DNA of 64,000 nt from the NCBI RefSeq assembly GCF_017161405.1, contig NZ_CP071051.1:620001-684000 (forward strand). Direction: 5' to 3'. Positions 1-64,000 of the stretch are shown one piece after another. The translations under genes were made by a program, and so were the position numbers. Within the stretch, counting starts at the first letter, position 1; every line of letters starts with the position of its first letter. Source of the DNA: Leucobacter sp. CX169. GTDB lineage: Bacteria; Actinomycetota; Actinomycetes; Actinomycetales; Microbacteriaceae. The notes below the pieces were generated by a model. The model saw only the letters and a program-made list of their open reading frames with translations, had not been told where the DNA came from and made no database searches.

Positions 1-361
1 AGGCGAAGGCGAGGCAAAAGACGACGGTGATCAGCGCGACGACAACCGAGATGCCGAGCGCTGGGAAGAAGCTGCCGCTCGTGAGTACCGAGGCGAAGTT
101 GTCGAGCGATCCGCCGAACGGCAGGAAGGTCGGCGTGGTCTTTTGCAGGACGACGTTCGGCAGCAACGACGAGTTGATCATCCAGTAGACCGGAACTGCC
201 CAGACGAGCGCCACCGCGACGCCAAGCACGCCCAGCAGGATCCTGGCGGGGCGCCGTCCGCGTCCGCGCCCTCGTGCCGAAATGACTTTCAGGGGGGCCG
301 TCGCCGATGCGTCGGGGGAGGTCTCGGCACGGGTCGCGGACCGGGAGAGTGCGTGAGTCAT
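1..361 (-). CDS. Carbohydrate ABC transporter permease, MalG-like (partial, C-terminus off left edge)
   Basis: This is the second inner-membrane permease of a binding-protein-dependent sugar importer. Only the first 120 residues lie in the window. They show a basic, flexible N-terminus of about 40 residues, a first transmembrane segment at about residues 42-62 ending in a PVYWMINSS motif typical of MalG-type permeases, and the start of the next helix at the window edge. The ATG overlaps the stop of the upstream permease gene in an ATGA arrangement, so the two are translationally coupled. The EAA loop that would contact the ATPase is outside the window. Substrate cannot be told from sequence. 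Confidence 0.85.
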   Translation of the reverse strand, partial: MTHALSRSATRAETSPDASATAPLKVISARGRGRGRRPARILLGVLGVAVALVWAVPVYWMINSSLLPNVVLQKTTPTFLPFGGSLDNFASVLTSGSFFPALGISVVVALITVVFCLAFA

Positions 362-1269
362 GAGGCTGAGTCCTCCTTGAGCAGGTGGCGGACGTACGCC
401 CAGCTGAGCGCGATCGTGAGCACGAGCACGAACATCGAGACGGCGCTCGCCATCGCAAAGTCGCTCGAGCCAACGCCGAGTTGGTAAATGTAGGTGCCCA
501 GCAAATTGGTCTCACTTTGAATGGAGCCCTGATCCTGCAGGAGCTTGATCTGTGTGAAGACCCGCAGGTCCCAGATCAGCTGCAACAGGAAGACGATCCC
601 GAGGACGGGCCGCACGAGCGGCAGGATGATGTGCCGCAGACGCTGCCAGCCACTCGCTCCGTCCATCTGTGCGGCCTCGAGCACCTCGCCTGAGATCTGG
701 GTGAGCCCGGCGTAGACCGAGAAGGCGACGAACGGGACGCTCATCCAGACGACGATGATCATTGCCACAAAGAAGAAGGACAGCGGCTCGGCGAGCCAGT
801 TGTGACCGTTGAACGGCAGGCCGGCCTGTGTGAGCAGCCAGTTGATCATGCCGCGACGCCAGTCGAACAGCCAGTTCCAGATGGTCATCGCGGCGACGAC
901 GGGCATCGCCCACGCGAGCAAGAGCGAGATCTGCAGCGTGATGCGTACGCCCGTGCTCACCGAGCTCATGAGCAGGGCAAGCAGGATGCCGATCGCCATC
1001 GTGACGGTCGCGGTGACCGCGCAGAACGCAACCGAGCGCGCGACCACGACCCACATGTACGGGTCGCTGAAGAGCGTGATGTAGTTCTCGAACCACACGA
1101 AGGGTGCTGGCTGGCCAAACTGCTGAGCCAGGCCAAAGCTGTGCATCGAGGTCGACACCTGCCACAGCACGGGGTAACCGAGCGCGAGGAGCACGATCAC
1201 GCTCGCGGGAAGCAGCAGCAGGTAGGGGGCGAGGCTTCGCCTGCGTGGGCGGGCTACGGTCTGGCTCAC
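358..1269 (-). CDS. Carbohydrate ABC transporter permease, MalF-like
   Basis: First membrane permease of the sugar importer, 303 residues from a GTG start at 1269. That start is preceded by GAGG at suitable spacing and gives the expected short basic N-terminus; a TTG at 1320 would lie inside a strong hairpin and is less likely. Six hydrophobic segments are visible. The cytoplasmic EAA loop lies at about residues 195-217 (EVLEAAQMDGASGWQRLRH), where the ATPase docks. The protein sits between the binding protein gene upstream and the partial MalG-like gene downstream. No ATPase gene follows in view; the divergent MsiK-type ATPase at 4177 is the obvious candidate partner. Confidence 0.88.
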   Translation of the reverse strand: MSQTVARPRRRSLAPYLLLLPASVIVLLALGYPVLWQVSTSMHSFGLAQQFGQPAPFVWFENYITLFSDPYMWVVVARSVAFCAVTATVTMAIGILLALLMSSVSTGVRITLQISLLLAWAMPVVAAMTIWNWLFDWRRGMINWLLTQAGLPFNGHNWLAEPLSFFFVAMIIVVWMSVPFVAFSVYAGLTQISGEVLEAAQMDGASGWQRLRHIILPLVRPVLGIVFLLQLIWDLRVFTQIKLLQDQGSIQSETNLLGTYIYQLGVGSSDFAMASAVSMFVLVLTIALSWAYVRHLLKEDSAS

Positions 1270-1306
1270 GTGCGCCTCGATTCGTGTGGGGGTGCCAGGA
1301 TATGGC

Positions 1307-1334
1307 GGGCGGGGCCGCAAGTGCGGCCCCGCCC
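1307..1334 (-). terminator. Intercistronic 13-bp hairpin between binding-protein and permease genes
   Basis: Perfect inverted repeat GGGCGGGGCCGCA / TGCGGCCCCGCCC with a two-base centre (four in practice), just after the binding-protein stop and before the permease GTG. No U-run follows on the transcribed minus strand, so complete termination is unlikely. The position fits a 3'-end stabiliser or partial attenuator that lets binding protein be made in excess of permeases, as known for other sugar importer operons. Confidence 0.7.
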
Positions 1335-1348
1335 AATTGATCGGTGAA

Positions 1349-2689
1349 CTACTTGGTGTTGAGCAGCGCGTCGAGCTTTGCGTTGTACTCGAGCGCGAGC
1401 GCGTTCAGGTCATCAGCGTCACGGATCTTGGAGAAGAACTCCTCCATGACGTTGGCGGCCTCAACGGCGGCCCAGCCGGGGGCGGCCGGGGTCAGCTTCG
1501 AGTTCGACGCCGACTCAATGAGTGCCTTCGCGAACTGGTCGTCACCGAGCGAGGAGGTGAACTTCTGGTTTGCCGGGCCGAGACCGTTCTTGCCGAGCAT
1601 CGTCTGGTACTCCTCGGAGAAGATGATCTTCATCAGTTCCTTGGAGAGCTCGGGGTTCTTGGTCTTTGCCGAGATGCCGATGTTCGAGCCGCCGGCGAAG
1701 ACCGGGGCGGGCTTGCCGTCGTTGCCCGGCAGCACCCAGGCCCCGAAGGTGGCGTCATTCCATTCGCGGGCGGGCTTGCCGTCCTCGCCAGTGACGAGGT
1801 CACCGATCGACCAGTGCGCCCAGCCCGGAGCCATGATCGTGGCGGCGGCGAGCGAGAGGTCCGTCGTGTTACCGGCCTCGTCGGTCACCGTGTCCGAGTC
1901 ATTGAGGAACTGGTACTGGTTCGCGTCCTTGGCATCATTCGGCGCGCGAGACGCGTCCCGGAAGATGCCCTGCAGCTGCTCGAGGCCCTTCATTGACTCG
2001 GGGGAGTCGAGGGTGGCGACCCACTTGCCATCCTGCAGGGTCGCAATGTCGCCGCCATTGGCGAAGATCCACGAGATGCCGTCGCGCCAGTCCTGGCCGC
2101 CGAGGTAGAAGCCCGAGAAGTTCTCGATGCCCTTCGGGTTCTTCTCCGTGATGGTCTTGACCGCGGCGTTGAACTCGTCAAGCGTCGTCGGCTTGGCCAC
2201 GCCCGCGGCGTCCCACACGTCCGTGCGGGAGAACATGTAGCGCGAGCCGAAGTAGTACGGAAGCGTGTAGTTCTTGCCGTCGACCGTGCCGGCGTCGACG
2301 AAGGACTGCAGCAGATCCGATCCGCCGAGTTCGTCGTACATGTCGCTGATGTCGAGGAAGGCGCCCACGTTCGTGAACGTCGGCGACTGAGTGTTGCCGA
2401 TCTCGGTGACGTCGGGGGTGTTGTTCTCGTCGGGCAGCGAGCTGGTGAGCTTCGTGATGATGTCGCCCCAGCCCTGCTCCTCGATCTTGAGGGTGGCGCC
2501 CGTTTCCTTCTTGAACTCGTCCTTGAGGTACGTGCGAAGTTCGTCCGGGGTGTCACCGCCTATGACCCACATCGTGATGGTCTCGCCACTGGCGTCCTTG
2601 CCGGCGTCGCCACCGGATGAGGTGCAGCCGGTCAGCACGAGAGCGGAAGCTGTGGCCACGGCGGCGAGGCCCGCAAGCTTTCTCTTCAT
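1349..2689 (-). CDS. Sugar ABC transporter substrate-binding lipoprotein
   Basis: Extracellular solute-binding protein (family 1) of 446 residues that captures a sugar and delivers it to the permeases. The N-terminus is a lipoprotein signal: a basic MKRK start, a hydrophobic stretch and an LTGC lipobox with the lipidated cysteine at residue 22, then a Ser/Gly-rich linker. The body contains features usual in maltose/glycerol-phosphate-type binding proteins, such as an early WVIGGDTPDE strand, a YYFGSRYMFSRTD segment and a GGSNIGISAKTKN segment. AAAGGA lies nine bases before the ATG. It is the first gene of the transport unit, 75 bases after the ROK regulator gene on the same strand. Confidence 0.9.
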   Translation of the reverse strand: MKRKLAGLAAVATASALVLTGCTSSGGDAGKDASGETITMWVIGGDTPDELRTYLKDEFKKETGATLKIEEQGWGDIITKLTSSLPDENNTPDVTEIGNTQSPTFTNVGAFLDISDMYDELGGSDLLQSFVDAGTVDGKNYTLPYYFGSRYMFSRTDVWDAAGVAKPTTLDEFNAAVKTITEKNPKGIENFSGFYLGGQDWRDGISWIFANGGDIATLQDGKWVATLDSPESMKGLEQLQGIFRDASRAPNDAKDANQYQFLNDSDTVTDEAGNTTDLSLAAATIMAPGWAHWSIGDLVTGEDGKPAREWNDATFGAWVLPGNDGKPAPVFAGGSNIGISAKTKNPELSKELMKIIFSEEYQTMLGKNGLGPANQKFTSSLGDDQFAKALIESASNSKLTPAAPGWAAVEAANVMEEFFSKIRDADDLNALALEYNAKLDALLNTK

Positions 2690-2764
2690 TGTGAATTCCT
2701 TTCAGAAGGGCGGTGCGGCGGTTGCCGCGCCATGGGGGTCAATCGATTGGAGAATTTCGGAGGT

Positions 2765-3928
2765 CTAGGTGAGTCCGAGCTCGGTGTGCAGCACGAGGGC
2801 GGCGGCGCCGCGGAGGACGATGTCCGCGCCCTGCGACGTCATGCGCAACATGAGCTCGTCATGAGAGTCGGGCATGGTGCGGTGTCGGATGGTCTCGAGC
2901 ACCGCATCAGCGAGCGGGCCGGCGAGCAGGTCTTCGGGACCCGCCAGCACCACCTCGGCGAGGTTGAGCGCACCGACGACCGGGGCGAGGGCCACTCCGA
3001 GGCGCTGCCCCGCTTCCCGAAGCACTGCCCTCCGCCCCGCGTCGTCTGTTCCTGCGAGCGCGGCGGTGAGCGCGGGCACGGTGAGCCAGTGCTCGAGCAC
3101 CTGCTCGCGGGTATAGGGGGCGTCGAGGCCGAGGTCGGTCCCGACCATGACCTGGCCGATCTCGCCCGCAGCGAAGCGGCTGCCGTGCACCGGTGCGCCC
3201 GCGACGAGCAGCCCGGCGCCAATGCCGTGGCCGACGGTGATGAGCATGAGGTCGCTGCCGGAGTCGCCGTAGTTGTGCTCGGCCAGCACCGCGACGTTTG
3301 CGTCGTTGCCGACCGAGACGGCGCGGCCGGTGTGCGCGGCGACCCGGTCGCGCAGCGCGAGCTCACTCCAGCCCAGGTTCGGGGCGGTGCGGACGACGCC
3401 GTCGAGGGTGACGACGCCCGGGGTCCCGATGCCGATCCCGAGCACCGGGGCCGTGGTGAGCGCGAGGAGAGCGTCCGTGAGCGCGAGCACGCGCGACAGG
3501 GCATCCTCGCCGGTGGCGCCGTCCAGCGGAATCGCGCTTTCGTGCAGCACGCGGCCGTCGAGGTCGAGCACCGCGCCGCGGAAGCGGTCGTGCTCGCTCA
3601 GGTCGATGCCAATGATCACGTAGGCGTCGCGCTTGATGTCGAGCAGCACGGCCGGCTTTCCCGGGCGAACGCTCTCACGCTGACCGAGCTCGCGAACCAG
3701 GCCGTCGCCGAGCAGCGAGCCGATGAGGTCAGACACCGTGGCCTTGGTGAGGCCGGTGACGCGGGCGAGGTCCGCTCGGCTGATGGGTTCCGAGCGGTAC
3801 AGCGTCTGCAGAAGCAGCGTGCGGTTCGTCGACCGGGCGTGCTCGGGGAGCGCTTTCGCGTGCTGGCGAAGGCTTCTGCCAGGGGCGGCGTTGTCGGCCG
3901 ATCGCGTCATTGCGTCCGTGCGTGTCAT
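2765..3928 (-). CDS. ROK-family transcriptional regulator
   Basis: 387-residue regulator expected to control the adjacent sugar importer. An N-terminal winged helix-turn-helix is visible at about residues 30-90 (PISRADLARVTGLTKATVSD). The C-terminal ROK sugar-kinase fold has an ATP-site-like GIGTPGVV, GNDANVAVLAEH and GHGIGAGLLVAGAPVHG. The zinc-binding cysteine motif of true ROK kinases is missing, so this is a regulator rather than a kinase. The ATG at 3928 is chosen because it lies seven bases after a good -10 element; a longer open frame to 4132 has no such support. It probably represses itself and the downstream importer and is relieved by a sugar or sugar phosphate. Confidence 0.88.
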   Translation of the reverse strand: MTRTDAMTRSADNAAPGRSLRQHAKALPEHARSTNRTLLLQTLYRSEPISRADLARVTGLTKATVSDLIGSLLGDGLVRELGQRESVRPGKPAVLLDIKRDAYVIIGIDLSEHDRFRGAVLDLDGRVLHESAIPLDGATGEDALSRVLALTDALLALTTAPVLGIGIGTPGVVTLDGVVRTAPNLGWSELALRDRVAAHTGRAVSVGNDANVAVLAEHNYGDSGSDLMLITVGHGIGAGLLVAGAPVHGSRFAAGEIGQVMVGTDLGLDAPYTREQVLEHWLTVPALTAALAGTDDAGRRAVLREAGQRLGVALAPVVGALNLAEVVLAGPEDLLAGPLADAVLETIRHRTMPDSHDELMLRMTSQGADIVLRGAAALVLHTELGLT

Positions 3929-3933
3929 GGTGG

Positions 3934-3964
3934 TTAGTAAAGCGTACGAACTAATTTGATGCAA
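3934..3964 (-). promoter_or_regulatory. Promoter and palindromic operator of the ROK regulator gene
   Basis: On the minus strand TTGCAT, a 17-base spacer, TTTACT, then seven bases to the ATG, so the mRNA should be leaderless. The -10 and spacer are covered by the inverted repeat TTAGT-N11-ACTAA at 3934-3954, close to the TTAGTAAA-type half-sites known for ROK repressors. Binding there would block RNA polymerase, which implies autoregulation. Confidence 0.6.
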
Positions 3965-4047
3965 GCGGGAGTTCCGCCGGTTTGGGCAGGTGATACCGAG
4001 TTGTGACCTCGCGCCCTCTGGGCCGGACGCCGAGAGCGCGCGCACCC

Positions 4048-4059
4048 GCAGGATCCTGC
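4048..4059. repeat. GCAGGATCCTGC palindrome copy
   Basis: Perfect 12-bp palindrome, followed by CGGGCC, in the space between the divergent ROK and MsiK-type genes. One of the repeated sites discussed in the findings. Confidence 0.7.
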
Positions 4060-4176
4060 CGGGCCACTTGGCACTGCGCGCCCAAGGTGGCAGACTGGCC
4101 GCGCCGACACTGTCGTCGGCACTCCCATTCACGAAGGATCGCCCGGCACGTACCGCCGGTGAAAGAGAGCAGCACC

Positions 4177-5277
4177 ATGGCTAGCGTCACCTATGACAGC
4201 GTCACCCTGCAGTACCCCGGGACCGAACGTCCCGCAGTGGACGACCTCCACCTCGAGATCGCCGACGGCGAGTTTCTCGTTCTGGTGGGCCCTTCGGGCT
4301 GCGGCAAGTCGACCGCGCTGCGCATGCTCGCCGGGCTCGAGGAGGTCGACAGCGGCCGAGTGCTCATCGGCGACGAGGACATGACGCGCGCAGCACCCAA
4401 GGATCGCGACATCGCGATGGTGTTTCAGAACTACGCCCTCTACCCGCACATGACGGTCGCCGAGAACATGGGCTTCGCGCTCAAGATCGCCGGCGTCGAC
4501 AAGGCTGAACGAGCCGAGCGCGTGCGCGCCGTCGCCGAGCAGCTCGACCTCGTCGAGTACCTCGACCGCAAGCCCAAGGCGCTCTCGGGCGGCCAGCGGC
4601 AGCGCGTCGCGATGGGCCGCGCGATCGTCCGCCAGCCCCGGGTGTTCCTCATGGACGAGCCCCTCTCGAACCTCGACGCCAAGCTGCGGGTGCAGACCCG
4701 CACCAGGATCGCGTCGCTGCAGCGCGAGCTGGGCGTCACCACCGTCTACGTCACGCACGACCAGACTGAGGCGCTCACCATGGGGGACCGGATCGCCGTG
4801 ATGAAGCTGGGGGTGCTGCAGCAGGTGGGCACTCCGCGCGAATTGCTTGACCGCCCGCGCAACGTGTTCGTCGCCGGCTTCATCGGCAGCCCCGCAATGA
4901 ACCTCTTCCCGGTCGACGTGCATGAGGCGGGGCTTCGTTTCGGCGCAGCGACGCTGCCGATCGCTTCAGACGTTCGCCCGCGGGTCACCGGGGGCCAGGT
5001 CATCGCGGGCGTGCGCCCCGAGGATCTCAAGATCGCCGTGGCCGGCGAGCCCGGCCTCGAGATCGAGGTCGACCTGGTCGAGGAACTCGGCGCGGACGGT
5101 TACCTCTACGGGCACGCGGACATTGCGGGCACGCGCACCGAGGTCGTCGTACGAGTTGATGGACGCGAGCACCCCGAGGCGGGCGAGCGCGTCACCGTGC
5201 TGCCGGCGACGGGCCGCGTCCACCTCTTCGACCCCGCTTCGGGCGACCGCATCGGATCGCTGGGGGAGCGGCACTAG
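4177..5277 (+). CDS. Sugar ABC transporter ATPase, MsiK/UgpC/MalK type
   Basis: 366-residue cytoplasmic ATPase that powers sugar import. Walker A GPSGCGKST is at residues 38-46, the Q-loop in VFQNYALYP at about 82-90, the signature LSGGQ at 136-140, Walker B VFLMDEP at 156-162 and the H-loop THD at 193-195. A C-terminal extension of about 130 residues with a TOBE/MalK-type regulatory fold follows (GVRPEDLKIAV). GAAAGAGAG precedes the ATG. It stands alone and divergent from the ROK-importer operon, as msiK does in other actinobacteria, where one ATPase serves several importers. Whether it is dedicated to this importer is not shown. Confidence 0.9.
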   Translation: MASVTYDSVTLQYPGTERPAVDDLHLEIADGEFLVLVGPSGCGKSTALRMLAGLEEVDSGRVLIGDEDMTRAAPKDRDIAMVFQNYALYPHMTVAENMGFALKIAGVDKAERAERVRAVAEQLDLVEYLDRKPKALSGGQRQRVAMGRAIVRQPRVFLMDEPLSNLDAKLRVQTRTRIASLQRELGVTTVYVTHDQTEALTMGDRIAVMKLGVLQQVGTPRELLDRPRNVFVAGFIGSPAMNLFPVDVHEAGLRFGAATLPIASDVRPRVTGGQVIAGVRPEDLKIAVAGEPGLEIEVDLVEELGADGYLYGHADIAGTRTEVVVRVDGREHPEAGERVTVLPATGRVHLFDPASGDRIGSLGERH

Positions 5278-5393
5278 TACCCGGTCAGATCCTGCCCGAG
5301 CGCGTGTCGAAAAGGCCCTGAAACGCCACCTGCTAGCGTGGAACCCGATTGTGCGTCCTTGGCGCGCGGATTGACGACGATAGCGGGGGCGGA

Positions 5394-6671
5394 ATGAAGG
5401 CGCTACAGGTGAGCCGATCGAGACGATGGAGTGCGGCGTTGGCCGCGCTTGCGACGAGCGCGGTGCTGCTTGCCGGTGTGGCATTCGGCGCGCCCGCTGC
5501 CGTCGCGGTGAACTACCCCAGCTGGGATGACGTCGTCGCTGCGAAGCAGAACCAGGCCGCGGTGGCGGCCAAGGTCAGCGAGATCAAGGGCTACATCGCC
5601 GACGTCCAGGCCGAGCTCGCCCGGCTCGAACAGGCCTCCGCGGTCGCGAACCAGGAGGCGGTCGACGCCGAGCAGGAGTTCCTGCGCGCCGATGAGAAGG
5701 CGACCGCGCTCGAGGCCCAGGCCGAGGCGAGCCGGGTCGAGGCCGAGCGCACCGCCGAGCAGGCGGCCGTGCTCGTCTCGCAGATGTACCGCTCCGGCGG
5801 CGTTGACCGGAACATGGAACTCTTCCTCGGCGCGGAGGAGGGCACGGCGGACGTGCTGCTCGAGCGCCTCGCGATGATGACGAAGGCGACCGAGCGCAAC
5901 ACGAGCCTGTCGGAAGAGGCACAGGTTGCCCAGAACGCCGCCCAATCGCTCGGCGACCAGGCGAAGGCCGCGCGCGCCGAGCGCGAGCGGCTCTTTGCTG
6001 ACAAGGAGCAGAAGGCCGAGGCGGCCGCCGCGGCGGTCGAGCAGACGCGGGTCGAGTACCAGAAGAACCTCGATTTGCAGGCCGACCTGAATGAGAAGCT
6101 CGCGGCGCTGCAAGACAAGACCGCGAAGACTGCGGCCGACTACGAAGCCGGCGTAGCGTATCGCGCCGAGCAGGCCAGGCTTGCCGCAATTGAGGCCGAG
6201 CGCCTTGCCGCAGAGGAAGCGGCGAAGAACCCGCCTGCCACTGGCGGCGGTGGCGGAAGCAGCGGTGGTGGCGGCGGCGGCGGCAGCTCGAGCGGCGGTT
6301 GGGCTCGCCCGGTCGGCGGTTGGGTCAGCACGAATTACTGGGGCTACTACGGCCACACGGGGCTCGACCTCGCGGTCGGCTACGGCACCCCGATCGTCGC
6401 CGCGTCGAGCGGCACCGTGACGTACGCGGGCTACAAGGACAACTACGGCGGCATCATGGTGCACGTCAACCACGACGGAGGCGTGCAGACCCGCTACGCC
6501 CACCTGAGCGGGGTCAACGTCGGCAATGGCCAGTGGGTGAACGTCGGGCAGGTCATCGGTTGGGTCGGTATGACCGGCAACACGAGCGGGCCGCACCTGC
6601 ACTACGAGGTCCTCATCGGTGGCTACGTCGATCCGCGCGCGTTCATGGCGCAGCGTGGGCTGTACTGGTAA
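5394..6671 (+). CDS. Secreted M23 peptidoglycan endopeptidase with coiled-coil domain
   Basis: 425-residue exported cell-wall hydrolase, probably cutting peptide cross-links during growth or division. A Sec signal peptide covers about residues 1-38. A long Ala/Glu/Gln-rich coiled coil follows to about residue 270, as in EnvC/RipC-like proteins, then a Gly/Ser-rich linker and a C-terminal LytM/M23 domain. Zinc ligands are visible in HTGLDLA and in the HLHYEV motif near the end; RYAHLS supplies the other catalytic histidine. GGGGGCGG precedes the ATG at 5394. The coiled coil of such proteins often contacts FtsEX, but no ftsEX lies in this window. Confidence 0.9.
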   Translation: MKALQVSRSRRWSAALAALATSAVLLAGVAFGAPAAVAVNYPSWDDVVAAKQNQAAVAAKVSEIKGYIADVQAELARLEQASAVANQEAVDAEQEFLRADEKATALEAQAEASRVEAERTAEQAAVLVSQMYRSGGVDRNMELFLGAEEGTADVLLERLAMMTKATERNTSLSEEAQVAQNAAQSLGDQAKAARAERERLFADKEQKAEAAAAAVEQTRVEYQKNLDLQADLNEKLAALQDKTAKTAADYEAGVAYRAEQARLAAIEAERLAAEEAAKNPPATGGGGGSSGGGGGGGSSSGGWARPVGGWVSTNYWGYYGHTGLDLAVGYGTPIVAASSGTVTYAGYKDNYGGIMVHVNHDGGVQTRYAHLSGVNVGNGQWVNVGQVIGWVGMTGNTSGPHLHYEVLIGGYVDPRAFMAQRGLYW

Positions 6672-6695
6672 CAGGGTGATGCCGTTTGGGGCATG

Positions 6696-6729
6696 AAAAA
6701 GGCGGGGATCACATGATCCCCGCCTTTTT
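6696..6729. terminator. Bidirectional intrinsic terminator
   Basis: 15-bp perfect stem (AAAAAGGCGGGGATC / GATCCCCGCCTTTTT) around an ACAT loop, with U-runs in both directions. It lies between the converging M23 peptidase and pyrophosphatase genes and should end both transcripts. Confidence 0.92.
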
Positions 6730-6743
6730 ACTTCGTCTCGGTC

Positions 6744-7238
6744 TTAGTGACCCTGAGCCGCGAGGCGCTCCTGCGCCTCGACGATGAGCGTCTCGGCGTC
6801 AGCCGCCGAGCCCCACGCGTCGACCTTGACCCACTTGTTCGGCTCGAGGTCCTTGTAGTGCTCGAAGAAGTGCTCGATCTCCTTGCGGGTGTACTCGGGG
6901 ATGTCCGCGACGTCCTGGATGTGGCTCCAGCGCGGATCCTTGTACTGCACGGCGATGACCTTGTCGTCGCCGCCGGCCTCGTCGCTCATCTTGAGCACGC
7001 CGACGGGGCGCACCTTGATGCCGACGCCCGGGAAGACGGGGAAGTCGAGCAGCACGAGCACGTCGAGCGGATCGCCGTCCTCGCCCAGGGTCTCCTCGAA
7101 GAAGCCGTAGTCGGTGGGGTAGACGAAGCCCGTGTAGAGCACACGGTCGAGGTACACCCGGCCGGTCTCGTGGTCGACCTCGTACTTGTTGCGGCTCCCC
7201 TTGGGGATTTCGATGACGGCATCGAACTCGGCGGTCAT
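6744..7238 (-). CDS. ppa: Inorganic pyrophosphatase
   Basis: Family I soluble pyrophosphatase of 164 residues that hydrolyses the PPi released by biosynthesis, pulling those reactions forward. The signature D-G-D-P-L-D is at residues 54-59, with the usual metal- and phosphate-binding residues: Lys13, Glu20 and the YPTDYGF loop at 40-46. Length and features match the bacterial hexameric enzyme. The ATG at 7238 gives the canonical short N-terminus; a longer upstream frame crosses the divergent promoter region and is rejected. It converges with the M23 gene and diverges from tilS. Confidence 0.95.
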
Positions 7239-7412
7239 GCCAGCTCCTCGTGCTTGGGCGCCGGCCCCAGAAGAGAGGCTGCTCGGCGCGGTGGGTGGGT
7301 GCTGCCCGCGGCGAAACGCGGCGGGCGACGCGATCCAGGGTACTGGATCTCGGTGGGAGTGCGGGATTTCGCGGCCGGGCTCGGGGGTGCGCGAGGCGAG
7401 TACCGTGGAGGG

Positions 7413-8474
7413 GTGACCCGACGCCCCCGCCTCACCCCCGCGATCGCTGACGCCCGCCGCGCCGTCCGAGCCGCCCTCGAGCGCGCGGGAGCGCGCGACG
7501 GGGAGCTCGTGCTCGTGGCACTGTCGGGCGGCGCCGACTCGCTGGCCCTCGCGGCCGCCGCGGCCTTCGAGGCGCCACGCCTGGGCCTTGCCGCTGGCGC
7601 GATCGTCGTCGACCACGGGCTGCAGACAGGATCCGCCCGGGTCGCCGAGCAAGTGGCCGGGACGGCGCGTGGGCTCGGGCTGGACCCGGTGCGCGTCGTC
7701 GCCGTGGACGTCAACGGCACGCCGGGCGCCGGCGGTCCCGAGGCGGCAGCGCGAGACGCCCGCTATGCCGCGCTCGAACAGGCGCGAGCGGCGCTCGGCG
7801 CGAGCTGGATCCTGACGGGGCATACCCGGGACGACCAGGCCGAACAGGTGCTGCTCGGCCTCGCCCGCGGCTCGGGCACCCGCAGCCTCGCCGGGATTCC
7901 GCCGCGCCGGGGCAGGATCCTGCGCCCCCTCTTGGGACTACCCCGCAGCTCGACCCTTGCCGCCTGCGCGGATGCTGGCCTAGCGCCGTGGGCGGACCCG
8001 CAGAACGCAGACCCCGCGTTTTCGCGCGTGCGTGTGCGTGAGCGCGTCCTCCCGATGCTTGAGCGCGAGCTGGGGCCAGGAATCGCCGAGGCGCTCGCTC
8101 GCACCGCCGAGCTCGCCCGCGAGGACGCGGAGGCCTTCGATGAGATGATCGACGAGACTATTGAAGAGATCGTCGAGCACGCCGAGGCGGGAATCTCGGT
8201 GTCGGTCGCGGCGCTCGCGGCGAACCCTGCGGCGCTTCGGCATCGCATCATTCGGACAGTCGCCGAGGCGGAGTTCGGGGTCTCGCTCGCCCGCGGGCAC
8301 ACCGTCGCAGTCGCGGAGCTCGTGACCAATTGGCACGGACAGGGAACCCTGCACCTGCCCGGCATTAGAGTTGTACGTACTGGCGACCGGCTGGTATTTA
8401 CGGCGGCGACCGCACCCGAACGCGCCTTAGGCGTCACCACAGGCGGGGCGGACTCGCAGGATCACGGAGAGTAG
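7413..8474 (+). CDS. tilS: tRNA(Ile)-lysidine synthetase
   Basis: 353-residue enzyme that converts C34 of tRNA-Ile(CAU) to lysidine, using ATP and lysine, so that it reads AUA codons. The N-type PP-loop SGGADS is at residues 38-43, followed by [10 protein letters not shown] and the conserved [21 protein letters not shown] region. The GTG at 7413 is chosen because TACCGT ends exactly six bases before it, the leaderless spacing seen for other genes here; the intervening GGAGGG could also act as a ribosome site. hpt follows seven bases after the stop, a standard actinobacterial pairing. Confidence 0.93.
7912..7923. repeat. GCAGGATCCTGC palindrome copy inside tilS
   Basis: Perfect 12-bp palindrome within the tilS coding sequence, another copy of the over-represented site. 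Confidence 0.65.
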
Positions 8475-8481
8475 GAAATCG

Positions 8482-9039
8482 ATGGACGCTCACGATCTCG
8501 GAGGCGACCTCACGGTCACCTTGCACACTGAGGCTGAACTGCACCAGCGGCTGCAGGAGTTGGCCCGCGAGATCGAGGCGGACTACGGCGACACTCCGCC
8601 CCTGCTCGTCGGCGTGCTCAAGGGCGCCGTCATGGTGATGGCCGACCTCAGCCGTGCGCTGCGCTTCCAGGCCCAGATGGACTGGATGGCCGTGAGCTCT
8701 TACGGCGCCGGCACGAAGTCCAGCGGCGTCGTCCGCATCCTCAAGGACCTCGACGCCGACATCATGGGGCGCGACGTCCTGATCGTCGAGGACATCATTG
8801 ACTCGGGCCTGACGCTGAGCTGGCTCAAGGAGAATCTCGAGAACCGCGGAGCCAAGTCCGTGCGCATCTGCACGATGCTCCGCAAGCCCGACGCGCTCAA
8901 GGTCGAGGTCGATGTCGCGTACGTCGGCTACGACATTCCGAACGAGTTCGTGGTCGGCTACGGCCTCGACTACGCCGAGAACTACCGCAACCTCCGCGAC
9001 GTCGCGATTCTCGCGCCGCACGTCTACTCCGGAGAGTAG
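8482..9039 (+). CDS. hpt: Hypoxanthine phosphoribosyltransferase
   Basis: 185-residue purine salvage enzyme joining hypoxanthine or guanine to PRPP, giving IMP or GMP. The PRPP-binding motif LIVEDIIDSGLTL is at residues 100-112, and the flexible loop region around SSYGAGTKSSG at about 72-82. Length fits the bacterial enzyme. The ATG is preceded by AGTAGGAAA and lies seven bases after the tilS stop, so the two are cotranscribed. A 63-bp palindrome separates it from ftsH. Confidence 0.95.
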   Translation: MDAHDLGGDLTVTLHTEAELHQRLQELAREIEADYGDTPPLLVGVLKGAVMVMADLSRALRFQAQMDWMAVSSYGAGTKSSGVVRILKDLDADIMGRDVLIVEDIIDSGLTLSWLKENLENRGAKSVRICTMLRKPDALKVEVDVAYVGYDIPNEFVVGYGLDYAENYRNLRDVAILAPHVYSGE

Positions 9040-9060
9040 CCCCACATGTAGCACGGGCTG

Positions 9061-9123
9061 TCCCACACGACTGCTGGGTGCCGGGCGTTTCGCCCTCGGC
9101 AGAAACCCAGCGGTCGTGTGGGA
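9061..9123. repeat. 63-bp intergenic palindrome between hpt and ftsH
   Basis: Arms TCCCACACGACTGCTGGGT and ACCCAGCGGTCGTGTGGGA pair at 18 of 19 positions. The 25-base centre itself folds (GCCGGGC against GCCCtCGGC). There is no U-run, so it is not a classic terminator. It ends about ten bases before the -10-like TACTCT of ftsH. Confidence 0.8.
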
Positions 9124-9185
9124 AGCACCGGCTACTCTGACAAGTGCCGAACCAAGCGGTTCATGCATCCCAGAAAGGCGCCGAT

Positions 9186-11224
<2,039 letters not shown>

Positions 11225-11228
<4 letters not shown>

Positions 11229-11848
11229 CGCACGCGGCGGGGATCGATCAGGAGCGGATCCGCGCCGCAGTGCGTGAACTGCTCCTGGCGATCGGTGAGG
11301 ACCCCGATCGGGAGGAGCTGGCAGCGACTCCCGACCGGGTCGCCCAGTCGTACGTAGAGTTCTTCGCGGGCGTCGGGGTTGACCCGGCGGAGCTGCTCTC
11401 CGAGGCAGTCCCGGTCGGCGACGACACCGGCGAGCTGGTGCTGATGCGCGACATCACGCTGCGGTCCGTGTGCGAACACCACCTGCTCCCGTTCCGCGGT
11501 CGCGTCCACATCGCCTACCGCCCCCACGCGCGGGTCGTGGGCCTCGGGGCGCTGCCCCGCGTCGTCGAAGTGCTCGCGGCACGCCCACAGCTGCAGGAAC
11601 GCCTCGGCGAGCAGATCGCCGAGACGGTCGACGCCGCGCTTGCCCCCCACGGTGTGCTCGTGGTGATCGAGGCGCAGCACGGCTGCGTGACCGATCGCGG
11701 CGTGCGCCAGGCCGACAGCTCCGCAGTCACGATCGCGTCTCGCGGCGTGTACGTCGACGCGGTCGAACGCGCCGAGGTGATGGCCCTGATCTCGATGGGC
11801 GACCGGTCGACCGACCGGGCAGGAGAGTCGGCCGGGGCCACCCGATGA
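11225..11848 (+). CDS. folE: GTP cyclohydrolase I
   Basis: 207-residue enzyme making 7,8-dihydroneopterin triphosphate from GTP, the first step of folate synthesis. The zinc and substrate motif CEHHLLPF is present, as is the later HGCVTDRGV segment containing the second zinc cysteine. The GTG start overlaps the ftsH stop (GTGA) and its own stop overlaps folP (ATGA), so it is translated as part of a tightly coupled operon. Length matches the usual 190-220 residues. Confidence 0.95.
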
Positions 11849-12726
11849 CCCTCGTCCTCGGGGTGCTCAACGTCACCCCTGACTCGTTCAGCGACGGCGG
11901 CGACTTCGCGGCCACCGACGTGGCCATTGCGCGCGGCTTCGAGCTCGCGCGCCTCGGCGCCGACTTCATCGACGTCGGTGGCGAGTCAACCCGACCGGGG
12001 GCGACCCGTGTGGCCCCCGACGATGAGCTGCGCCGGGTACTCCCCGTCGTGCGTGCGCTCGCCGAGGGCGGCATTCCGGTCTCGATCGACACGCTGCGAG
12101 CGCGCACGGCTGAGGCCGCGGTCGCGGCCGGAGCGCGCCTCGTCAACGACGTCTCGGGCGGTGAATCCGACCCCGACATGCTGCGCGTCGTCGCCGATTC
12201 CAGCGCCGAGATCGCACTCGGCCATTGGCGCGGCATCCCTGACGTGGCGCATCGCCGCTCGGACTACCGCGACGTCGTGCGCGAGGTGCGGGGTGCGCTC
12301 GCGCTGCGGGTCGCCGCGGCCCACGAGGCGGGCATCGCCGCCGAGCGCATCATCGTCGACCCTGGCCTCGGCTTCGATAAGACCTCCGAACAGGGCTGGG
12401 CGCTGCTGGCCCGACTCGGCGAACTCGCCGACCCCGGCACGCGAGTGCTCGTCGGGGCGTCGCGCAAGCGGATGCTCGGAGAGCTGCTTGAGGCGCTGCC
12501 CGCCGCCGGCGCGGCCCAGGATCATGCTGCCGCCGGCGCGCACGCCGCAGCGGAGCTCGGCCCCCGCGACCGCGACCTCGCGACCGCGGTCGTATCGGCG
12601 CTCGCGGCGCGGGCCGGCGCCTGGGCGGTGCGTGTGCACGACGTGCCCGGCACAGTGCAGGCGCTCGCGGTGGAACGCGCGTGGGCGTTCGCGGAAGACC
12701 GAAACGAGCCGGGGGAGCGCTCATGA
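11845..12726 (+). CDS. folP: Dihydropteroate synthase
   Basis: 293-residue TIM-barrel enzyme joining hydroxymethyl-dihydropterin pyrophosphate to p-aminobenzoate; it is the sulfonamide target. The first signature NVTPDSFSDGG occurs at about residues 9-19, the second DVGGESTRPGAT at about 44-55, and the C-terminal RVLVGASRKRM loop binds pterin and phosphate. The start and stop codons both overlap neighbouring fol genes. Nothing in the pterin or p-aminobenzoate loops suggests a sulfonamide-resistant Sul-type enzyme. Confidence 0.95.
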   Translation: MTLVLGVLNVTPDSFSDGGDFAATDVAIARGFELARLGADFIDVGGESTRPGATRVAPDDELRRVLPVVRALAEGGIPVSIDTLRARTAEAAVAAGARLVNDVSGGESDPDMLRVVADSSAEIALGHWRGIPDVAHRRSDYRDVVREVRGALALRVAAAHEAGIAAERIIVDPGLGFDKTSEQGWALLARLGELADPGTRVLVGASRKRMLGELLEALPAAGAAQDHAAAGAHAAAELGPRDRDLATAVVSALAARAGAWAVRVHDVPGTVQALAVERAWAFAEDRNEPGERS

Positions 12727-13112
12727 ACCACTTTGCGGGCGACCGGATCGACCTCGTCGGCCTCGAGGCCTTCGCCCACCACGGCGTGTTTGCGCACGAG
12801 CGCTCGGACGGCCAGCGCTTCGTGATCGACGCGACCGTCGCGGTCGACCTCGCGGCGGCTTCGGCCGGCGACGAGCTTGCCCGGACCGTGCACTACGGCG
12901 AGCTCGCAGCCGCCATCGTCGCCTCGGTCGAGCGCGACCCGGTCGACCTGATCGAGACCGTCGCCGAGCGGGTCGCCGCCGTCGCCCTCGGCTTCGCCGG
13001 CGTCACCGCGACACGCATCACCGTTCACAAGCCGAACGCCCCGATCACGGTCCCGTTTGCGGACGTGTCCGTGACCGTCGTGCGGCTCGCCGCCGCCGAG
13101 GGCGCCCGATGA
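12723..13112 (+). CDS. folB: Dihydroneopterin aldolase
   Basis: 129-residue enzyme that cleaves 7,8-dihydroneopterin to 6-hydroxymethyl-dihydropterin. The N-terminal LVGLEAFAHHGVFAHE segment carries the conserved Glu and His residues, followed by VHYGEL and the catalytic-lysine motif HKPNAPI near the end. The ATG overlaps the folP stop. Length is typical at 115-130 residues. Confidence 0.95.
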   Translation: MNHFAGDRIDLVGLEAFAHHGVFAHERSDGQRFVIDATVAVDLAAASAGDELARTVHYGELAAAIVASVERDPVDLIETVAERVAAVALGFAGVTATRITVHKPNAPITVPFADVSVTVVRLAAAEGAR

Positions 13113-13651
13113 TCGCGCAGGTCGTGCCGATCCTGCTCGCGTTCGGGTCGAACCTGGGCGACCGCAGCGGCACCATCGCGGCGGCCCAGCGGGAGCTCGC
13201 TGGTAGCCACGGGATCATTGAGTTCGCGGCCTCGCCGCTTCGCGAAACCATCGCGCTCACCCTCGACGGCCCGGACGAGTCGGCGCCCCGCTATGTCAAC
13301 GGCGTCGCGCGGGCCACGACCACGCTGTCGCCGCACGAGCTACTCGACTTGCTCCAGCGCGTGGAATCCACCCACGGGCGCACGCGCGAGGCCCGCTGGG
13401 GCGATCGCACGCTCGACGTCGACCTCATCCTTTTCGGCGGGCGCGTGGTGCAGGACGAGCGCCTCACCGTCCCGCACCCGCGCGCCTTCGAACGCGACTT
13501 CGTGCTCGCGCCCTGGCTCGCGCTCGAACCCGACGCCGTGCTGATGGGCCACGGCCGCGTGGCCGAGTTGCTCGCGCGCGTGGGCGACACGACCCTGCCA
13601 CTCTCAGCCACGACCGAAGCCGCCGACGCCGCGGTGCGGGAGACCCGATGA
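13109..13651 (+). CDS. folK: 2-amino-4-hydroxy-6-hydroxymethyldihydropteridine pyrophosphokinase
   Basis: 180-residue HPPK, which transfers pyrophosphate from ATP to 6-hydroxymethyl-dihydropterin, supplying FolP. The substrate motif AFGSNLGDR lies near the N-terminus. The signature region RWGDRTLDVDLILFGG carries the two magnesium-binding aspartates, followed by the VPHPRAFERDFVLAPW segment. The start overlaps folB by four bases and the stop overlaps the DUF3180 gene, so expression is coupled. Confidence 0.95.
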   Translation: MIAQVVPILLAFGSNLGDRSGTIAAAQRELAGSHGIIEFAASPLRETIALTLDGPDESAPRYVNGVARATTTLSPHELLDLLQRVESTHGRTREARWGDRTLDVDLILFGGRVVQDERLTVPHPRAFERDFVLAPWLALEPDAVLMGHGRVAELLARVGDTTLPLSATTEAADAAVRETR

Positions 13652-14154
13652 ACCCCAAGCTGCAGCGCACTCACCCACTCGTCGTCCTCGCGTTCGCGGC
13701 GACGGGTCTCGCGGTCGGCCTGGTCGTGCAGTTCGCGCGCTCGGGTTCGGGTCAGCCTCCCCTCGCCCCGCCCTACTCGCTGCCGGCGACGATGGTCGTG
13801 CTCGGGGCCGTGCTGCTCACCCTCGCGGTGCTGTTGCGCCGGCGGGTGAGCCGCCCGGAAACGGGCCCGGTGAACCCGTTCCAAGCGGTGCGGGTGCTCG
13901 CCGCGGCGCGCGCCTCGCAGTTCGTGGGCGGGCTGATCGGCGGGTTCGGGGCCGGCCTGTTGCTCTCGCTCGCGGGGCGTCCCGTCCCGACGAGCGTCAG
14001 CATTTGGGTGCCAATGCTCGCAACCCTGATCGCCGCCGTCGCCCTGCTCGTCTGCGGCGTCATCGCCGAGCGGCTCTGCCGGGTGCCCCCGCAGGACCAG
14101 GATGAGGCACGCGATTCCGATCGGGGCACAGACCCGGCCGATCAGCCGGCGTAG
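13648..14154 (+). CDS. DUF3180 membrane protein
   Basis: 168-residue integral membrane protein with four predicted helices at about residues 11-30, 46-65, 90-110 and 115-137. It has the TxPxxL N-terminal pattern and overall layout of DUF3180, a family found almost only beside folK in Actinobacteria. Its role is unknown. The ATG overlaps the folK stop, so it belongs to the fol operon. A hydrophilic Asp/Arg-rich tail ends the protein. Confidence 0.8.
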   Translation: MNPKLQRTHPLVVLAFAATGLAVGLVVQFARSGSGQPPLAPPYSLPATMVVLGAVLLTLAVLLRRRVSRPETGPVNPFQAVRVLAAARASQFVGGLIGGFGAGLLLSLAGRPVPTSVSIWVPMLATLIAAVALLVCGVIAERLCRVPPQDQDEARDSDRGTDPADQPA

Positions 14155-14196
14155 GTCAGTTCCCCCTCGCGGGCGCCCGTCCGGCAGAATGGGAGC

Positions 14197-14733
14197 GTGA
14201 CAGATGCGCAGAGAGACTCATCGATGACCGACTCGGCAATTGAGACCGTGCCCGCCAGCGACTCCGGGCAGTGGCGCCGGGTTTCGCCCTCCTATGTCTG
14301 GGTCGACCTCGTCGGCAACGTCGTTCCGCTGCTGATCGTCGGTGTTCTGTGGCTGGTGGTGCCGGTCCTGGCCGACGACGAGCTCCCTCCGTTCTTCCCC
14401 TGGATCCTGGGTGCTGTCGCCGCGCTCATCCTGGTCAATGCCGCCTTCGGAGTGCGCCGGGTGCGGGCGATCGGCTACCAGCTGCGCCAGGACGACCTGC
14501 TCTTCCGGCGCGGCATCATGTTCGAGCGCGTGGTCGCCGTGCCCTATGGGCGCATGCAGCTCATTGACACCCACCGCGGGCCAGTGCTGCGCGCCCTCGG
14601 CCTCACGACGCTGAAGTTCGTCACCGCCGCTGCCGCGACCAATGTCCAACTGCCCGGGCTGCGCGAGGCCGACGCGCTCGAGCTGCGCGATCAGCTGGTG
14701 GCACTCGCTGAGACCCGCCGGTCGGGCCTGTGA
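14197..14733 (+). CDS. Membrane PH-domain protein (bPH2, YdbS-like)
   Basis: 178-residue protein with two transmembrane helices at about residues 33-55 and 65-84, followed by a bacterial PH-like domain (VRAIGYQLRQDDLLFRRGIM onwards). YdbS/YdbT-type proteins work in pairs, and in Bacillus such a pair is linked to resistance to bacteriocins and membrane stress; the role here is inferred only. The GTG start lies six bases after CAGAAT, a leaderless layout that also includes GGGAG. The next gene's GTG overlaps its stop. Confidence 0.8.
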   Translation: MTDAQRDSSMTDSAIETVPASDSGQWRRVSPSYVWVDLVGNVVPLLIVGVLWLVVPVLADDELPPFFPWILGAVAALILVNAAFGVRRVRAIGYQLRQDDLLFRRGIMFERVVAVPYGRMQLIDTHRGPVLRALGLTTLKFVTAAAATNVQLPGLREADALELRDQLVALAETRRSGL

Positions 14734-16373
14734 CCGATCTGACGCCCGGGGCCCCGGTGCCCGAGGCCGCGGCGCCCGAACCGTCCGAGGGCTGGCGGCG
14801 ACTGCACCCGCTGTCGCCGCTCTTGCGCGGCGGGCTCTTTGTGCTCGTCATCGCGGGCATCGTGCTCGCGAATCTCCGCGACCGGCTGGTCGCAATCGTG
14901 CTCGTCGATGTGCCCTGGGCTGAGGAATCGGGGAGCAGCGGTGACATCATCGATGTCATCCTGGAACGTAACCTCGTCCTCGTCGCATTCCTCGCAGTGT
15001 TCGGGGTATTGCTCTTCGTTGTCTTGTTCTCCTGGCTCGGCTGGCGCATGCACACCTATCGCATCACGAGCGAGTCGGTCGAGTCGCGCAGCGGGATCCT
15101 GTTCCGTCAGCACCGCCGCGCCCCGCTCGACCGCATTCAGGGGGTGAACCTGCAGCGCCCGCTGCTCGCGCGGCTGCTCGGGCTCACCATGCTCGAGGTC
15201 GCGACCGCCGGCCAAGACGGCAAGGTGAAGCTCAACTACCTCGGACATCGAGACGCAAAGGCCGAGCGAGAGCACATTCTCGCCGAGGTCGCGGCGCGCC
15301 GGACGGGCGCGCGGGTCGCGCCAAGTCCGCAGGATCCGGCCGTGCCCGCGTCCGCCCTTTCGCCGGAAGGCTCGCCCGCGGGGGAGACCCTGCCGCACCG
15401 CGATCCGGCCCTCGCGGCAATGCCCGGTCAACTGGCGAACCGCGTTGAGGATTTCGCTGACCTCGACCTCGACGCGGGCGCCGGCGACTCTCTCGTCTCC
15501 GTGCCGGCCGGTCGCCTGTTGGGGGCGACGCTGCTGTCGTGGCCGACGATCATCTTCGTGGTCGGCATCGCCGGCATCATCATCGCCGGCATCCTCGGCG
15601 AGAGCGTGCTGCTCTTCATGCTGGTGCCGACGGTGATCACGTTCTTCGGTGTGACTTTTGCGAGCTTCACCCGCAGCATGAACTTCCACCTCTCGCTGAG
15701 CGAACAGGGTGTTCGGGTCTCGACCGGCCTGCTCTCCACCGTCACCGAGACCATTCCGCGCGGCCGCATCCACGCCATCGAGGTCTTCCAGCCGCTCGGC
15801 TGGCGCCCCTTCGGCTGGTGGCACGTGCGCATCACGACCGCGGGTCTCGGCCCGACGAGCGGCGGCGGCACTGGCGTGCTGCTCAACACCATGCTGCCCG
15901 TCGGGAAGTTCGCGGACGCCGCGCGCGTGCTCGACGTCCTGTTGCCGGCGCATGGCATGTCGCCGGACGAACTGGGCGAGGCGATGATGGGGCACTCGGG
16001 CGGCTTCGTCGGCTCGCCGAAGCGTGCGGCCTGGATCCTGTGGTTCGCGCGACGTAGGAACGGTCTGCAAGTTTCGGCCGCGACCTCGGCAGACGCGGCG
16101 CACGTGAGACTGCGCCGGGGAGTGGCGACCCGGAGGCTGGCACTCGTGCCGATGGTGCGCATCCAGTCGGTGCAGCTACACCGCGGGCTGCTCCATCGCC
16201 CGCTGGGGCTCGCGGCACTCACCACGCACACGGTGCTCGGCCCCGTGCGGACCCGCGTCTCGGGCCTCGCGCTTGTCGACGCGCAGGCGGCATTCTCTGC
16301 AATCGTTGCGGCGGCGGTCGAGGCCGGCTGGGAGGACTCGCACAAGTCAGAGGCCCCGGGGGTCGAGCGATGA
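14730..16373 (+). CDS. Large membrane PH-domain protein (YdbT-like)
   Basis: 547-residue partner of the preceding protein. Two pairs of hydrophobic helices (about residues 30-50, 75-100, 263-285 and 285-310) alternate with bPH2 repeats marked by RITSESVESRSGILFRQHRR and by SLSEQGVRVSTGLLSTVTET, with a third repeat near the C-terminus. The RGRIHAIEVFQPLGWRPFGW segment is typical of YdbT-type proteins. It starts at GTG inside the upstream stop and ends by overlapping the DUF2520 gene. Function is unknown beyond probable membrane association and stress. Confidence 0.8.
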   Translation: MTDLTPGAPVPEAAAPEPSEGWRRLHPLSPLLRGGLFVLVIAGIVLANLRDRLVAIVLVDVPWAEESGSSGDIIDVILERNLVLVAFLAVFGVLLFVVLFSWLGWRMHTYRITSESVESRSGILFRQHRRAPLDRIQGVNLQRPLLARLLGLTMLEVATAGQDGKVKLNYLGHRDAKAEREHILAEVAARRTGARVAPSPQDPAVPASALSPEGSPAGETLPHRDPALAAMPGQLANRVEDFADLDLDAGAGDSLVSVPAGRLLGATLLSWPTIIFVVGIAGIIIAGILGESVLLFMLVPTVITFFGVTFASFTRSMNFHLSLSEQGVRVSTGLLSTVTETIPRGRIHAIEVFQPLGWRPFGWWHVRITTAGLGPTSGGGTGVLLNTMLPVGKFADAARVLDVLLPAHGMSPDELGEAMMGHSGGFVGSPKRAAWILWFARRRNGLQVSAATSADAAHVRLRRGVATRRLALVPMVRIQSVQLHRGLLHRPLGLAALTTHTVLGPVRTRVSGLALVDAQAAFSAIVAAAVEAGWEDSHKSEAPGVER

Positions 16374-17092
16374 GTCCCGCGGGGCGCCTCGGCGTCGGGA
16401 TTATCGGGGCCGGGAAGGTCGGGCCCGTCCTGGGCCGCGCCCTCGCGGGGGCCGGCCACGCGATCACCGGCATCACCGCCGTCGGGGAGGATCGCGTCGA
16501 GCGCGTCGAGGCGATGCTGCCGGGGGTCCCGGTGCTCGATATTCCGGAGGTCGTTCGCCGCTCCGAGCTCGTGATTTTCGCGGTACCCGGCGACGAACTC
16601 CCGGGGCTCGTGCGCGGGTTGACCGAGACGAGTGCCTGGCAGCCGGGGCAGCTCGTGCTCCACACCGTCGCGTCGCTCGGCATCCGGGTCTTCGCCCCGG
16701 CGATGGCCGCCGGCGTGATTCCGATCGCGTTTCACCCCGCGCTCGTGTTCACCGGCACGAGTATGGACGTGAGTCGGCTGCACGAGGCGACGGTCGCGGT
16801 CACGGCACCGGCCCCCGTACTGCCGATCGGCCAGGCCCTCGCGGTCGAGATCGGCGCGGAACCAGTGGTCGTGGCCGAGGCGGATCGGGCGGCCTACGGC
16901 GAGGCCATCGATGCTGCTGTCGAGCTCTCGGCTGCCGTCGTGCGCCAGGCCACCGACGCGCTGCGCGCTCTCGGGCTCGACCGCCCGAGTCGCGTCGTGA
17001 GCGGGCTCGTGCGCGCGTCCGTCGACGAGGCGTTGTTGATCGCGGCCAGGCAGGATCCTGACGGGCCGTTTGTCGAGGAAGACCCCCGGTAG
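16370..17092 (+). CDS. Rossmann-fold DUF2520 protein
   Basis: 240-residue predicted NAD(P)-binding protein. The N-terminal dinucleotide motif is GIIGAGKVGPVLGRAL at about residues 9-24; the C-terminal half is the helical DUF2520 domain, related to ketopantoate-reductase-like dimerisation domains. In many actinobacteria this gene sits directly before panC, which suggests a link to pantothenate synthesis, but here lysS follows and panC is absent. Its substrate is unknown. Translation is coupled to the PH-domain gene by an ATGA overlap. Confidence 0.75.
   Translation: MSPAGRLGVGIIGAGKVGPVLGRALAGAGHAITGITAVGEDRVERVEAMLPGVPVLDIPEVVRRSELVIFAVPGDELPGLVRGLTETSAWQPGQLVLHTVASLGIRVFAPAMAAGVIPIAFHPALVFTGTSMDVSRLHEATVAVTAPAPVLPIGQALAVEIGAEPVVVAEADRAAYGEAIDAAVELSAAVVRQATDALRALGLDRPSRVVSGLVRASVDEALLIAARQDPDGPFVEEDPR
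17051..17060. repeat. CAGGATCCTG palindrome copy
   Basis: Copy of the over-represented palindrome near the 3' end of the DUF2520 gene. Confidence 0.6.
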
Positions 17093-17130
17093 ACTGGTCC
17101 GAAACCCAACCCCCGGAGGACCCCGCCACG

Positions 17131-18687
17131 ATGAGCGATCAGACTACGCCCGCGAACGCGCCCACTGACTCTGCCCTGCAGAGCGAAGAGGAAATCTTCG
17201 AGCAGAAGGCCGTGCGTCTCGCGAAGCGCGATCGGCTCAACGCCGAGGCCACCGACCTCGGCGGCGGCGCGTACCCGGTGTCGGTGCCGGTCACGCACAC
17301 GATCGGCCAGGTCCGGGCGCAGTTTGGCCACCTCGAGGAGGTCCCCGACACGGCCTCGGGCGAGATCGTCGGCGTCTCGGGTCGCGTTGTCTTCCAGCGC
17401 AATACGGGCAAGCTCTGCTTCGCGTCGCTGCAGTCGGGCGACGGCACCCGGATCCAGGCCATGGTGAGCCTGGCCGAGGTGGGCGAGGAGTCGCTCGCGC
17501 GCTACAAGGAGCTCGTCGATCTCGGCGACCACCTGTTCGTGCGCGGCCAGGTCATCTCGAGCCGCCGCGGCGAGCTGTCGATCATGGTGTCCGAGTGGCA
17601 GATCGCGGCGAAGGCCGTTGTCCCGCTGCCCAACCTCCACAGCGAGCTGAACGAGGAGACGCGGGTGCGTCAGCGCTACCTGGACCTCATCGTGCGCGAG
17701 CAGGCACGCACCAACGTGTTCACGCGCGCCAAGACCATGGCGAGCCTGCGCGAGACGTTCGCCGAGCACGACTTCCTCGAGGTCGAGACCCCGATGCTGC
17801 AGACGATGCACGGCGGCGCTTCGGCACGTCCCTTCGTCACCCACTCGAACGCGTTCGACACCGAGCTGTTCCTGCGCATCGCGCCGGAGCTGTACCTCAA
17901 GCGCGCGGTCGTCGGCGGCCTCGAGCGCGTCTTCGAGATCAACCGGAACTTCCGCAACGAGGGCGCTGACTCGACGCACAGCCCTGAGTTCGCGATGCTC
18001 GAGGCGTACGAGGCGTACGGCGACTACACGTCGATTGCCAACCTCACGCAGGAACTGATCCAGAAGGCCGCCCTGGCGGTCAACCGCGGCACCGAGCGCG
18101 AGGGCACCCAGGTCGTCCTCTGGGCGGACGGCACGCTGTTCGACCTGGGCGGAGAGTGGGACCGCATTTCGATGTACGGCACGCTGTCTGAGGCGGCCGG
18201 CCGCGAGATCACGCCCTCCACGTCAGTGGAAGAGCTGCAGGCGCTGGCCGATGCGGAAGGCGTCGAGGTGCCGCTGCCCAACCACGGCAAGCTCGTTGAA
18301 GAGCTCTGGGAGCACTTCGTGAAGGACGGGCTGACGCGTCCGACCTTCGTGATGGACTTCCCGGTCGAGACGAGCCCCCTCACCCGTCAGCACCGCTCGA
18401 TCGCCGGCGTGGTCGAGAAGTGGGACCTGTACATTCGCGGGTTCGAGCTCGCCACCGGATACTCCGAGCTGGTGGACCCGGTCGTGCAGCGCGAGCGCTT
18501 CGTCGAGCAGGCCGCGATGGGCGCCAAGGGCGACGTCGAGGCGATGCCCATCGACGAGGAATTCCTGCGCGCCCTCGAGCACGGCATGCCGCCGTCGGGC
18601 GGCATGGGCATGGGAATGGACCGCCTGCTCATGGCGCTCACGGGCCTCGGGATCCGTGAGACGATCCTCTTCCCGCTCGTCAAGTAG
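17131..18687 (+). CDS. lysS: Lysine--tRNA ligase, class II
   Basis: 518-residue cytoplasmic synthetase charging tRNA-Lys. An N-terminal OB-fold anticodon-binding domain (about residues 60-165, with [19 protein letters not shown]) precedes the class II core: motif 2 in [20 protein letters not shown] and motif 3 in [21 protein letters not shown] precedes the ATG. A -10-like TAGACT near 17090, inside the end of the DUF2520 gene, suggests its own promoter and a short leader. Confidence 0.96.
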
Positions 18688-18763
18688 CGCGGTGGGTGGC
18701 GCCGGGCCTGTTGTATCCGGCGTCGCCCAGCTTTGCGCGGAGCTGACCGGGTAGTCTGTCCTC

Positions 18764-18937
18764 ATGGAAAACTGGTGGGTCAACGCGCTCTGGTCGCTCA
18801 CCCCGACCGTGCTGATCGGTATCTTCTTCTTCTACGTCATCCGCATCATCCTGCGTGCCGACCGCACGGCGCGGAAGGTGTACAGCGAGATCGAGGCTGA
18901 GGAACGCGCAAAGCTGGGCCTGCCCGCGAAGGATTAG
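18764..18937 (+). CDS. Small single-pass membrane protein of unknown function
   Basis: 57-residue protein with the layout short polar N-terminus, one transmembrane helix (TVLIGIFFFYVIRIIL, about residues 15-30) and a charged cytoplasmic tail rich in Arg, Glu and Lys. TAGTCT ends six bases before the ATG, which supports a leaderless transcript and a real gene. No family name is recognised. Its place after lysS and before cls is the only context. Confidence 0.7.
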   Translation: MENWWVNALWSLTPTVLIGIFFFYVIRIILRADRTARKVYSEIEAEERAKLGLPAKD

Positions 18938-19010
18938 CGTTCCTGCGCCCCTATGCGCAGTCACTGCGCCGATAAGGTGGTTCTAACGAACTGCCGACGA
19001 AGGGTCGCAC

Positions 19011-20501
19011 GTGGATTTCACTTGGACGTTGCCAGCAAACACGGCGATCATCGCACTGATCATCGACCTGTCCATTCGTGTCGTCGCGCTCTTTGTGGTT
19101 CCGCGTAATCGCAAGCCGACCTCGGGCATGGCCTGGCTGCTGGCGATCTTCTTCCTCCCGGTGCCCGGCATCATCCTGTTCCTCATCATTGGGAGCAACC
19201 GTCTGCCCCGCGGGCGGGTGGCCAAGCAGGACAAGATCCATCAGCTCATCGCGGAGGTCGCCGATCGCTCTGAGCTGGCGTTTGAAGACCAGCACGTTGG
19301 CCCCGACACCGACACTGACGCGAACCCCTGGCTACACGACATCACGGTGCTGGGGCGAAACCTCGGCGCGCAGCCCATGCTCTCGGGTAACTCGGCCACC
19401 ATCAGCCGCGACTACGACGGCTCGATCGCAGACATGACCGCCGAGATTCGCGCGGCGAAGCGCTACGTCCACATCGAGTTCTACATCCTCTCCTACGACC
19501 AGGCGACCGCCGATTTCTTCGAGGCTATCCGCGAGGCGACCGCCCGCGGCGTCACCGTTCGGGTGCTGCTCGATCACATCGCGGCGGTGCGCGCGCCGGG
19601 CAACCGCAAGACCGTGCGCATGCTCAAGCAGGTCGGCGCGGAGTGGTCGTACATGCTGCCGGTGCGCCCCTGGCGCTGGCAGTACCAGCGGCCGGACCTC
19701 CGCAACCACCGCAAGATCCTGGTGGTCGACGGCAAGGTCGGCTTTATGGGCTCGCAGAACCTCGTCGACTCGACCTACAACAAGAAGTCCAACATTCGTC
19801 GCGGACTGCACTGGAAGGACCTCATGGTCCGGGTCGAGGGACCCGTGGTGCTCGGCCTCAACGCGGTGTTCGTGAGCGACTGGTACCTCGAGACCGACGA
19901 GCTCCTGAGTGAGGAGTGGGTGCTCGAGGCGGTCGAGCATTGCGACCAGAACCTGCACTGCCAGGTGCTGCCGAGCGGACCGGGCTTCTCTGACGAGAAC
20001 AACCTCCAGGTGTTCGTCTCGCTGATGTATATGGCGCGCAAGCGCGTCAGTATCACGAGCCCCTACTTCGTGCCCGAGTCGTCCATTATGAACGCGCTGC
20101 GCGCGGCGACGGCGCGCGGCGTCGAGGTCGAATTGTTCGTGTCTGAGATCGGCGACCAGCCGATGGTGTACCACGCCCAACGCTCCTACTATGAGGAGCT
20201 GTTGAAGGCGGGCGTGCGCATCTTCATGTTCAAGCCGCCGTACATTCTGCACTCGAAGCACTTCAGCATCGACGACTCGGTCGCGGTCATCGGCTCCTCC
20301 AACATGGACGAGCGCTCGTTCAGCCTGAACATGGAGATCTCGATGGTGGTCTACAGCGAGATCTTCGTCCGCGAGCTCGACGAGGTCGTGGCGTACTACC
20401 ACGAGAACTCGCGAGAGCTCACGCTGGAAGAGTGGAGCAAGCAGCCCCTGCGCTCGCAACTGCTCGACAACCTCTCTCGTCTCACTTCCGCGCTGCAGTA
20501 G
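19011..20501 (+). CDS. cls: Cardiolipin synthase
   Basis: 496-residue membrane phospholipase-D-type enzyme condensing two phosphatidylglycerols into cardiolipin. Two N-terminal helices (about residues 4-24 and 38-58) anchor it. Two HKD catalytic motifs are visible: HRKILVVDG with GFMGSQN following, and HSKHFSIDD with AVIGSSNMDERS. The GTG at 19011 follows GAAGGG. Length and two-HKD architecture fit bacterial Cls rather than the CDP-alcohol-transferase-type enzyme found in other actinobacteria. Confidence 0.93.
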   Translation: MDFTWTLPANTAIIALIIDLSIRVVALFVVPRNRKPTSGMAWLLAIFFLPVPGIILFLIIGSNRLPRGRVAKQDKIHQLIAEVADRSELAFEDQHVGPDTDTDANPWLHDITVLGRNLGAQPMLSGNSATISRDYDGSIADMTAEIRAAKRYVHIEFYILSYDQATADFFEAIREATARGVTVRVLLDHIAAVRAPGNRKTVRMLKQVGAEWSYMLPVRPWRWQYQRPDLRNHRKILVVDGKVGFMGSQNLVDSTYNKKSNIRRGLHWKDLMVRVEGPVVLGLNAVFVSDWYLETDELLSEEWVLEAVEHCDQNLHCQVLPSGPGFSDENNLQVFVSLMYMARKRVSITSPYFVPESSIMNALRAATARGVEVELFVSEIGDQPMVYHAQRSYYEELLKAGVRIFMFKPPYILHSKHFSIDDSVAVIGSSNMDERSFSLNMEISMVVYSEIFVRELDEVVAYYHENSRELTLEEWSKQPLRSQLLDNLSRLTSALQ

Positions 20502-20535
20502 CCCCGGCCCTCTGGCCTGCTGGCCCATTGACGGT

Positions 20536-20590
20536 GACCCGGCGGAAATGGCTCCTTCATAGGCCTTGAACGAGCCATCTTCGCCAGGTC
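20536..20590. repeat. 55-bp palindromic element, copy A
   Basis: Arms GACCCGGCGGAAATGGCTC and GAGCCATCTTCGCCAGGTC pair at 16 of 19 positions; the centre continues as TTCA/TGAA. It is 45/55 identical to copy B at 21665, in the same orientation. It lies between the converging cls and DUF559 genes. Confidence 0.85.
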
Positions 20591-20682
20591 GAGCGGGCCT
20601 AAGGCGGACCGCCGAGCAAAATGGGTGCAAGTGGGTGCGGGCAGAGCTCGATTCCCAAAGCCCTGGAGACGCGGACGGCAGT

Positions 20683-21564
20683 CTACCTCGGGTGGTGCAG
20701 GACATCGCTCGCAAGCAGCCGAATCACCGCGTAGCCAGCGCCGCGCGCTCGGTCGAGACGACGCAGGTCCTTCTCGTACTGGACCTTGTTCGTCCGATGC
20801 TGATCGCCGTCGAACTCAACGATGACTCGGTGTTGACGGCTCACGAGGTCAAAGCGCCCCACCCACCCCGCCGAGTCCCTGATATCGACCTGCAGCTCAA
20901 AGAATTCCTCGAGCCCGTATGCGTGGAGCATGAGTCTCGACAGGGTTTCCATCCGAGACTCGGCCCCAATGCGAGCGAAGCTCGAAGCCAACCGCAGGTT
21001 GTGTGAGCCGCGTCCGCTGTGCCGGTGCCCCGCTGTCACAACTTGTTCCAGCGTCACGGGCGTTACCACGCGCGATGCAGATCGTTCTGGCCTCACCAAG
21101 TGATCTATCGCGACGATGAGCTCGCGCGGTGAGAGTAGTGGCGCGCTCTGGTGAAGGGCGATCAGTGGGGGAGCGAGCGGGACCCCGTCGACCTCGATCA
21201 CCTGTGTGGGCTCAGTCCATTCGTGGCCCCGCACGCCCCGGGCTCTACTTCTCGTGTGTCCGGGCTGGGCGGTCACGTGCAGCACGGGCTCGATCCAGAG
21301 GGGGCAGCCGTGTAAGAGTAGCGCGGAGGTGTGGCTGACTGCCTCGCCGTGCCTGAGGCGCGGGCGAAAGCGCTGCGCCGCCTGGAGCATCACGCCTCGT
21401 CGCGTGGCCGGGGGAGGGAACTCAGCGGCGATCGATCGGGCCCCGAAGTATGGCGAGCGGAGTGAGGGGTGGCGCAGGGCGCCTCTCCTGATCCCCGCGG
21501 CATAGGCGCTCGCGACGGTGAACGCTGATGGCAGTGAGGGCAGTGGTGCGCGCGGCTGTGGCAT
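20683..21564 (-). CDS. AbiEi-like / DUF559 (Vsr-like nuclease fold) protein
   Basis: 293-residue protein. The first two thirds resemble AbiEi-type antitoxin-like proteins of actinobacteria, with the SHTSALLLHG segment and an xxGHEW region. The last third is a DUF559 domain, a PD-(D/E)XK nuclease relative of Vsr: a conserved Glu in ESRMETLSRL, the motif RFDLVSRQHRVIVEFDGDQHR, then YEKDLRRLDRARGAGYAVIR. The key Asp and Glu residues look intact. The ATG at 21564 gives the usual N-terminus; a longer frame to 21636 is possible. The gene is flanked by two copies of a 55-bp palindrome. Function is unknown; defence, repair and element-related roles are all open. Confidence 0.75.
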   Translation of the reverse strand: MPQPRAPLPSLPSAFTVASAYAAGIRRGALRHPSLRSPYFGARSIAAEFPPPATRRGVMLQAAQRFRPRLRHGEAVSHTSALLLHGCPLWIEPVLHVTAQPGHTRSRARGVRGHEWTEPTQVIEVDGVPLAPPLIALHQSAPLLSPRELIVAIDHLVRPERSASRVVTPVTLEQVVTAGHRHSGRGSHNLRLASSFARIGAESRMETLSRLMLHAYGLEEFFELQVDIRDSAGWVGRFDLVSRQHRVIVEFDGDQHRTNKVQYEKDLRRLDRARGAGYAVIRLLASDVLHHPR

Positions 21565-21664
21565 GCACCGATTCTGACTCCTGGGAGTCTCGCGGACGGG
21601 CCCTGGGTGAGAAAGTGGAGAACGGGGACCACTCACGGCCTGTGAACGGGAACCCCCTCCCGCC

Positions 21665-21719
21665 GACCCGGCGCAGATGGCTCCTTCAATGACGTCGAAC
21701 GAGCCATCTGCACCGGGTC
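21665..21719. repeat. 55-bp palindromic element, copy B
   Basis: Arms GACCCGGCGCAGATGGCTC and GAGCCATCTGCACCGGGTC pair at 18 of 19 positions. It lies in the divergent promoter region between the DUF559 and DUF1003 genes, where a terminator role makes no sense. Confidence 0.85.
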
Positions 21720-21799
21720 AAGGTCGTCGCGGGAGGGGAGGGCGACTGGGCGCTCAGCGAACTCTCGCCAGGACCGGTGCGGGAGTTTACACTCACGGT

Positions 21800-22270
21800 A
21801 TGACGAGACCGCTCGAGAACTGGCACGCCCAGCACACCGAAGAGCTCACCGCGGGCCAGCGCGCCGCGGACCGCATGCGAAACGGCATGGGCTCGTGGAC
21901 CTTCATTGCCGGGTTCGTCGCGTTCATGGTCGTGTGGGCCGTGCTGAACCTGAGTGCGAAATCTTGGGACCCGTACCCGTTCATCCTGCTGAACCTGTTC
22001 TTGAGCATGCTCGCGGGCATGCAGGGAGCGATCCTGCTCATCGCGGCGAAGCGGCAGGACGCGATCGCCGCGGCGCTCGCCCAACACGACTTCGACACGA
22101 ATACGGCGGCAAAGGCCGAGATCGAGGAGCTGATGGAGATCAACCGTCAGCAAATTGTCATGCTTCACGAACTGCGGGAGGTTCTGGGGCGACAGGACTC
22201 TCAGTCGATGGGCGCTTCACCGGATCCGGACACCACCAGCAGCTCGCCGACCTCGCAGTCGAGTGCCTGA
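21800..22270 (+). CDS. DUF1003 membrane protein
   Basis: 156-residue protein with two transmembrane helices at about residues 33-52 and 62-85, separated by the NLSAKSWDPYPFILLN signature loop typical of DUF1003. The conserved tail ILLIAAKRQD and a coiled segment follow. Function of the family is unknown. TACACT ends six bases before the ATG, a leaderless layout. The last 70 bases, encoding a Ser/Thr/Pro-rich tail, overlap the convergent Xre gene. Confidence 0.85.
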   Translation: MTRPLENWHAQHTEELTAGQRAADRMRNGMGSWTFIAGFVAFMVVWAVLNLSAKSWDPYPFILLNLFLSMLAGMQGAILLIAAKRQDAIAAALAQHDFDTNTAAKAEIEELMEINRQQIVMLHELREVLGRQDSQSMGASPDPDTTSSSPTSQSSA

Positions 22271-22443
22271 CACACGGCGGTCAGCGTCGAGAACCGGATC
22301 GCGCGCGCTCGGTCGTTCTTGAGTACCGAGAGGTTGACGACGCTCACGCCGACCCGCTCGCTGAGCTCGGTCAGTGTCATACCGCGCTCCGCGAGCAGCT
22401 CGTCGAGGCGGCAGTGAATCGCGTGCGCCTCCTCGGGCGGCAC
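22201..22443 (-). CDS. Xre-family HTH regulator, YozG-like
   Basis: 80-residue DNA-binding protein made almost entirely of a helix-turn-helix (TLTELSERVGVSVVNLSVLK), with the RFSTLTAVCQALDCEVGELL tail typical of YozG-like regulators. The GTG shares one base with the stop of the upstream membrane-protein gene (TAGTG), with GAAGGG upstream. Xre proteins of this type are commonly encoded with DUF2975 membrane proteins, as here. It probably binds the TATCGNT repeats at 23731-23767, but no direct evidence is available. Confidence 0.85.
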   Translation of the reverse strand: MPPEEAHAIHCRLDELLAERGMTLTELSERVGVSVVNLSVLKNDRARAIRFSTLTAVCQALDCEVGELLVVSGSGEAPID

Positions 22444-23108
22444 TAGACAAGCCCTTCGGCGTCGTGCTGTACACGAATTGCGCGGCGCAGAGCAATGTCG
22501 ATGAGTCCGAACGAGGAGACGGCGAACAGCACAATGAAGTACCAACCCCACCATTCACCGCTGCCGGTGTCAGAGGCGCGCACGTTGAGGGCAGCCTCGA
22601 CACCGTTTGCGCCGAGGTTCCACGCGGCGAAGGCACCGAAGCCACCCGCGCCCAGCGCCCAGGTTAATATGCGCAGCGCATGGCTGGTGGGCAGGGTGAA
22701 GAACCTGCCCTGTTGAAACAGCCAGGCGATTCTCGCAGTGGACCCGACAACTATAAACAGCGTGATCGCGGCAAGCACGATCGCGGCGCCGAGGCATACT
22801 GAAGAGACCGTGTTGAGGTTTGGGATGGTGACCTGCAGGTGGGTGATGACGCCCTCGATCGGGGACGCATTGAGGAGCCCAGCCGATGTGTAGACCTGTA
22901 GCCCCTCGGCGGTGGCGGGCTGCGGCGAGACGGGCAGCTGCCAGACGACACCCCCTGAGGTGAACGTGTCAGTGAATTTCTGCCAGGCGAGAGCGATGAT
23001 TGATGCGCCTGAGGCAAAGCCGAGGACAAGAATTGCGATTGCGTCAGCCCGAATCTTTGTGGGGCTTGATTCACGAGGTAGTCCACTACTACCGGGTTCG
23101 GTGGTCAT
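22443..23108 (-). CDS. DUF2975-like membrane protein
   Basis: 221-residue integral membrane protein with four helices at about residues 24-44, 100-123, 145-165 and 185-205. A long extracytoplasmic loop lies between helices 1 and 2. The arrangement and following Xre gene fit DUF2975 (YoaS-like). It ends in ...QHDAEGLV, nearly the same ending as its upstream neighbour (QRDQDGLV), which suggests the two are paralogues. Its start overlaps the upstream stop by four bases (ATGA). Role unknown; a membrane sensor or stress partner of the regulator is possible. Confidence 0.7.
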   Translation of the reverse strand: MTTEPGSSGLPRESSPTKIRADAIAILVLGFASGASIIALAWQKFTDTFTSGGVVWQLPVSPQPATAEGLQVYTSAGLLNASPIEGVITHLQVTIPNLNTVSSVCLGAAIVLAAITLFIVVGSTARIAWLFQQGRFFTLPTSHALRILTWALGAGGFGAFAAWNLGANGVEAALNVRASDTGSGEWWGWYFIVLFAVSSFGLIDIALRRAIRVQHDAEGLV

Positions 23109-23722
23109 ACGAGCCCGTCCTGGTCGCGCTGCATGCGTTCTCCAATCACGAAGACCGTGCAGATCATGGCGATGGCGAATGCGGCGATGAGGTAGGAGCC
23201 GGGCGCCACGAAGACCCCAACCGCATCATACTCACCACCCGTCGCGAGGTGGAGCGCGGCGTTGGACTGCATCACCTCGAGGACCTTCTGCAGCGCGACA
23301 CCAATCAACGCGGTGATTCCGGCGGTCGACACCAGGAGGGTATTGCGCTTGCTAAAAATGGTGCCGCGCAACAGCGAGATACTCAGCCCCACGAGGCAGG
23401 CCACCACGGCCGCGGTCAGGATCACGGTCACGATCACGCCGAGGATGCCCGGGACCACTAGGGCGGCGGTTGGCTCGATCACCGTGATGGTGCCGGTGTC
23501 AACGGCGACGGGGAGCGAGGCGCCCGCTTCGCCATACGTCAGGGGAGCCTCGAAATCACCAAACGTCACCGGTACGGTGATGGGCCCCGAGCTGACGAGG
23601 CTCAGGATCTGCCGTACCGCGAAGACGACGGTGGCGACCACGAGGGCGATGCCTGCCGCCACAAAAGCGATCAGGGCCCATCGGTCGCCTCGGGACGGAC
23701 GGTAGGGGGTGGTGGCGCTCAT
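23105..23722 (-). CDS. DUF2975-like membrane protein, first gene of the operon
   Basis: 205-residue four-helix membrane protein with helices at about residues 16-38, 85-112, 122-140 and 170-195 and a long loop rich in Val, Thr and Gly. The ATG at 23722 is chosen because GGAG lies seven bases upstream; an in-frame ATG at 23734 lies inside the operator palindrome. It heads an operon with the next membrane protein and the Xre regulator, all joined by overlaps of 1-4 bases. No function can be assigned. Confidence 0.7.
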   Translation of the reverse strand: MSATTPYRPSRGDRWALIAFVAAGIALVVATVVFAVRQILSLVSSGPITVPVTFGDFEAPLTYGEAGASLPVAVDTGTITVIEPTAALVVPGILGVIVTVILTAAVVACLVGLSISLLRGTIFSKRNTLLVSTAGITALIGVALQKVLEVMQSNAALHLATGGEYDAVGVFVAPGSYLIAAFAIAMICTVFVIGERMQRDQDGLV

Positions 23723-23730
23723 TGCCGACT

Positions 23731-23767
23731 CCATATCGATTATCGTTGTTATCGCTTATCGATATGG
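23731..23767 (-). promoter_or_regulatory. TATCGNT-iterated palindromic operator
   Basis: Ten-base perfect arms CCATATCGAT and ATCGATATGG, 17 bases apart. Inside them four TATCG words begin at 23734, 23741, 23750 and 23757, spaced 7, 9 and 7. It lies just upstream of the ribosome site of the membrane-protein/Xre operon, where an autoregulator would bind. Confidence 0.7.
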
Positions 23768-23802
23768 TGTCGGAATTGACGCGAGGTGTCAAGCTCGCAC
23801 TC

Positions 23803-23849
23803 CGCCGCTGGCGAACACCGGCGAAAACCTCGGGAACGGGTCGTACGCT
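23803..23849 (+). promoter_or_regulatory. Candidate clpC promoter with ClgR-like box
   Basis: CGCCGCTGGCG at 23803-23813, followed by AAC, fits the ClgR-type pattern CGC-N5-GCG. A -10-like TACGCT lies at 23844-23849. ClgR activates clp genes in other actinobacteria; the central base differs from the published consensus as remembered, so this is tentative. Confidence 0.35.
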
Positions 23850-23901
23850 GTGAGTACGGCGCAATTGGCGACCCCGTCCAGACGCGCCCCAGGAGGAACA
23901 T

Positions 23902-26412
<2,511 letters not shown>

Positions 26413-26430
26413 TCACTGCGCACTGACACG

Positions 26431-26459
26431 AACGCCCCGGCCAGTTTGGCCGGGGCGTT
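26431..26459 (+). terminator. Hairpin terminator after clpC
   Basis: 13-bp perfect stem AACGCCCCGGCCA / TGGCCGGGGCGTT with a three-base loop, 19 bases after the clpC stop. Only a short T-pair follows, so termination may be partial. Confidence 0.7.
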
Positions 26460-26470
26460 CATGCGTCACG

Positions 26471-26484
26471 GGCAGGATCCTGCC
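26471..26484. repeat. GGCAGGATCCTGCC palindrome copy
   Basis: Perfect 14-bp palindrome followed by GGGC, in the space between clpC and the acetyltransferase gene. Confidence 0.7.
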
Positions 26485-26518
26485 GGGCGGCGGTACCGGC
26501 GTGCGTTACGCTTCGAAG

Positions 26519-27058
26519 GTGGAAACTGCAGTGCCCGAGACGGGCGAGATTCGGATTCGGCCAGCGCGCACCGCTGACGTGCGCCCCATGCTGGAGCTCA
26601 TGGCTCCGCTGGTCGAGCGACGAATCCTGCTGGGCAAGGAACTCGTCAACATGTACGAGACCGTGCAGAAGTTTTTGGTCGCCGTCAACGTGCGGGGAGA
26701 GGTCGTTGGCTTTGGCGCGCTGCACGTGATGTGGGAGCACCTCGGCGAGGTGCGCACGCTTGGCGTGAGCGACGAATGGCTCGGACGCGGGGTCGGCCAC
26801 CGCCTCCTGGCCGCGCTCGAGGACCGAGCGCTTGAACTCGGCCTGACCCGCCTGTTCTGCCTCACCTTCGAGGTCGACTTCTTCGCGAAGCACGACTTCG
26901 AAGTCATGCACGACGACGGCAATCTGCGCCTCGCGGCCGACGCCTACGCCGAGCTCCTTCGTTCGACCGATGAGGGCGTAGCCGAGTTCCTCGATCTTGC
27001 CCGGGTCAAGCCGAATACGCTCGGGAACACCCGAATGCTGAAGAAGATCGCGAACTAG
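26519..27058 (+). CDS. Amino-acid N-acetyltransferase-like GNAT protein
   Basis: 179-residue acetyl-CoA-dependent acetyltransferase resembling the short stand-alone N-acetylglutamate synthase proteins of actinobacteria. Visible parts are IRIRPARTADVRPMLELM at the start, the acetyl-CoA loop LGVSDEWLGRGVGHRLL and the later RLFCLTFEVDFFAKHDFEV. The GTG at 26519 lies six bases after TACGCT, matching other leaderless starts; a second GTG at 26531 has AAGGTGG upstream. Such enzymes supply N-acetylglutamate to arginine synthesis, but no arg genes are nearby, so the substrate is inferred from similarity only. Confidence 0.75.
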   Translation: METAVPETGEIRIRPARTADVRPMLELMAPLVERRILLGKELVNMYETVQKFLVAVNVRGEVVGFGALHVMWEHLGEVRTLGVSDEWLGRGVGHRLLAALEDRALELGLTRLFCLTFEVDFFAKHDFEVMHDDGNLRLAADAYAELLRSTDEGVAEFLDLARVKPNTLGNTRMLKKIAN

Positions 27059-27136
27059 CGCCAGCGAGCCTGGGCGAGCGCCCCGTGTTCGGGGTGTCTG
27101 ACCGGACTCGCACGCCCCGCGGGCTACTCTGTGCCC

Positions 27137-27766
27137 ATGTCGACGATGCGGAATCCGGTCGGACCCGAGGACAAGCGCGTATACCTGCGCCGGCGATTGC
27201 TCGTGCTCGCCGGACTGATTGCGGTCATCGTTGCGGTGGTGCTCGTCATCGTGAAGCCCGGCTCATCGAGCGGGCAAAGCGAGTCGAAATCGGTCGAGCT
27301 TCCGGCTGATGTGACCGAGAAGGTCGCGTCTCCGAAGCCCGACGGAGCCGCAGCGGACGCGCCTCCGGTGTGCGCAGAAGGTGACCTGCTGGTCGAGGCA
27401 GTGACGAGCCAGAGCAGCTATGCCTCCGGGGAGATGCCCGCCCTGACTCTCCTGGTGACGAACCGCGGTACGGCTGAATGCACGGCCGATCTCGGCACCG
27501 CCGGAATGCGCTTCGAGATCTCGAGCGGCCCCGAGCAATACTGGAACTCTGGTGACTGCCAAAAGAACCCGTCGAGTCTGCCGGTGATCCTGAAGCCTGC
27601 CGAGACACTCGAATCGGACCCGGTCGCTTGGGACCGCACGCGCAGCGCCCCCGACACCTGCGAGGTCGAGCGCGATCCGGTTCCCGGCGGTGGCGCGTCG
27701 TACCACCTCTTCGTCGAGGCGGCTGGGGTTCGCTCGGCGGACTCTGCGCAGTTCATCTTGCAGTAG
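27137..27766 (+). CDS. Membrane-anchored extracytoplasmic protein (DUF4232-like)
   Basis: 209-residue protein with one N-terminal transmembrane anchor at about residues 21-40 and an exported remainder. A low-complexity Ser/Lys/Glu segment leads to a beta-rich domain with conserved cysteines (PPVCAEGDL, ECTADLG, DCQKN, DTCEVE), probably two disulfides. Its SYASGEMPALTLLVTNRG strand looks like the immunoglobulin-like DUF4232 fold. TACTCT ends six bases before the ATG. Function is unknown. Confidence 0.65.
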   Translation: MSTMRNPVGPEDKRVYLRRRLLVLAGLIAVIVAVVLVIVKPGSSSGQSESKSVELPADVTEKVASPKPDGAAADAPPVCAEGDLLVEAVTSQSSYASGEMPALTLLVTNRGTAECTADLGTAGMRFEISSGPEQYWNSGDCQKNPSSLPVILKPAETLESDPVAWDRTRSAPDTCEVERDPVPGGGASYHLFVEAAGVRSADSAQFILQ

Positions 27767-27822
27767 CAAAGCGTTGTATTCGGGGACTATCCGAGCCCGC
27801 GAATCGGCGGTACGGTGATGCC

Positions 27823-28008
27823 ATGAACGAGCCACGAATCAAGCGCACGGAACGCCACCTGGAAATTCCGCAGGGAACCGACGAGGGGGTTGCGGTGGAT
27901 GAAATGGTCACTGGACTGCTCTCGGGGGATATGAACCGCGTGCTGCACTCGCTGCACGAACCGCACCTCGAGGTGGACCCGGACCGCAAGCCACCCAAGC
28001 ACGGCTAG
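27823..28008 (+). CDS. Small acidic/basic protein of unknown function
   Basis: 61-residue soluble protein (MNEPRIKRTERHLEIPQG at the start) with no membrane segment or known motif. TACGGT ends six bases before the ATG, as for other leaderless genes here, which supports real expression. It converges with the PucR gene and overlaps its end by four bases. No family recognised. Confidence 0.55.
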   Translation: MNEPRIKRTERHLEIPQGTDEGVAVDEMVTGLLSGDMNRVLHSLHEPHLEVDPDRKPPKHG

Positions 28009-29576
28009 CGTTTCTCGAGTCCCAGGAGCTCTTCCGCGCGAAGGGCGAGCCAGAGTTCAGCGCGGTCGTCAGCTCGGCTGAGGCTGCGGCCGGTGAGTTC
28101 TTCCGCCTTCCGGATCCGCGCGGCCAGGGTATTGCGGTGCACGCCGAGGGCGTCGGCAGCGGGCCCCGAACGACCCCCGTGCTCCAAGAGCGTGCGGAGC
28201 GACTCGCGGAGAATCATCCGCTCCGCAAGCCCCGTGGTGTGCTCGCTCTCGGGGGAGCCGTCGTCACTGACGCCGAGCGCAAGCTCGCCCAGAACTGACA
28301 GGATCGGCCCGGCGTCACCGGAGGACAGCAGGGCTTCGAGCAAGGGCGTGTCTCGTTCCGCCCAGCGAGCGACCGGGAGTCGCGGCGCATCGTAGAGCGC
28401 CGCCGAGGGCGAGAGCGAGTCCAGCAGCGACAGCGTCGATCGGAGGCTTGCCGTGAGCGTGCGGGGAGTAGCGGGTCGCCCCACCGCGACATCGAGCCCG
28501 TGCCCTGCGGCGCCGAGCAGCGCGCTCTGGATGGTCTCGGGGGAGTCCTCGATCACTTGCCAGGCGCGCGCGAGGTCGCGAGGCGCCGAGTGTGCGGGGT
28601 CTGCTGGGGCCTGCGACGACGCGGTGGCCGGCCCGCGGAGCACGAGCCGCCCGGTGCCCGACCGGGGTGTGCGGTGCCAGGCCGCGAGGGCTTCCGGGGT
28701 GCCCTGGAGCCCAATGACACGGAGCTGCGCGGGCAATGCAAACGAGGGATCGAGGACGCGAGCGGCGTCCCGCGCGCCGGGGGCCCCGCGCAGCACGAGC
28801 GAGGCCGCGCGCGCCCACCGTTCGCGCGCGTGTTCCTGCTCGACCGCGCGCTGGCGTTGTTCGAGCCCGAGGGCGATGCTGGCGGCGGTGACGGCCGCGC
28901 GCTCTGCCGGGCCGTTGAGCTCGGGGCCGTGCACCGCCAGGAGGCGCCCGCCCCCTCCTTCGAAGTCGAGCGGATGAAAGGACCATCCCGGCGGCGCGTG
29001 GAGCGGATCGATGGGGGAGTCGGGCGCCGGGAAACCCGCGGTGGCCGCCTCGATCGCGCCTCCGTTGTCGATCACCCCCACCTGGCGGCCCGTGGCCGAG
29101 GACAGGATGGCGAGCACTGCGGCGGGACCGAGACCGCCGACGGCCGCGTCGATAATGCGCTGCTGCGCGCCCAAGGCCCGGTGGGCAGCTTGCAGTTCGT
29201 CGCCCGCGAGCAGCCCCGCGACGGCCTTGCTCACCGCAATGAACGGCGTGGGTGGGGGCACTTCGATGAGCGCGAGTCGGAAGTCGCTGGCGGCCGCAAC
29301 GAGCGGCGCGGGAATGCGGTCGTGTGTGACCCCGACACCGAAGCCGATCGCGGCGACGCGCGCGCGAGCGAGCGATGCAACAACGTCGCGCCAGGCGGGG
29401 TCGAGCGGCCCCAGGCTGAGGCCTGTCGTGAGCACGAGTTCCCCGCCATCGAGGTAGGCGCTGAGGTCGGTCAGTTCGGTGGTCGAGACCCAGGTCACCT
29501 CGGGGTCGCCGGGCCCGGCCTGCACGAGGCGGAGCCCCAGCTGCGGGATGGCGAGGAGTTCGGAGAGCGTGGCCAT
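28005..29576 (-). CDS. PucR-family transcriptional regulator
   Basis: 523-residue regulator. The N-terminal PucR domain (about residues 1-125, starting ATLSELLAIPQLGLRLV) is a ligand-sensing region; the C-terminal HTH_30 domain ends the protein (LRTLLEHGGRSGPAADALGVHRNTLAARIRKAEEL). PucR proteins usually activate catabolic genes for nitrogenous or organic-acid substrates. It is divergent from the CoA-transferase and acyl-CoA dehydrogenase genes, its likely targets. The ATG at 29576 starts the domain; a frame seven residues longer is possible. Confidence 0.88.
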   Translation of the reverse strand: MATLSELLAIPQLGLRLVQAGPGDPEVTWVSTTELTDLSAYLDGGELVLTTGLSLGPLDPAWRDVVASLARARVAAIGFGVGVTHDRIPAPLVAAASDFRLALIEVPPPTPFIAVSKAVAGLLAGDELQAAHRALGAQQRIIDAAVGGLGPAAVLAILSSATGRQVGVIDNGGAIEAATAGFPAPDSPIDPLHAPPGWSFHPLDFEGGGGRLLAVHGPELNGPAERAAVTAASIALGLEQRQRAVEQEHARERWARAASLVLRGAPGARDAARVLDPSFALPAQLRVIGLQGTPEALAAWHRTPRSGTGRLVLRGPATASSQAPADPAHSAPRDLARAWQVIEDSPETIQSALLGAAGHGLDVAVGRPATPRTLTASLRSTLSLLDSLSPSAALYDAPRLPVARWAERDTPLLEALLSSGDAGPILSVLGELALGVSDDGSPESEHTTGLAERMILRESLRTLLEHGGRSGPAADALGVHRNTLAARIRKAEELTGRSLSRADDRAELWLALRAEELLGLEKR

Positions 29577-29685
29577 AGTGAATTCTTGCACAGTCAAAGG
29601 GGTCAGTGAAGTGCAGAACTACCATGCCGCGGGTCATGGCGCTCGCCTAGACTGGGCGCACCACCGGCGAGGCGAAGGAGCTCAA

Positions 29686-30870
29686 GTGAACGCGCAGGAT
29701 CCCCAGGTGAACGGCCCCCTCTCGGGCGTTCGCGTCGCCGATTTCTCGCGAGTGCTCGCGGGGCCGTATGCGACGATGCTGCTCGCCGATCTCGGCGCCG
29801 ACGTCATTAAGATCGAGGGCCCCGAGGGCGATGGCACACGCCAATGGACGCCGCCGGCGAACGCGGTTGGTCAGAGTACCTACTACGCCGGCGCGAACCG
29901 CGGGAAGCGCTCGGTGGTCTGCGACCTCCGGGATCCTGCCGGACTCGCAGTCGCCACCGAGCTGGCCCAGAGCGCGGACGTCGTCATCCAGAATTTCAAG
30001 CCGGGCACGATGGAGCGCTTTGGGCTCGGGTACGAGGCGGTCGCCGAGCAGAATCCTGGCGTCGTGTACTGCTCGATCTCGGGATTTGGTGACGCGGAGG
30101 GTGCCGAGCTGCCCGGCTACGACCTGCTGGTGCAAGCGGTTGGCGGGCTCATGAGCATCACCGGGCAGGCTGAGGGAGAGCCCACCAAGGTGGGCGTCGC
30201 GCTCGTGGACATCATCACGGGGCTGAACGCGGTCATCGGCATTCAGGCGGCGCTTCGGGCGCGCGACGACGAGGCTTCCTCGGTGCGGGGCCAGGGGCAG
30301 CACGTCCGCGTCAATCTGCTCTCGTCGCTGCTGTCCGCCCTCGCAAATCAGGCGTCCTCGACGCTCGAGACCGGGGTGTCCCCGGGCCGCATGGGCAACG
30401 CGCATCCCTCGATCGCGCCGTACGAGACGTTCGCGACGGCCGACCAGACGATCGCCCTCGCCGTCGGCACCGACGGGCAGTTCGCCCAGCTGGCCGACGT
30501 GATCGGGGCCCCCGGGCTCGCGAGCGATGCCCGATTCACGAACAACGAATCGCGGGTAGCGCACCGAGCCGAATTGCGTGAGGAGCTGGAGTCGCGACTG
30601 CGCACCCGCCCCGCGACCGACTGGTTGCCGGAGTTCGCCGATCGCAAGGTCCCCGCCGGACGGGTCAACTCGGTCGCCCAGGCGCTCGAGCTCGCCGAGT
30701 CGCTCGGCCTGGATCCTGTGGCGAAGACGCCGGCGCTCGCCCCGGACGGGACGATGCACCCGGTGCGCACGGTCGCGAATCCGGTTGGGCTCTCGCTCAC
30801 CCCTGCTCGCTACACCAGCCCGCCGCCGGGACTCGGTGAGCACGATGGCGCCACCTGGCTACCGCGCTAA
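29686..30870 (+). CDS. Family III CoA-transferase (CaiB/BaiF), probable glutarate CoA-transferase
   Basis: 394-residue cytoplasmic enzyme moving CoA between carboxylic acids through an aspartyl-CoA intermediate. The N-terminal LSGVRVADFSRVLAGPYATM is diagnostic of the family and the catalytic Asp is at residue 175 in ALVDIITGL. GAAGGAGCTCAA precedes the GTG. The next gene looks like glutaryl-CoA dehydrogenase, and family III enzymes of the SUGCT/GcdG type activate glutarate in other organisms, so succinyl-CoA:glutarate CoA transfer is the best guess. The substrate itself is not shown by the sequence. Confidence 0.85.
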   Translation: MNAQDPQVNGPLSGVRVADFSRVLAGPYATMLLADLGADVIKIEGPEGDGTRQWTPPANAVGQSTYYAGANRGKRSVVCDLRDPAGLAVATELAQSADVVIQNFKPGTMERFGLGYEAVAEQNPGVVYCSISGFGDAEGAELPGYDLLVQAVGGLMSITGQAEGEPTKVGVALVDIITGLNAVIGIQAALRARDDEASSVRGQGQHVRVNLLSSLLSALANQASSTLETGVSPGRMGNAHPSIAPYETFATADQTIALAVGTDGQFAQLADVIGAPGLASDARFTNNESRVAHRAELREELESRLRTRPATDWLPEFADRKVPAGRVNSVAQALELAESLGLDPVAKTPALAPDGTMHPVRTVANPVGLSLTPARYTSPPPGLGEHDGATWLPR

Positions 30871-30916
30871 CCCACAGACTGCACCCCACTATTTCTGAAG
30901 CTCAAAGGAGACCCGC

Positions 30917-32083
30917 ATGACCACCACCATTGATGCCCTGTTCAACGTCGCCGACTTCGTGACGGAGGAGGAGCGCGCCTGGCAGATGAAGGCGCGCGAG
31001 TTCGCCCAGACCCGCATCAAGCCGGTCATCGACCAAGACTTCGAGGATCGCCGCCTGCGCCTCGACCTCGTCAAGGAGGTCGGCGCGCTCGGCTTTTTCG
31101 GCATGTACATGGAGGGCTACGGGATGGCCGGCGCCTCGTCGGTCGCCTACGGCCTCGTCGCGATGGAGTTTGAGGCCGTCGATTCGGGCTTCCGCACCGC
31201 GCTCTCGGTGCAGGGCTCGCTCGCCATGGGCGCGATCTACAAGTTCGGCTCCGAGGCGCAGAAGCAGGAGTGGCTGCCGCGCATGGCATCGGCCGAGGCC
31301 ATCGGCTGCTTTGGACTGACGGAGCCGCAGGGCGGGTCGGACCCGTCGACCATGATTACGACGGCGAAGCGTGACGGTGACGAGTGGGTCATCAACGGCA
31401 AGAAGCGCTGGATCGGCCTGGCCACCGAGGCGGCCGTCGCCGTGATCTGGGCGAAGGACGAAGAGGGCATCGTGCGCGGATTCGTTGTGCCCACCGAGAC
31501 CCCGGGCTTTGAGGCCCGCGCGATCGAGAACAAGCTCTCGATGCGTGCGTCACTGCAGTGTGAGATCGACCTCGTCGATGTGCGCCTGCCAGCCGACGCG
31601 ATCCTGCCGGGTTCGAAGGGGCTTTCTTCACCCTTCAAGTGCCTGAACGAGGCGCGCTACGGCATCTCGTGGGGGGTCATGGGCGCGGCTCGTAACTGCC
31701 TCGAGGTCGCGGTCGAGCGCTCGCAGACGCGCGAGGTCTTTGGCTCGCCGATCGGCGGCAAGCAGATTATCCAGGCGAAGCTCGCGGACTGCTTCCTCGA
31801 GTATCAGAAGGGCCTGCTGCTCGCGCTGCACCTCGGCCGCCTGAAGGACGCCGGGACGCTCACGCACGGACAGATCAGCGTGGGCAAGTTGAACAACGTG
31901 CGCGAGGCCATCAAGATTGCGGGCACGTGCCGCGCGATCCTGGGGGGCGACGGCATTACGAGCGACTTCCCCGTGATGCGTCACATGGCGAACCTCGAGT
32001 CGGTCCGGACCTACGAGGGCACGGACGAAATCCATGCCCTCGTGATCGGCCGCGAGCTCACCGGCATCGCCGCGTTCGCGTAA
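30917..32083 (+). CDS. Acyl-CoA dehydrogenase, probable glutaryl-CoA dehydrogenase
   Basis: 388-residue FAD enzyme expected to oxidise and decarboxylate glutaryl-CoA to crotonyl-CoA. Glutaryl-CoA-dehydrogenase-like features are FRTALSVQGSLAMGAI near residue 95, the FAD segment GCFGLTEPQGGSDPS, the WVINGKKRWIGLA strand and the C-terminal YEGTDEIHALVIGRELTG with the catalytic base Glu367. AAAGGAGACCCGC precedes the ATG, 46 bases after the CoA-transferase. Together with it this would turn glutarate into crotonyl-CoA for beta-oxidation. No electron-transfer flavoprotein gene is in view. Confidence 0.85.
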   Translation: MTTTIDALFNVADFVTEEERAWQMKAREFAQTRIKPVIDQDFEDRRLRLDLVKEVGALGFFGMYMEGYGMAGASSVAYGLVAMEFEAVDSGFRTALSVQGSLAMGAIYKFGSEAQKQEWLPRMASAEAIGCFGLTEPQGGSDPSTMITTAKRDGDEWVINGKKRWIGLATEAAVAVIWAKDEEGIVRGFVVPTETPGFEARAIENKLSMRASLQCEIDLVDVRLPADAILPGSKGLSSPFKCLNEARYGISWGVMGAARNCLEVAVERSQTREVFGSPIGGKQIIQAKLADCFLEYQKGLLLALHLGRLKDAGTLTHGQISVGKLNNVREAIKIAGTCRAILGGDGITSDFPVMRHMANLESVRTYEGTDEIHALVIGRELTGIAAFA

Positions 32084-32102
32084 CCCTTTCGCAGGATCCG
32101 CG

Positions 32103-32429
32103 CTACGCGCGGGTCCGGTTCGCCGGGCGGCCGCTCGGGCGACGCACCAGTCCCACACGGGTGCGCGCCTGACGGCCGCTCGCGCGTTCAACGGTGACGT
32201 GCCAGCCGTGCTGGGCGAGGTGGCTGAGGTCGCGCTTTGCTGCGCGATCAAAGTGCTCGGTCTCAACGATGTAGGTGGTCTGGCCTGCGCCGCGGTAGAC
32301 AGAGCGGTGCTCTGCCCAGTTGGGGATGCGGGGACCGGCATCGTCGCCGAGGTCGTGGTAGGGGGTGCTGTATCGCGAAGCCGACGGAGCGCTCTGCTCC
32401 AGCGTCGCGGAATTGGACTGGTACTGCAT
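32103..32429 (-). CDS. Hypothetical protein, 109 residues
   Basis: Small basic protein that I do not recognise. The N-terminal third is polar and Ser-rich; the centre holds a compact segment with RSVYRGAGQTTYIVETEHFD and HGWHVTVERA; the tail is Arg-rich. The ATG at 32429 is preceded by AAAGGAAACATC, a good ribosome site. It converges with the acyl-CoA dehydrogenase gene, 19 bases apart. A near-palindrome centred on AATT lies 40-65 bases upstream. Low database similarity would be expected. Confidence 0.6.
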   Translation of the reverse strand: MQYQSNSATLEQSAPSASRYSTPYHDLGDDAGPRIPNWAEHRSVYRGAGQTTYIVETEHFDRAAKRDLSHLAQHGWHVTVERASGRQARTRVGLVRRPSGRPANRTRA

Positions 32430-32467
32430 GATGTTTCCTTTCGAGTCGCCCTCCATACGGGAGAGCG

Positions 32468-32493
32468 TCGAGGTGCCAATTGGGCTACCTCGA
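32468..32493 (-). promoter_or_regulatory. Near-palindrome upstream of the 109-residue gene
   Basis: Arms TCGAGGT and ACCTCGA around GCCAATTGGGCT. It lies 39-64 bases before the ATG at 32429 and could be an operator or a leader hairpin. Nothing identifies a binding protein. Confidence 0.35.
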
Positions 32494-32678
32494 AATTGCT
32501 GGCGCGAAGCCAGCCGCGGATGAACCGCGAGAGTGAATGTGGCCGGCAAGTGTGCGGGCCGTGATTGCGAGAGCGAAACGTAAGAGAGTGGACGCGCGGA
32601 GGGTGGTGGTACACCAGCTCGGCATCAAGAATCAGACTCGATTGATCAAGATATCACGGGCGGTGGCGGAACGCAAGC

Positions 32679-32721
32679 GGGCGTCCAAGAGTGTGGCGGT
32701 ATGCCGTACTCCTGGACGCCC
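32679..32721 (-). terminator. Hairpin downstream of amt
   Basis: Arms GGGCGTCCA and TGGACGCCC, extended inward by GAGT/ACTC after one mismatch (13 of 14 positions), 34 bases beyond the amt stop on the minus strand. No U-run follows, so the strength of termination is uncertain. Confidence 0.5.
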
Positions 32722-32754
32722 AGTTGCGGGGGACTGCGGGGTGTTGCCGGGCGG

Positions 32755-33993
32755 CTACCGGCCGGCTTCTGCCAGGGCGTAGGCCTGCTCGCCGTGTACG
32801 ACGGTGTCGATGCCCGCGAGCTCGTCCTCGCTCGTGATGCGGAACCCGATGGTCTTCTGGATCGCGAATCCGATGACCCAGGCGACCGCGAAGCTGTAGA
32901 GCATCACGGCGAGCACGGCGATGACCTGCACGGCCAGCTGGCGGGCGTCGCCGCCGACGAAGAGCCCGGTCTCGGTCGCGAAGAAGCCGAGGTACAGCGT
33001 CCCGATCATGCCGCCGACGAGGTGGATCCCGACCACGTCAAGCGAGTCGTCGTATCCGAGGCGGAACTTCCAGTCGACCGCGATCGCACACACGACGCCG
33101 GTGACCGCACCGAGCAGCAGCGCCCACGCCGGCGTCAGGTTTGCGCAGGCAGGGGTGATGGCGACGAGGCCCGATACGGCTCCCGAGGCGGCGCCCACCG
33201 CGGTCGGCTTCCCGCTCCGCATCTTCTCGACGACCAACCAGCCCAGGATCGCGGTGCCCGCGGCCCCCAGCGTGTTCAGGATGATGAGACCAGTGTTCGC
33301 CATCCCGTTGAGCCACTCGGCGCCGGCGTTGAATCCAAACCAGCCGAACCAGAGCAGCGCTGCACCGGTGAGCGTGAGCGGCACGTTGTGCGGCTTCTGG
33401 ATGCCGGGCTTGAAGCCGATCCGCTTGCCCAGGATGAGGGCGAGGGCGAGGGCCGCGGCGCCCGCGTTCATGTGGACCGCGGTGCCACCGGCGTAGTCGA
33501 TCACGGCGATGCCCGAGTCCTCGCCGAACAGGGTGTTGCCGAGGTTCATGATCCAGCCGCCGCCCCATACCCACGCGGCGACCGGGAAGTACACCGCGGT
33601 GGCCCAGATGCCGGCGAAGACCATCCACGAGCCGAACTTGGCGCGGTCAGCAATTGAGCCCGAGATGAGCGAGACCGTGATGATGCCAAAGGTCGCGCCG
33701 AACGCGACACCGAGCAAATCGGGGGTGGAGGTGTCACTTGCCGCCATCGCCGAGAGGCCGAAGTCCGAGAAGGGGTTGCCCGCGAAGTCGCCGGGGGAAG
33801 AGACGACCGACATGTTGTAGCCGTACAAGATCCAGAGGCCGGCAACCAGGCCCATCGCGCCGAAGCTGAGCATCATCATGCTGACGACGCTCGTCATCTT
33901 GACGAGCCCGCCATAAAAGAATGCGACGCCGGGCGTCATCAACAGCACCATGGCCGTTGAGATGATCACCCAGGCAATTGTTCCGGTATCCAT
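32755..33993 (-). CDS. amt: Ammonium transporter
   Basis: 412-residue Amt/Rh channel with eleven predicted helices, importing ammonium when nitrogen is scarce. The N-terminal GVAFFYGGLV segment, the WIMNLGNTL region and the twin pore histidines are visible: first His in AVHMNAGAAALALAL, second in GIHLVGGMIGTL. GAGGAACGACT precedes the ATG. The usual glnK gene does not follow; a hairpin does. Two GlnR-like boxes lie about 100-145 bases upstream, so it is probably nitrogen-regulated. Confidence 0.93.
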   Translation of the reverse strand: MDTGTIAWVIISTAMVLLMTPGVAFFYGGLVKMTSVVSMMMLSFGAMGLVAGLWILYGYNMSVVSSPGDFAGNPFSDFGLSAMAASDTSTPDLLGVAFGATFGIITVSLISGSIADRAKFGSWMVFAGIWATAVYFPVAAWVWGGGWIMNLGNTLFGEDSGIAVIDYAGGTAVHMNAGAAALALALILGKRIGFKPGIQKPHNVPLTLTGAALLWFGWFGFNAGAEWLNGMANTGLIILNTLGAAGTAILGWLVVEKMRSGKPTAVGAASGAVSGLVAITPACANLTPAWALLLGAVTGVVCAIAVDWKFRLGYDDSLDVVGIHLVGGMIGTLYLGFFATETGLFVGGDARQLAVQVIAVLAVMLYSFAVAWVIGFAIQKTIGFRITSEDELAGIDTVVHGEQAYALAEAGR

Positions 33994-34092
33994 AGTCGTT
34001 CCTCACCGCGTAGAAGGGGGCACAGAATCGAGACAAGAACTGCTCGTGTCGACAGCATGCCCGCCCGATGTTTCCGCGGGCGGCAGAGTTCT

Positions 34093-34138
34093 GTTTCCAT
34101 CGCGTTAAAGTTGCGGGGCCTGATTTCCGGCGTGTAAC
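34093..34138 (-). promoter_or_regulatory. Two GlnR-box-like sites upstream of amt
   Basis: On the amt strand GTTAC-ACGCCG-GAAAT (34123-34138) and TTAAC-GCGATG-GAAAC (34093-34108), both close to the actinobacterial GlnR pattern GTnAC-N6-GAAAC. Start-to-start spacing is 30 bases, larger than the 22 of classic double boxes. Position 100-145 bases before the ATG suits an activator. Confidence 0.55.
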
Positions 34139-34201
34139 GGGGTGGGTAGTGCGCCGAGCGTGGAGCATCTCGGTATCGATTCCTGCTGGCCGGTTCCGGG
34201 G

Positions 34202-35503
34202 CTAGGTGTGGCCGAGGGGTTGGTCCTGCCCGCGCTGCCGTGCTGTCCGCGGCTCACGTGCAAGCATTTCTGGGGCGCGAGCGACGAGGAGCCACACGGG
34301 CAGCACGACGAAGCAGAGTACGGGCAAGAGGCGCACGTCTCCGGAGACGACAACGGCGATGAAGATAGCAATCCAACCGTCACGGGACACGGCGAGCACC
34401 ATGCCTAACGTGCCGCAACCGATCGCCAGCCCCAGGGGTATCTGCGGGAAGAATGCCTGGCAGAGCATGCCCACGGCAACCCCGATAAAGACTGCCGGGA
34501 AGATCCGTCCGCCACGGAACCCCGAAGTGGCGGCGATGAGCAGGGCGCAGAGCTTGATGCCCACGATTCCGATGAGCTGCCATGCTGTGAACGCTCCGGC
34601 TTGATCGACGAGTTCCACCATCTGGGTGCTTCCCTTGAACAGCGTGATCGGACCGCCCAAGGCGCCCAACAGGCCCAACAACACACCTCCCAGGGTCGTG
34701 TACAGAAGGGGCATTTTTAACGTGCGAAACAGCGAATAGAGCGGTTGAAACAGGACGGATCCCACAAGCCCGAGGAGAGCCGCGACGCAGGCGACGGCCA
34801 CGGCGGCCGGCAAGAGTTGCAGGAGCGGGCCCTCGGTGCTGGGCACCACGGGCGGTCGCAGTTGCTCGGCCCCGAGAAACGCCATCGTTATCGAGGCGAC
34901 GCTGGCGGAAAGGAGGGGGAGGAACAATCGGTCCCACAACACGCCGCCGGACTTCGCCGCCGCAACCACACCGGTCAACACGAGTATCGCCGCTATCGGG
35001 GTTCCAAACAGTGCCCCGATGGTTCCGGCCGCGGACACCATCACCACCAGTTCGATGTCCACGCGCGGAAACACGTGGGTGACCAGGGCGACCAGCAATG
35101 CCGTGTTGATGGCGATGATGGCGGACTCTGGTCCGAGGCTCACGCCGCCGGCCAGCCCCAATACCGTCACGAGCGCCAGACCCGGAACCGCGCCGAGCGA
35201 CATTGGCGGCGCGATGAGCTCGACGGTTGCCGAGTCTGTGCCTGCGCGACCGGGAACGAAGGTGGCGATCAGTCCCACGGAAAGCCCGATCAGGCTCAAT
35301 ACGCCAAAGATCCACCACCGTGAATCGGGCGAGACGCCGAGGGCGTTCGGCAGGTGCACCCAGAGGAGTCCTTCAAGCAGATGCGCGGCCTCGTCGACCG
35401 CGAAGAGGCCCACTGCAGACACTACGCCGACGACGAGCGCTGGCACCGACAGCTGGAGCAGCTGTCGGACCGACGGGACTTCCTGCTCACCCAAGGTGGT
35501 CAC
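34202..35503 (-). CDS. ClC-family chloride channel/transporter-like protein
   Basis: 433-residue integral membrane protein of the voltage-gated chloride channel superfamily, with about ten hydrophobic segments. The second selectivity-filter region reads GGVSLGPESAI, where the GREGP of classic ClC antiporters would be; the gating glutamate position appears to be Leu. The GSGIP motif is also not seen. This suggests a passive channel or a different substrate. The GTG at 35503 is chosen because a CTGACA-17-TAGCAT promoter ends seven bases before it; an ATG at 35512 lies between. It is divergent from a K+ channel gene. Confidence 0.8.
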   Translation of the reverse strand: MTTLGEQEVPSVRQLLQLSVPALVVGVVSAVGLFAVDEAAHLLEGLLWVHLPNALGVSPDSRWWIFGVLSLIGLSVGLIATFVPGRAGTDSATVELIAPPMSLGAVPGLALVTVLGLAGGVSLGPESAIIAINTALLVALVTHVFPRVDIELVVMVSAAGTIGALFGTPIAAILVLTGVVAAAKSGGVLWDRLFLPLLSASVASITMAFLGAEQLRPPVVPSTEGPLLQLLPAAVAVACVAALLGLVGSVLFQPLYSLFRTLKMPLLYTTLGGVLLGLLGALGGPITLFKGSTQMVELVDQAGAFTAWQLIGIVGIKLCALLIAATSGFRGGRIFPAVFIGVAVGMLCQAFFPQIPLGLAIGCGTLGMVLAVSRDGWIAIFIAVVVSGDVRLLPVLCFVVLPVWLLVARAPEMLAREPRTARQRGQDQPLGHT

Positions 35504-35510
35504 GGTCCAC

Positions 35511-35539
35511 ATGCTACGCGAGCATCAGGTCCTTGTCAG
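35511..35539 (-). promoter_or_regulatory. Promoter of the ClC-like gene
   Basis: CTGACA, 17-base spacer, TAGCAT on the minus strand; the -10 ends seven bases before the GTG at 35503, implying a leaderless mRNA. Confidence 0.6.
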
Positions 35540-35704
35540 GAGCGGGAATTGACGAGCGCTCCTCGCATCAATCTCCACGCCGCACCTCCTCAAATGGGGC
35601 TCCGGGCTGAGGCGGCTCCGATTAGAGTCAGGCCATGCACGTTCGCAGGGAGGTGGCCATCGAGGACGGTTGGCTCTTCCCCGAGAATCCGAGAGGGCGA
35701 CGCC

Positions 35705-36277
35705 ATGGATCCCAGCACGAATCGACCGGAATTCACCCAGCTTGACTTTGCCGGCAAGCTCCGCGTCGTACTGGCTTCCATCCTGCGAGTGGCACTGATA
35801 CTCACGGGGTCCTTCGCGCTGTACTTCCTCATCCCCATCGATGGCTTCAACGCGGAGAATCCCCTGGCCGCCTGGATTCGGCTCTCCGCCGTAGTGCTGG
35901 CCTTTGTCGGAGTACTCGCGCTGCAGGTACGAACCGTGGTGGCGGCAGACGTGCCCCAGATCCGGGCGGTTGAGGCCGTCGTGGTGAGCGTGGTCTCATT
36001 CGTGCTGCTCTTCGCGTTGCTCTATCTCTCGATCTCTACGAGCGACGCGTCCGCGTTCAGCGAGCCGATGGACCGTGTGGATGCGCTGTACTTCACGTCA
36101 AGCACCTTCACCACGGTCGGGTTTGGGGACATCGTCGCCACGGCAATGCTGACGCGCGGCCTGGTGTCGCTCCAGATGATCGCCGGTCTTGGCGTTTTAT
36201 GGATGGTAGCGAAGGTGGCCTTCTTTGCTGCGCAGCAGGGACTGCAGCGAACACAGGGCGAGCCTGAGGCGGAGTGA
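35705..36277 (+). CDS. Potassium channel protein
   Basis: 190-residue membrane protein with four hydrophobic helices at about residues 22-42, 55-75, 88-108 and 155-178. The pore loop between the last two carries the K+ selectivity filter TVGFGD within YFTSSTFTTVGFGDIV. No RCK/TrkA-N or cyclic-nucleotide domain is attached, so gating is unknown. GAGAGGGCG precedes the ATG. It is divergent from the ClC-like gene. Confidence 0.85.
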   Translation: MDPSTNRPEFTQLDFAGKLRVVLASILRVALILTGSFALYFLIPIDGFNAENPLAAWIRLSAVVLAFVGVLALQVRTVVAADVPQIRAVEAVVVSVVSFVLLFALLYLSISTSDASAFSEPMDRVDALYFTSSTFTTVGFGDIVATAMLTRGLVSLQMIAGLGVLWMVAKVAFFAAQQGLQRTQGEPEAE

Positions 36278-36295
36278 CTCCCTCGCGAAAGAGAA

Positions 36296-36338
36296 AACCC
36301 CCGCGATCCCAGTTTTTTCACGGGGATTTGCGGGGGTT
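36296..36338. terminator. Terminator between K+ channel gene and tRNA-Ser
   Basis: Nine-bp arms AACCCCCGC and GCGGGGGTT. It lies between converging transcripts and could serve both. Confidence 0.7.
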
Positions 36339-36343
36339 CTCGG

Positions 36344-36433
36344 TGGCGGTGACGGTGGGATTTGAACCCACGGTAGGGGTGAACCTACACAACATTTCGA
36401 GTGTTGCACCTTCGGCCGCTCGGACACGTCACC
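36344..36433 (-). tRNA. tRNA-Ser (anticodon CGA)
   Basis: 90-base class II tRNA. The acceptor pair GGTGACG/CGTCACC closes the cloverleaf and a GCCA end is encoded. The anticodon arm is CAACA-CTCGAAA-TGTTG, giving anticodon CGA for UCG codons. The long variable arm (GTAGGTTCACCCCTAC) is typical of serine tRNAs, and the T arm contains GTTCAAATC. Confidence 0.95.
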
Positions 36434-36539
36434 GCTAGCAATATTACGCAAGACCGGCACGGAATAAAAATCGAGGCGCTCTGTTCGGTGTGCCGCCCGG
36501 AAATCCGGGGATGTCGGAGGCCCCGGCTAGGCTTTTGGT

Positions 36540-37886
36540 ATGGCCAAGTCGAGCGGATTCGCGTGTTCTGAGTGTGGCTGGCGCGCCCTGAAGTGGGTGG
36601 GGCGCTGCGGTGAATGCCAGCAGTGGGGCACGGTGGCCGAGGTGGGTGCTTCCCCCGGGGCCGGCACCGGCAAGCGCACCACCGCGACAGCGCCTGGCCT
36701 CGCGCGAGCGGCGAAGCCCATAACGAGCCTCATCGGAGCCGAGGTGAGCCACCGGCCCACCGGTATCGGCGAACTCGACCGGGTGCTCGGCGGCGGTCTC
36801 GTCGCCGGCGCCGCGATCCTGCTCTCGGGCGAGCCCGGGGTGGGCAAGTCGACGCTGCTGCTGGAGGCGGCGGCGAAGGCGGCGAGCACGGGTCAGAAGG
36901 TGCTCTACGTGAGCGCCGAGGAGTCGGCCGGGCAGGTCCGCATGCGCGCCGGGCGCACGGGCGCCCTGCACGAGTCGCTGTTCTTCGCGTCCGAGACCGA
37001 CCTGGGTACTGTGCTCGGCCAGATCGAGGCGGTCGACCCGGCGCTCGTCATCATCGACTCCGTCCAGACCATCGCAAGCGATGCCATCGACGGTATTGCC
37101 GGCGGTCCGTCGCAAGTGCGCGAGGTCGCCGCGGCCCTCATTCGCACCGCGAAGGACCGCGATACCCCCGTCATCCTGGTCGGGCACGTCACCAAGGACG
37201 GCCAAGTTGCCGGCCCGCGGCTGCTCGAGCACCTCGTCGATGTGGTGTGCCACTTTGAGGGCGACCGGCGCAGCGCGCTCCGCTTCCTGCGCTCGCTCAA
37301 GAATCGCTTCGGCCCCACCGACGAAGTTGGCTGCTTCCAGATGAGCGGGACGGGCATCGAGGAAGTGCCCGACCCCAGCGGGCTCTTCCTGAGCGACCGC
37401 ACGGAGCCGGTCAGCGGCACGTGCACGACGATTGCGCTCGAGGGACGGCGTGCCATCCCCGTTGAGGTGCAGGCGCTCGTCGTCCCGGCGACCAGCGGTG
37501 GCAATCCGCGCCGGGTGATGAGCGGCGTCGACGGCAGTCGGGTCGCCATGCTGTTGGCCGTGATCGAGCGGCGGTTGAACGTTGCCGTCGCGGGCTGCGA
37601 TGTCTACGTGTCCACCGTAGGCGGCCTGAGGCTCACCGAGCCGGCCGCCGATCTGGCGATCGCCCTCGCCCTGCTCTCCGCGATCAACGACTCGCCGCTT
37701 CCGCACACGCTCGCCGCGTACGGCGAAGTCAGCCTCGCGGGCGAGATCCGTGCGGTGTTGGGCGGAGCCCAACGCGAAGCCGAAGCCACACGCCTGGGAT
37801 ACAAAAACCTGATCGAGTCCCAGTTCGCGACCCTCGACGGAGTTCGCACGAGCCTCTTCGAGTGGCAACCTGCCCCAGCGAGATAG
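36540..37886 (+). CDS. radA: DNA repair protein RadA
   Basis: 448-residue RecA-like branch-migration ATPase used in recombination repair. An N-terminal zinc finger (CSECGWRALKWVGRCGEC) precedes the ATPase with Walker A GEPGVGKS at about residues 98-105, the RadA-specific LKNRFGPTDEVG motif, and a C-terminal Lon-protease-like domain (VAGCDVYVSTVGGLRL onwards). TAGGCT ends six bases before the ATG, a leaderless layout. Length is typical. Confidence 0.95.
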   Translation: MAKSSGFACSECGWRALKWVGRCGECQQWGTVAEVGASPGAGTGKRTTATAPGLARAAKPITSLIGAEVSHRPTGIGELDRVLGGGLVAGAAILLSGEPGVGKSTLLLEAAAKAASTGQKVLYVSAEESAGQVRMRAGRTGALHESLFFASETDLGTVLGQIEAVDPALVIIDSVQTIASDAIDGIAGGPSQVREVAAALIRTAKDRDTPVILVGHVTKDGQVAGPRLLEHLVDVVCHFEGDRRSALRFLRSLKNRFGPTDEVGCFQMSGTGIEEVPDPSGLFLSDRTEPVSGTCTTIALEGRRAIPVEVQALVVPATSGGNPRRVMSGVDGSRVAMLLAVIERRLNVAVAGCDVYVSTVGGLRLTEPAADLAIALALLSAINDSPLPHTLAAYGEVSLAGEIRAVLGGAQREAEATRLGYKNLIESQFATLDGVRTSLFEWQPAPAR

Positions 37887-37918
37887 GGCGGCTCAGAAGC
37901 GAGATAGACTTGACCACC

Positions 37919-39421
37919 GTGAGCAGCAACAACACCGTAGACGTCGTCCTCATTGGCGGCGGAATCATGAGCGCCACCCTCGGTACCCTCCTTGCGGAGG
38001 TCGAGCCCGAGTGGTCGATTGCTCTGTACGAGCGCCTCGGCGCGGTCGGCGAAGAGAGCAGCAACGCGTGGAACAACGCCGGCACCGGCCACGCCGCCCT
38101 CTGTGAGCTGAACTACATGCCCGAGGGGGCAGACGGCAGCCTGTCGCCCGACAAGGCCATCGACATCAACGAGCAGTTCCAGCTGAGCCGCCAGTGGTGG
38201 GCCTCGCTGGTCGAAGACGGCACGCTCGGCGAGCCGAACGACTTCATCAACTCGACCCCGCACATGACGTTCGTCATGGGCGAGGCAAACGTTGACTACC
38301 TGCGTCGCCGCTACGAGGTCCTCAAGCAGCAGCCGCTGTTCTCGGATATGGAATTCAGCGACGACCCCGCCGTCATTGCGGAGTGGGCCCCGCTGCTCAT
38401 TGAGCGCCGCAAGAAGGGCGAGGCGGTCGCCGCGACGCGCTCCGAGAGCGGTACCGACGTCGACTTCGGCTCGGTCACGCGTCAGCTCACCGCGCACCTC
38501 GAGAGCACGGGCGTCAAGGTGCACCGCGGCCACGATGCGCGCAAGGTTCGTCGCCGCGCAGACGGCACCTGGGACGTCTTCGTGCGCAACCAGTCGGGCT
38601 ACGGCACGACCGTCGTCAACGCGAAGTTCGTCTTCGTCGGCGCGGGCGGCGGCGCCCTGCACCTGCTCCAGTCCTCGGGTATTCCCGAGATCAAGGGCTT
38701 CGGTGGCTTCCCGATCAGCGGCCAGTTCCTGCGCTGCGACAAGCCCGAGGTGGTGGCGGAACACCAGGCGAAGGTCTACGGCAAGGCGTCGGTCGGCGCC
38801 CCGCCCATGTCGGTGCCCCACCTCGACACCCGCGTCGTCGACGGAGGCACGAGCCTGCTCTTCGGCCCATACGCCGGGTTCACCCCCAAGTACCTGAAGA
38901 AGGGCTCCTGGTGGGACCTCTTCGGCTCGATCCGCCTGCACAACCTCATGCCCATGATCCAGGTGGGCCTGCGTGAGATGTCGCTCGTGAAGTACCTCAT
39001 CACCGAGGTGCTTGCCGGCAACACCAAGCGCATGCAGGCGCTGCGCGAGTTCATGCCGACCGCGAAGGACGAGGACTGGTACCTCATCACCGCCGGTCAG
39101 CGTGTGCAGGTCATGAAGAAGGACCCGCAGAAGGGCGGCGTGCTGCAGTTCGGCACCGAAGTCATCACGGGAGGCGAAGGCACGATTGCCGGCCTGCTGG
39201 GCGCCTCACCGGGCGCCTCGACCGCGGTTCCCGCGATGCTCGGCGTCCTCGAGCGCTGCTTCCCCGAGAAGTTCGAGCAGCAGTGGCGCGCGAAGTTCCT
39301 CAAGCGCGTGCCGGCGCTCGGCACGGGGGTCAACCACGATCTGGCCGCGACGCAGGCAACGCTGGCCGAGACCGCCCGCGTGCTGAACCTCACCGGTTCC
39401 GCCGTGGCACGGGCCGAATAG
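37919..39421 (+). CDS. mqo: Malate:quinone oxidoreductase
   Basis: 500-residue membrane-associated FAD enzyme oxidising malate to oxaloacetate and passing electrons to menaquinone, a common actinobacterial replacement for or partner of malate dehydrogenase. The N-terminal FAD motif VLIGGGIMSATLG and the SSNAWNNAGTGHAALCELNY signature are clear; the C-terminal half ends with TGVNHDLAATQATLAETARVL. The GTG at 37919 lies eight bases after TAGACT; frames reaching further upstream overlap radA and lack support. Confidence 0.95.
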   Translation: MSSNNTVDVVLIGGGIMSATLGTLLAEVEPEWSIALYERLGAVGEESSNAWNNAGTGHAALCELNYMPEGADGSLSPDKAIDINEQFQLSRQWWASLVEDGTLGEPNDFINSTPHMTFVMGEANVDYLRRRYEVLKQQPLFSDMEFSDDPAVIAEWAPLLIERRKKGEAVAATRSESGTDVDFGSVTRQLTAHLESTGVKVHRGHDARKVRRRADGTWDVFVRNQSGYGTTVVNAKFVFVGAGGGALHLLQSSGIPEIKGFGGFPISGQFLRCDKPEVVAEHQAKVYGKASVGAPPMSVPHLDTRVVDGGTSLLFGPYAGFTPKYLKKGSWWDLFGSIRLHNLMPMIQVGLREMSLVKYLITEVLAGNTKRMQALREFMPTAKDEDWYLITAGQRVQVMKKDPQKGGVLQFGTEVITGGEGTIAGLLGASPGASTAVPAMLGVLERCFPEKFEQQWRAKFLKRVPALGTGVNHDLAATQATLAETARVLNLTGSAVARAE

Positions 39422-39440
39422 CCAACCACTCCTGTTTCGC

Positions 39441-39476
39441 CCGAACGGGGCTCGTCGAGTGACGGGCCCCGTTCGG
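39441..39476 (+). terminator. Hairpin terminator after mqo
   Basis: 11-bp arms CCGAACGGGGC and GCCCCGTTCGG around a 14-base loop, 20 bases after the mqo stop; a weak T pair follows. Confidence 0.65.
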
Positions 39477-39510
39477 CGTTCCTGCCCGTGCCTGCCCGGA
39501 TCCTGGTGCC

Positions 39511-39565
39511 GAGACGTCTGAATCTGCGGCATCACGTGAGCTGAAGCCGCAGATTCAGACGTCTC
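39511..39565. repeat. 55-bp palindrome with perfect 20-bp arms
   Basis: Left arm 39511-39530 (GAGACGTCTGAATCTGCGGC) and right arm 39546-39565 are perfectly complementary around a 15-base loop. It lies between converging genes and is flanked by GGATCCTG-type sites at 39498 and 39582. Confidence 0.9.
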
Positions 39566-39579
39566 GATGGAGCGGAGTC

Positions 39580-39593
39580 GGCAGGATCCTGCC
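39580..39593. repeat. GGCAGGATCCTGCC palindrome copy
   Basis: Perfect 14-bp palindrome followed by GGCC, 15 bases right of the 55-bp palindrome. Confidence 0.7.
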
Positions 39594-39624
39594 GGCCCCA
39601 GGTGCGCGAAAGCGCCAGCAGCGC

Positions 39625-40380
39625 CTACGGCGCGAGCAGCCCCTCGAGGAAGGCGGCGGTGTCCTCCCAGCCCTCCACGGCCTGGCAGCGCACGCCCATG
39701 GCGAGCACCGGGTAGTCGTTTCCCTCGGGGTCCAGGCGGTCCCCGACAAACAGCATCTCTGCCAGGGGGACGCCGGTGTGCGCCTCAAGCTTGCGCATGC
39801 CGTGCGCCTTGTCGATGCCGCTGCGGGTGATGTCGACCGAGGTCGAGCCGCCGCTGCGCACCTCGAGGCCGGGCAGCCGGTCGGCGACGGCCTGGCGAAG
39901 GGCGCCCTTGCGCTCGCCCGTCGGGTCCCATTGCACCTTCTCATCGACGGGTGCGCGCTGGCCGAGGGCGGAGAAGGTGACCTGCGAGCCGCGATCCTCC
40001 AGGATCTCGCCCCAGACGCGTGACTCCCAGAGCCCGAGCCGCTCGGCCTCCTCGCGCAAGGCGGTCAGCGCCGACGCACGCTCATCGGGCGTGAGGTTTT
40101 CTTCGTACACGCTTACCCACGCGCCGCCCTGACGCCGCACATAGCGGGTGCCGCAGGTTGGCATCAGGTGCAATCGCTCGAGCCGTGACTCGGGGATCGC
40201 ACCGAGGCGGTCGAGGATCTGGGCCTCGAACTGGGCGAAGTTTCCACCCGAGATGACCGCCACGCTGGTCGCTTCGAGTAGCCGCTCCAGGAGCCCGAGC
40301 ATGCGTGGGTCGAGCGGGGACTTTGACGGGGCGAGGGTGTCGTCGAGGTCAAAGGCGATGAGTGCGGGGAGGGAAGTCAC
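39625..40380 (-). CDS. HAD-superfamily phosphatase (type IIB, SPP/PMM-like)
   Basis: 251-residue phosphohydrolase. The HAD motif I is DLDDTLAPS at about residues 10-18 with both catalytic aspartates; the late motif GIDKAHGMRKL supplies the lysine and GDRLDPEGND the metal-binding acids. The cap between them is of the IIB type, as in sucrose-phosphate phosphatase and phosphomannomutase-like enzymes. Substrate unknown. The GTG at 40380 follows GGAAG; the frame runs on upstream through the tRNA-Pro gene, which is not protein-coding. Confidence 0.82.
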   Translation of the reverse strand: MTSLPALIAFDLDDTLAPSKSPLDPRMLGLLERLLEATSVAVISGGNFAQFEAQILDRLGAIPESRLERLHLMPTCGTRYVRRQGGAWVSVYEENLTPDERASALTALREEAERLGLWESRVWGEILEDRGSQVTFSALGQRAPVDEKVQWDPTGERKGALRQAVADRLPGLEVRSGGSTSVDITRSGIDKAHGMRKLEAHTGVPLAEMLFVGDRLDPEGNDYPVLAMGVRCQAVEGWEDTAAFLEGLLAP

Positions 40381-40485
40381 ACGTCTGATTCTTCCACGTA
40401 CGCCAGCGTGCCCCGCCCGGGAAGCGACCTCATTTTCGTTTTTCGCGCAGCGTTCGGTAGGGTTGTCCTTGCATGAAAATGCGAT

Positions 40486-40559
40486 CGGGATGTGGCGCAG
40501 CTTGGTAGCGCACGTCGTTCGGGACGACGGGGTCGCAGGTTCAAATCCTGTCATCCCGA
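40486..40559 (+). tRNA. tRNA-Pro (anticodon CGG)
   Basis: 74-base tRNA with acceptor pair CGGGATG/CATCCCG. The anticodon arm CGTCG-TTCGGGA-CGACG gives anticodon CGG for CCG codons. D arm GCGCAGCTTGGTAGCGC and T arm GTTCAAATC are normal. CCA is not encoded. Confidence 0.95.
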
Positions 40560-40565
40560 CAAATT

Positions 40566-40616
40566 GCCCCGGAACAACGTTGAGAAATCAACGAGGTTCC
40601 GGGGCTTTCTTGTTTC
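40566..40616 (+). terminator. Compound intrinsic terminator after tRNA-Pro
   Basis: Outer stem GCCCCGGAAC/GTTCCGGGGC encloses a second perfect hairpin CGTTGA-GAAA-TCAACG, followed by TTTCTTGTTT. A strong terminator for the tRNA transcript. Confidence 0.92.
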
Positions 40617-40644
40617 AGTCCAGGGCTTCGCGCCCGTGCCGTTC

Positions 40645-41415
40645 CTATTTCGATTTGGAAAGCGGTGTTCCGGCGACCGGTGTGGGGAGTCGGCCCGGCC
40701 GGAACCGGCGCATGAATCCCCACCGAAGCACCGCATAGAGCGCCTCCAACACGATCGCGGCGCTCATCTTCGACCTGCCGCCCTCGCGCTCGACGAAAGT
40801 GATCGGAACCTCGACGATGCTCGCCCCGAACCGCTCAAGCGTCCAGGCGAGTTCGACCTGAAAACCATAGCCGTGTGAGGTGAGGGTGCCGAGGGGCACC
40901 GACGCGAGTGCACTCGCCCGGATGGCGCGGAACCCGCTCGTCGCGTCGCGCAGCCGAGAACCGAGCACCAGGCGCGTCACCGCGGTGCCCGCGCGTGAGA
41001 TCCACTGTCGATATCGCGGCCAGCCGTGAATGACGCCTCCGGGGACCCAGCGCGAACCCAGGGCGAGATCGGCCCCTCCCGCGACCGCCTTGAGCAGAGA
41101 CGGGAGCTGCTCGGGCAGGTGCGACCCGTCGGCGTCGATCTCGATGGCCACTGTGTAGCCCTCGGCGAGTGCACACTCAAACCCCGCGATGTACGCCGTC
41201 CCGAGGCCCAACTTTCCCGGCCGATGCAGCACGCGAACGGCCGGATCCTGCGCCGCCAACGCGTCGACGATCGCGCCCGTGCCGTCGGGGCTCGCGTCGT
41301 CGACGACCAAGATGTCGGCGTGCGGGACCGCGGCGCGCACTCGCGCGATCACGGCCCCGATGGTGGCCGCCTCGTTGTAGCTCGGCATCACGACGAGAAT
41401 GCGGGGGAGCGCCAC
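40645..41415 (-). CDS. Polyprenol-phosphate mannosyltransferase (DPM-like GT2)
   Basis: 256-residue glycosyltransferase making polyprenol-monophosphomannose from GDP-mannose, the donor for lipoglycans and protein mannosylation in actinobacteria. Visible are the nucleotide-binding start VVMPSYNEAATIG, VVDDASPDGTG, GLGTAYIAGFE, the metal site EIDADGSH and the typical DPM end ITFVEREGGRSKMS. There are no membrane helices, so the Lnt-like partner seen fused in mycobacteria must be elsewhere. The GTG lies one base after the GntR gene, suggesting cotranscription. Confidence 0.88.
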   Translation of the reverse strand: MALPRILVVMPSYNEAATIGAVIARVRAAVPHADILVVDDASPDGTGAIVDALAAQDPAVRVLHRPGKLGLGTAYIAGFECALAEGYTVAIEIDADGSHLPEQLPSLLKAVAGGADLALGSRWVPGGVIHGWPRYRQWISRAGTAVTRLVLGSRLRDATSGFRAIRASALASVPLGTLTSHGYGFQVELAWTLERFGASIVEVPITFVEREGGRSKMSAAIVLEALYAVLRWGFMRRFRPGRLPTPVAGTPLSKSK

Positions 41416-41416
41416 G

Positions 41417-42085
41417 CTACTTCCCCGCGAGCGCGCGCAGGCCGTCGGCGTCGTGCGCAGACGTACCGTCGCGGTGCTCGCGCATCAGCCGCTCAATCTC
41501 GGCGGGAACCGCCCCCGCGGCGATGCGGTCGAGCAGCTCGGTGTGTTCCTGCGACAGCCGTTCGGCGATGTCGGCGCTGTACCCGATGACGGCCGCCCGG
41601 ACGGCGGCAATGCGCAGCTGCCCGCGCTCGAGCGTCTCGCGCAAATACCGGTTCGGGCAGGCCGACTGCAGGATCCGGTGGAACTCCAGGCTGCCTTCGT
41701 TGTAGCGGTGGAAGTCGCCGTCTCGGTGCGCCGCGTCCATGTCTCGGTTGAGTTCCCGTGCGTGGTCGAGCTCGTCAAGCGTGAGGTGCGGGGCCGAGAG
41801 GGACACAGCGAGCGCCTCGAGCACGGCCTGCGTCTGCATGACGTCGCGGTAGGCGTTCGGCCCCACCTCCGCCACGCGCGCGCCGCGATGGTGCTCGACG
41901 ATGATCACGCCCTCGGACTGCAGGCGGCGCAGCGCCTCGCGTACCGGAATCATGCTCACCCCGGTCTCGCTCGCGATGATGCCGATATTCAAGTTCTGAC
42001 CTGGAACCAGCCGGCCGCCGACGACGCCCTCAAGCAGGTGGTCATAGACCCGTTGAGACTTGCTCGGCGTCGGGGAAGCGGTCAT
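41417..42085 (-). CDS. GntR-family regulator (FadR/VanR type)
   Basis: 222-residue repressor. The N-terminal winged helix contains IIASETGVSMIPVREALRRL at about residues 36-55, and the C-terminal all-helical FCD domain carries metal-ligand-like Asp and His positions (HARELNRDMD, YNEGSLEFHRIL). FCD domains bind organic acids. The ATG follows TACAGT by seven bases, a leaderless layout. It precedes the mannosyltransferase gene by one base, but a regulatory link between them is not obvious. Confidence 0.85.
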   Translation of the reverse strand: MTASPTPSKSQRVYDHLLEGVVGGRLVPGQNLNIGIIASETGVSMIPVREALRRLQSEGVIIVEHHRGARVAEVGPNAYRDVMQTQAVLEALAVSLSAPHLTLDELDHARELNRDMDAAHRDGDFHRYNEGSLEFHRILQSACPNRYLRETLERGQLRIAAVRAAVIGYSADIAERLSQEHTELLDRIAAGAVPAEIERLMREHRDGTSAHDADGLRALAGK

Positions 42086-42134
42086 ATCAATCACTGTATC
42101 GCGGCCTACGCGCCTGCGCCCGGGGACCGCCGAC

Positions 42135-42890
42135 CTAGGCGGACAGCGTGCGCGGGGTGGCGCGCGCGTACTGCTCGACGAACCGACCCAGCACGAGGTG
42201 CGAGGCGCGGACGTCAGCGGTGGCGACGCCGTGCAGGATCTCCCCGATCGTCTCGGGGGCGAAGTAGCCGTGCTGTGAGTAGGCCTCGACCCTGGCCGCC
42301 ATCGCGGCCTGATCAAGCTCGGGGTGGAACTGGGTCGCGTAGACGTTCTCGCCCACCCGGAAGGCCTGCACCGGGCAGCTGGGCGAGCTCGCGAGCACGG
42401 CGATATGCGCGGGGACGTCGCTGATAGCCTCCTTGTGACCGACGAACGCCTCGAACTCCGGCGGCAGCTCCCGAAACAGCGGGTCGACGAGCCCGGCCTC
42501 GGTCAGCGCGATCCGCACCGCCTGGGAGGTCTCGCCGTAGACGTTGTTGACGGTGGCTCCCTGATGCGCGCCGATGGTCCCGATGCCGTAACAGACCCCG
42601 AGGAACGGCACGTCTCGCGCCACCACTTCGTCGAGCAGTTCCGCGAGCTCTCGCTCGACGCGCAGCTCGACCGCTGACTTACGCTCGATGGGCTCGCTCA
42701 CGGTGAACGGGCTTCCCGCCAGGATCACACCGGAGTAGCTGGCAAGGTCGAGCTGGCCGAGCGGGGCCTGGTCAGCGCGACGCCATTCGAGGTCGTCGCC
42801 CTCGAGCCCCGTGAGGGTGCAATACGAGGCATACTCCCCGGCGGCGACTTCGTCGTCGTCGCGGGTAGTGATGAGGAGAAACGGCTGCAT
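42135..42890 (-). CDS. Class I glutamine amidotransferase domain protein
   Basis: 251-residue stand-alone GATase-fold protein resembling GMP synthase-like amidotransferases. The nucleophile Cys lies in FLGVCYGIGTIG and the His-Glu pair in YATQFHPELD, so the triad is intact. No synthase partner is encoded next to it; such proteins may act on glutamine or on gamma-glutamyl compounds. TACGGT ends seven bases before the ATG. It is five bases from the hydrolase gene upstream on the same strand. Confidence 0.8.
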   Translation of the reverse strand: MQPFLLITTRDDDEVAAGEYASYCTLTGLEGDDLEWRRADQAPLGQLDLASYSGVILAGSPFTVSEPIERKSAVELRVERELAELLDEVVARDVPFLGVCYGIGTIGAHQGATVNNVYGETSQAVRIALTEAGLVDPLFRELPPEFEAFVGHKEAISDVPAHIAVLASSPSCPVQAFRVGENVYATQFHPELDQAAMAARVEAYSQHGYFAPETIGEILHGVATADVRASHLVLGRFVEQYARATPRTLSA

Positions 42891-42895
42891 GGGTT

Positions 42896-43618
42896 CTACC
42901 GTATCGGCAGAGCCCCCGGCACGTTCTGAGAGAGGAACACGAAGACGTCGTCGAGCTCGTCACGACTGACGGAGTGGCCGACGCCGGGGTACTCGCGCGC
43001 TTCGAGCGTCGAGTGCGTCGGCAGCCACGTGGCGGTGCGCGCGATTGCCTCTGCGCCGATGACGGGGTCGGCGACGTCTCGGCCCCAGAACAGGGGCGGG
43101 CGGAGCGCTTCGAGTTCGGCATCGCCCGGGAACACGCCAGGGGCGGTGAAGCCCGAGCAGTTGACGGCCGCGGCAAACCGTTGCGGCCGCGCGCGCAGCA
43201 TCGAGGTGGCCATCACCCCGCCCTGGGAAAAGCCCATCACTGCGGAAGTCACCTGCGCGCCGGGCACGCGCGCTTCGACGTCATCGAGCCACTCCAGCAC
43301 CGCCTGCGCGGCCAGCCAGGCGGCGTTCTCGGCACGGGACTCGGGGGCCGCGTCAGCCGACTGCAGCGACTCAGGGAACCAGGTGTACCCGCCGGTCAGA
43401 GGCGCGGCGACCGCGAACGGTGCGCGCAGCGACGCACAGACGAAGCCCTGGGGGAGCAGCGGCACGAGCCCGATCAGGTCACCCTCGTGCGAGCCGAGCC
43501 CGTGCATGAGGATGAGCAGCGGCCGTTCGGCGAGCGCGGCGACTGCGGAGGCTTCGTCGGCGGGCACGCCGCCGATCGTCCAACGAATGACCTGGGGATC
43601 GAGCGCGAGGGCGTGCAT
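42896..43618 (-). CDS. Alpha/beta hydrolase, phospholipase/carboxylesterase-like
   Basis: 240-residue esterase-fold protein. The oxyanion region is ILMHGLGSHEGD, the nucleophile Ser is in VMGFSQGGVM, and the acid and His lie in PVIGAEA and GVGHSVSRDELDD. Length and motifs fit the small YpfH/carboxylesterase group. Substrate unknown. TAGTCT precedes the ATG by seven bases. It diverges from the NUDIX-like gene. Confidence 0.82.
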   Translation of the reverse strand: MHALALDPQVIRWTIGGVPADEASAVAALAERPLLILMHGLGSHEGDLIGLVPLLPQGFVCASLRAPFAVAAPLTGGYTWFPESLQSADAAPESRAENAAWLAAQAVLEWLDDVEARVPGAQVTSAVMGFSQGGVMATSMLRARPQRFAAAVNCSGFTAPGVFPGDAELEALRPPLFWGRDVADPVIGAEAIARTATWLPTHSTLEAREYPGVGHSVSRDELDDVFVFLSQNVPGALPIR

Positions 43619-43690
43619 GCCGCCCAGACTAGCGATGAATGGTGAGTGATGCCTCTCCCCAGAGCCGCCCGCGTCAGGCAGAATGGCACC

Positions 43691-44251
43691 ATGAGTGTGG
43701 ACACCGAGGACCCCCCCGAACCGTCGCGCGTGCCGAACGAGAATCCCGGCTGGCTGAGTGAGCGCGAGCTCACCGAGGCCCGTGGCCGACTGCCGATGCT
43801 CTATGTCGAGGCGGTCCCGGTGCGCGTCGACGGCGTCGGCCAGGTGACCGAGGTTGGCCTGCTCTTGCGCAGCACCCCCGACGGCGTGATGACGCGTGCG
43901 CTAGTCGCCGGCCGTGTGCGGTTCGGCGAGACCATTCGCGACGCCCTGTTTCGTCACCTAGAGACGGACCTCGGCCCGATGGCGTTCCCGCTCATCCCGG
44001 CTGCCCCGGTCCCGGCGCAGGTCGCCGAGTACTTCCCGATGCCGGGGATGTCGCCGTACACCGACGAACGCCAGCACGCCGTGTCGCTCGTCTTCGTGGT
44101 GCCGGTGACGGGCACGTGCAACCCCCGCCACGACGCGCTCGAGGTGACCTGGATGGCGCCGGAGGAGGCGCTCTCGGGCGAGATGTCCCTCGAGCTCTCC
44201 GGCGGACGCGGGCGCCTGTTGCGCCAGGCCCTCGCGACCGTGGGCTGCTAG
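43691..44251 (+). CDS. NUDIX-like protein (DUF4916)
   Basis: 186-residue protein with the DUF4916/NUDIX fold seen in actinobacteria. The expected Nudix helix region is GRVRFGETIRDALFRHLETDLG, where the catalytic REUXEEXGU pattern is degenerate (RHLETDLG), so pyrophosphohydrolase activity is doubtful. WLSERELTEARGRLPMLYVEAVPV near the start is typical of DUF4916. CAGAAT ends six bases before the ATG. Confidence 0.75.
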   Translation: MSVDTEDPPEPSRVPNENPGWLSERELTEARGRLPMLYVEAVPVRVDGVGQVTEVGLLLRSTPDGVMTRALVAGRVRFGETIRDALFRHLETDLGPMAFPLIPAAPVPAQVAEYFPMPGMSPYTDERQHAVSLVFVVPVTGTCNPRHDALEVTWMAPEEALSGEMSLELSGGRGRLLRQALATVGC

Positions 44252-44287
44252 CGCACGCGGCGTTCGCCCGGCCGGTATTCTCGAGGG

Positions 44288-44851
44288 GTGAGCGACATCA
44301 TCCTCGAGACCGAACGACTGACCCTGCGCCGGCCGACCGAAGCCGACCGCGCGACCGTCATTGACGCGTGCAACGACCCGGCGATCGTGCAGTGGGTGCC
44401 CCGCATCCCGAACCCTTACACGGGCGGCGACTTCGAGTGGTTCCTGCACACCTTCGTCGCCGACGGCTGGGACGCCGGCACCTTCTACACCTGGGCCATC
44501 GAGCACGAGGGCGAGCTCGTGGGCATGGTGAGCCTTGACAACATCGGATCCGGACAGTGCACGCTCGGATACTGGATGACGCCCGGCTCACGGGGCAAGG
44601 GGCTGCTTATGGAGGCGGTGCGCCGCGCCATTGACTACGCCTTCGCGACGGACGGCCTCGCGCTCGAGCGCATCGAGTGGCACGCGCTCGCCGGCAACGA
44701 GGCCTCGGCCCGGATCGCCCAGCGCGCGGGGTTCCGCTACGAGGGCCTGCTCCGCAAGGGCGAGGCCGGTCGCAATGGCCGCGTCGACGGACTCGTCGCC
44801 GGCCTCCTGGCGACGGACGAGCGCTCGCCGCAGGACTGGCAGCTGGCTTAG
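44288..44851 (+). CDS. GNAT acetyltransferase, RimJ/RimL-like
   Basis: 187-residue acetyltransferase. It begins ETERLTLRRPTEADRATVID, has the acetyl-CoA loop YWMTPGSRGKGLLMEAVRRA and the WHALAGNEASARIAQRAGFRYEG segment characteristic of RimJ/RimL-type enzymes that acetylate protein N-termini or small amines. The true substrate cannot be told. TATTCT ends six bases before the GTG. Confidence 0.85.
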   Translation: MSDIILETERLTLRRPTEADRATVIDACNDPAIVQWVPRIPNPYTGGDFEWFLHTFVADGWDAGTFYTWAIEHEGELVGMVSLDNIGSGQCTLGYWMTPGSRGKGLLMEAVRRAIDYAFATDGLALERIEWHALAGNEASARIAQRAGFRYEGLLRKGEAGRNGRVDGLVAGLLATDERSPQDWQLA

Positions 44852-44873
44852 CGGCAGGATCCGGCCCGAGGGC

Positions 44874-45338
44874 TCACGCGGCGTCGGCCTCACGGCGACG
44901 CCAACGGATGAGGTGCTCGGGCGAGAACCGTTTCGCGCACTTGCCGCAGGACTGCGGCCGTGTGGGCTTGCGGTACCTGGCGTGCGCGTGACCCGCCGGG
45001 CAGTCGCCCAGCCACGGCGCGAGGTGCTGCGACGCGGCGTCGTCGTGGGTGCGGCCACCGACATAGCCGAGCTCGCGCGCGATGGCCTTCCACCTGGGGC
45101 CGTGCCCGGCGTGCGGTCCGGCGAGCGCGTGCGCGATTTCGTGCAGGATCACCTGGTGCACGTCGTCGTCCTCGCCGAGTTCGGCGAGCGGGCGAGACAG
45201 CGTGATCCGGTGGTCGGTGAAGTTGCAGAGGCCGGCCCGGCGCTTGGCCCGGTCGAACCCGAACGTCCAGACGTTCGGGTCGAGGTGTGTCCTGATGAGC
45301 GCCTCCGCCCAAATCCGAACCTTCGCCGGGTCGCTCAT
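44874..45338 (-). CDS. SprT-like zinc metalloprotease domain protein
   Basis: 154-residue SprT-family protein. The zinc-binding helix reads VILHEIAHALAG, with a third ligand probably in HGPRWKAIARELG. A C-terminal zinc-ribbon-like pair (CPAGHAHARYRK, CGKCAKRF) follows. Bacterial SprT-like proteins are poorly characterised; eukaryotic SPRTN repairs DNA-protein crosslinks, and a similar role here is only a guess. It ends close to the GNAT gene, converging with it. Confidence 0.82.
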   Translation of the reverse strand: MSDPAKVRIWAEALIRTHLDPNVWTFGFDRAKRRAGLCNFTDHRITLSRPLAELGEDDDVHQVILHEIAHALAGPHAGHGPRWKAIARELGYVGGRTHDDAASQHLAPWLGDCPAGHAHARYRKPTRPQSCGKCAKRFSPEHLIRWRRREADAA

Positions 45339-45340
45339 GG

Positions 45341-46195
45341 CTAGCGCTTCTCGAAGATCCGTCGCGCCGGCTCGGGGGACGCCGTCGCAGTCTCGTCGTT
45401 CACCGGCTTCGCGCCGGCGATCAGGGTGCGAAGCTCTGCGCCCTCGACCATGCGTGCCGGGTGCGGGCCGCCGGCGAGCAGGCGCGGCAGCCAGTCCCAG
45501 GCGTCGGGATCCTGCCCCGCGACGATGACGACATTGCCGAAGCGGCGCCCCTTGAGGACCTGCGCCTCCGCGACCGCAGCGACGGCGGGAAAGAGCGCGC
45601 GGAGCGTCGCGAGTTGCCCGCGCACGAATGGCAGGCCCGGACCGTCGGCAGCATTGATAGCGATCACGCCGCCGGGGGCCAGCAGCGGTGCGAGCAGCCG
45701 ATAGAACTCGAGACTTGTGACGTGGGCCGGGGTGCGGGCGCCGGCGAACACATCGACGACGATGACGTCGCAGGCGCCGTGCAGCCCAGCCGGAAGCTTC
45801 GCGACCACCTCGCGGGCATCGCCGCGGCGCACCCGAATTTTCGCGCGTTTGGGCAGCGGGAACGACTCGCGGACGTAATCGACGAGGTCGCCCTCGAGCT
45901 CGATCACCTGCTGCGATGAGCCGGGGCGCGTCGCCTCGACATAGCGTGGGAGAGTGAACGCGCCGCCGCCCAGGTGCAGCGCGGTGATGGGCTCGCGATC
46001 GGGCCGCACCAGGTCAATCACATGCCCGATGCGGCGCACGTACTCGAAGAACAGGTCGCTCGGGTCGTCAAGGTTCACGTGCGACTGCGGGGTGCCGTCG
46101 ATGAGGAGCTGCACGGCACCTTGGACGTACTTGTCCTCCTCGAACTCGGCGAGGTGACCTGATCCGGTCAGGGTACGGGGAGGGGGAATGATCAC
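45341..46195 (-). CDS. Spermidine synthase-like methyltransferase-fold protein
   Basis: 284-residue Rossmann-fold protein of the spermidine synthase superfamily. The cofactor-binding segment is LHLGGGAFTLPRYVEATRPGS, followed by VIELEGDLVDYVRE and by DVIVVDVFAG where the catalytic Asp of true synthases lies. No decarboxylase or other polyamine gene is nearby. The GTG at 46195 lies six bases after TACCAT. It precedes the SprT-like gene by two bases, so the two are cotranscribed. Confidence 0.75.
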   Translation of the reverse strand: MIIPPPRTLTGSGHLAEFEEDKYVQGAVQLLIDGTPQSHVNLDDPSDLFFEYVRRIGHVIDLVRPDREPITALHLGGGAFTLPRYVEATRPGSSQQVIELEGDLVDYVRESFPLPKRAKIRVRRGDAREVVAKLPAGLHGACDVIVVDVFAGARTPAHVTSLEFYRLLAPLLAPGGVIAINAADGPGLPFVRGQLATLRALFPAVAAVAEAQVLKGRRFGNVVIVAGQDPDAWDWLPRLLAGGPHPARMVEGAELRTLIAGAKPVNDETATASPEPARRIFEKR

Positions 46196-46238
46196 CCCTC
46201 GATGGTACGCGGCGGCACCGACACCCACCGACCGTGGG

Positions 46239-46505
46239 CTAGGCCAGCCCGAGCTCTGCGATCTTCGCGAGCATGTCCGCGTTGGACGGCTCCACCTGGT
46301 GGCTGCGGTCCGGGTACAGGATCACCGGAATGTTCGTTCGCCCGCTGATCTCGCGCGCGATTTCTGCCGCAGACTCTTCCGCCACCAGGTCGACGTACCG
46401 GTAGCTGGCGCCCGCCTCATCGAATACCCGCTTCGCGCGTCGGCAGTCACCGCACCAGTCCGCGCCAAAGATGATCGTTTCGCCGGAAGTGTTCGTCGCT
46501 GTCAT
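46239..46505 (-). CDS. Mycoredoxin-like glutaredoxin
   Basis: 88-residue thiol-disulfide protein. The redox site is FGADWCGDCRRAKRVFD, and the later NIPVILYPDRSH has the cis-Pro. In actinobacteria such proteins use mycothiol to reduce mixed disulfides; the WCGDCRR variant is common there. The ATG gives a full-length fold. Confidence 0.88.
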   Translation of the reverse strand: MTATNTSGETIIFGADWCGDCRRAKRVFDEAGASYRYVDLVAEESAAEIAREISGRTNIPVILYPDRSHQVEPSNADMLAKIAELGLA

Positions 46506-46515
46506 GGCCGGGAGT

Positions 46516-47193
46516 CTACGCCGCGACGCTGGCGGTGGGCTTGGGCGGTACGCAGAGCCTGCGGGCGATGAGTGCCGCTCCGATGCCGAGCGCGGCGCCG
46601 GCGAGCGTGTCGCTGAGCCAGTGCACATGCAGCGCGGTGCGGCTCCACATCATCGCGAGGGTCCACGCGATCGCGAGCACCGTCGCGGCGAGGGAGAGGC
46701 GGCGGTCGAGATCGCGTGCGCCCAGGGCTACGAGCGCGAGGGACACCGCGAGCGCCGCCGCGGCCATCGAGTGCCCAGACGGGTAGGAATAGCCGTGTGA
46801 GGAGAAGAACTGCTCGGGCGGGCGGGGTCGCTGCACCAAGCGTTTCAGGATTTCTGAGCCCGCGACTCCGAGTACCCCAGCAAATCCGACAGCGAGAGCA
46901 TCCCGCCCACGGCGTGCGAGGATGAGAATGCCGAACGCGATGACGAAGCAAACGAGCGCGCCAATCTGCCCGCCAACGATGGCCAGGAAGGCGGCAATCG
47001 CATGTAGCGCAGTCCCTGGTGCGGCGCCCACGTGCGCGTGCCACCAGGAATCTACGGGCAGTGGGCCGGATCCTGCGATGAAGAAATAGACACCGCCGGC
47101 CGCCACAAGCAGCACCAGAACGGCGCCAATCAGCGCCGCATATCGAGGCGACGGACGGGCCAGAGGTCCGGCGGGATCAGAATTCGAGCTCAT
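46516..47193 (-). CDS. PAP2-family membrane phosphatase
   Basis: 225-residue membrane phosphatase of the PAP2 type with six helices. The three catalytic motifs are [22 protein letters not shown] and [16 protein letters not shown]. Likely substrates are phosphatidic acid or undecaprenyl pyrophosphate; neither is shown. The ATG at 47193 is 37 bases from the rpoB promoter on the other strand. The stop is ten bases before the mycoredoxin ATG. Confidence 0.9.
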
Positions 47194-47229
47194 GCGGGGG
47201 AGGGTACCGGGAGAAATTTCGCGATCGCG

Positions 47230-47258
47230 CTGGACACGCCCGAGTTCTTCGCATAAAG
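47230..47258 (+). promoter_or_regulatory. Candidate rpoB promoter
   Basis: TGGACA, 17-base spacer, TAAAGT; transcription from about 47265 would give a leader of about 140 bases before the rpoB start. Confidence 0.55.
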
Positions 47259-47404
47259 TAGAGCTTTGCGCTTCGGATACATTTCTGCCTTCATATTGCG
47301 GTCGGCCGGCATACCTCCATTGGGGGTTCGTGCACCGTCTCCGTCGTCGCTTCTTCTGCAACAATCGGCTATCCGACCCGACGGGGTCCACGGAGGTAAC
47401 TTCC

Positions 47405-50902
<3,498 letters not shown>

Positions 50903-50938
50903 GCCAGTCCCAGACAGAATTTGATTCAAGGAGAGAAA

Positions 50939-54832
<3,894 letters not shown>

Positions 54833-54846
54833 TCGGTTCCCAGTAG

Positions 54847-54880
54847 AACGGGGTGGTCACCTTCGGGTGGCCGCCCCGTT
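54847..54880 (+). terminator. Strong UUCG-loop terminator after rpoC
   Basis: 15-bp stem with two G-U wobbles, TTCG loop at 54862-54865, then TTTTCGTTTT, 15 bases after the rpoC stop. Confidence 0.93.
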
Positions 54881-55067
54881 TTCGTTTTCCCCGCAGGATC
54901 CGCCCCGCGCCTTGGCGACCGCGAGTTCGCGCGGCGCATTCACGCCGAACACGGCGCGGGATCCTGCCGGGCGTCGGTGGCCGTTGCTATGGTGACGTCG
55001 AACGGTCCTCACGGCCCGCTCTCTGGCGCGACGGCGCCGGAACCCGCATCGAGGAGAGGCCACAGCG
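54881..55067 (+). other. Spacer between rpoC terminator and the next gene, with two BamHI-type repeat sites
   Basis: Holds CAGGATCC at 54894 and GGATCCTGCCGGG at 54959-54971, a -10-like TATGGT near 54989 and the GAGGAGAGG ribosome site for the gene at 55068. No gene is seen. Confidence 0.5.
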
Positions 55068-55973
55068 ATGACCGAGGAACGCGACACCGAGCAGGCGGGC
55101 GCCCCGATCGACGAGACGGGTGCCACCGAGACCGAGGTTATGGCCGCCGTGGAGCGCGCAATCGACCCGGCTGATGCGAAGGTCGAGTCCGCCCCGGCAG
55201 ACGCCGTGCAGGCCGAGAGTGAGCCCGTCGTCGACGCGGCTATCGATCCCGCAGCGACGGGCGAGATCGTCGCTGAGCAGCCCGGCGCCGAGCCCGTCGT
55301 GATCTCGGACCTCGACATGCCGAGTGCGGCCGCGCCTGTCGCTGAGCCGGTCGTTCCGGCTGCCGCGCCCGCGCCTGAGCAGATTCAGATCGCGACCGAC
55401 CACCCGATGGCCGGCTTCTACGTGCAGACGCCGCTGCCCCCCGAGGTGCGCGGTAACCGTGGAGCAGGCGTGCTCATCGCGCTCGTGGCGACTGCTGGCT
55501 TTGCGCTCGTGTACGCCGGGGTCATCTCCGGGCTGATCGCCTTCGAGTTCCCGCCCTCGACATTCCTCTCGGAGGGGCTGCTCCCGATTCTCACGTCGTG
55601 GGCCTTTATCTTCCCGGTAGCGGCCTTCTTCGTGGGGCTGAGCGCACTGGTGCTTATCGTCGGCCGCGCAGGCTGGTGGGCGTACGTACTCGGCGGCTTC
55701 CTCGTCGCGGTGCTCGTCTGGGCGGCGGCGGTCGTCGGGCTGGTGCTCGCGCCTGAGGCGTTTGGCCGCCCGAGCGGGTTCAGCACGGACCCGATGGTGG
55801 TACTGAACCTCATCGGCCTCTCGCTGCCGGCACTCGGAGCCGCGCTCGTCGCCCGTGAAACCACGATTTGGTTTGGCGCCTGGATTGGCGCACGTGGTCG
55901 CAAGATGACCGCGAAGAACCGCGAGGCCCTCGCCGAGTACGAGCAGCGCGTCGCGGAGGCCCAGGCCGTCTAG
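55068..55973 (+). CDS. Membrane protein with acidic disordered N-terminus, unknown function
   Basis: 301-residue protein. The first 105 residues are Glu/Asp/Ala/Pro-rich with no predicted fold. They are followed by four transmembrane helices (about residues 125-148, 163-185, 190-215 and 240-265) and a charged end. GAGGAGAGGCC precedes the ATG. It belongs to no family I recognise and appears to be lineage-specific. Its place between rpoC and rpsL, with two further unknown genes, is the only context. Confidence 0.65.
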   Translation: MTEERDTEQAGAPIDETGATETEVMAAVERAIDPADAKVESAPADAVQAESEPVVDAAIDPAATGEIVAEQPGAEPVVISDLDMPSAAAPVAEPVVPAAAPAPEQIQIATDHPMAGFYVQTPLPPEVRGNRGAGVLIALVATAGFALVYAGVISGLIAFEFPPSTFLSEGLLPILTSWAFIFPVAAFFVGLSALVLIVGRAGWWAYVLGGFLVAVLVWAAAVVGLVLAPEAFGRPSGFSTDPMVVLNLIGLSLPALGAALVARETTIWFGAWIGARGRKMTAKNREALAEYEQRVAEAQAV

Positions 55974-55975
55974 CC

Positions 55976-56512
55976 ATGGTTCCCGGCGAGCGACGTGGAG
56001 TCACCCGCGGCTACGCCGTGGGACTGATCGGCGCCGTCACGTTGCTCGCGTTCGCACTGCTCGTCGCCGGCTGGGGCGCCATCGCGCTGGCGACCGGCAC
56101 GCAACCGGTGCAGACCGACAGCGTGCCGTTTGTGGCGGCACCCCTAGCGGTCGGGCTGAGCCTGGCCCTGCTCGTGGGCATGCTGTGGACGTCGACCGTC
56201 ACGTTACTGCGAGGAACGCGCACGCCGCCGCTGGCTCAGTCAGTTGTCGCCGCCTGCGGCGCGTACCTGCTGTGGTGCCTGGTCGGCATGCTCGCGGGCA
56301 TGAGCATCGGCGAGACCTGGCTGAGCTGGTATTCCGTCGTGCTCGCGGTGTTCTGGGCGTTGGCCCCGCTGATCCTGTGGGCCGTGCTCACTCGTCGGGT
56401 CTACTCCGACCGCCGGCCGCCCCGCTGGTACTGGGAGAATCACCCGGCGCCCGGCGACCTGCAGTATCCGGACCAGCCGGTGGACCCCGAAGGCGGCCCC
56501 CGGGGTCCATAG
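55976..56512 (+). CDS. Four-helix membrane protein, unknown function
   Basis: 178-residue protein with four predicted transmembrane helices (about residues 13-33, 48-68, 85-105 and 115-135) and a Pro/Trp/Asp-rich cytoplasmic tail (RRPPRWYWENHPAPGD). It starts two bases after the preceding stop, so the two are cotranscribed and perhaps form a complex. No family recognised. Confidence 0.6.
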   Translation: MVPGERRGVTRGYAVGLIGAVTLLAFALLVAGWGAIALATGTQPVQTDSVPFVAAPLAVGLSLALLVGMLWTSTVTLLRGTRTPPLAQSVVAACGAYLLWCLVGMLAGMSIGETWLSWYSVVLAVFWALAPLILWAVLTRRVYSDRRPPRWYWENHPAPGDLQYPDQPVDPEGGPRGP

Positions 56513-56574
56513 CCGACGGCCGCCCCGCGCGGCATGTGCCACAATCTCGACTCGCCCGGGTAACATTGGGCACC

Positions 56575-57213
56575 GTGGCAGAGGAGAGCATCGAGCAGCG
56601 CGTGATGAACGCCGTTGACGCCTGGCTGCGCTGGCTCCCGACCTGGGCGCCCGGCACGCACCGCGGACGCAGCCGAATCTGCCGCCGCTGCACCGGATCG
56701 CCGATTGTCGCCGCGGTGGGCTTGACCGAGGACGTGCCGCATCAGGTCCTCCACGCCCTGGTCTCTCGAATGCAGCGCATCGTCGATCGTGAGGTCGATA
56801 CGTTCACGGAGCGCGAGCTGCCGATGCTGCACGCCGAACTGGACGGTGAGAAGAACTGGTCGCCTGCCGTGTTCGACCCGACGGCTGGCCTCGACCCCGA
56901 GTACGACGGGCTCGACCTCGACCCAGAGCCTGCCGAGGACGCCCAACCCTTCCTGTTCACGCTCGCCGGCCTCGCCGCCACCAGCCAGCCGGAGCCCCCG
57001 CTGCCCCGGCCGCCACTTACCGCCGCCGAGAAGGCGCAGCTTCGCGCCGAGATCGCACGCGCCGACCAGTGCGCAGAGGACGCCGGGCGCGAGGTGTGTT
57101 TCGCGGTCGCGGGGCATCGCCCGCGCGTAACTGCCGCGGTGACCCGTTTCGTCGAACCCCAGATCCGTTCGATGCTCGAACATCTGAGCGAACAGTTGGA
57201 AGCGCCCGAGTAG
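56575..57213 (+). CDS. Soluble hypothetical protein with CxxC pair
   Basis: 212-residue protein. An early ICRRCTG pair follows a Trp-rich start (WLRWLPTWAPG). The middle is acidic and Pro-rich, and the end is helical (TAAEKAQLRAEIARADQCAED; then HLSEQLEAPE). TAACAT ends eight bases before the GTG, a leaderless layout. No family recognised; a single CxxC is not enough to claim zinc binding. Confidence 0.6.
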   Translation: MAEESIEQRVMNAVDAWLRWLPTWAPGTHRGRSRICRRCTGSPIVAAVGLTEDVPHQVLHALVSRMQRIVDREVDTFTERELPMLHAELDGEKNWSPAVFDPTAGLDPEYDGLDLDPEPAEDAQPFLFTLAGLAATSQPEPPLPRPPLTAAEKAQLRAEIARADQCAEDAGREVCFAVAGHRPRVTAAVTRFVEPQIRSMLEHLSEQLEAPE

Positions 57214-57230
57214 CGAGCGCTCGCCCAGCC

Positions 57231-57260
57231 TTGCCAATTCCCGGGAACTGCAGGTACAGT
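57231..57260 (+). promoter_or_regulatory. str operon (rpsL) promoter and start of a long leader
   Basis: TTGCCA, 18-base spacer, TACAGT; transcription from about 57267 leaves a leader of about 220 bases before rpsL. The leader holds a GGAGAAC-N8-GTTCTCC hairpin at 57322-57343. Confidence 0.6.
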
Positions 57261-57487
57261 TGACTCTCGGTGTGCTCCACCGCGCGTTTTGGCGTGCCTC
57301 GGCATGGTTTTCGCGAGCGGGGGAGAACACGATTGGGTTCTCCGTTCCATTCGGGGCGGTACCCCCACGGCATACCTGCACTCCGTTCGCGTCTAACGCG
57401 GCAGCAGGTCAGCGACCGCGTGAGCGGCCGCACATGCTCAGTCCATGAAGCATTCCTGTCACCGTGCAGGATAACCAAGGAGAATCA

Positions 57488-57862
57488 GTGCCAACGATTC
57501 AGCAGTTGGTTCGCAAGGGGCGTACGCCGAAGGTCGTCAAGACCAAGGCTCCCGCTCTGAAGGCGAACCCGCAGCAGCGCGGGGTATGCACCCGTGTCTA
57601 CACCACCACCCCGAAGAAGCCGAACTCGGCGATGCGTAAGGTCGCTCGTGTGAAGCTCTCGAACGGGACCGAGGTTACGGCCTACATCCCCGGTGAGGGC
57701 CACAACCTGCAGGAGCACTCGATGGTGCTCGTGCGCGGCGGTCGCGTGAAGGACCTTCCCGGCGTGCGTTACAAGATCGTGCGCGGCGCGCTCGATACGC
57801 AGGCCGTCAAGGGCCGTAAGCAGGCGCGTAGCCTCTACGGTGCGAAGAAGGAGAAGAAGTAA
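57488..57862 (+). CDS. rpsL: 30S ribosomal protein S12
   Basis: 124-residue small-subunit protein at the decoding centre, the streptomycin-resistance locus. The TPKKPNSA and [12 protein letters not shown] segments are wild type, so both usual resistance lysines are present. The GTG at 57488 follows CAAGGAG. The stop shares one base with rpsG (TAATG). It heads the str operon. Confidence 0.97.
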
Positions 57863-58332
57863 TGCCTCGTAAGGGACCTGCTCCGAAGCGCCCCGTAGTT
57901 GCCGATCCGGTATACGGCGCCCCCATTGTGAGCCAGCTCGTCAACAAGATCCTCCTGGACGGCAAGAAGGGGCTCGCCGAGCGCATTGTGTATGACGCAC
58001 TCGCTGCGGTGGGCGCCAAGTCCGATCAGGATGCGGTCACGGTCCTCAAGAAGGCGCTCGACAACGTGCGCCCCACCCTTGAGGTCCGCTCGCGTCGCGT
58101 CGGCGGATCCACCTACCAGGTGCCCGTCGAGGTCAAGCCGCACCGTGCGAACACGCTCGCACTTCGCTGGCTGACCAGCTACGCAAAGGCTCGTCGTGAG
58201 AACAGCATGACGGACCGACTCACCAACGAGATCCTCGACGCATCCAACGGCCTCGGTGCCGCTGTGAAGCGCCGCGAGGACACTCACAAGATGGCTGAGT
58301 CGAACCGCGCATTCGCGCACTACCGCTGGTAG
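57862..58332 (+). CDS. rpsG: 30S ribosomal protein S7
   Basis: 156-residue protein that nucleates assembly of the 30S head and contacts the E-site t[14 protein letters not shown] and the [26 protein letters not shown] segment are diagnostic. It overlaps rpsL by one base and ends 117 bases before fusA, the spacer holding a GC hairpin. Confidence 0.97.
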
Positions 58333-58351
58333 GTCGCGTTTCACGTTGCTT

Positions 58352-58375
58352 CGCCCGGGCTTCACGGCCCGGGCG
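58352..58375 (+). terminator. GC hairpin between rpsG and fusA
   Basis: Nine-bp arms CGCCCGGGC and GCCCGGGCG around a six-base loop, no U-run; an attenuator or processing signal within the operon rather than a full terminator. Confidence 0.5.
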
Positions 58376-58449
58376 GAGCAACCGCTTCGGCGGCTGACCC
58401 AGTCGTCAGGCACACCACACTTCCCTCACCGATCCCTGGAGGATTCCCC

Positions 58450-60564
58450 GTGGCACAAGACGTGCTCACCGACCTGAGCAAGGTCCGCAACATCGGCATC
58501 ATGGCCCACATCGATGCCGGCAAGACCACCACCACCGAGCGCATCCTGTTCTACACGGGCGTGAACCACAAGCTCGGCGAGACCCACGATGGTGGCGCGA
58601 CCACTGACTGGATGGAGCAGGAGAAGGAACGCGGCATCACGATCACCAGTGCCGCGGTGACCTGCTTCTGGAACAAGAACCAGATCAACATCATCGACAC
58701 CCCCGGTCACGTCGACTTCACCGTTGAGGTGGAGCGCTCGCTCCGCGTCCTCGACGGCGCAGTCGCAGTGTTCGACGGCAAGGAGGGCGTTGAGCCCCAG
58801 TCCGAGACCGTCTGGCGCCAGGCCGACAAGTACAACGTGCCCCGCATCTGCTTCGTCAACAAGATGGACAAGATGGGCGCCGACTTCTACTTCACCGTAG
58901 ACACGATCGTCAAGCGCCTCGGCGCGAAGCCGCTCGTGATGCAGCTTCCGATTGGATTCGAGTCGGGCTTCGAGGGCGTTGTCGACCTCATGGAGATGCG
59001 TGCGCTGACCTGGCGCGGCGACGCCAAGGGTGACGTGACCCTCGGTGCGAACTACGAGATCGAAGAGATTCCTGCTGACCTGCAGGAAAAGGCCGTGGAG
59101 TACCGCGCCAAGCTCGTCGAGACGATCGCCGAGAGCGACGACGCACTGCTGGAGAAGTACTTTGCCGGCGAGGAGATTTCGATCCCCGAGCTCAAAGCTG
59201 CGCTTCGCAAGATGGTCGTCAACAGCGAGATCTACCCGGTCTTCTGTGGCTCGGCGTTCAAGAACCGCGGCATCCAGCCGATGCTCGACGCGGTCGTTGA
59301 CTACCTGCCGAACCCGCTCGACGTCGGTGCCATCGAGGCACACGACCCGCGCGACGAGTCGATCGTCATCGAGCGTCTCCCCGATTCCTCGCAGCCGTTC
59401 GCGGCTCTCGCGTTCAAGGTTGCCGTGCACCCGTTCTTCGGTCGCCTCACCTACGTTCGCGTGTACTCGGGTCACGCCGAGTCGGGCGCTGCCGTCATCA
59501 ACTCGACCAAGGGCCGCAAGGAGCGCATCGGAAAGATCTTCCAGATGCACGCCAACAAGGAGAACCCGGTCGATCAGCTCACCGCTGGCAACATCTACGC
59601 GGTGATCGGTCTCAAGGACACCACGACCGGCGACACGCTGTCGGACATCAACAGCCAGGTTGTCCTGGAATCGATGACCTTCCCGGAGCCCGTCATCGAG
59701 GTGGCCATCGAGCCGAAGACCAAGGCTGACCAGGAGAAGCTCGGCACGGCGATCCAGAAGCTCGCTGAAGAGGACCCCACGTTCCGCGTGAGCCTCAACG
59801 CCGAGACCGGCCAGACGGTTATCGCCGGCATGGGCGAGCTGCACCTTGATATCCTCGTTGACCGCATGAAGCGCGAGTTCAACGTCGAGGCCAACGTGGG
59901 CAAGCCCCAGGTTGCGTACCGCGAGACGATCCGCAAGACCGTCGAGAAGCACGACTACACCCACAAGAAGCAGACCGGTGGTTCGGGTCAGTTCGCTAAG
60001 GTGCAGATCTCGCTTGAGCCCCTCGATCCGGCCGGCGACAAGATGTACGAGTTCGCGAACAAGGTCACCGGTGGCCGCGTTCCTCGCGAGTACATCCCCT
60101 CGGTCGACGCAGGTATCCAGGACGCCATGCAGTACGGCATCCTGGCCGGCTTCCCCCTCGTGGGCGTCAAGGCGGCTCTGCTGGACGGTCAGTACCACGA
60201 CGTTGACTCGTCGGAAATGGCGTTCAAGATCGCCGGCTCCATGGCGTTCAAGGAGGCTGCTCGCAAGGCGAGCCCCGTCCTCCTCGAGCCCATGATGGCT
60301 GTCGAGGTCCGTACTCCCGAGGAGTACATGGGCGACGTCATCGGCGATATCAACTCGCGTCGTGGCCAGATCCAGTCGATGGAGGACGCGAGCGGTGTGA
60401 AGATCATCAACGCGCTCGTCCCGCTGTCTGAAATGTTTGGGTACATCGGCGACCTGCGGTCCAAGACCAGCGGCCGCGCCGTGTTCTCGATGACTTTCCA
60501 TTCCTACGCTGAGGTCCCCAAGGCCGTGGCTGAAGAGATCATTCAGAAGGTCAAGGGCGAATAA
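58450..60564 (+). CDS. fusA: Elongation factor G
   Basis: 704-residue GTPase driving ribosomal translocation. The G1 motif AHIDAGKTT lies near the start, followed by DTPGHVDF and [10 protein letters not shown]; the later [18 protein letters not shown] region belongs to domains III-IV. CTGGAGG precedes the GTG. Length and motifs are standard. Confidence 0.98.
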
Positions 60565-60580
60565 CTTCGCCCTCTCCGGT

Positions 60581-60606
60581 GGAGGCTGGGCGTCTGTCCA
60601 GCCTCC
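60581..60606 (+). terminator. Hairpin between fusA and tuf
   Basis: Nine-bp arms GGAGGCTGG and CCAGCCTCC with an eight-base loop, 17 bases after fusA; no U-run. An unusually AT-rich patch at about 60645-60675 follows, a probable separate tuf promoter. Confidence 0.55.
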
Positions 60607-60724
60607 GCCACCGCTCCAGGTCGAAATTCATCGGCTGAGCAAGTAACATATCTATATCCCCTGTGCCCATATCTCCGGAATCCATCGGAAGGTGTGCGCA
60701 CTCGATGTCCTGAGGAGGACCACA

Positions 60725-61918
60725 GTGGCGAAGGCCAAGTTCGAGCGGAACAAGCCGCACGTAAACATCGGAACGATCGGTCACGTTGACCACGGTAAGA
60801 CGACCCTTACCGCGGCCATCTCGAAGGTGCTTGCTGACAAGTTCCCGTCGGCCACCAACGTGCAGCGCGATTTCGCTACCATCGACTCCGCTCCCGAGGA
60901 GCGCCAGCGTGGTATCACGATCAACATCTCGCACGTCGAGTACGAGACCCCGACCCGTCACTACGCTCACGTTGATGCACCCGGCCACGCCGACTACATC
61001 AAGAACATGATCACCGGTGCGGCTCAGATGGACGGCGCGATCCTCGTGGTTGCTGCTACCGACGGCCCCATGGCACAGACCCGCGAGCACGTGCTGCTCG
61101 CGAAGCAGGTTGGCGTTCCCTACCTGCTCGTTGCGCTGAACAAGTGCGACATGGTTGAGGACGAGGAGATCCTGGAGCTCGTTGAGCTCGAGGTTCGCGA
61201 GCTGCTCTCGAGCCAGGGCTTCCCCGGCGACGACGCTCCCGTTGTCCGCGTCTCGGGCTACCAGGCGCTGCAGGGCGAAGAGAAGTGGGTTAACGCCATT
61301 CTCGAGCTCATGGAGGCTGTTGACACGGCTATCCCGACCCCCGAGCGTGACAAGGACAAGCCGTTCCTCATGCCCGTCGAGGACGTCTTCACGATCACCG
61401 GTCGTGGCACGGTTGTGACGGGTCGCGCCGAGCGCGGTACCCTCGCGATCAACTCCGAGGTCGAGATTGTTGGCCTCAAGCCGACCGTCAAGACCACGGT
61501 CACCGGTATCGAGATGTTCCACAAGCAGCTCGACGAGGCGTGGGCTGGCGAGAACTGTGGCCTCCTGCTCCGCGGCACCAAGCGTGAAGACGTTGAGCGC
61601 GGCCAGGTCATCGTGAAGCCGGGCTCGATCACTCCCCACACGGAGTTCGAGGGCACCGCTTACATCCTTTCCAAGGAAGAGGGCGGCCGACACAACCCGT
61701 TCTTCACGAACTACCGCCCGCAGTTCTACTTCCGCACCACGGACGTGACCGGCGTCATCACCCTCCCCGAGGGCAAGGACATGGTCATGCCTGGCGACAC
61801 CACCGACATGTCGGTCGTGCTGATTCAGCCGATCGCTATGGAAGAGGGCCTCGGCTTCGCTATCCGTGAGGGTGGCCGCACCGTCGGCGCCGGCACGGTG
61901 ACGGCGATCACCAAGTAG
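60725..61918 (+). CDS. tuf: Elongation factor Tu
   Basis: 397-residue GTPase delivering aminoacyl-tRNA to the ribosome. [18 protein letters not shown] and NKCDM are the GTP-site motifs. GAGGAGGACCACA precedes the GTG. Length is typical; a strong terminator follows. Confidence 0.98.
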
Positions 61919-61934
61919 TCGCTTTTCGCGAGTA

Positions 61935-61977
61935 AACAACAACGCCCCGGAGCCATGTGCTCCGGGGCGTTGTTGTT
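61935..61977 (+). terminator. Very strong intrinsic terminator after tuf
   Basis: 19-bp perfect stem (AACAACAACGCCCCGGAGC and its complement) around a CATGT loop; the right arm and following bases are T-rich. It ends the str operon. Confidence 0.93.
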
Positions 61978-62019
61978 GTTGTGTGACGTGGTCGCAGCGT
62001 CGCGACGACGCGCGGGGGA

Positions 62020-62256
62020 CTATTCGTTTCCGACGGCCCCATCGATGTTCTTGCGGACATCCTCTGCCTGATCGGCGAACTTGTCGCCGGTGATCTTATT
62101 GAAGAGACCGGTGGCGCCATCGAGCACCTTGTCGCTGAGGCCCTCGGCCTGCTCGCTCTTGAGCGCCGCTTCGATCTTTTCCTTGTTCTGGCCGATGACG
62201 TCGCCGACCTGCTTCGCAGCCTGCTCCGCCTTTGCGCCGAGATCTTCAATACCCAT
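62020..62256 (-). CDS. Rv0909/MT0933-like antitoxin-family protein
   Basis: 78-residue soluble helical protein rich in Lys, Asp and Glu (GIEDLGAKAEQAAKQVGDVI; the LSDKVLDGATGLFNKITGDKF segment matches the Rv0909 family). Such proteins are annotated as antitoxins, but no toxin gene (for example an Rv0910-like SRPBCC protein) is next to it. CAUTION: the assignment rests on short similarity. It converges with tuf. Confidence 0.65.
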   Translation of the reverse strand: MGIEDLGAKAEQAAKQVGDVIGQNKEKIEAALKSEQAEGLSDKVLDGATGLFNKITGDKFADQAEDVRKNIDGAVGNE

Positions 62257-62420
62257 AGTGTTTCCTCCTCATAAGAGTGCCGCGTGCTCGCCACGGACGT
62301 TGCGGGCGATCGCCCACTCCCCATCCTGCCGCGCGGACAGTTCTCCGTCGAGAGGGAATCTGATTCGCCCGGCGACGGCCCGCCCTGAGCATGTGCACTC
62401 GGCGGCAGCGGTATCCTCGA

Positions 62421-64000
62421 ATGGTGGAATCCCTGGAACTGCCCCGCCCGCTCGGCCGAGACACCCGAAGCTCTGGCGAGCGTTTCACGCATTTCATTCG
62501 CCAGTTTGGGCTGCTGTTCGTCTGCGACGTCCTTGCCTGGGCGGTGGCGATCGTGGCAGCGCTGCTGCTCCGCTTTGATTTTTCGCTCACCCTCGTCCAC
62601 TGGGGGTGGACCGCTGCGCTGATCGGCGCGACTGCCCTGCTCCAGCTCGTGGCAGGCTGGGGCTTCTGGCTCTATCGTTCGCGCTACCAGACCGGGAGCT
62701 TCGACGAGGTTCGGGCCCTCTTCTTCAGTACCGTCGCGGTGAGCGCGTTCGCCTGGGTGTTTGCCTTCTGGGTCGGCTATGGCAACGGCATTCCCCGCAG
62801 CACGATGGTCATCGCAGGTCCGATCGCTTTCAGCCTGATGGGGATTTTGCGCTACCTCATTCGGTTGGCCGACGAGCAGCGCATGAAGCCCGGCGCCGAG
62901 GCAGAGCGGGTCCTGATTTATGGCGCCGGCTATGTCGGTTCCGCAACGGTGCGTCGCATGCTCACTGACGCGGTGGCGGGGAGCCTCCCCGTGGGGTTTC
63001 TCGACGACGATGTGGCGAAGCGTAACCTCGAGGTGCGCGGAGTGCGTGTACTCGGCGGCCTGGACGACCTTGCGGAGGTCGCGCGCCAGACATCGGCGAG
63101 TGCCGTGCTGGTCTGCATCGGGTACGCGGACTCCTCGCTTCTGCGCCGGGTCAACGACGCCGCAGCGCGCGCCGGCCTGCGGGTCATGGTGCTGCCCCCA
63201 CTCGAGCGGCTCCTCCAGGGCAAGGACGCGATTAGCGATCTGCGGGATCTCTCCATCGAGGACCTCATCGGCCGCCACCCCGTGCGCCTCGAGATGTCCT
63301 CGATCGCCGAGTACCTCCAGGATCGGGTCGTCCTCGTCACCGGCGCCGGGGGCTCGATCGGCTCGGAGCTGTGTCGCCAGCTCAGCCGTTTTGCCCCCAA
63401 GGAGCTGATCCTGCTCGATCGCGACGAGACCGCCCTGCAGGGAGCGCAGCTCTCCATCAGCGGCCACGGGCTCCTCGATACCCGCGATGTGGTTCTCGCG
63501 GATATTCGTGACGAGGAGGCGCTGCGGCGGATCTTTGCCGAGCGCCGCCCCGAGGTGGTGTTCCACGCGGCCGCGCTGAAGCACCTGCCAATGCTTGAGC
63601 AATACCCGGACGAGGCGTGGAAGACCAACGTGCTCGGCACGCTCAACGTTCTCCGCGCGGCCCAGTCGGTCGGTGTCGGCACCTTCGTGAACATCTCGAC
63701 CGACAAGGCGGCGAACCCGACGAGCGTGCTCGGGCACTCGAAGCGGGTCGCTGAGAAGCTCACGGCCTGGATGGCCGAGGAGAGCGGGATGCGTTACCTC
63801 TCGGTACGTTTCGGAAACGTGATCGGGAGCCGCGGCTCGATGCTGCCGACGTTCCAGCAGCTCATCGAGGCGGGCGGGCCGGTCACGGTCACCCACCCCG
63901 ACGTGACCCGCTACTTCATGACCATCCCCGAGGCCTGCCAGCTCGTGATTCAGGCGGGCGGGATCGGCCGTCCGGGGGAGGTCCTCATCCTGGACATGGG
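62421..64000 (+). CDS. Membrane nucleotide-sugar 4,6-dehydratase, CapD/WbpM/PglF-like (partial, C-terminus off right edge)
   Basis: At least 526 residues. Four N-terminal helices (about residues 25-48, 56-78, 92-113 and 120-137) anchor it; a Rossmann sensor-like domain (VLIYGAGYVGS) and then an extended SDR domain follow, with TGAGGSIGSELCRQL as the nucleotide motif and FVNISTDKAANPTSVLGHSKRVAEK as the catalytic stretch. The usual Tyr or Met between Ser and Lys is Leu here. It should act on UDP-sugars for surface glycan. TATCCT lies three bases before the ATG but six before an in-frame GTG at 62424, which may be the true leaderless start. Confidence 0.85.
   Translation, partial: MVESLELPRPLGRDTRSSGERFTHFIRQFGLLFVCDVLAWAVAIVAALLLRFDFSLTLVHWGWTAALIGATALLQLVAGWGFWLYRSRYQTGSFDEVRALFFSTVAVSAFAWVFAFWVGYGNGIPRSTMVIAGPIAFSLMGILRYLIRLADEQRMKPGAEAERVLIYGAGYVGSATVRRMLTDAVAGSLPVGFLDDDVAKRNLEVRGVRVLGGLDDLAEVARQTSASAVLVCIGYADSSLLRRVNDAAARAGLRVMVLPPLERLLQGKDAISDLRDLSIEDLIGRHPVRLEMSSIAEYLQDRVVLVTGAGGSIGSELCRQLSRFAPKELILLDRDETALQGAQLSISGHGLLDTRDVVLADIRDEEALRRIFAERRPEVVFHAAALKHLPMLEQYPDEAWKTNVLGTLNVLRAAQSVGVGTFVNISTDKAANPTSVLGHSKRVAEKLTAWMAEESGMRYLSVRFGNVIGSRGSMLPTFQQLIEAGGPVTVTHPDVTRYFMTIPEACQLVIQAGGIGRPGEVLILDM

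Follow-up and report, generated by a model that had tools for sequence, protein, structure and literature searches.

Predicted DUF559 nuclease genes bracketed by cognate palindromes in actinobacteria

Across actinobacteria, genes for a small, predicted DNA-cutting enzyme (DUF559) are repeatedly bracketed by a matching pair of palindromes of about 50–70 bases, and solo copies of these palindromes are scattered through the same genome. This looks like an undescribed self-spreading DNA element that parallels REP elements but uses an unrelated enzyme. Recognition and cleavage of the palindromes by the enzyme are inferred. The starting point is a window of 64,000 nucleotides from Leucobacter sp. 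CX169 (GCF_017161405.1, contig NZ_CP071051.1, positions 620,001 to 684,000, forward strand). Genomes are denoted here by G numbers (G000 is the genome of the window) and scanned loci by L numbers.

Results

The palindrome-nuclease-palindrome unit of Leucobacter

The original prediction described two related 55-bp imperfect palindromes, 45/55 identical, on both sides of a single DUF559 gene, and this observation is confirmed. The features are listed in Table 1. Copies A and B are 45/55 identical in direct orientation. Stem mismatches are at positions 5, 10, 12, and 20 in A, and at positions 8 and 20 in B, of the first 23 nucleotides. All DNA folds beat all 200 shuffles (z −3.7 to −9.0). The core pattern ATGGCTC-N-GAGCCAT occurs twice in the window against 0.00 expected from shuffles. 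Copy A lies between convergent genes, a phospholipase-D-like gene ending at 20501 and the DUF559 gene. Copy B lies between divergent genes, the DUF559 gene and a DUF1003 gene starting at 21800, and is surrounded by an outer inverted repeat. A search of the region against Rfam gave only sub-threshold chance hits, and a BLAST search of copy B with its flanks found nothing in phages.

Table 1. Features of the window, in window coordinates
Feature	Position	Strand	Description
Palindrome copy A	20536–20590	+	55 bp, 92 bp beyond the stop codon of the nuclease gene
Nuclease gene	20683–21564	−	AbiEi-like/Vsr-like (DUF559), 293 aa, ATG start at 21564; longest ORF from GTG 21636
Palindrome copy B	21665–21719	+	55 bp, 101 bp upstream of the ATG
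Outer inverted repeat around B, left arm	21654–21663	+	10 bp, CCCCTCCCGC
Outer inverted repeat around B, right arm	21729–21738	+	10 bp, GCGGGAGGGG
Whole unit	20536–21719		1184 bp; homologous units elsewhere about 1.06–1.1 kb
Solo palindrome of a second family	39510–39566		57 bp, between convergent mqo and HAD-hydrolase genes

The only gene between the palindromes encodes a protein that matches Pfam DUF559 (E = 1e-6) and PADLOC AbiEi (E = 2e-5). Its AF2 model (pLDDT 90) was compared with solved structures by Foldseek. It matches the AbiEi antitoxin 6y8q, and further down the list, Vsr (1vsr, probability 0.98) and the homing endonuclease I-Bth0305I (3r3p, probability 0.91). A profile search against PDB sequences places 3r3p on the C-terminal part. 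In 21 homologues D263, G277, and H280 are invariant and E274 is nearly invariant. The fold and catalytic residues thus agree with a Vsr-like PD-(D/E)XK nuclease, although activity was not assayed, and the gene is apparently intact. No AbiEii toxin gene is adjacent, the neighbours being the phospholipase-D-like and DUF1003 genes. A tblastn search with the nuclease found no hits in phages and 2 weak hits in plasmids, indicating that it is not a typical phage or plasmid gene.

The exact core occurs at three sites in the genome: A, B, and a third copy, C (G000:C1:1067221-1067275). Copy C is 0.43 Mb away, between divergent genes, with no DUF559 gene beside it. It is the only close solo copy of this exact family in the genome. 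A covariance model built from the three copies finds at least six further, weaker relatives of 54–55 bp in the genome, and eight in Herbiconiux gentiana (G011). One of the G011 copies lies next to a DUF559 gene of that species. The 57-bp palindrome of the window resembles the palindrome beside the second DUF559 gene of G000 (G000:C1:751277-752173), whose protein is 50% identical.

Association of palindromes with DUF559 genes

Two outcomes had been named in advance as counting against the proposal: palindromes scattered without association to DUF559 genes, and DUF559 homologues lacking flanking palindromes. Scans of 30 homologous loci and of 40 regions of 16–19 kb, across Microbacteriaceae, showed palindromes of about 46–66 bp close to one or both ends of most DUF559 genes. 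For statistics, 80 named loci from other actinobacteria were taken from an independent genome scan. At least one such palindrome lies within 250 bp in 53 of the 80 loci (41 at the 5' side, 31 at the 3' side, 19 at both), against about one per side expected from the density elsewhere. Not every homologue is flanked: the remaining 27 show none with the detector used. Palindromes of 46–78 bp are present in 53/110 gaps adjacent to DUF559 genes (48%) and in 18/324 other gaps (5.6%; Fisher p = 3e-22), although the loci are not fully independent since some are orthologues. Outside the family, 20/29 class-level loci, from other actinomycete orders, have them too. The protein family itself is seen in 85/118 sampled class members, and in 60 of 73 actinomycete genera sampled.

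The density of palindromes alone is not evidence. In random 100-kb samples, raw palindrome density did not separate genomes with and without DUF559 (2 and 4 without, 4 and 2 with). It is the cognate sequence match that is evidence.

Cognate pairing and co-divergence

The two palindromes of one gene match each other and not those of other genes. In the 19 two-sided loci, the mean similarity score within a pair is 35.3, against 6.8 ± 5.0 between loci, and 17 of 19 have their own partner as the best match. Searching the opposite flank by similarity raises the two-sided cases to about 35/53, with a match above the 99% null. Paralogues in one genome (G007, G003, and G011) carry different palindromes. 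Palindrome similarity follows protein identity (Mantel r = 0.61, p = 0.0005), and falls near background below roughly 50% protein identity.

Dispersed solo copies

Scattered copies do exist, but they are solo copies cognate to a resident gene. With the unit of Cryobacterium algoricola as a query, the three genomes that carry this subtype (C. glucosi, C. breve, and C. algoricola) each hold at least 11 dispersed solo copies of the 61–62-bp palindrome. Nine genomes without the subtype hold essentially none. The counts are minima, as the scan scores a limited number of candidates. In other actinomycetes, the pattern TTGATCATGG..CCATGATCAA occurs 33 and 46 times in G111 and G154, respectively, and 8–13 times in G093, G127, and G165, with 0 in the reversed-pattern control and 0 in five genomes of other families. 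Both DUF559 genes of G093 are bracketed by such palindromes.

Solo copies favour convergent gene ends: 14/20 in G111 and 26/39 callable sites overall, against 23% background (p = 6e-9; a heuristic gene caller was used). Among 32 G111 copies, pairing is clearly above slid controls (87% against 33–52%), but covariation is only modestly above shuffles. Stem mismatches are about half G-T/A-C (58/114). Ordinary transitions explain this, and a Vsr-style mismatch hypothesis gains no special signal from it. Some solo palindromes (the G111 copies, L208, and L153:9078-9139 of Cryobacterium) mix two half-arm types, e.g., GAGTACGAAA with GAGCGGAGAAA, as if halves were exchanged at the centre.

Duplicated units and gene-less sites

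G111 has two units at different loci, 90% identical over 1122 bp. The homology starts about 20 bp outside one palindrome and ends at the other, while the flanks are unrelated. The pair in G107 (84% over 988 bp) shows the same at the palindrome that is detectable. At L346 (about 2493 onward; G111:C1, 2.68 Mb), an apparent IS110-family transposase gene lies directly beyond the right palindrome of a DUF559 unit, which is truncated there, recalling REP-targeting insertion sequences.

Unit site 2 of G111 and G093 is gene-less in the related genus G154, where the junction holds a single 58-bp palindrome of another family. The purL-SDR site, which carries units in several Cryobacterium species, is gene-less in G050 and G053, with a different long-loop inverted repeat there, and holds units with other palindrome types in other species. 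Palindromes at the gene-less sites belong to other families. These sites are in species of about 68–80% identity, so the direction, gain or loss, is not proven, and the comparison leaves it undecided whether gene-plus and gene-minus alleles in the sense of a homing element are represented. At gene-less purL-SDR sites of Cryobacterium (L237:1340-1440 and L238:1488-1580), a conserved long-loop inverted repeat GCATAACTCCTGCAATT...AATTGCAGGAGTTATGC is present, and is perhaps another repeat family.

Variation of the copies, a further point raised beforehand, is seen between species. One G111 solo palindrome is absent from G093, G165, and G127. Among the three Cryobacterium species, at about 90% identity, most solo sites are shared. 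No target-site duplication or precise insertion footprint was seen in the alignments, but no very recent insertion was available, and whether duplications are formed is thus left undecided. At one site (L208), C. algoricola has a palindrome of another family, and at another (L214), C. glucosi has none and C. algoricola has another family.

Discussion

A probable REP-like replicator with a predicted PD-(D/E)XK nuclease

The interpretation in the original prediction, a REP-RAYT-like arrangement with a Vsr-like nuclease in place of the Y1 transposase, is supported. It is moderately likely that the unit is one member of a large actinobacterial class of REP-like replicators, in which each nuclease gene is bracketed by two copies of its own cognate palindrome and accompanied by dispersed solo copies. 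In this model, the AbiEi-like winged-helix part would recognise the cognate palindrome, as duplex or as an extruded hairpin or cruciform, and the Vsr-like domain would nick or cut it. Repair or copying would then spread solo palindromes into other intergenic sites, mostly 3' ends, and occasionally the whole unit. The analysis demonstrates the bracketing, the cognate pairing, the co-divergence, the dispersal tied to the gene, the unit-limited homology, the presence/absence differences, and an apparently intact nuclease. Binding, cleavage, and the role of the nuclease itself in driving the copying are deduced from these, and no biochemical evidence is at hand.

It can further be speculated, at somewhat better than even likelihood, that this is a new class of bacterial replicator, widespread in actinomycetes. 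A restriction-endonuclease-fold enzyme would recognise and spread its own palindromes, having independently evolved to do what RAYT transposases do for REPs, with rapid co-turnover of enzyme specificity and palindrome sequence. If so, it would give a function to a very common family of DUF559/AbiEi-like genes, explain many of the unexplained palindromes between actinobacterial genes, and show that REP-like genome-wide palindrome families arose more than once with unrelated enzymes. Many natural enzyme-palindrome pairs are on hand, so recognition rules can be tested directly.

Comparison with known systems

REP-RAYT systems (REPtrons, TnpA-REP; PMC3733652, PMC8266576) also have imperfect palindromes flanking an enzyme gene, cognate solo copies dispersed in intergenic DNA, and co-varying enzyme and repeat types. 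Their enzyme is a Y1 HUH transposase, whereas here it is AbiEi-like plus Vsr-like. The palindromes are 46–78 bp against 20–40 bp for REPs. No GTAG (or CGTC) tag is seen at the feet of A, B, or C, or of the Cryobacterium and G111 copies read. In TIRtrons (PMC3733652), the terminal repeats of an enzyme gene form a dispersed repeat family, but the enzyme is again a Y1 transposase, in contrast to a nuclease and palindromic ends. Freestanding homing endonucleases of the I-Bth0305I type share the Vsr-like catalytic domain and, as proposed here, a mobile nuclease gene, but lack cognate dispersed palindromes at both ends. AbiEi antitoxins of type IV toxin-antitoxin systems share the N-terminal fold, and here there is an extra nuclease domain and no AbiEii toxin gene in the unit. 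The Vsr mismatch endonuclease, REase_MTES_1575, and DUF559 belong to the same catalytic domain family, but no methylase partner is inside the unit. The REase_MTES_1575 domain was described as a Vsr-type REase in giant defence proteins (PMC3710099), not in this setting. No paper found in the literature searched, which did not cover subscription journals and preprints, links DUF559 or Vsr-like nucleases to palindromes. The system is regarded here as new in kind, although a definition as wide as REP-like palindrome systems would include it, with a different enzyme.

Alternative explanations

The main alternative, considered unlikely but possible, is homing. The nuclease might cleave sites carrying a resident or non-cognate palindrome, and gene conversion might replace it by its own palindrome or whole unit, so that the palindromes are mainly the homing target rather than independently transposing elements. 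I-Bth0305I is among the closest solved relatives, the same chromosomal site holds palindromes of different families in sister species (L208 and L214), a gene-less unit site holds a solo palindrome, and solo copies mix half-arm types. Cleavage of a gene-minus allele was not assayed. However, many intact cognate solo palindromes coexist with an apparently intact nuclease gene and would be cut unless protected, and solo copies also sit at sites with no palindrome in relatives. Less likely still, the palindromes could be operators of the AbiEi-like domain and/or bidirectional terminators, kept similar at both ends of the gene by gene conversion, without mobility. AbiEi-type antitoxins autoregulate through inverted repeats, and solo copies do favour convergent gene ends. 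Against this, there is no T-tract, and copies B and C lie between divergent genes. An operator regulon would favour promoters, but solo copies mostly avoid them. Such functions may exist as by-products, but do not explain the unit-limited homology or the lineage-specific dispersal.

It is very doubtful that a third-party enzyme, a RAYT or other transposase, spreads the palindromes with DUF559 as a passenger or beneficiary. REPs are usually paired with Y1 transposases (PMC3733652), and an IS110-like element sits in one palindrome. However, the Y1 domain (PF01797) was not found in six of seven palindrome-bearing genomes tested (G000, G007, G021, and G040–G042), with one hit in G011. A RAYT cannot be responsible in the genome of the window, because no Y1 domain is found there, and the palindrome sequence follows the DUF559 sequence. 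Least likely is a defence nuclease that uses dispersed palindromes as self marks or decoys. AbiEi and MTES_1575-like nucleases are discussed in defence contexts (PMC3710099), but no partner toxin, methylase, or helicase is inside the units, hits are absent in phages and only 2 in plasmids, and the bracketing is not explained.

Other palindromes and hairpins

A hairpin scan of the window finds five strong hairpins, two of which, B and the 57-bp palindrome, are of this class. Of the others (6696–6729, 26430–26460, and 61935–61977), the one at 6696–6729 ends in a T-run and looks like an intrinsic terminator; the other two were not examined. A short palindrome, GCAGGATCCTGC, occurs 11 times in the window with up to 1 mismatch, against 0.34 expected: at 4048, 7912, 26472, and 39581, and at seven one-mismatch sites (235, 15329, 17050, 41240, 44854, 47065, and 54956). 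The crude gene caller did not settle its positions relative to genes. It is also seen next to copy C. At L089:2064-2255, there are three tandem palindromes (TCGGGTCATATCGCGGGTTCTC type) unrelated to the nearby DUF559 palindrome.
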